22,254 bases of DNA from a virus. A program made the translations under genes and the position numbers. Each line of letters begins with the position of its first letter. Position 1 is the first letter of the stretch. The stretch spans positions 1-22,254 of the IMG/VR virus record IMGVR_UViG_3300025892_000177. One strand, given 5' to 3'. Under the pieces are notes generated by a model, which did not search any database, was not told the origin of the DNA, and was given only the letters and a program-made list of their open reading frames with translations. Of the stretch, positions 1 through 22,254 are shown in pieces.

Positions 1-1
1 A

Positions 2-1453
2 ATCTTGTTCATTGACGAAGCACATATGATGAGTGGTGCTGGTTCAGGCGGTAGTGGACAATCAAATGACATGGCTAATATGTTAAAGCCTGCATTAGGT
101 AAAGGAACTATCAAAGTAGTTGCGTCAACTACATGGGAAGAATATCGTAAGCACTTTGAAAAAGATCGTGCATTAATGCGTAGATTCCAACGTGTAACAG
201 TCGACGAACCTACAGCAGAAGTTACTATAGATATTTTACACGGACTTAAAAAGTATTATGAAGCACACCACGGTGTAACAATTACAGATAAAGCAATTGA
301 CGGTGCTGTTAAGTATTCAGAAAAATATATGGCAGATAAGAAACTGCCTGATAAAGCAATTGATATTATTGACCGTGCTGGTGCTAGGTTTAAAGTTAAA
401 GATGAAGAAAACGGTATAGTAGATCATGATCAGGTTGTTTTTGAAGTAAGTAAAATGACAAACTTACCATTAGAGCAAATTGCATCAAAAGAAACTGAAA
501 CACTTAAAGATTTAGAAGGTGGAATGAAAACAAAAGTATATGGACAAGATGAAGCCATTGACGGACTACTTGATAAAATTTTTATTGCACAAGCAGGACT
601 AAAATCACTTAATAAACCCGTTGGTTCATTCTTATTTGTTGGTCCTACTGGTTGTGGTAAAACAGAAACAGCAAAAGTACTTGCAAGTGAAATGGGTACT
701 GAACTTGTACGTTTTGATATGAGTGAATTCCAAGAAAGACATTCAGTTGCTAAATTTATAGGTGCACCTCCAGGATATGTAGGATTTGAAGAAGACGCAG
801 GTCAACTTATTACTAAACTACAAGAACATCCTAATTGTGTACTATTGTTAGACGAAATTGAAAAAGCACACAAAGATGTTTCAAATGTGTTGTTAGGATT
901 AATGGACAATGGATTTGTTACAGGTTCAAATGGTAAAAAAGCAGATGCTCGTAATGCTATTGTTATTATGACATCTAACTTAGGTGCTAGAGAGATGGAG
1001 AAAAATGGTATTGGATTTGGTGACATGGATCGTTCAGGAGAACAAGACAGTGCAGTAACAGATTTCTTTGCACCAGAATTTAGAAACAGACTTGATGGTA
1101 TTATTAAGTTTGATAAACTAGAAAGATCAACTATGATGCTAATTGTAGATAAGTTTATTAAAGAAGTTAACGATATGTTAGCAGACAAAGGTATACTTAT
1201 TGAACTTACTGACACAGTTAAAGAGTTTTTAGTTAAAAAAGGATTCAACAAAAAAATGGGTGCGAGACCATTACAACGTGTTATTGATGACCAAATTAAA
1301 AAACCAATGAGTAAAGAAGTACTGTTTGGTAAGTTGGTTAACGGTGGACATGTTATTGTTGATTTAGAGGGTGAAAATATTACGTTAGATATAAAAGAAT
1401 TTATGCCAACGTTAGGAAAGGATACCCAAGTTGAAGACCTCGCACACGACTAA
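2..1453 (+). CDS. clpA: ClpA-type AAA+ ATPase (protein unfoldase), 5'-truncated by window edge
   Basis: The reading frame is open to the left edge (Ile codon at 2-4), so the gene starts outside the window. What remains begins at the NBD1 Walker B motif (ILFIDEAHMM), then sensor 1 (VVASTT) and an arginine-finger region (ALMRRFQRV). The linker to NBD2 is short, as in ClpA, without the long ClpB coiled coil. NBD2 has Walker A GPTGCGKT (bases 641-664), pore loop GYVG, Walker B VLLLDEIEKAH, sensor 1 MTSNLG, arginine finger FRNRLD and sensor 2 GARPLQR. An Ile-Gly-Phe tripeptide (1010-1018) lies where ClpA/ClpX carry the loop that docks on ClpP. Known family role: ATP-driven unfolding of proteins for ClpP. 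No clpP is visible here, so it would use host ClpP or one encoded elsewhere. The family call is firm; its role in infection is unknown. Confidence 0.93.
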   Translation: MLFIDEAHMMSGAGSGGSGQSNDMANMLKPALGKGTIKVVASTTWEEYRKHFEKDRALMRRFQRVTVDEPTAEVTIDILHGLKKYYEAHHGVTITDKAIDGAVKYSEKYMADKKLPDKAIDIIDRAGARFKVKDEENGIVDHDQVVFEVSKMTNLPLEQIASKETETLKDLEGGMKTKVYGQDEAIDGLLDKIFIAQAGLKSLNKPVGSFLFVGPTGCGKTETAKVLASEMGTELVRFDMSEFQERHSVAKFIGAPPGYVGFEEDAGQLITKLQEHPNCVLLLDEIEKAHKDVSNVLLGLMDNGFVTGSNGKKADARNAIVIMTSNLGAREMEKNGIGFGDMDRSGEQDSAVTDFFAPEFRNRLDGIIKFDKLERSTMMLIVDKFIKEVNDMLADKGILIELTDTVKEFLVKKGFNKKMGARPLQRVIDDQIKKPMSKEVLFGKLVNGGHVIVDLEGENITLDIKEFMPTLGKDTQVEDLAHD

Positions 1454-2153
1454 ACTTTTTTATAAAAAGTACAAGTACAAAGCAGTTGTAAAGACACCAA
1501 GAACTAGTTTTATTCGATATGCTAAACGTAGTGATATTGAATCACTGTTTAATGCAGAACGAATGGAACAATGGAAAGGCATGGGTGACTTAAACTATGC
1601 ATACAGTTCTTTATCATTAGGTATAAACGATAACAGGCATAGATCGCATAAAGAAATATGGGAAAATAGATTTACCTTGTATAAGTTATATAATTGGATT
1701 CAGGAACATTATGTTCATGAAGAACATAAGATTCGTAATGAAGGTGATAAACTCGGGTTCTTTACAAACGATAAAGTAGTATGGGAAAACTTCTGTGGCA
1801 CATTTAAAGATCATTTACACGAAATGGTTTGGCCTAAAAACAAAAAGCAAGAAGAATACTTTACTAATAACCCAAACAATATAATCTGTGAACGTTTACC
1901 ATATGACAAATACAGGTTTAAAATACATCTAAGAGGAAAACTAGTACGCCAAGCAGGGTTTGAAGAATGGGTAGAAAACTATGCAGGCGAATTAAAAGCA
2001 TCAAAAAAATTAATTGATAATTGCTACTATTCCGATGGAAGATTTTTGTACTCAACAGATTCACAGATGTTACTGTTGTTACAAATGTACTTAGGCGACA
2101 CAGTTAGAAACACACAAGAATATATAACAGAGGCGGAACTAAATGAACAATAA
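1431..2153 (+). CDS. Conserved phage protein of unknown function, 240 aa
   Basis: The frame starts at a TTG that overlaps the last 23 bases of the clpA-like gene. A purine-rich stretch (AGGAAAGGA) lies about 10 bases upstream. The next in-frame ATG is 44 codons further in and would lose a basic N-terminus (KLFYKKYKYK), so I prefer the TTG. The protein is soluble, rich in Lys, Tyr, Trp and Asn, with no signal peptide or membrane segment. A tract near residues 78-92 (WENRFTLYKLYNWIQ) looks alpha-helical. I recognise no catalytic motif. Overlap with its upstream neighbour and with the next gene points to translational coupling. Function unknown. Confidence 0.75.
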   Translation: MKTSHTTKLFYKKYKYKAVVKTPRTSFIRYAKRSDIESLFNAERMEQWKGMGDLNYAYSSLSLGINDNRHRSHKEIWENRFTLYKLYNWIQEHYVHEEHKIRNEGDKLGFFTNDKVVWENFCGTFKDHLHEMVWPKNKKQEEYFTNNPNNIICERLPYDKYRFKIHLRGKLVRQAGFEEWVENYAGELKASKKLIDNCYYSDGRFLYSTDSQMLLLLQMYLGDTVRNTQEYITEAELNEQ

Positions 2154-2421
2154 AATAATCAAAGAACTAATCAAACGTAAAATAATCAAAAAAGGTACAA
2201 CAATTAATGCTACTGTAAGGGCAAACGGTATTGGAGGTCAAGTAGTTGAAGTACCTAAAGATATCGATGTTACTATTGTTGATGAGAACGGTGTAGTAGC
2301 ATGGGAACTCGACTATGCTGGTAGAGACCACAAATACAACGTTAAATTAACGGATATTAATGATGTTGAAGGTATGGAAATTACTAGGTTAGCAAAAGCC
2401 TATAAGATTAAAATTACATAA
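2143..2421 (+). CDS. Small protein of unknown function, 92 aa
   Basis: An ATG start overlaps the end of the preceding gene by 11 bases, with a purine-rich GAGGCGGAA Shine-Dalgarno-like stretch just ahead. The N-terminal ~20 residues are very basic (IKELIKRKIIKKGT). The rest reads like a small beta-barrel, with alternating hydrophobic residues in VVEVPKDIDVTIVDENG and the later strands. That would suit an SH3- or OB-like fold, but this is an impression from sequence pattern only. No motif or homologue is recognised. The gene closes the operon that begins with the Clp ATPase. Confidence 0.7.
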   Translation: MNNKIIKELIKRKIIKKGTTINATVRANGIGGQVVEVPKDIDVTIVDENGVVAWELDYAGRDHKYNVKLTDINDVEGMEITRLAKAYKIKIT

Positions 2422-2424
2422 ATA
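2417..2424 (+). promoter_or_regulatory. Possible T4-late-type promoter box CATAAATA
   Basis: The octamer CATAAATA resembles the T4 late promoter TATAAATA. It spans the stop codon of the upstream gene and sits only 5 bases before the ATG at 2430. A transcript started there would be nearly leaderless. It may therefore be a chance product of TAA followed by ATA. Confidence 0.3.
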
Positions 2425-2429
2425 AGTGT

Positions 2430-2813
2430 ATGCCAGCAAACAGTACAACATTACAATTTATCGATCAGGACGGAACAACAATTTCGGCTGTAGCACAAAC
2501 ACCTGAAGCAGATAGTACACAAACAGTTTTAACTTCGGATAAAGTTAAAGGTGACGGATACTATAAAGGTGGAGATGGTCTACATACTGTACATTACAGT
2601 ATTACAGATTTTTCAGGAGAAGTCAAAATGCAGGCTTCGTTAGCCACTTCGCCTGCGGGATCTGACTGGTTTGATATTACAGGAACAACATACACAACAA
2701 GTTCAGATACCGATACTGACTTTGTTGCTAACTTTACAGGTAACTTTGTTTGGTTAAGAGCAATAGCAACATACACAAACGGACGTATCAATTCAATTAA
2801 GGTAAACTACTAA
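2430..2813 (+). CDS. Probable beta-sandwich virion-associated protein, 127 aa
   Basis: The only start in the frame before residue 67 is the ATG at 2430; an in-frame stop lies at 2409. There is no clear Shine-Dalgarno sequence. The sequence is rich in Thr, Ser, Asp and aromatics with short alternating strands (GDGYYKGGDGLHTVHYSI, ITGTTYTTSSD, NFTGNFVWLRA). This composition is typical of small beta-sandwich domains in phage tail, neck or decoration proteins. I recall similar GYY-GGDGLHTV patterns in marine phage structural proteins, but cannot name a family. It is followed with a 1-base overlap (TAATG) by the next gene. Role inferred; a virion location is likely but unproven. Confidence 0.75.
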   Translation: MPANSTTLQFIDQDGTTISAVAQTPEADSTQTVLTSDKVKGDGYYKGGDGLHTVHYSITDFSGEVKMQASLATSPAGSDWFDITGTTYTTSSDTDTDFVANFTGNFVWLRAIATYTNGRINSIKVNY

Positions 2814-3100
2814 TGAACGAACACTTTATAAGATTTATTTTTAATGAAGATCAAGGCGATGCTTTTTTAAAAGTATTTGCAGGAGCAATGGCTTCAACTG
2901 TAAACGAAAGTTTAAATGAAAGCACTCAAGGCGACATTATGTTTGAATCATACACTACAGAAGGTATGCATGTATACGAAGTTGCACTAAACAATGATAT
3001 TGACGATGCTACAGCAGAAGAAATGGCTAACGTTGTTGCGAAAGCCATTCCAAAAGATTTTGATATTGAAGTAAGCGGTGGCGACGACTCTAGTCGCTAA
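2813..3100 (+). CDS. Small acidic protein of unknown function, 95 aa
   Basis: The ATG overlaps the previous stop by one base (TAATG), so the two genes are translationally coupled. The protein is acidic and soluble, with no Cys and no membrane segment. Strand-helix alternation (HFIRFIFNEDQ, HVYEVALNND, ATAEEMANVVAKAI, DFDIEV) suggests a small alpha/beta fold. I recognise no family. Its 3' end overlaps the 3' end of the convergent minus-strand gene by 11 bases. It may act with the upstream virion-like protein, given the coupling. Confidence 0.7.
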   Translation: MNEHFIRFIFNEDQGDAFLKVFAGAMASTVNESLNESTQGDIMFESYTTEGMHVYEVALNNDIDDATAEEMANVVAKAIPKDFDIEVSGGDDSSR

Positions 3101-3104
3101 TTTT
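3080..3104. terminator. Weak hairpin between convergent genes
   Basis: GCGAC (3081-3085) can pair with GTCGC (3093-3097), followed on the + strand by TAATTTT. It lies exactly where the + gene and the minus-strand gene converge, where a terminator is expected. The stem is short and the T-run is poor, so the call is tentative. Confidence 0.3.
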
Positions 3105-3773
3105 AAGATAATTTACTAAAGTTTCTTTACAGTCATACCATTTGCTTTGGCTATGATTTTTTACTTTAAAATCTAAGTTATATTCATTACCCTCAACTAA
3201 CTTTTCCACTTTCCAATCAGTAGGATGTTTACTACTAAAATGTGTGATCAAATTACCGTCACTTATAAAAGTATAAACATGAAAGTCACGTGTTCTAATA
3301 TAACGTGCTTCGTGTAACAATGCACGTACAGATACTTTGGCACCTTTAGTACCAATGTGTGTTGAATTACTTATTTCTTTAACAAATAACTCTCTTTGTA
3401 TTTCTTGTTCGTAAAGTGAAGGCAACGGAGCAATGAACCCTAAGTCTTTGCGTGTAACTGTATCTTTTGTAATAATTTGGTATATACGGTCTGTAAAGTC
3501 ATTTGAAGAATCCGATAACACTTTAAATATTAATCCTTGATAATGGTTATAAATGTCATTTGTCATATCTTGACAACTACCATCAATAAAGAAATCACCA
3601 GTATCATAAAAGTCTTTCATCATTTGTTTATTACTCTTTGCAGTAACTGACTCTAATGAACCGTTTTCTGTTTTGATATATTCCCAAGTATTTTCTTTTC
3701 TATACGACCCGATAATATTATGTGCTTGTACAGCCAGATTGATAGCATCTTTAATTGGAATTTCTTTTTGCAT
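3090..3773 (-). CDS. Minus-strand protein of unknown function, 227 aa
   Basis: This is the only gene on the minus strand. On that strand the start ATG is preceded by AAAGGAAA, a good ribosome binding site, and about 24 bases of leader from a consensus promoter at 3805-3833. The protein is soluble, 227 residues, with no membrane segment. Visible stretches include an N-terminal helix (KDAINLAVQAHNIIGSYRK) and a central segment (KVSVRALLHEARYIRTRDF) that recalls a domain acting on or binding nucleic acid, but I cannot identify a motif. The strong independent promoter and reversed direction suggest separate, probably early, expression. It could be an accessory gene gained independently of the flanking + strand block. 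Function unknown. Confidence 0.8.
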   Translation of the reverse strand: MQKEIPIKDAINLAVQAHNIIGSYRKENTWEYIKTENGSLESVTAKSNKQMMKDFYDTGDFFIDGSCQDMTNDIYNHYQGLIFKVLSDSSNDFTDRIYQIITKDTVTRKDLGFIAPLPSLYEQEIQRELFVKEISNSTHIGTKGAKVSVRALLHEARYIRTRDFHVYTFISDGNLITHFSSKHPTDWKVEKLVEGNEYNLDFKVKNHSQSKWYDCKETLVNYLKISD

Positions 3774-3804
3774 TTTGGATTTCCTTTTGCCTAACTATAC
3801 TTAT

Positions 3805-3833
3805 ATTATAGTTGGTTTTACCACTCTTGTCAA
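3805..3833 (-). promoter_or_regulatory. Consensus sigma70-type promoter for the minus-strand gene
   Basis: Reading the minus strand: TTGACA (3833-3828), a 17-base spacer, then TATAAT (3810-3805). Both boxes match the bacterial consensus exactly. The predicted start falls about 25 bases before the ATG of the minus-strand gene. Confidence 0.85.
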
Positions 3834-3860
3834 CCACTTTTATTTTGGTAAAATAAAAAC

Positions 3861-3889
3861 TTGATTTTTACAACGATTTGTTGTATTAT
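3861..3889 (+). promoter_or_regulatory. Sigma70-type promoter for the 3950 gene
   Basis: TTGATT (3861-3866), a 17-base spacer and TATTAT (3884-3889). It faces away from the minus-strand promoter, making a divergent pair. The spacer holds an inverted repeat (3869-3885), listed separately. The predicted start gives a leader of about 55 bases before the ATG at 3950. Confidence 0.75.
3869..3885. promoter_or_regulatory. Inverted repeat in promoter spacer, candidate operator
   Basis: TACAAC (3869-3874) and GTTGTA (3880-3885) are perfect reverse complements separated by GATTT. The element fills the spacer between the -35 and -10 boxes of the + strand promoter and touches the -10 box. A repressor bound here would block that promoter. 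No partner protein is identified. Confidence 0.45.
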
Positions 3890-3949
3890 GTATATAGTAT
3901 GTTTAATTTAATTAAGCACTTTTTTAATAATCTAAACAAGGAGATAGAA

Positions 3950-4261
3950 ATGGCTAGAACAAAACAATTTGTTGTATACACTAGAGAATTTCAAAAAGGA
4001 AACGTAAACTCAAAAGTTGGCGTGTTCGTTGAAGAAGCAAACAAATACATGGTTAACGGATCAGTTAACGGTGGAGCAATTAAATTTGCAAATTTAAAAA
4101 TGACTAGACCAACTGCTACAAAAAAATTAGTAGATGCTGGTTATGACTTTAATGTAAGAGTACTAGGTACTACATCATTACAAGGCGCAATGGCAATGAA
4201 AGATCAGTTAGTTAACTTGTTATCAAGTACTAACAAAACTGTAATCAATCAAGCGGCGTAA
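3950..4261 (+). CDS. Small basic protein of unknown function, 103 aa
   Basis: The start is the ATG at 3950, eight bases after an AAGGAG site. The frame is open further upstream, but that part contains the promoter itself, so longer versions are unlikely. The protein has no Cys and no membrane segment. It shows strands in the first half (QFVVYTREF, KVGVFVEEANKYMVNGSV) and helices after that (TATKKLVDAGYDF, QGAMAMKDQLVNLLSS). I recognise no family. It has its own promoter upstream and a hairpin downstream, so it is probably a single-gene transcript expressed early. A small regulatory or host-takeover role is possible but not shown. Confidence 0.8.
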   Translation: MARTKQFVVYTREFQKGNVNSKVGVFVEEANKYMVNGSVNGGAIKFANLKMTRPTATKKLVDAGYDFNVRVLGTTSLQGAMAMKDQLVNLLSSTNKTVINQAA

Positions 4262-4274
4262 ATTGGACAAACAG

Positions 4275-4294
4275 AGTGGCGTTTCGACGCCACT
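4275..4294 (+). terminator. Stem-loop with UUCG loop after the 3950 gene
   Basis: AGTGGCGT (4275-4282) pairs perfectly with ACGCCACT (4287-4294) around a TTCG tetraloop, 14 bases after the stop codon. Only a short T-poor tail (TTGGTT) follows. It may be an imperfect terminator or an mRNA 3'-end stabiliser. Confidence 0.55.
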
Positions 4295-4310
4295 TTGGTT
4301 AAACAAAGTC

Positions 4311-4339
4311 TTTACAAACTTATTATTAGACTGTATTAT
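4311..4339 (+). promoter_or_regulatory. Sigma70-type promoter for the winged-helix-like gene
   Basis: TTTACA (4311-4316), a 17-base spacer and TATTAT (4334-4339), between the hairpin at 4275-4294 and the gene at 4390. The leader would be about 45 bases long and contains a second inverted repeat (4351-4369). Confidence 0.7.
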
Positions 4340-4350
4340 ATACAAGTGAA

Positions 4351-4369
4351 TGTGAAAATAGTTTTCGCA
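4351..4369 (+). promoter_or_regulatory. Hairpin in the leader of the DNA-binding protein gene
   Basis: TGTGAAAA (4351-4358) pairs with TTTTCGCA (4362-4369), including one G-T wobble, around TAG. It lies in the 5' leader between the promoter and the ribosome binding site (CTAGGAG). It could be an RNA control element or an operator for autoregulation. Confidence 0.35.
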
Positions 4370-4389
4370 TAGACAACTAGGAGAAAATA

Positions 4390-4647
4390 ATGTCAAACAC
4401 AATTCAATCAAAAGTACTAACTGCCCTTTCAAACGGCAACGAACTTACAGCAAAACAAATTAAATCACGTTTTGGTGCAGGTAACCCGGCCGCAGTAATT
4501 CAGGCACTAAGGTTTTCAGGTTATTCAATCTACTTGAACACTCACACTGATACAAAAGGCAGAGTAACTAACAAGTATCGTTTAGGTACTGCAAGTCGTA
4601 AAGTAATTGCGGCTGGTTACAAAGCACTTGCTACAAAAGTAGCCTAA
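4390..4647 (+). CDS. Winged-helix/HTH-like DNA-binding protein, 85 aa
   Basis: The ATG follows TAGGAGAAAATA. The N-terminal half reads as a helix-turn-helix: helix QSKVLTALSNG, turn, helix TAKQIKSRFG, then helix NPAAVIQALRFSGY. A beta-hairpin wing follows, with strands SIYLNTHTDTKG and NKYRLG, and a basic C-terminal helix. This order matches small winged-helix regulators, and I recall very similar short proteins in marine T4-like phages. It is probably a DNA-binding transcription regulator or chromosome-associated factor, acting as a dimer or on early promoters. It has its own sigma70-like promoter and a strong terminator, forming a monocistronic unit. The DNA target is unknown. DNA binding is inferred from pattern only. 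Confidence 0.82.
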   Translation: MSNTIQSKVLTALSNGNELTAKQIKSRFGAGNPAAVIQALRFSGYSIYLNTHTDTKGRVTNKYRLGTASRKVIAAGYKALATKVA

Positions 4648-4661
4648 GTAACACATTGAAG

Positions 4662-4690
4662 AAAGACCCCTTCGGGGGTCTTTTTTTATA
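4662..4690 (+). terminator. Strong rho-independent terminator
   Basis: AAAGACCCC (4662-4670) pairs perfectly with GGGGTCTTT (4675-4683) around a TTCG tetraloop, running into a T-tract (TTTTTTT from 4681). It begins 15 bases after the stop of the winged-helix-like gene. This is the clearest terminator in the window. Confidence 0.95.
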
Positions 4691-4717
4691 CCTACATTTT
4701 CAACAACGGAGATATCG

Positions 4718-4951
4718 ATGGCTCAATACAGAGAAGAACTACCAAAAACAATTTCAGTAACATGTACAGACAATGATCAAGTAGTTGAAGCAGATTTGTT
4801 TTCATATCAAGAAGATAAGCATATGGACGTAATCCTTAATACAGTGCGTGTACGCTTGGTTTGGAAAGGCAGATATTTTGTAGGTAATCAATTTGGCTAT
4901 GAATTTACAGCAAAGCCACCACAGAAAGTTGTATTCAAACAGCACCGCTAA
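4718..4951 (+). CDS. Small protein of unknown function, 77 aa
   Basis: The ATG at 4718 follows ACGGAGATATCG, a good ribosome binding site. The start lies only 35 bases after the terminator, too little for an evident sigma70 promoter, so expression may depend on readthrough or an unrecognised promoter. The protein looks all-beta: SVTCTDNDQVVEADLFSY, HMDVILNTVRVRLVWKG, then YFVGNQFGYEFTA. It ends in a basic tail. No catalytic or metal motif is visible. Function unknown. Confidence 0.75.
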   Translation: MAQYREELPKTISVTCTDNDQVVEADLFSYQEDKHMDVILNTVRVRLVWKGRYFVGNQFGYEFTAKPPQKVVFKQHR

Positions 4952-4965
4952 ATGATCCATTCTGT

Positions 4966-4973
4966 AATAAATA
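4966..4973 (+). promoter_or_regulatory. T4-late-type promoter box AATAAATA
   Basis: AATAAATA lies 22 bases before the ATG at 4996, with an AAGGAG site between them. It resembles the T4 late box TATAAATA and the motif reported for T4-like cyanophages. No -35 box is visible. It heads the long block of probable virion genes. Confidence 0.6.
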
Positions 4974-4995
4974 CTCACATAAGGAGAGTATAACT

Positions 4996-6360
4996 ATGGA
5001 TTTCAGAGAACTAATAAACAAACTTGATTCTTTTAATGTAGAAGCAAAGAAAGAACCAGAGAGGATGCAGTTTAGTGATGCAATTAATCACGTAAACGAT
5101 ATCACTTTTACGCCACCAACACCAGCACAAAACGAATACAGCATTGCTAACAATGTAGCATTTAAAGGCAAAGACCTAACTGATCCAAAAGTAAAACTTG
5201 CATTATTTCAAGATGAACTAAAACGCTCTCCAGGCAGATTGTTAGGTGAAATTGCACAACGCATTAAACCATCATCAGATGCACAAATTGAATTAAGTAT
5301 GTTTGTTGGTGAACTCAGTGAAAAAGAAAAAGGCACGATGTCTAAAGAACAACAGACACTTGCTATCGCAGTTATCAAACAAGCAATACGCAGTATGGAT
5401 ATTGAAAGAGATGCTGATCAAAGCACGTACAAAGATAGTGACGAGCCTGATGCATCTGAAATGGAATCAACGAACGAAGCAGAAAAGCGTTGGAAACAAA
5501 CTAGTATGTCTCCAGAAGAAGCAATTAAAAAATACGGCAAAGAACACGTGAAAGTTAAAAAAGGCGCATTGCGTAATGGTGATGACATGGTAGAAGTACA
5601 TGTTGAATCAATGAGTGAAGCAGACTTTGACAGAAGTAGTGTAACCTATGATGAAGTATTACCATTTGTAAAGATGACTTACAAAGAGTTACTAACTGAT
5701 CTTCAAACTGCAAGAAAAGATATAGAAACTTACAAAGCAGGTGGCGACACTGGAGAAGAAGGTGGCGACATAGATATGGTAATGCCATACCTTAGAGATT
5801 TAAAAGATATGCAAGTGAAAGTGAAAGCGATTCTTGATAATCCAGACATGGACATCGAAACTGTTGTTGACTATATGATGCCAGCAGATTTAGATACATC
5901 TCCAAGAGAAGATCTAATTGGAAGATTTAAAAAATCATTTGCTAAAGATCCACAACTTGCAAAAAAATTATTTAAAGATCCTCAATTAGATTTTTATTCA
6001 GAAGGCGTAGAAGCAACTGAAGATGCAGAATGGTTTAAAGGACTAACTGATGTATCATTTAATGGTGATGAGTTTTATGAAGCATTTGGTTGGATTGAAG
6101 AAAATGACGAAAATGTTGTAGAAGCAGAATACCAAGGACGTACTGTTAAACTAAACAAACCAATGCGTGGTGATGTTAAAAAGTTTAAAGTATACGTTAA
6201 GAATCCAAAAGGTAATGTAGTTAAAGTTAACTTTGGTGATCCGGATATGAGAATTAAAAAATCTAATCCAGCAAGACGTAGAAGTTTCCGTGCTAGACAC
6301 AACTGTGACAATCCTGGTCCTAAGACTAAGGCACGTTACTGGTCATGTAGAAAATGGTAA
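4996..6360 (+). CDS. Large putative head-associated protein with Cys-containing basic C-terminal module, 454 aa
   Basis: The ATG follows AAGGAGAGTATAACT. The N-terminus (MDFRELINKLDSF) fits the M-x-[LFI]-x-[ED]-[LIV] pattern shared by several neighbours. Residues ~50-330 are acidic and helical with coiled-coil character (EKEKGTMSKEQQTLA; YKELLTDLQTARKDIE). The C-terminal ~75 residues form a distinct basic module. It has a beta-rich part (GRTVKLNKPMRGDVKKF, NPKGNVVKVNFGDPDM) and then an Arg/Lys/aromatic tail with two Cys (RARHNCDN and RYWSCRKW). I recall this tail in marine T4-like phage proteins, where it is of unknown function. A late-type promoter box lies upstream. A scaffold/core or internal head role is my inference from acidity, promoter type and position. 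Confidence 0.85.
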   Translation: MDFRELINKLDSFNVEAKKEPERMQFSDAINHVNDITFTPPTPAQNEYSIANNVAFKGKDLTDPKVKLALFQDELKRSPGRLLGEIAQRIKPSSDAQIELSMFVGELSEKEKGTMSKEQQTLAIAVIKQAIRSMDIERDADQSTYKDSDEPDASEMESTNEAEKRWKQTSMSPEEAIKKYGKEHVKVKKGALRNGDDMVEVHVESMSEADFDRSSVTYDEVLPFVKMTYKELLTDLQTARKDIETYKAGGDTGEEGGDIDMVMPYLRDLKDMQVKVKAILDNPDMDIETVVDYMMPADLDTSPREDLIGRFKKSFAKDPQLAKKLFKDPQLDFYSEGVEATEDAEWFKGLTDVSFNGDEFYEAFGWIEENDENVVEAEYQGRTVKLNKPMRGDVKKFKVYVKNPKGNVVKVNFGDPDMRIKKSNPARRRSFRARHNCDNPGPKTKARYWSCRKW

Positions 6361-6366
6361 TTACAC

Positions 6367-6726
6367 ATGTTATTAAAAGAACTTTTTACAGCAGACAGCG
6401 ATAATAGTACTCCACAATACGACTTAATAGATGATATTAGTTTCTTCATTGATAATGACGATTCAATCCATAAAGAATTCTTTTTACCTGCTATAGCAGA
6501 TCTAAAAAGAAAAAATATTGTTGAAAAAGATTCAATTGAAGAAGTTGCACCATACTTTGAAGCAATGGTTACAGCAGGTTGTATGAAGTACAACGAAACT
6601 TATAATATATCTGGCAAGACTGAAGAAGTTTACACACAAGAGTTAATGTCTAGTATATGTCACAAACTAGCGGAAAAACACCTACCACACATTAAAGACG
6701 GCGCATACGATACCAAGGAGGCTTAA
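6367..6726 (+). CDS. Acidic helical protein of unknown function, 119 aa
   Basis: The ATG lies six bases after the preceding stop, with no strong Shine-Dalgarno sequence, so translation is probably coupled. The N-terminus (MLLKELFTADSD) carries the block's shared pattern and resembles the start of the T4 internal protein Alt (MELITELFDED, from memory). The rest is acidic and alpha-helical: DDSIHKEFFLPAIADLKRK, EEVAPYFEAMVTAGC, ELMSSICHKLAEKH. No enzymatic motif is visible. The stop codon directly abuts the ATG of the nucleotidyltransferase gene. Packaging in the head is a guess from the N-terminus. Confidence 0.8.
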   Translation: MLLKELFTADSDNSTPQYDLIDDISFFIDNDDSIHKEFFLPAIADLKRKNIVEKDSIEEVAPYFEAMVTAGCMKYNETYNISGKTEEVYTQELMSSICHKLAEKHLPHIKDGAYDTKEA

Positions 6727-7593
6727 ATGCTACTCAACGAACTGCTTGAAGCACAACCAAAGAAGACAGCAGTAGTTGCTTGGGGAAGAATGAATCCGCC
6801 AACTATAGGTCACCAAAAAGTTATAGATGTTGTTAATCAACATGCACAAAAGTTTATGGGTGATCCTATTTTGTTTTTAACTAAAACACAAAAACCAAAA
6901 ACAGACCCATTATCATTTGCAGAAAAATTACATTTTGCTCAAGAAATGTTTAATGTACCCGTAGATAAAAATACTAGTATAAAAACTATTATTCAAATGT
7001 TTCAACATCTACAAGGTAAAGGTTATGATAATGTTATACTTGTTGCAGGAAGTGATAGAGTACAACAATATCAAGATTTAATTGACAAGTACAATAATAA
7101 GCCAGATACTAAAGGTGAAGTTCCGTTTACGTTTGCAAATGCAAAAGTAGTAAGCAGTGGAGAACGTGATCCTGATGCTGAAGGTGTACAAGGCATGAGT
7201 GCAAGTAAACTAAGACAGTTTGCCGCAGACGATGATTTTACTAGTTTTGTACAAGGTATTTCAGGAAATGAAACTCTTGCTAAACAAATGTTTGCTAGAG
7301 TAAGAAAAGGAATGGGTCTTGAAGTTAACGAAATTATGGGATTTGCAACTAGAACTCCAAAAAGAAATGTAGTTAAAAGACGGCCTCCAGAACCAGAAGA
7401 ATTAAGTGTTGCAGATAAAATTAAAAAACGTAGAGCAATGGCCAATAAGGTAGGTGTAGATAAAGCATTCAAACATAACAGTTTACAGAAACAAGAAGCC
7501 GCAGGTGTTGGCATTGTTACAAAGCAAAACACAACTAAAGATGTTAAAAAAGGTACTCTTAAAAAAATGATGAAAGCGTACAAACTAATATGA
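6727..7593 (+). CDS. Nucleotidyltransferase of the cytidylyltransferase/NMNAT superfamily, 288 aa
   Basis: The ATG directly follows the previous stop; the ribosome site AAGGAGG lies inside the upstream gene. After an N-terminal MLLNELLEAQ signature, residues 14-35 show the HIGH-superfamily hallmark GRMNPPTIGH (H29 in TxGH). The fold continues with VILVAGSDRVQQY and the C-terminal loop motif GMSASKLRQFA, like the SxSxxR of NMN adenylyltransferases and cytidylyltransferases. Known chemistry: transfer of a nucleotidyl group to a phosphorylated or nucleotide substrate with release of pyrophosphate. The substrate cannot be decided from sequence. Residues ~200-288 are a basic extension (VVKRRPPEPEELS; GVGIVTKQNTTKDVKKG) not needed for catalysis in the family. 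It overlaps the next gene by ATGA. Confidence 0.88.
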   Translation: MLLNELLEAQPKKTAVVAWGRMNPPTIGHQKVIDVVNQHAQKFMGDPILFLTKTQKPKTDPLSFAEKLHFAQEMFNVPVDKNTSIKTIIQMFQHLQGKGYDNVILVAGSDRVQQYQDLIDKYNNKPDTKGEVPFTFANAKVVSSGERDPDAEGVQGMSASKLRQFAADDDFTSFVQGISGNETLAKQMFARVRKGMGLEVNEIMGFATRTPKRNVVKRRPPEPEELSVADKIKKRRAMANKVGVDKAFKHNSLQKQEAAGVGIVTKQNTTKDVKKGTLKKMMKAYKLI

Positions 7594-7805
7594 CATTAGA
7601 TGAGTTAAAAAGATTAGCAGGTGTAGATGTTGTTAGAAATGATAATCATCAAACATTAGAAAACATGTCACATACTGCACAAGAACTAAAAGATAAAGAA
7701 CGTAAGTTAGGTGTCAAACCCGGTGACAAAGAATGGTTTGAATTATGGTTTTCAAGACCTTATATGACTGGCGCAGGATTTAAAGGATTTAGAGGACGTA
7801 AATGA
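7590..7805 (+). CDS. Small protein of unknown function, 71 aa
   Basis: It is joined by 4-base ATGA overlaps to both neighbours, so three genes are translationally coupled. The N-terminus (MTLDELKRLAGVD) fits the shared block pattern. The C-terminal half (GDKEWFELWFSRPYMTGAG) is aromatic-rich and followed by a basic GFRGRK end. I recall the WF-LWFSRP stretch from marine myoviruses, where the protein is uncharacterised. No catalytic residues are recognised. It probably functions with the nucleotidyltransferase and nucleotidase, or in the same virion compartment. Confidence 0.78.
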   Translation: MTLDELKRLAGVDVVRNDNHQTLENMSHTAQELKDKERKLGVKPGDKEWFELWFSRPYMTGAGFKGFRGRK

Positions 7806-8509
7806 GATTATTTGAAATCAGTAGTAATTCAAAATCTGAAATCTATGTAGACATGGATGGTGTACTTGTTGACTTCTTTGGTGCCTGGGCAAAACTTATG
7901 GGTACAAAAGACTTTCGTGATATTAAAGATATCGATGCAGGTCTTCAAGCAATTAGAGATGCAGACAACTTTTGGTTAGATCTCGAACCTACTCCTAACG
8001 CAGGAAAACTTTTGGCTTTGATTCAAAAACATAAAGGCAGTTATACTATTTTAAGTTCGCCTTTGGCTGACGATCCTAGATCAGAACCACATAAACGTAT
8101 GTGGGTGAAAAACAATCTTAAACAGTTTCCACCTAAATCAGTAATCATCACAGGAAACAAAGCCAAGTATGCACAGCAAAGTGATGGTACTCCTAACATA
8201 CTAATAGATGATTTTGGGCAAAATATTGATAAATGGAACGCCGCCGGCGGACTTGGAGTCAAGCACAAAGATCATAAATTCGAAAGAAGTTTTAAAGCAA
8301 TACTATTACACTTAGATAGTAATAATGTAAAAGAAAACTTTGCCGACGGTAAAAAAAAGGGTAAAAGTCGTCCAGGAAGAGTAAAGAAGTCAGGTGCTAG
8401 TTGTAACGGGTCAGTTACAAGTTTAAGAGCAAAGGCTAAAAAAGCAAGTGGTGAAAAGGCTAAAATGTATCACTGGTGTGCGAATATGAAATCAGGAAAG
8501 AAGAAATAA
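7802..8509 (+). CDS. HAD-superfamily 5'(3')-nucleotidase-like protein with Cys-containing C-terminal module, 235 aa
   Basis: The ATG overlaps the previous stop (ATGA). Motif I is DMDGVLVDF with catalytic Asp17 and Asp19, motif II YTILSSP, a conserved Lys lies in the following helix (MWVKNNLKQF), and motif IV is NILIDDFGQNIDKW. This order and size match the NT5C/phage deoxyribonucleotidase branch, which dephosphorylates nucleoside monophosphates. The HAD domain ends near residue 178. A lysine-rich module follows (GKKKGKSRPGRVKKSG), then a Cys-containing segment ending KMYHWCANMKSGKKK. I recall this tail on other marine phage proteins. The N-terminus MRLFEI fits the block's shared signature. 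Substrate not determined. Confidence 0.87.
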   Translation: MRLFEISSNSKSEIYVDMDGVLVDFFGAWAKLMGTKDFRDIKDIDAGLQAIRDADNFWLDLEPTPNAGKLLALIQKHKGSYTILSSPLADDPRSEPHKRMWVKNNLKQFPPKSVIITGNKAKYAQQSDGTPNILIDDFGQNIDKWNAAGGLGVKHKDHKFERSFKAILLHLDSNNVKENFADGKKKGKSRPGRVKKSGASCNGSVTSLRAKAKKASGEKAKMYHWCANMKSGKKK

Positions 8510-8700
8510 TGTTAAGTAAACAATGTAGACTACACCTAGAAGAACAAGGTGAAACAGGATTACAGCATATGAGGAAAGCAATTAAAACAGCAGTAAAATT
8601 ACAACTGCTAGTTCCTGCACTACTAGTACATAGTATTGCTCCAAGATGCTTTACTAATACAGCAACTGATGTTATGAAAAACATTCTTAAAGATAGGTAA
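8509..8700 (+). CDS. Small DUF6356-like protein, 63 aa
   Basis: I chose the ATG at 8509, which overlaps the preceding stop by one base (TAATG); a longer GTG-started version would lie inside the nucleotidase gene. The protein begins LSKQCRLHLEEQGETGLQH and has a central hydrophobic helix (LQLLVPALLVHSIAPRCF), then ends with a charged helix. The pattern LHLEE-GETGLQHM matches what I remember of the DUF6356 family, small proteins common in T4-like marine phages and some bacteria. A peripheral membrane association is possible. Function unknown. Confidence 0.78.
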   Translation: MLSKQCRLHLEEQGETGLQHMRKAIKTAVKLQLLVPALLVHSIAPRCFTNTATDVMKNILKDR

Positions 8701-8703
8701 ATA
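8696..8703 (+). promoter_or_regulatory. Possible late-type promoter box GGTAAATA
   Basis: GGTAAATA overlaps the stop codon of the upstream gene, five bases before the ATG at 8709. It partly matches the T4 late box. As at 2417-2424, TAA followed by ATA may create it by chance. Confidence 0.3.
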
Positions 8704-8708
8704 TCAAT

Positions 8709-9278
8709 ATGCGTTTAAAAGACTTAGTAGAAGCAGTAAAAAAATTAGAACCAAGTAAATCACGTGATCCTAATTGGCGTGATATGGAAGCACTACGTAA
8801 AAGCGGTGCATCTGGCTCTCATAAAGATAAAACTAAGACTATTCCACGTAAAGAAAAATACAAAAAAACACCTATGGAACAACAGTTTGAAAGTTTTGTA
8901 TCTGAAAAGATTACTAAAGATACTGAAATGGGTGATGTTATTAAAGATTTCTACAAAAGCGATGCTCCGCAATTTAAAGGTAAGAGCAAAGCAAAACGTA
9001 GACAAATGGCTATTGCGGCCAAACTTAGTCAAGAATCTAGCGATATATTCAAAGGATTAGAACAAGTTGAAGAAACAGCAACAGCAGGAGCAACAGTTTC
9101 TGCTAGTATTGCATCAGTTGCAAGTCCGCATTTAGCAATAGGTGACGAAAAAACACGTAAAAAATACGGTTTAGTAGGCGGTTTACCTAATCCTCCTCGA
9201 GCAAAAAAGCAAAAGCCAACAGATAATGCTCTTAATATGAAAGACACATCTATCTTCGGCGGACCATTAAAACGATAA
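8709..9278 (+). CDS. Modular basic protein, putative internal head protein, 189 aa
   Basis: The ATG gives MRLKDLVEAVKKLE, matching the block's shared N-terminal pattern. The protein is a string of short, very basic modules: a DPNWRDMEALRKSGASGSHK stretch, then KTIPRKEKYKK, then DAPQFKGKSKAKRRQMAIAA, then an Ala/Ser/Val segment (TVSASIASVASPHLA). The end is NALNMKDTSIFGGPLKR. I recall similar KGKSKEKRRQMAIAAKL modules in other marine phage proteins. No enzyme motif, Cys or membrane segment is visible. Low complexity, high charge and position favour a DNA-associated or packaged protein. That is inference. Confidence 0.82.
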   Translation: MRLKDLVEAVKKLEPSKSRDPNWRDMEALRKSGASGSHKDKTKTIPRKEKYKKTPMEQQFESFVSEKITKDTEMGDVIKDFYKSDAPQFKGKSKAKRRQMAIAAKLSQESSDIFKGLEQVEETATAGATVSASIASVASPHLAIGDEKTRKKYGLVGGLPNPPRAKKQKPTDNALNMKDTSIFGGPLKR

Positions 9279-9281
9279 ATA
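9274..9281 (+). promoter_or_regulatory. T4-late-type promoter box GATAAATA
   Basis: GATAAATA lies in the 38-base gap between genes, 35 bases before the ATG at 9317. A TATAAT follows at 9286-9291, but no acceptable -35 box lies 16-18 bases before it. I therefore favour a late-type promoter over sigma70. Confidence 0.55.
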
Positions 9282-9316
9282 TTCGTATAATACAAAACAC
9301 ATTATAGGAGCAATCG

Positions 9317-9769
9317 ATGATTAATGAAGACAAGTACGATGAACCAGCATCAAAGTACGAAGATGAAATGCTTGCCAATCAGGTTGCATACATCAAATAC
9401 GCAGTAGAAGAAATTCATGACCATGTACACAAGGGTGGAACATTCCCTGAGTGGTTTCAAAACAAATTCAGTGGTGTACACGAAAAAGTAAAAACACTTC
9501 ATGCTTATATGGAAGGCGAGCGTATGCAAGCCAAAGAACGTGAACGTATGATGAGTATGAAAGACATGAAAGATGATTATTTTGAATCACTAGAACGTAA
9601 ACTTAACGAGTCTAAAGGTATTTGCAAAGAATGTGGTAACCCAAGTTATACTACATTGCCTGAAGAAAAGCAAAAAGGTGTTGACGGTAAAGTATGCTGG
9701 AAAGGCTACAAGCGTATGGGCACCAAGAAAAAAGGCGGAAAGACTGTAGACAACTGTGTCAAAATGTAG
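9317..9769 (+). CDS. Helical protein with Cys-rich C-terminal module, 150 aa
   Basis: The ATG follows TAGGAGCAATCG. Residues 1-95 are helical with several His and acidic residues (YEDEMLANQVAYIKYAVEEI; HDHVHKGGTFPEWFQNK; KVKTLHAYMEGERMQ). I recall this domain as common in marine myoviruses. The tail has CKECG, then CWKGYKRMGTKKKGGKTVDN and Cys-Val-Lys-Met. Four Cys are clustered there, enough for a metal site or disulfides. Unlike most neighbours it does not start with the M-x-L-x-E-L signature. A late-type promoter lies upstream. Function unknown; virion-associated by context. Confidence 0.82.
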   Translation: MINEDKYDEPASKYEDEMLANQVAYIKYAVEEIHDHVHKGGTFPEWFQNKFSGVHEKVKTLHAYMEGERMQAKERERMMSMKDMKDDYFESLERKLNESKGICKECGNPSYTTLPEEKQKGVDGKVCWKGYKRMGTKKKGGKTVDNCVKM

Positions 9770-9778
9770 GGAGTAATT

Positions 9779-10363
9779 ATGGCAGATTTACAAAGCATTT
9801 TAAATAAATTTACTGAGTTAGGAATCGAAAATAAAGGACTTACTGTAGATGCTCCGCAACAAGGTCAAGCGTTACAAGAACAAAACAATAATCAAAGCAC
9901 AGATGCTAACTCTCATGCACGTATGGTTGCAGAAAGTATTAAAGGAAAACATATTCCTGGTGTAAGTGATACTAGTGCAAGTGATATGGCCGCACTAGCA
10001 GGAGTAGGTAATACAACTCCAAATGTGCAGAAAAGTGTTGAAGTTGTTCAAACTTATCCGCAAAATACTGTAGACAATAAGTGGCATGAAGTAGACAGTA
10101 GACTTTCAAAAATTGAAAATACACTAGCAAAAGTGTTTGAAAGCCTTGAAGGTTTAAAACAAATGAGTAACGAAGAATATGAAGAAAAAAGAAAAGCGTT
10201 ACAAGATATACAATTAAATCCTGAAACAAACAAAGATCCTAAACTTAAAAAAGAACTAATAAGACGTAGACTAGAATTAGAAAAAGATCATAAATCAGGT
10301 AAAATTACAACAGAACAATCTCTAACAAAAGGATTTGCAAGTTTTTTGAAAGAGTTTGAGTAA
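9779..10363 (+). CDS. Protein with C-terminal coiled coil, unknown function, 194 aa
   Basis: The ATG follows GGGAGTAATT, nine bases after the previous stop. The first ~90 residues are Gln/Asn/Ser/Thr-rich and probably flexible (QQGQALQEQNNNQSTDANSH). Residues ~100-130 form a heptad-like helix (VDSRLSKIENTLAKVFESLE), followed by a charged helical segment (KKELIRRRLELEKDHKSGK) and a hydrophobic end FASFLKEFE. This suggests an elongated, oligomeric protein. I recognise no family. It is coupled by TAATG to a 51-residue gene. A structural or scaffold-like role is plausible from composition only. Confidence 0.8.
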   Translation: MADLQSILNKFTELGIENKGLTVDAPQQGQALQEQNNNQSTDANSHARMVAESIKGKHIPGVSDTSASDMAALAGVGNTTPNVQKSVEVVQTYPQNTVDNKWHEVDSRLSKIENTLAKVFESLEGLKQMSNEEYEEKRKALQDIQLNPETNKDPKLKKELIRRRLELEKDHKSGKITTEQSLTKGFASFLKEFE

Positions 10364-10518
10364 TGAAAATATGTGAAGTAACAGATTACTTCTACGGATT
10401 AGATCCGGCACATATGTCATACAAGCATAAAATAGGCGATGTGTATGGCAAGAAAAATTTAAAAGTACCACATGCAAAACTGCATGTAAAAAAGAAACAA
10501 AAGAAACAAAAGAAATAA
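10363..10518 (+). CDS. Very small lysine-rich protein, 51 aa
   Basis: The ATG shares one base with the preceding stop (TAATG), and the gene ends three bases before the next ATG, so it fills the gap exactly. It begins MKICEVTDYFYGLDP, fitting the M-x-[LFI]-x-[ED]-[LIV] pattern of the block. It ends in a polybasic tail (KKKQKKQKK). Such a tail suggests contact with nucleic acid. Function unknown. Coupling on both sides and the shared N-terminus support it as real. Confidence 0.7.
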   Translation: MKICEVTDYFYGLDPAHMSYKHKIGDVYGKKNLKVPHAKLHVKKKQKKQKK

Positions 10519-10521
10519 AGT

Positions 10522-11175
10522 ATGGCATTCTTAGTACATAACTTACCTCCTGTTGAAGTTTATGTGAAAAAAGAATATCTATATGACCACCAAAAAGGGC
10601 ATGGAGAAGTTACTCCTGGTATTTGGATTAGTATTAGAAGTATAATGGGCAAAGCATTATACGTAGAAACATTACTTACAGAATACGGTGCATTGTACGA
10701 TAAACTACCTATTAGTGCGTTTGTATGGAAAGATGATTACTTACACAGTGACCAATTACCTTTAGACACACTACAAATATGGGATTGTTTTGATTATGAT
10801 ATTACATTAATTAAAAAGCCTATGTTAGCAGACTGTGAATTCTTTGGTAAAGATAAAAAGATGCACAAAGGCGAATATATGTTTACACTTGATACTTGTC
10901 ATGCACAACACTCAACACTAAATGTAAATTTTAGTGAACACGATCCAGAACACAAAAGTTTTAACTTTATTAAACTAGATAACGGACAGTTTGCCGCACA
11001 ACCTAATAATAGAGTTATTTTTACAGACCAAAGTTTAGTAATTGGAGATCGAAAGATGCCAGACTTTAAAGTTTGTACACAAAATTATACAGTAGAAAAT
11101 AATCCTAAATGGTCAGTTGGACACACTGACGAATGGGCATATAAATCAAAAGATGAGGCAGAAAACATTGGCTAA
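10522..11175 (+). CDS. Conserved marine T4-like phage protein, unknown function, 217 aa
   Basis: The ATG lies three bases after the 51-aa gene. The N-terminal part (AFLVHNLPPVEVYVKKEYLY, GEVTPGIWISIRSIMGKALY) has strands and aromatic residues. I recall near-identical stretches in proteins of marine T4-like phages annotated as hypothetical. The middle has acidic/aromatic stretches (HSDQLPLDTLQIWDCFDYD) and a beta-rich second half. Five Cys are scattered without a CxxC motif. It could be a virion protein from its place in the late block. No enzymatic role is claimed. It overlaps the methyltransferase gene by a few bases. Confidence 0.82.
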   Translation: MAFLVHNLPPVEVYVKKEYLYDHQKGHGEVTPGIWISIRSIMGKALYVETLLTEYGALYDKLPISAFVWKDDYLHSDQLPLDTLQIWDCFDYDITLIKKPMLADCEFFGKDKKMHKGEYMFTLDTCHAQHSTLNVNFSEHDPEHKSFNFIKLDNGQFAAQPNNRVIFTDQSLVIGDRKMPDFKVCTQNYTVENNPKWSVGHTDEWAYKSKDEAENIG

Positions 11176-11707
11176 TGATAAAATTAAAATTAAAAGAACA
11201 ATCGAATACACTGGACCTAACAAAAGAGATTACTTTTTAGCAGACTTATTTAAAAAAATACAACCAACAGTGGGTTGCGAAGTCGGCGTAAGAAACGGTA
11301 GAACAACATTTCATTTACTAGAAGCATTTCCAAAATTAAAAATGTATGCTATTGACTATAACATAAAGTTGTTCTATAAAGATAACATGATAATAAAGTA
11401 TGGTCCTAGACTAAAAGCAATACAAGGACATAGTCATACAGTACACGAACAGATAGAAAACGGCAGTTTAGACTTCGTATTCATTGATGCTAGTCACGAT
11501 TATGATAGCGTAAAAGGTGATATTGAATACTACACACCTAAATTAAAACCAAACGGTTGGTTATGTGGACATGATATGGATTTCCCAGGTGTAAACAAAG
11601 CAGTTAATGAACTGTTACCAGACGACCATCATATAGGTCCAAATAACGTTTGGTTTAAATGTTTAGACAAAACGGTGCCAATTCCGTTTAAATTACTTGA
11701 CAACTAG
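11168..11707 (+). CDS. Class I SAM-dependent methyltransferase, 179 aa
   Basis: I chose the TTG at 11168, nine bases after GAGG and overlapping the previous stop by 8 bases. Upstream ATGs at 11117 and 11153 have poorer ribosome sites and would lengthen the overlap. Motif I is CEVGVRNGRTT (SAM-binding E-x-G-x-x-x-G), followed by the acidic end of strand 2 in MYAIDYN, motif IV FVFIDASHDYDSV and a WLCGHDM strand. This is the Methyltransf_24-like layout, in which acceptors are often small molecules or sugars. No DPPY/NPPY motif of DNA amino-methylases is present. Substrate unknown. It is the last gene before the sigma70-like promoter of dsbA. Confidence 0.87.
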   Translation: MANDKIKIKRTIEYTGPNKRDYFLADLFKKIQPTVGCEVGVRNGRTTFHLLEAFPKLKMYAIDYNIKLFYKDNMIIKYGPRLKAIQGHSHTVHEQIENGSLDFVFIDASHDYDSVKGDIEYYTPKLKPNGWLCGHDMDFPGVNKAVNELLPDDHHIGPNNVWFKCLDKTVPIPFKLLDN

Positions 11708-11725
11708 CATAAATCTATATATAAT
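11697..11725 (+). promoter_or_regulatory. Consensus sigma70-type promoter for dsbA
   Basis: TTGACA (11697-11702), a 17-base spacer and TATAAT (11720-11725). Both boxes match the consensus exactly. The -35 overlaps the end of the methyltransferase gene. The leader is about 20 bases and carries AAAAGGAG. Confidence 0.88.
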
Positions 11726-11752
11726 ATAACAAATTACTAAAAGGAGTCTCAC

Positions 11753-12016
11753 ATGAGTGACAAAGTATTTGGTGCTGAAGAGAAAGCAAAACTAATTCAG
11801 ATCGTTAACGAAGGTGTAAATGTTTTGCAAGAAGTTACAGACCTACAAGAAGGTTTAAGAGATACTGTAAAAGCAGTAGCAGAAGAAATGGATGTTAAGC
11901 CAAGTCTAATTAACAAAGCAATTAAGATTGCACAAAAAGGTGAATGGCATAAAGCCGTTGATGAGTTTGAAGACCTAGAAACTATTATGGTTACTACTGG
12001 TCGCGACAAACTCTAA
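11753..12016 (+). CDS. dsbA: DsbA-like double-stranded DNA-binding protein (late transcription), 87 aa
   Basis: The ATG follows AAAAGGAGTCTCAC. The sequence EVTDLQEGLRDTVKAVAEEM, then DVKPSLINKAIKIAQKG and FEDLETIMVTTGRDKL, matches my memory of DsbA homologues in T4-like cyanophages: similar size, a central coiled-coil-like helix, and the MDVKPS-NKAIKIA helix. In T4, DsbA is a small double-stranded DNA-binding protein that enhances late transcription. It lies between the TAAATA-headed block and the replication genes, and has a consensus sigma70 promoter, so it may be made before late genes. Identification is by recalled family pattern, not an alignment. Confidence 0.78.
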   Translation: MSDKVFGAEEKAKLIQIVNEGVNVLQEVTDLQEGLRDTVKAVAEEMDVKPSLINKAIKIAQKGEWHKAVDEFEDLETIMVTTGRDKL

Positions 12017-12297
12017 TGCAAAAGGTAAAAGATTTTTGGATCAATAGTTACAAAAGTGATCAGGTTGCTTTTGGGTTTGAACTAATAAGTTTTATATTTA
12101 CGGTAGTAGCAAGTTTGACTTTGGCATTTAATGCTGTAGATCCAAACATGCTAATTATATATCCGTTCTTCTTTGTAGGATCGGTTACACAATGCTACGC
12201 GGCTGTACGCAGAGGCGCGGCATGGGTCATGTTACTAACAGGATATTTTGCTGTTATTAACGTATTTGGATATGGAGTTGCCGCCATGTGGTGGTAA
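12016..12297 (+). CDS. Small multi-pass inner-membrane protein, 93 aa
   Basis: The ATG overlaps the dsbA stop by one base (TAATG). Three hydrophobic segments are visible: VAFGFELISFIFTVVASLTL, MLIIYPFFFVGSVTQCYAAV, and WVMLLTGYFAVINVFGYGVA. The short basic stretch RRG between segments 2 and 3 suggests a cytoplasmic turn. The last segment vaguely recalls the end of PnuC-type nicotinamide riboside transporters, but it is too short to be one. It is probably inserted in the host inner membrane. Function unknown. Confidence 0.8.
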   Translation: MQKVKDFWINSYKSDQVAFGFELISFIFTVVASLTLAFNAVDPNMLIIYPFFFVGSVTQCYAAVRRGAAWVMLLTGYFAVINVFGYGVAAMWW

Positions 12298-12314
12298 ATG
12301 AAAGGTGATTAAAG

Positions 12315-12485
12315 TTGTGGGATATTTGGTGCAAGGCAATAGGAACAAAGGCATATGAAGATGACAATAAGGCTGACAGAGTGGCAATTATACGCACTGG
12401 GTGGGTGTTGCTACACATTTTTACTTGCATTGCTATTATCTTAAATGCAATAGCAAATCATGGTACAAAGTTATTTGGATTTTGA
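12315..12485 (+). CDS. Small membrane protein, 56 aa
   Basis: The gene starts at TTG, after AAAGGTGATTAAAG; the frame is blocked by a stop at 12306, so no longer start exists. The protein begins LWDIWCKAIGTKAYEDDNKA and has one hydrophobic helix (WVLLHIFTCIAIILNAIANH). I recall a small cyanophage protein beginning with a similar W-D-I-W-C-K-A-I-G-T-K stretch, which supports it as real. It continues the membrane-protein unit with the 12016 gene. Function unknown; perhaps in lysis timing or superinfection control, which is speculation. Confidence 0.68.
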   Translation: MWDIWCKAIGTKAYEDDNKADRVAIIRTGWVLLHIFTCIAIILNAIANHGTKLFGF

Positions 12486-12496
12486 TAAAAAAAGTC

Positions 12497-12525
12497 TTGA
12501 CTTTGTAGTAGTAAGATACTATAAT
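12497..12525 (+). promoter_or_regulatory. Sigma70-type promoter for the DNA polymerase gene
   Basis: TTGACT (12497-12502), a 17-base spacer and TATAAT (12520-12525). The predicted start lies about 80 bases before the polymerase start codon, leaving a structured leader. Confidence 0.87.
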
Positions 12526-12549
12526 AGTAAATAGTGTTGAAGAAGGTTA

Positions 12550-12605
12550 GTTGGCCATAAGCAACATTACTGGTTTTTGCCAACCGAAAGTGGCATACAA
12601 AGGAG
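12550..12605 (+). promoter_or_regulatory. Structured polymerase leader; candidate gp43 translational operator
   Basis: TGCCA (12578-12582) and TGGCA (12591-12595) pair as a 5-bp stem closing an 8-base loop (ACCGAAAG). It ends four bases before the AAAGGAG ribosome site. The T4 gp43 operator also has a 5-bp stem, an 8-base loop and a site next to the Shine-Dalgarno sequence. A second fold pairs GTTGGC (12550-12555) with GCCAAC (12579-12584) and excludes the first. Confidence 0.5.
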
Positions 12606-12611
12606 AAGATA

Positions 12612-15281
12612 TTGAGTTATGTAGACGCACTCTGGGATCGTGATAAAGATATTATCAAAGTTGTAGAGAGAAACAAAAAAGGCGAAAGAGAGTTTCGCGA
12701 ATTCCCCGCAAGATATGTGTTTTATTATGGCGACGGCAAAGGTAAACAAAAAAGTACTTTTGGTGATCCGGTAAGTCGTGTTGTTTGTAAAAGTTGGAAA
12801 GACTTTCTTAAGGAACAAAAGATTAATAAACATCGCGGACTATATGAAGCAGACATCAATCCTGTATACAGACTACTAGAAGAAAACTATTTAGGTCAAG
12901 ATGCACCTAATCTAAACGTTGCATTTTTTGATATTGAGGTTGACTTTGATCCTGAACGTGGTTATAGTTCACCAGAAGATCCTTTTACTGCCATTACTGC
13001 AATTACAGTACATTTACAATGGCTTGATAGTCTTATTACACTAGCACTTCCTCCTAAAACACTTACTATGGAACAAGCAAAGGAAGAATGTAAAGACTTT
13101 CCTAATACATATTTGTTTGAAACAGAAGCAGAAATGCTTGATACGTTTTTAGATTTAATTAAAGACGCTGATATTTTATCAGGCTGGAACAGTGAAGGTT
13201 ATGATATTCCTTATACTGTTAATAGAATTACAAGAGTTTTAAGTAAAGAAGACACAAGACGTTTTTGTTTATGGAACGCTTATCCTAAGAAAAGAGTATA
13301 TGAAAAGTTTGGTAGAGAACAAGAAACATATGATCTTATAGGACGTCAACACTTAGATAGTCTTGAACTATATCGTAAGTACACATATGAAGAACGACAC
13401 ACTTATCGACTAGATGCTATTGGTGAACTAGAAGTAGGTGAAAAGAAAACTGAATATGAAGGTACATTAGATCAACTATATAACAATGACTTTAAAACAT
13501 TTATTGAATATAACAGACAAGACGTTCTGTTGTTAGATAAACTTGATAAGAAATTACGCTTTATTGATCTAGCAAATGAACTTGCACACGCAAACACAGT
13601 GTTGCTACCAACGACAATGGGTGCTGTTGCAGTTACAGAACAAGCAATTATTAACGAAGCACACAGGCGTGGTTATGTTGTACCCAATAGAGTACATAGA
13701 GAGCCAGGTTCATCGCAGGCGGCTGGTGCATATGTTGCATATCCTAAGAAAGGATTGCATGATTGGATTGCATCAATGGATTTGAATTCACTATATCCTT
13801 CTGTTATTAGAAGTTTGAATATGGATCCAGCAACAGTTATAGGACAACTTAAACAAAACCATACAGAAGAATTCATAGGCGAACAAATGAACTTTAAAAA
13901 GAAGTCATTTGCAGGTGCTTGGGAAGGAAAGTTTGGTAGTCTTGAATATGATTATGTAATGGAACAACGCAAGGACGTTGAAATTACTATTGATTGGGAA
14001 GGTGGCGAAAGCGATACATTAAGTGCCGCAGAAGTTTACAAACTAATTTTTGATAGTAATCAACCATGGATGGTTAGTGCTAACGGTACATTGTTTACAA
14101 CAGAGTTTGAAGGTATTATTCCTGGACTACTAAAACGTTGGTATGCTGAACGTAAAGAAATGCAGGCTAAAAAGATTGCGGCACAAGATGCAGGCAATAA
14201 AATTGAAACTGCTTTTTGGGATAAAAGACAACTTGTTAAAAAGATTAACCTAAATAGTTTATATGGAGCAATCCTAAACCCAGGGTGTAGATTCTTTGAT
14301 CATAGAATTGGGCAATCAACTACACTTACAGGTCGTGCTATTGCAAAACATATGAGTGCAAAAGTAAATGAAATTATTACAGGCGAATATGATCACGTAG
14401 GTAAAAGTATTATATATGGTGATACAGACTCTGTGTACTTTAGTGCTTATACTAGTTTACGTGCAGAAATTGACAAAGGAGATATTCCTTGGAATAAAGA
14501 AAGTGTAATTCAACTGTATGATCAAATATGTGAAGAAGCAAATGTAACTTTTCCAAAGTTTATGGGAAATGCATTTCACTGTCCTAAAAGTAGAGGTGAA
14601 GTTATTGCCGCTGGTAGAGAAGTTGTTGGTGAAAAAGGATTGTTTATTACTAAAAAACGTTATGCAATTCTAATATATGACAATGAAGGATTTAGAACAG
14701 ATACAGATGGTAAGCCTGGTAAAGTAAAAGCAATGGGTTTAGATCTTAAACGTTCTGATACTCCTGTGTTTATGCAAGACTTTTTAAGTGAAGTATTGTT
14801 AGCAGTACTAACAGATGGCACGGAAGTTGAAATACTTGATATGATCACAGATTTTAGAACTAAATTTAAAGCAAGGCCTGGTTGGGAGAAAGGTTCTCCT
14901 AAACGTGCAAACAACGTAACAGACTATCTTGCTAAACTTAAAAAATTAGGCAAAGTAAACATGCCTGGACACGTTCGTGCTTCTATTAATTGGAACACAT
15001 TAAAAGATATGAACGGTGACAAATTTAGTATGCAGATTGTGGACGGTATGAAAGTTATTGTTTGCAAACTAAAACAAAATCCAATGGGATATACTTCGGT
15101 TGCATACCCAACGGACGAACTAAGACTACCAAAATGGTTCCAAGAACTACCTTTTGAAGATGATGAAATGGAAACTGCGATCATTGATAAAAAGTTAGAT
15201 AATCTAATTGGAGTGCTAGATTGGGATATTAAATCAACCGAACAGAAGAATACATTCAATAATTTATTTGACTTTGAATGA
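12612..15281 (+). CDS. 43: DNA polymerase, family B, T4 gp43-type, 889 aa
   Basis: The start is TTG, six bases after AAAGGAG. Length matches T4 gp43 (898 aa). Exonuclease motifs: Exo I FFDIEVDFD (~105-113), Exo II ILSGWNSEGYDIPY (~188-201) and Exo III YNRQDVLLLDK (~300-310), with the metal-binding acidic residues present, so proofreading should be active. Polymerase motifs: A SMDLNSLYPS (~388-397), B KKINLNSLYGA (~543-553) and C YGDTDS (602-607), with two Asp for catalysis. The C-terminus NTFNNLFDFE resembles the gp43 tail that docks on the sliding clamp. It is transcribed from its own sigma70-like promoter through a structured leader. The clamp gene follows. Confidence 0.98.
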   Translation: MSYVDALWDRDKDIIKVVERNKKGEREFREFPARYVFYYGDGKGKQKSTFGDPVSRVVCKSWKDFLKEQKINKHRGLYEADINPVYRLLEENYLGQDAPNLNVAFFDIEVDFDPERGYSSPEDPFTAITAITVHLQWLDSLITLALPPKTLTMEQAKEECKDFPNTYLFETEAEMLDTFLDLIKDADILSGWNSEGYDIPYTVNRITRVLSKEDTRRFCLWNAYPKKRVYEKFGREQETYDLIGRQHLDSLELYRKYTYEERHTYRLDAIGELEVGEKKTEYEGTLDQLYNNDFKTFIEYNRQDVLLLDKLDKKLRFIDLANELAHANTVLLPTTMGAVAVTEQAIINEAHRRGYVVPNRVHREPGSSQAAGAYVAYPKKGLHDWIASMDLNSLYPSVIRSLNMDPATVIGQLKQNHTEEFIGEQMNFKKKSFAGAWEGKFGSLEYDYVMEQRKDVEITIDWEGGESDTLSAAEVYKLIFDSNQPWMVSANGTLFTTEFEGIIPGLLKRWYAERKEMQAKKIAAQDAGNKIETAFWDKRQLVKKINLNSLYGAILNPGCRFFDHRIGQSTTLTGRAIAKHMSAKVNEIITGEYDHVGKSIIYGDTDSVYFSAYTSLRAEIDKGDIPWNKESVIQLYDQICEEANVTFPKFMGNAFHCPKSRGEVIAAGREVVGEKGLFITKKRYAILIYDNEGFRTDTDGKPGKVKAMGLDLKRSDTPVFMQDFLSEVLLAVLTDGTEVEILDMITDFRTKFKARPGWEKGSPKRANNVTDYLAKLKKLGKVNMPGHVRASINWNTLKDMNGDKFSMQIVDGMKVIVCKLKQNPMGYTSVAYPTDELRLPKWFQELPFEDDEMETAIIDKKLDNLIGVLDWDIKSTEQKNTFNNLFDFE

Positions 15282-15296
15282 TTTTCTAAATATAAT
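15268..15296 (+). promoter_or_regulatory. Sigma70-type promoter for the sliding clamp gene
   Basis: TTGACT (15268-15273), a 17-base spacer and TATAAT (15291-15296). The -35 box lies in the last codons of the polymerase gene. A CTAAATA also lies here, but the sigma70 match is far better. Confidence 0.8.
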
Positions 15297-15320
15297 AGTA
15301 TATAAGGAACGGAGAAAACT

Positions 15321-16052
15321 ATGAAAGACATTTTACAAGACATTGTTGCACATACACATGCACTTGGCTTTCTTAACATTGTTAAGGTCAATGGTGATGA
15401 TGCACAAACAGGTATTGATAGCATGGCAGAGGATCGCTCTGTGATCATGCAGGCAAATACTAAAAACGCCCAAGTAGAAATGAAGGGCACGTTTGGTATG
15501 CCAAACTTAAACAAACTAGACATTCATTTGAAGTGTCCAGAATATAAAGATGATGCAACTATTGATGTTGTACGTCAAGATAGAAACGGTGTACAGATTC
15601 CAACAGGTATACACTTTGAAAACAAAACAGGTGACTTTAAAAATGATTATCGTTTTATGAACGCAGAAATCATTAATGAAAAACTTAAGACTGTTAAGTT
15701 TAAAGGTGCGGCGTGGGACGTAGAAGTTTCGCCTAGTATGGCAAGTGTACAGAGATTTAAAATGCAGGCAACTGCAAACGCAGAAGAAACTGTGTTTACT
15801 GTGCTTACAGATGGTACAGATATCAAATTTAAATTTGGTGATGCTAGTACACACGCAGGTGAATTTATTTTTGCTACAGGTGTAACAGGTTCACTTAAAA
15901 ATGAATGGGCATGGCCAGTACAACAAACCCTTGCTATTTTAAGTTTAGATGGCGACAAAGTAATGAAGTTCTCAGATCAAGGTGCTATGCAAATTCAAGT
16001 AGACAGTGGTTTGGCAACTTATGAATACATTTTGCCAGCACAATCTAAATAG
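15321..16052 (+). CDS. 45: Putative sliding clamp (gp45-like), 243 aa
   Basis: The ATG follows AAGGAACGGAGAAAACT. Length is close to T4 gp45 (228 aa). The protein is all alpha/beta without Cys clusters. Stretches such as GTFGMPNLNKLDIHLKCPEY and FKFGDASTHAGEFIFATG, then the C-terminal VMKFSDQGAMQIQVDSGLAT and YEYILPA, match the type of clamp I recall from marine T4-like phages. Clamps form a trimeric ring that tethers the polymerase. Its position directly after the polymerase supports this. It has its own promoter, perhaps to raise its dose. The call rests on remembered family pattern and neighbourhood. Confidence 0.8.
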   Translation: MKDILQDIVAHTHALGFLNIVKVNGDDAQTGIDSMAEDRSVIMQANTKNAQVEMKGTFGMPNLNKLDIHLKCPEYKDDATIDVVRQDRNGVQIPTGIHFENKTGDFKNDYRFMNAEIINEKLKTVKFKGAAWDVEVSPSMASVQRFKMQATANAEETVFTVLTDGTDIKFKFGDASTHAGEFIFATGVTGSLKNEWAWPVQQTLAILSLDGDKVMKFSDQGAMQIQVDSGLATYEYILPAQSK

Positions 16053-16060
16053 GAGATATA

Positions 16061-17509
16061 ATGAATACGGACTTAACAACAGAACAAAAAGACTACGCAA
16101 CGTTTTTACCGGCGTTGAGTGGTTTCTATGCTACCTTTATAGGTAAGCAACGCAGAGAAGAATACGTTGATAAGAGTCGTATTCCGTATCCTAGTATGGA
16201 AAGTATGAATTGGTTAAACAAGAAAGAAGGACTGTTTAACTATCATTGGTCATTATATTCCGCAGGACATGCCGAACTAGATATTAATAAAGATGCACCT
16301 AAAGAAGATATGATACGAGATAGAGATCGTAACAATAGTTGGATGTTAGGTGACTCGGGTGGTTTCCAGATAGGTAAAGGTGTGTGGGAAGGCGATTGGA
16401 AAGATCCTAATTGTCCTAAAGCACAAAAGAAACGTGAGCAAGTACTTGCGTGGATGGACGCTTATATGGACTATGGAATGATACTTGATATTCCGGCGTG
16501 GGTAGCACGTTCACCAGCAGGTGCAAAAGCAACAGGTATTGACAACTATCAAGATGCCGTTAATGCTACACGTATTAACAACGACTACTTTATGAAACAC
16601 AGAAGCGGTGCTTGTAAGTTCTTAAATGTATTACAAGGTGAAAATCATGCTGATGCAGAAGATTGGTATCAACAAATGAAAGATTACTGTGATCCTAAAA
16701 AGTATGAAAATCATTTTAATGGTTGGTCGATGGGTGGACAGAACATGTGTGATGTACATCTAGTATTAAAACGTTTAGTTGCATTACGCTTTGATGGATT
16801 ACTTGAAAAAGGCAAACATGATGTTATGCACTTTTTGGGTACTAGTAAATTAGAGTGGGCAACACTACTGACAGATATTCAAAGAGCAGTTCGCAAGTAT
16901 CACAATGAAAACTTTATGATTACATTTGATTGTGCTAGTCCGTTCTTAGCCACAGCAAATGGTCAAATTTATTGTGAACTCGAAACACAAGATCGAAGTA
17001 AATGGGTATATAGAATGGTACCAAGTATTGACGACAAAGGATTAGCAACTGACAATACTCCTTTTGCACAAGCATTTGTTAGAGAAGGTAAGCATGGTAG
17101 TTTTAAAGATTCGCCACTTACAAAAAACTTAAAAGCCAGAGATGTTTGCATTTATGCTCCTGGTGATCTAAATAAAATAGGTAAAGAAGGAAAGACATCA
17201 TGGGATAGTTTTTCTTATGCGATCCAAATGGGTCATAATGTATGGAGTCATATCAATGCAGTACAAGAAGCAAACAGACAATACGACAATGGAATCATTC
17301 CAAACATGCTTGTCGAAGAGTCCTTTGACAGGTTATTTTTTAGAGATGTTGTGGAAGCAATATTTGCAACTTCAAACAGAGACGAAGCAAATCAAATAGT
17401 AGAAGAATTTTCAAGGTTTTGGATGTCTATTATTGGAACTAGAGGTGCTACTGGCAGGAAGACTGTTAATGCTAGTACACAATACACAAACTTATTCGAG
17501 GAGGTATAG
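16061..17509 (+). CDS. TGT-superfamily transglycosylase, DpdA-like, 482 aa
   Basis: The ATG follows AGGAGATATA; the ribosome site overlaps the clamp stop codon. TGT hallmarks in order: DSGGFQ (98-103), with the Asp that binds the base or acts as acid/base; a MILDIPAW strand (~140-147); GWSMGGQ (~221-227), like the GGLAVGE segment; HFLGTSKLEW (257-266), like YLMGVGxPED; and MITFDCASP (287-294), where Asp290 matches the nucleophile of the FDC motif. The CxCxxC zinc site after the nucleophile is not seen. TGTs exchange guanine for 7-deazaguanines in tRNA; the phage DpdA branch does so in DNA. The location by the polymerase and FolE in the window favour a DNA role, but tRNA remains possible. Confidence 0.8.
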   Translation: MNTDLTTEQKDYATFLPALSGFYATFIGKQRREEYVDKSRIPYPSMESMNWLNKKEGLFNYHWSLYSAGHAELDINKDAPKEDMIRDRDRNNSWMLGDSGGFQIGKGVWEGDWKDPNCPKAQKKREQVLAWMDAYMDYGMILDIPAWVARSPAGAKATGIDNYQDAVNATRINNDYFMKHRSGACKFLNVLQGENHADAEDWYQQMKDYCDPKKYENHFNGWSMGGQNMCDVHLVLKRLVALRFDGLLEKGKHDVMHFLGTSKLEWATLLTDIQRAVRKYHNENFMITFDCASPFLATANGQIYCELETQDRSKWVYRMVPSIDDKGLATDNTPFAQAFVREGKHGSFKDSPLTKNLKARDVCIYAPGDLNKIGKEGKTSWDSFSYAIQMGHNVWSHINAVQEANRQYDNGIIPNMLVEESFDRLFFRDVVEAIFATSNRDEANQIVEEFSRFWMSIIGTRGATGRKTVNASTQYTNLFEEV

Positions 17510-17510
17510 T

Positions 17511-17726
17511 ATGACTAACGTAGAAAAGATAGATAAGTTAAACAATAGACTGCAAAGCCTTATTGCAAAACATAAACTAGTACATGAAAAAGTCGAAGTT
17601 GCAGAGGCAGAAAAAGTACAAGAAAAGTTTTTAGTAGAAATGAAAAAACAAAAACTTTCTCTTAAAGACGAGATGTGGAAAATTAACTTAGAAATAACTT
17701 CATTGGAGGCACAAAGTGAAGCGTGA
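17511..17726 (+). CDS. YdcH/DUF465-like coiled-coil protein, 71 aa
   Basis: I chose the ATG at 17511, just after GAGGAGGTATAGT; an earlier in-frame start would lie inside the TGT-like gene. The whole protein is helical and highly charged (KIDKLNNRLQSLIAKHKLVH; KKQKLSLKDEMWKINLEI). The KH(x)nLKxxKLxLKDE layout is that of DUF465/YdcH small coiled-coil proteins, whose role is unknown. No Cys or membrane segment. The end overlaps the next gene by 11 bases, so the two are coupled. Probably an oligomeric helper protein; function not known. Confidence 0.8.
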   Translation: MTNVEKIDKLNNRLQSLIAKHKLVHEKVEVAEAEKVQEKFLVEMKKQKLSLKDEMWKINLEITSLEAQSEA

Positions 17727-18231
17727 TTATGATGATGGTGTTAAGGACGATGTTGTTTACTTCACAGGTTACGAAGTAGAAAAAACTCCAGCATTTGAAG
17801 AACACACGTTATTTGTAGTAGGGCCTAGACCATTACAAGAAGTATTAGAACAAGCAAAGAAAAATACAGTAGATCATATTTACTTAGGTGCTAATCAAAG
17901 TTTTAATATTGATGGCGGTACAAGTTATGCTTGGGACGAACTTGTAAAAGGGTTACTTAAAGAAAATTATATGGTTACACTAGACTATGATGTAAGATAT
18001 CATGAATATGTTATTGAAGCAGGATATAACGAACATAATAAATTCATTAGTATGATTAGTGTTAAACTTCCTCATATCGATCATTTAAATTATAATGCTT
18101 GTATTAAGATTGATGATAAAGACTTTAAAGCATCTAACGCAGGTGTTTGGGTACATTATGCTAGAGATTTACAGCCAAGAGATAAGTTTACTGATTGGTC
18201 TAAATACGAAAACGATAATTCAGTAGAGTAA
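17716..18231 (+). CDS. Conserved marine phage protein of unknown function, 171 aa
   Basis: The GTG start lies six bases after a GGAGG site in the previous gene, and the two frames overlap. I recall the sequence style from marine T4-like phages: VVYFTGYEVEKTPAFEEHTL, HIYLGANQSFN, then SMISVKLPHIDHLNYNACIK, IDDKDFKASNAGVW and a C-terminal FTDWSKYE. The pattern of strands and helices suggests an alpha/beta fold. I see no catalytic or metal motif. It lies between the TGT-like enzyme and the aminotransferase, so it may serve the same pathway. That link rests only on position. Confidence 0.82.
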   Translation: MKRDYDDGVKDDVVYFTGYEVEKTPAFEEHTLFVVGPRPLQEVLEQAKKNTVDHIYLGANQSFNIDGGTSYAWDELVKGLLKENYMVTLDYDVRYHEYVIEAGYNEHNKFISMISVKLPHIDHLNYNACIKIDDKDFKASNAGVWVHYARDLQPRDKFTDWSKYENDNSVE

Positions 18232-18235
18232 CACA

Positions 18236-19483
18236 ATGAAATTAATACACCCCTTTTCTCAGCCCAAGGACGAACATCCTAAAGTTAAAGAAATGAATGG
18301 ACACTTCCTAGTAGGTGAAACTCAGCAATGGTATGACCTAAGTGGCGGAACAGGATGTAATATTTTTGGATTTACACAGCCTGAGATACAAGCCAAAGTA
18401 GCAGAAACAAGTTTTCAGTTTCCAAACGATGATTGGACAACTAAAAGTACTGTATGGTATGAACTAGAAGATACTCTTAAAAAAGTTTTACCTAACACAT
18501 ACACAGGGTTTATACCTGCACTTACAGGCAGTGATAGTGTAGACAATTCATTAAAAATTGCATGGAGATATTGGACTAAAAAAGAACAATCTCGCAGACG
18601 TACAGTACTTGTAAGAAAAGGAAGTTTTCATTCAGGTAGTATTACTGGTTGGCAAATGACAGATGATCAAGATTGGATTTTAGGAAATTGGCCACATATT
18701 GATTTTGTAGACTTCTTTGATGATAACTTTGATGCTATGTTTACAAAACACAAAGATACCCTTGCAGGTATTATGTTAGATACCGTAAATTGGTACAATG
18801 GTATTAGTGAAGTAAGTGACGAAGTATTAGAAAAAATACAAACTGCAAGAAAACAAACAGGTTGCTTGTTAATAGTAGATGAAATACTTACAGGCATGTG
18901 GCGTATGGGACATTTTTCACATAGTATACATAAAAACTTAAACCCCGATATGATCTGTTTTGGAAAAGCACTTACAGGTGGGTTTGGAACTTTGGCTATT
19001 ACCGTATTACATAAAAACATTCACGATACAATAAGTGCATTTGATCCTAGCCTATGGGATAACTTTCCTATTGCAGTAGGTAATACAAGGGCACAATCAA
19101 ATACAGGTGCTAGAGCAACAATAGAAACAATTAATAAATGTATTGAAGAAGATATTGGTACAAAAGTAATAAATGATGTTGTACCGTTTGTTGAACGTAT
19201 TGCAAACATACTAAAACAAGTAGATACATTTGAAGTAACACACAGCAACAGTATTCTTTACTGTAACTTTGTGAACAATTATGACAATGATCAATGTAAA
19301 ATATTATCAACATTTTTAAACAGTCATAAATTATGGAACTCAGAACACACAAGAATTTGGTTCTTGAGTTTCTACGACCTAAATAAACAAGAAGCAGACT
19401 ATATTGAACATACATTTCAAAAGTTTGTAACCCTTGTTAATAATGGTAAAATATGGGACCAAAATAACTGGAAAAGTAATTGA
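18236..19483 (+). CDS. Class III PLP-dependent aminotransferase, 415 aa
   Basis: The ATG lies four bases after the previous stop; the upstream GTAGAG is a weak ribosome site. The fold-type I layout is clear: substrate strand DLSGGTGCNIFGF (~34-46), phosphate-binding ALTGSDSVDNSLKIA (~95-109, compare SGTEAVE), KGSFHSGSITGW (~128-139), cofactor-binding VDEILTGMWRMG with Asp215, and the Schiff-base lysine in CFGKALTGGFG (Lys244). Length is normal for this family, which includes GSA aminomutase and acetylornithine/diamine aminotransferases. The substrate is undetermined. Possible roles are a modified base, sugar or glycan. The enzyme looks intact. Confidence 0.92.
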   Translation: MKLIHPFSQPKDEHPKVKEMNGHFLVGETQQWYDLSGGTGCNIFGFTQPEIQAKVAETSFQFPNDDWTTKSTVWYELEDTLKKVLPNTYTGFIPALTGSDSVDNSLKIAWRYWTKKEQSRRRTVLVRKGSFHSGSITGWQMTDDQDWILGNWPHIDFVDFFDDNFDAMFTKHKDTLAGIMLDTVNWYNGISEVSDEVLEKIQTARKQTGCLLIVDEILTGMWRMGHFSHSIHKNLNPDMICFGKALTGGFGTLAITVLHKNIHDTISAFDPSLWDNFPIAVGNTRAQSNTGARATIETINKCIEEDIGTKVINDVVPFVERIANILKQVDTFEVTHSNSILYCNFVNNYDNDQCKILSTFLNSHKLWNSEHTRIWFLSFYDLNKQEADYIEHTFQKFVTLVNNGKIWDQNNWKSN

Positions 19484-19508
19484 CAACTGTACAGAAAGAA
19501 TGTATTAT
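19480..19508 (+). promoter_or_regulatory. Sigma70-type promoter for the 19583 gene
   Basis: TTGACA (19480-19485), a 17-base spacer and TATTAT (19503-19508). It overlaps the aminotransferase stop codon. Transcription would start near 19515, which excludes the ATG at 19511 and points to a downstream start for the next gene. Confidence 0.82.
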
Positions 19509-19582
19509 AAATGAATAATCAACGAGAACCTTACTACGATTATATGTTAAGAAGAACCAGAGAAGAAAACGAAAAGGTAATT

Positions 19583-19966
19583 ATGGAAAACGCAAAAAGA
19601 ATGATATGGGTAACCTTTACTAAAGAAGGTATTCACAAGTATCCTGCGGCACTGGACGATCCGGCACTTGCTACAGGTGATGAATATGATGTTAGTTTTT
19701 TGGGATATCCCCACAGACACATATTTCATTTTAAAGTAGGTATCACTGTTACACACAACGACAGAGATATAGAATTTATTCAATTTAAACGTTGGCTAGA
19801 AAAACTTTATCAGGAGAAAACACTTGAACTAGATTATAAGAGTTGTGAAATGATGAGTGATGATTTATATGAACAAATTATCGCAAAACACCCAGGTCGT
19901 GAAGTCCATATTGACGTAAGTGAAGATGGAGAAAACGGCGCACACATTGAGTACTATGCAAAGTAA
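19583..19966 (+). CDS. Conserved marine phage protein of unknown function, 127 aa
   Basis: An open frame begins at an ATG at 19511, but that ATG lies 3 bases after the -10 box of the promoter here, has no ribosome site, and would precede the RNA start. I chose ATG 19583, five bases after AAAAGGT; the ATG at 19601 is another option. The protein starts MENAKRMIWVTFTKEGIHKY and is conserved in marine T4-like phages as I recall (FLGYPHRHIFHFKVGITV; RDIEFIQFKRWLEKLY; SCEMMSDDLYEQI). It looks alpha/beta with several His. No known motif. The start is uncertain; reality of the gene is not. Confidence 0.75.
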   Translation: MENAKRMIWVTFTKEGIHKYPAALDDPALATGDEYDVSFLGYPHRHIFHFKVGITVTHNDRDIEFIQFKRWLEKLYQEKTLELDYKSCEMMSDDLYEQIIAKHPGREVHIDVSEDGENGAHIEYYAK

Positions 19967-19980
19967 AAAAGGAGATAACA

Positions 19981-20202
19981 TTGTCTTACCTTGCAAAACG
20001 TCCAGAGATTGTAAAAATCTTTGATGATCTCGATTCCTTCCGCGACTTTTGTCGATTTGAAGGGTTTAAATTTAACGAAAAGTTCCTTTACAAAAGGGAA
20101 ACAAGAGAGTGGAGGGCATACGAAGGTCGTAACAATCCACGGAAAGCAAAACAACGTGTTCACAAAAATCGTAACGCTAAGAACCGAGGACCAAAGCGAT
20201 AG
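19981..20202 (+). CDS. Small basic protein of unknown function, 73 aa
   Basis: The gene starts at TTG, right after AAAAAAGGAGATAACA, a strong ribosome site. The first half is helical with acidic and aromatic residues (EIVKIFDDLDSFRDFCRFEG). The second half is very basic (RETREWRAYEGRNNPRKAKQ; HKNRNAKNRGPKR), suggesting RNA or DNA contact. I recall similar short phage proteins of unknown role. The next gene's ribosome site overlaps its stop codon. Confidence 0.75.
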   Translation: MSYLAKRPEIVKIFDDLDSFRDFCRFEGFKFNEKFLYKRETREWRAYEGRNNPRKAKQRVHKNRNAKNRGPKR

Positions 20203-20212
20203 AGGTCCATAC

Positions 20213-20440
20213 TTGACTGATAAATTTGGAAATTCAGTAGAAGGTGGTGCATTAAATGCAAATTATACGACCGTAGACGCAGTCGCCAAAGTGAGTAATA
20301 CACTAGGCAATCATGGTTATGTTTACGGTCGTGATTTTATTTGGCAAGATCAAGGCTATACAGATAGTATGGATGATGCTATAATATTTGAATATAACGA
20401 TTTAAGAATACTAACAATATTAGGATTAACAAATGGCTAG
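20213..20440 (+). CDS. Small protein of unknown function, 75 aa
   Basis: I chose the TTG at 20213, six bases after AGAGGT. The frame is open further upstream, but that part overlaps the preceding gene and encodes nothing recognisable. The protein begins LTDKFGNSVEGGALNANYTT and contains VDAVAKVSNTLGNHGYVYG, then an acidic stretch (DQGYTDSMDDAIIFEYND). It overlaps the glycosyltransferase gene by eight bases, implying coupling. No family recognised. Confidence 0.65.
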   Translation: MTDKFGNSVEGGALNANYTTVDAVAKVSNTLGNHGYVYGRDFIWQDQGYTDSMDDAIIFEYNDLRILTILGLTNG

Positions 20441-21533
20441 AATATGGTTAATAGATATAGAAAGTGTAGAAACACGCTACACTAAACAATGGAAAACTTT
20501 CTTTCCTGCATTACTACGTAAGAATAATCACGAAGTATTTGTTGTAGAAGGTCCAACAGATATTCCTAATGCAACAACTCCAGGTGCTTTTTTGAACTTT
20601 GGTGGTACTAATATTTACAAAGCAAATCAAATAGAACAAATTAGTAGAGCATTTACAACAGGTAAAGTACACGAAGGTGATCATATTATCTTTACAGATG
20701 CTTGGCATCCTGGTATCACTAATATTAAGTATATGAGTGAACTACTTGGCATTAAAGTTATAACACATGCACTTTGGCATGCTGGCTCATATGACCCACA
20801 AGACTTTTTAGGTAGACTTATTAATAATGCACCGTGGGTAAGACATGCAGAGAAAAGTTTCTTTCACAGTTATGATCATAATTACTTTGCAACAGACTTC
20901 CATGTAAAGTTGTTCTTTGATGAATTACTTTTAGATGGCAACAACGAACCTACAGACATGTATAACGAAGCATACAACAATAGATTCAATAACGGAAAGA
21001 TTGTACGTTGCGGTTGGCCTATGGAATATGTACGCAAAGAATTAGAAGCATTTAAAGGTATGACGAAACGTAATTTAATTTTGTTTCCGCACAGAGTTGC
21101 TCCAGAAAAACAACCTGAGATATTTTTAGATTTAAAAGACACACTTACACAATATGAATTTGAAATTTGTATGGATAAAAACTATTCAAAACAAGAATAC
21201 TACAACGCACTAGGAGAAGCAAAACTTGTCTTTAGTGCTAACCTACAAGAAACACTAGGTATTAGTTGGTACGAAGGTGCTTTGGTCGGCACCTTGCCTA
21301 TGGTTCCAGATCGTTTAAGTTACACTGAAATGGACAATACAGGCAAGTTCTTATACCCAAGCGAATGGACAGAATCGTTTGTTTCGTATAAAGAACACAA
21401 AGACGAGATAGTTGCACGTATAATTAACTATATGGAAAATTATGACAACTACCTTGTTGACCTAAATAAACTTGCTACTCAATTAAATGACAATTATTTT
21501 AGTTGTAAAAACTTACTTGAGAAGTTACAATAA
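20433..21533 (+). CDS. GT-B fold glycosyltransferase-like protein, 366 aa
   Basis: The ATG overlaps the previous gene by 8 bases, with AGGATTAAC ahead. The C-terminal half shows the GT-B nucleotide-sugar-binding region: NLILFPHRVAPEKQPEIFLD (the strand then R/K-P-E pattern) and LVFSANLQETLGISWYEGAL, an E-x7-E segment typical of GT4-like retaining glycosyltransferases. The N-terminal half contains WLIDIESVETRYTKQWKTFF and HIIFTDAWHPG, typical of an acceptor-binding Rossmann domain. No membrane segment is seen, so it should be cytosolic. The acceptor is unknown: phage DNA (as with T4 glucosyltransferases), protein or host surface glycan are all possible. Confidence 0.8.
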   Translation: MARIWLIDIESVETRYTKQWKTFFPALLRKNNHEVFVVEGPTDIPNATTPGAFLNFGGTNIYKANQIEQISRAFTTGKVHEGDHIIFTDAWHPGITNIKYMSELLGIKVITHALWHAGSYDPQDFLGRLINNAPWVRHAEKSFFHSYDHNYFATDFHVKLFFDELLLDGNNEPTDMYNEAYNNRFNNGKIVRCGWPMEYVRKELEAFKGMTKRNLILFPHRVAPEKQPEIFLDLKDTLTQYEFEICMDKNYSKQEYYNALGEAKLVFSANLQETLGISWYEGALVGTLPMVPDRLSYTEMDNTGKFLYPSEWTESFVSYKEHKDEIVARIINYMENYDNYLVDLNKLATQLNDNYFSCKNLLEKLQ

Positions 21534-21536
21534 AAG

Positions 21537-21552
21537 AGGCAATCCACTGCCT
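21537..21552 (+). promoter_or_regulatory. Small hairpin in the folE leader
   Basis: AGGCA (21537-21541) pairs with TGCCT (21548-21552) around ATCCAC, between the glycosyltransferase stop and the folE ribosome site (CGGAG). No T-run follows, so it is not a terminator. It might affect mRNA processing or folE translation. Confidence 0.3.
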
Positions 21553-21569
21553 AAACATCGGAGAAACAA

Positions 21570-22253
21570 ATGAGTAAAAGTGAAGAAATAAAAACAAAAT
21601 TAGAACAAGATGGTGTAAGATATTGGGCTAATGATAATATTGCTGATTACATTAAAGAAGGCGATAAGCAACAATTAATTGATGAGGCAGTTCCTGCTTT
21701 TGAAAATGTATTACAAAAATTATTAATTGATACTAAAACAGATCCTAACAGTCAGGATACTGCAAGACGTATGGCTAAGATGTACATTAATGAGATTATG
21801 GCAGGACGTTATGATCCAATGCCTAATCCAAGTGCATTTCCTAACTATATTGAAGGCGGTTATGAAGGTATGTTAGTAGTGCGAAGTGAACTTACAAGTT
21901 TATGTTCGCATCATCACCAGACAGTAAAAGGTGTAGCATACATTGGTATCATTGCAGGACCTAAACTATTAGGTTTAAGTAAGTACACTCGTATTGCACA
22001 ATGGTGTGCTACAAGAGGTACACTACAAGAAGAACTGAATGTTATGATTGCAAATGCAATACAAGAACAAACAGGTAGTGAACACGTAGGTGTATATGTA
22101 CAAGCAACACACGGTTGTTGTGAGAACAGGGGTATTAGAGCCCACAGTTCATTAACACAAACAACAGTATTACGTGGTGCGTTTAAAGATGATCCTGCAA
22201 CTAAAAAAGAATTTATTGACAATGTTAAACTGCAACAACAATTTGCATGTTAG
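21570..22253 (+). CDS. folE: GTP cyclohydrolase I (FolE, type IA), 227 aa
   Basis: The ATG follows ATCGGAGAAACAA. Length matches E. coli FolE (222 aa). Landmarks: TARRMAKMYINEIMAGRYD (~64-82), the zinc-site LCSHHH with Cys112 and His114/His115, GLSKYTRIAQW (~135-145), QEELN (~153-157), and ATHGCCENRG with His181 and Cys183, matching the second zinc Cys. All residues for zinc binding and catalysis look present. The enzyme makes 7,8-dihydroneopterin triphosphate from GTP, the first step of folate and of 7-deazaguanine (preQ0) synthesis. The TGT-like gene upstream makes the second route attractive; folate supply for thymidylate synthesis is the alternative. The gene is complete, with its stop at the very end of the window. 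Confidence 0.96.
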   Translation: MSKSEEIKTKLEQDGVRYWANDNIADYIKEGDKQQLIDEAVPAFENVLQKLLIDTKTDPNSQDTARRMAKMYINEIMAGRYDPMPNPSAFPNYIEGGYEGMLVVRSELTSLCSHHHQTVKGVAYIGIIAGPKLLGLSKYTRIAQWCATRGTLQEELNVMIANAIQEQTGSEHVGVYVQATHGCCENRGIRAHSSLTQTTVLRGAFKDDPATKKEFIDNVKLQQQFAC

Positions 22254-22254
22254 T

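Follow-up and report, generated by a model that had tools for sequence, protein, structure and literature searches.

A shared protein start in one gene block of an uncultured phage and its probable role as a head-loading signal

Seven of the ten genes in one block (positions 4996-10518) of a 22,254-nucleotide stretch of DNA from an uncultured T4-like marine phage, hereafter the window, encode proteins that begin with M-x-[LFI]-x-[ED]-[LIV], as against 0/24 genes elsewhere in the window (Fisher p = 2e-5). The signature is a genuine observation, and it is most likely a short peptide that marks enzymes and small basic proteins as head cargo, so that they can accompany the DNA into the next host. 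More specifically, we favour, with a probability of about 0.68, a lineage variant of the T4 capsid-targeting sequence (CTS) that would dock cargo, be clipped by a gp21-type protease and let the cargo enter the host with the DNA. The accessory proteins that marine phages bring into the cell along with their DNA are mostly unknown, and virion proteomics requires an isolate; with a leader recognisable in the sequence itself, head cargo could be predicted for phages that have not been cultured. That T4-like phages package varied proteins by means of the CTS is, as a general idea, already in print (PMC9026906, PMC3012670), and our literature search, which covered openly available texts and few subscription papers, found in these no description of a leader of this kind in cyanophages or in the lineage of the window.

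The gene block and its shared start

The ten genes of the block are as follows.

4996..6360, + strand: 454-aa protein, leader MDFRELINKLD, with a C-terminal basic Cys module (phrog_7595)
6367..6726, + strand: 119-aa acidic protein, leader MLLKELFTAD
6727..7593, + strand: 288-aa NMNAT/cytidylyltransferase-like protein, leader MLLNELLEAQ, L/I-x-E at residues 5 and 8
7590..7805, + strand: 71-aa basic protein, leader MTLDELKRLAG
7802..8509, + strand: 235-aa NT5C-type (HAD) 5'-nucleotidase with a basic Cys tail, leader MRLFEISSNS
8509..8700, + strand: 63-aa basic protein, start MLSKQCRLHL, motif absent
8709..9278, + strand: 189-aa basic protein, leader MRLKDLVEAVKK (LVE|A)
9317..9769, + strand: 150-aa protein with a C-terminal CWKGY module, motif absent
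9779..10363, + strand: 194-aa protein, start MADLQSILNKFT, strict motif absent
10363..10518, + strand: 51-aa very basic protein, leader MKICEVTDYF

The comparison was made between these 10 called genes and the 24 others with a complete start, a ClpA gene truncated at the left edge being excluded. All seven N-termini were confirmed, every one with an ATG, and the absence of the motif from the rest of the window, which the sequence-only reading had claimed, holds. As the motif had been picked after inspection, three-class patterns were re-searched (14 residue classes, positions 2-8), and the same motif emerged as the top pattern for the block, with a score of 7. In a permutation corrected for this search, 200 relabellings peaked at 5 and a score of 7 was reached in 0/200, and 36 other blocks of 10 adjacent genes, drawn from S-CREM2, the relative G016 and part of T4, peaked at 4 versus 7. 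Synonymous codons vary among the seven starts, which indicates that the constraint acts on the protein. The three genes without the motif are those at 8509, 9317 and 9779, and the start of the last ranks 2/34 in the window on matrices built from nine and from ten leaders of other lineages.

What is common to these proteins is, as in a CTS, a short leader at the extreme N-terminus, followed by differing remainders. The domains behind it had been called unrelated, which is largely correct, although some block proteins have short basic modules in common, enough for many of the block's proteins to fall into a single family. The C-terminal module of the 4996 protein recurs in relatives (66-77% identical over 103-119 aa), where it is found behind MKNFKEYLSES, MSKTFTDYLKEA or MTKKFVDYLKEA, and the 6367 leader resembles both that of T4 Alt (MELITELFDED) and MLLKEFFYFD, the start of the post-portal gene (gp67 position) in relatives. 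The 6727 protein matches phrog_3041 (5.3e-47) and S-SM1 SSM1_190 (37% over 191 positions, E 4e-34), and its nucleotidyltransferase domain is homologous to that of the cyanophage T4-GC190 cytidylyltransferase family. A search of solved structures gave no match to this protein and weak 5'-nucleotidase matches to the 7802 protein, an NCBIfam search with nine block proteins returned no matches, and searches of Pfam, PHROGs and NCBIfam identified none of the block proteins as an ADP-ribosyltransferase. The description of the block as late found no support: the window holds 2 matches to TATAAAT[AG], none of them in the 150 bases preceding a gene start, and in G016 the element (28 + 18 matches, of which 8 near a gene start) is about as frequent as estimated from base composition.

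Recurrence in relatives and the prohead protease

The motif is not equally common genome-wide in the near-complete, 145.7-kb relative G016, where it is seen in 3/7 block genes versus 0/131 others, and this check leaves the earlier proposal standing. Pooled over relatives, 83/207 distinct block N-termini match versus 4/438 outside, a difference inflated by the relatedness of the sequences; once collapsed to families, at least one match is found in 5/19 block versus 7/309 outside families (p = 2e-4), and at least half of the starts match in 3/19 versus 6/309 (p = 0.011). The leader is therefore enriched in the block and recurs on several non-orthologous block genes. Outside the block it is rare yet present, and the few matches there (MTFNDI, MTLEDV) carry no sign of a head-cargo role. 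Block genes inserted in relatives and without a homologue in the window begin MRICEVTEV, MRNLIAIVEA, MRARDFIIEG, MKFIEFSEN and MRSQEFVTEL, other inserted genes are leaderless (MAILSNINPN, MKVTSIPGMG, MKILAILITG), and some orthologues lack the motif, i.e., the 7802 orthologue in G015 (MSQTDNTPTEIY) and MDFRTLI in G011.

Most of the leaders also contain a predicted gp21-type cleavage site, with L/I-x-E within residues 1-8 in 6/7 motif proteins; in the 4996 protein it is absent from the first 30 residues. L/I-x-E occurs in residues 2-12 of 109/189 block versus 83/780 outside proteins, and of 46/115 versus 79/770 with the strict-motif proteins removed. The counterparts that a CTS calls for are present in relatives too: G016 encodes a gp21-type prohead protease (PF03420, E 1.7e-26) together with gp23 and gp20, and the scaffold-position proteins of three relatives are rich in L/I-x-E (16, 22 and 23 sites versus 6.5, 7.9 and 8.2 when shuffled). 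The gp23 sequence YLAE|A/S of three relatives aligns with T4 FLTE|A, and a gene starting M[IL]L[RK]EFFYFD immediately follows the portal gene in 3/3 relatives whose head cluster was read. No head gene was seen in the 22-kb window, and head genes were recovered on longer contigs of the lineage; a search of 15 related contigs (all fragments) with PF03420/PF07068 gave zero matches and is uninformative, as the control genomes were equally silent.

We postulate that the leader is a short amphipathic N-terminal segment, with hydrophobics three and four apart, acidics between them and often an L/I-x-E end, that would dock unrelated cargo proteins on the scaffold core of the prohead. Subsequent cutting after glutamate by the gp21-type prohead protease would remove it, and the cargo, i.e., the NMNAT-like nucleotidyltransferase, the 5'-nucleotidase and the small basic Cys-module proteins, would be freed in the head beside the DNA and could enter the next host together with it. 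Docking, cleavage, a location in the head and not the tail, and ejection are what we infer.

Virion proteins of cyanophages and competing explanations

Others have shown by virion mass spectrometry (MS) the presence of 6727 homologues in S-SM1, S-CREM2 (gp154) and S-SZBM1 (S-SZBM1_140) (PMC3037559, PMC10665884, PMC9146016), and the CWKGY module of the 9317 protein is likewise found in the MS-detected virion proteins S-SZBM1_139 and S-CREM2 gp160. All three 6727 homologues start with T4-like leaders (MRFRQFIIEA in S-SZBM1_140). An NMNAT-like protein, a candidate homologue of the 6727 protein, is also reported from S-SCSM1 virions. Other MS-detected neighbours have no clear leader (S-SZBM1_139 and S-CREM2 gp155, gp156 and gp160), and S-SZBM1_191 and _192 have one, yet went undetected; the sequence examined comprised 60-150 kb of S-SZBM1 and the first 50 kb of Syn9.

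Among the 219 S-CREM2 proteins (52 virion and 167 other), MKx[FY]xxF, which is common to the three internal proteins (IPs) of T4, starts 3/52 virion versus 0/167 other proteins (p = 0.013), and a looser form 4/52 versus 0/167 (p = 0.003), both rules having been drawn up after the S-CREM2 starts had been seen. A T4-form pattern fixed by spacing alone gives 5/52 versus 6/167 (p = 0.09), and, taken together, the non-structural virion proteins are not separated from the others by a T4-only matrix (26 vs 167, p = 0.20). The strict motif was rejected as a predictor of cyanophage virion proteins, being found in 0/52 virion and 3/167 other S-CREM2 proteins, and is thus termed a lineage dialect. With a matrix of nine outside-lineage leaders, chosen by eye among T4 and cyanophage virion proteins, block genes stand apart from the others in the window (p = 0.004) and in G016 (p = 0.01); with the T4-only matrix the split is weak (p = 0.08 and 0.06). 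Capsid targeting, as proposed from the sequence, remains the best reading of the data, among them the MS-detected homologues with T4-like leaders, although the exact pattern is lineage-specific and fails to match the T4 IP or Alt leaders.

Best surviving among the alternatives, and in our estimate unlikely, is that the leader acts as a general helix for assembly or for binding a partner and serves some other structure (tail, baseplate, replisome or membrane patch), not the prohead core. Virion MS cannot locate proteins inside the head, nor does it tell head from tail or from trace contamination, and the block of G016 adjoins genes of replication and metabolism, with the head cluster tens of kilobases away; the leaders, however, bear some resemblance to those of T4 head cargo, block starts have an excess of L/I-x-E, and the same type of start recurs just after the portal gene. 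It is rather improbable that an ancestral N-terminal segment was spread by duplication or recombination and has no present packaging role. The basic modules common to several block proteins do indicate that module shuffling occurs here, but codons vary while residue classes persist in divergent relatives, conservation in 80 cyanophage-type nucleotidyltransferases is higher in residues 2-11 (0.93) than in the linker that follows (0.81) and similar to that of the catalytic domain (0.89), and such a function-free reading does not predict an association with S-CREM2 virion proteins. Several block genes abut or overlap, so their translation may be coupled, and the pattern could reflect start-codon context or codon choice in a coupled operon; this we regard as very unlikely, since synonymous sites differ in the codons after the ATG and the other window genes, some likewise abutting or overlapping, lack the pattern. 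A post hoc chance pattern, conceivable for a motif of three loose positions defined by inspection, is hardly credible given the relabellings, the 36 other blocks and the repetition of the signal in relatives.

If the head-loading reading is true, it would explain the presence in cyanophage virions of enzymes without an obvious structural role (nucleotidyltransferase, SAM hydrolase, kinase and Cas9-like nuclease). A wider and tentative proposal, to which we give somewhat less than even odds, is that a general head-loading code, with lineage dialects, is common to marine T4-like phages; the prohead core would read it and the prohead protease would remove it. The dialects might include MKxFxxFLxEA in cyanophages and M-x-[LI]-x-E-[LIV] in the lineage of the window, and possible users are the NMNAT-like enzyme, the nucleotidase, SAM hydrolase, protein kinase, Cas9-like nuclease and perhaps Cu/Zn superoxide dismutase. 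Cargo genes could be exchanged within an operon dedicated to them, and 'auxiliary' genes might in this manner become injected effectors.

Comparison with known head-loaded proteins

The head proteins of SPN3US/phiKZ similarly carry N-terminal propeptides that are cut after Glu by a gp21-related protease, and two SPN3US paralogues have an identical 15-residue start; several SPN3US head propeptides, in contrast, exceed 100 residues (three: 127, 125 and 124) and the cleavage motif is A-x-E (PMC5694885). Comparable too are the cyanophage T4-GC190 cytidylyltransferase/NMNAT proteins and their neighbours, which share with the window the catalytic domain, nearby CWKGY-module proteins and a CTS-like start, and have been detected by virion MS. 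They differ in host and phage lineage, and 2/3 of the 6727 homologues have a MKxFxxFLxEA-type leader; the accessible parts of the cyanophage reports term these proteins virion-associated or regulatory and make no mention of an N-terminal signal.

The T4 leaders cited in the sequence-only reading proved correct (IPIII MKTYQEFIAEA, Alt MELITELFDED). T4 Alt, a head-packaged ADP-ribosyltransferase, likewise has an enzyme as cargo behind a start comparable to the 6367 leader, whereas the putative cargo enzymes of the window are nucleotidyltransferase- and nucleotidase-like. In the CTS of T4 IPI, IPII and IPIII, the helix begins one residue later than in the window lineage (M-x-h-x-[ED]-h), most of whose leaders lack the MKT[FY] start, and the window cargo, of which packaging is predicted, is an operon of enzymes and Cys-module proteins. 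Common to both are a short leader at the N-terminus of cargo proteins that otherwise differ, small basic cargo, hydrophobics three and four apart and, within the leader or close to it, an L/I-x-E gp21 site, and in some relatives (MKNFKEYLSES, MKTFQEYLKEA) the letters are almost those of IPIII.

A signature confined, in the window, to one gene block

By gene content the window, an IMG/VR virus record of 22,254 bases, is a fragment of a T4-like phage: it encodes a ClpA-type ATPase and a family-B DNA polymerase, together with a putative T4-type sliding clamp and GTP cyclohydrolase as read from the sequence, and no head genes were seen in it. The polymerase shares 42-51% identity with the best 30 named phages listed (top, Sinorhizobium phage Phosso), and close relatives exist in IMG/VR.

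12612-15281, family-B DNA polymerase; among the named phages listed, its top matches have large genomes (Sinorhizobium Phosso, Agrobacterium Atu_ph07) and are not cyanophages

All seven protein starts at which the sequence-only reading had placed the motif M-x-[LFI]-x-[ED]-[LIV] (the strict motif) were confirmed, as was its confinement, within the window, to the block at 4996-10518: by independent gene calling it is carried by 7/10 block genes vs 0/24 complete genes outside (truncated ClpA excluded; Fisher p = 2e-5). The post hoc choice of motif was offset by searching three-class patterns over residues 2-8, whereby the strict motif scored 7 and was the top pattern for the real block, against maxima of 5 in 200 relabellings and 4 in 36 contiguous 10-gene blocks (from the cyanophage S-CREM2, part of T4 and the related contig G016). 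Codons of the seven starts vary at synonymous positions, and therefore selection acts on the peptide. The N-terminal signature is real; the description of the block as late is not sustained, as no late promoter was found.

Short basic Cys modules form the C-termini of three block proteins:
4996-6360, ARYWSCRKW
7802-8509, KMYHWCANMKSG
9317-9769, CWKGYKRMGTKKKGGK, common to two cyanophage virion proteins

Recurrence in related contigs

The earlier proposal to look for the motif elsewhere in the genome was followed in G016 (IMGVR_UViG_3300020419_001178, 145.7 kb; one of its 139 called genes, truncated at the left edge, is excluded), where the strict motif again keeps to the block (3/7 block vs 0/131 other genes). 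Across pooled contigs it occurs in 83/207 distinct block starts vs 4/438 outside, and because these rows are related, they were collapsed, with seven longer contigs, into families clustered on residues 16 onwards (contigs lacking a 10522-homologue anchor or a block gene, and genes truncated at a contig end, are left out of both counts). Families with at least one match number 5/19 in the block vs 7/309 outside (p = 2e-4), and those with at least half of their starts matching 3/19 vs 6/309 (p = 0.011); common basic modules fuse many block proteins into a single family of 168, so that the test is probably conservative. Two of the seven outside families (MTFNDI, MTLEDV) show no sign of a head-cargo role.

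The signal seems looser than the strict motif, which is absent from some orthologues of window genes: M-x-x-x-[ED]-[LIVF], picked after inspection, fits 109/189 block vs 39/780 outside starts. Leaders also head relatives' block genes without a window homologue (MRICEVTEV, MRNLIAIVEA, MRARDFIIEG, MKFIEFSEN, MRSQEFVTEL) and a gene sharing a module with the 5'-nucleotidase 7802 (MRAVEFLTEK), while other inserted block genes have none (MAILSNINPN, MKVTSIPGMG, MKILAILITG).

Further proteins in two related contigs, G006 (IMGVR_UViG_3300028196_001321) and G009 (IMGVR_UViG_3300025771_002941), and a third, G011 (IMGVR_UViG_3300006990_000027):
G006 31735-32289, Cu/Zn superoxide dismutase-like by reading, start MNLQEITDSRC
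G009 1314-1868, Cu/Zn superoxide dismutase-like by reading, start MNFREISDTHC
G011 3698-4381 and G006 19315-19998, putative zinc peptidase (HEMIH), start MRLYEVQQ

The superoxide dismutase-like protein, encoded outside the block, is a possible head-packaged candidate.

Leaders on cyanophage virion proteins

Sequence comparison shows that the NMNAT/cytidylyltransferase-like protein 6727 is homologous to nucleotidyltransferases of S-SM1, S-CREM2 and S-SZBM1, whose starts are MKKFSAFLNEA, MKNFSSFLTEA and MRFRQFIIEA; T4-GC190 is SSM1_190 in S-SM1. All three homologues are reported as virion proteins by mass spectrometry (S-SM1, PMC3037559; S-CREM2 gp154, PMC10665884; S-SZBM1_140, PMC9146016), and virion proteins described as NMNAT-like are reported also for S-SCSM1 (ORF91) and, by citation, S-CBWM1 (PMC9602691). 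The first 11 residues fit MK[KSN]F[SN]AFL[TNSIV]EA in all S-SM1-like enzymes from 80 contigs, and conservation across residues 2-11 (0.93) exceeds that of the linker after them (0.81) and is close to that of the catalytic domain (0.89).

Among the 219 annotated S-CREM2 proteins, 52 of them in the virion, MKx[FY]xxF, common to T4's three internal proteins (IPs), has three matches, all virion proteins (p = 0.013), and a looser form adds gp13 (4/52 virion vs 0/167 other, p = 0.003), both rules having been devised once the starts were known; two earlier patterns gave 5/52 vs 6/167 (p = 0.09) and 5/52 vs 4/167 (p = 0.037).

S-CREM2 proteins matching MKx[FY]xxF
SAM hydrolase
APH-like kinase (GTG start read as M)
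Cytidylyltransferase

The start of gp136 is MQTFSMFFSED. A T4-spaced pattern fits only 5/26 non-structural S-CREM2 virion proteins, nor are these 26 distinguished as a class by a matrix from T4 alone (p = 0.20). The CWKGY module of 9317 recurs in the MS-detected S-SZBM1_139 (70% of 23 aa) and S-CREM2 gp160 (60% of 25), whose genes lie close to that of the nucleotidyltransferase; S-SZBM1_139, encoded beside it, is a virion protein without a leader, and S-SZBM1_191 and _192 have good leaders yet went undetected in virion MS.

S-CREM2 OR473000 7704-10313 (minus), virion-detected Cas9-like nuclease with LRFASFMAEAA inside its first 30 residues; its true start may lie nearer this stretch than annotated
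S-SZBM1 OL473597 122311-123125, two small genes adjoining a virion structural gene, starts MKSFKSFLSES and MKTFKQYITEA, absent from the MS list
Contig L213 16483-17583, KWDG-motif protein, ligase-like by reading, start MRAFEFLTEA; by eye like SSM1_189 (T4-GC71), which adjoins the nucleotidyltransferase in S-SM1

Proposed processing and the comparison with T4

G016 encodes a gp21-type prohead protease (PF03420, 1.7e-26), gp23 and gp20. In three relatives the gp23 pro-region aligns YLAE|A or YLAE|S to T4 FLTE|A, the T4 cut site, and scaffold-position proteins hold 16, 22 and 23 L/I-x-E sites vs 6.5, 7.9 and 8.2 when shuffled; therefore the lineage protease probably keeps the L/I-x-E preference of T4. 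According to PMC9026906, gp21 cleavage follows L/I-x-E, the T4 gp23 propeptide has 65 residues, and IPIII incorporation requires only the first 10 residues, where targeting depends chiefly on residues 4 and 7, and processing on 8 and 10. L/I-x-E falls within residues 1-8 of 6/7 window leaders, and within residues 2-12 of 109/189 block vs 83/780 outside starts (46/115 vs 79/770 minus strict-motif proteins; rows related in both counts).

The T4 leaders quoted in the sequence-only reading were confirmed (Alt, MELITELFDED; IPIII, MKTYQEFIAEA, shared by IPII); IPI starts MKTFKEFTST and gp24 MAKINELLRES. Several relatives have the 4996 C-terminal module (66-77% identity over 103-119 residues) preceded by MKNFKEYLSES, MSKTFTDYLKEA or MTKKFVDYLKEA, while a more divergent one (34% over 338) follows MKTFQEYLKEA; thus one module carries a lineage leader or a near-T4 leader. 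A matrix of nine leaders from outside the lineage, selected by eye among T4 and cyanophage virion proteins, sets the block apart from other genes (window p = 0.004, G016 p = 0.01), more strongly than the T4-only matrix (p = 0.08 and 0.06).

Most likely, the leader would fold into a short amphipathic helix, join the scaffold core and be clipped by the protease, the cargo remaining inside the head. We speculate that the NMNAT-like enzyme and the nucleotidase could restore or reshape NAD/nucleotide pools upon entry, and that DNA may be bound by the basic Cys-rich tails, a role once assumed for T4's basic IPs (PMC9026906).

In all three relatives with the head cluster read, the portal gene is followed immediately by a gene whose start, M[IL]L[RK]EFFYFD, resembles the MLLKELFTAD leader of 6367; in T4 this position belongs to the gene for core protein gp67.

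Small post-portal protein, candidate gp67-type core protein
G016 100296-100538
G017 (related contig) 82192-82440
G018 (related contig) 78203-78448

The capsid targeting proposed for the signature is probable, in modified form. The strict motif differs from the T4 form: it does not match the IP and Alt leaders, occurs in S-CREM2 in 0/52 virion vs 3/167 other proteins, and in 100 kb of T4 matches 1/140 called proteins (MRLEDLQEELKK, which we take to be UvsY). The signature probably represents this lineage's dialect of the T4 capsid-targeting sequence, carried on a putative cargo operon.
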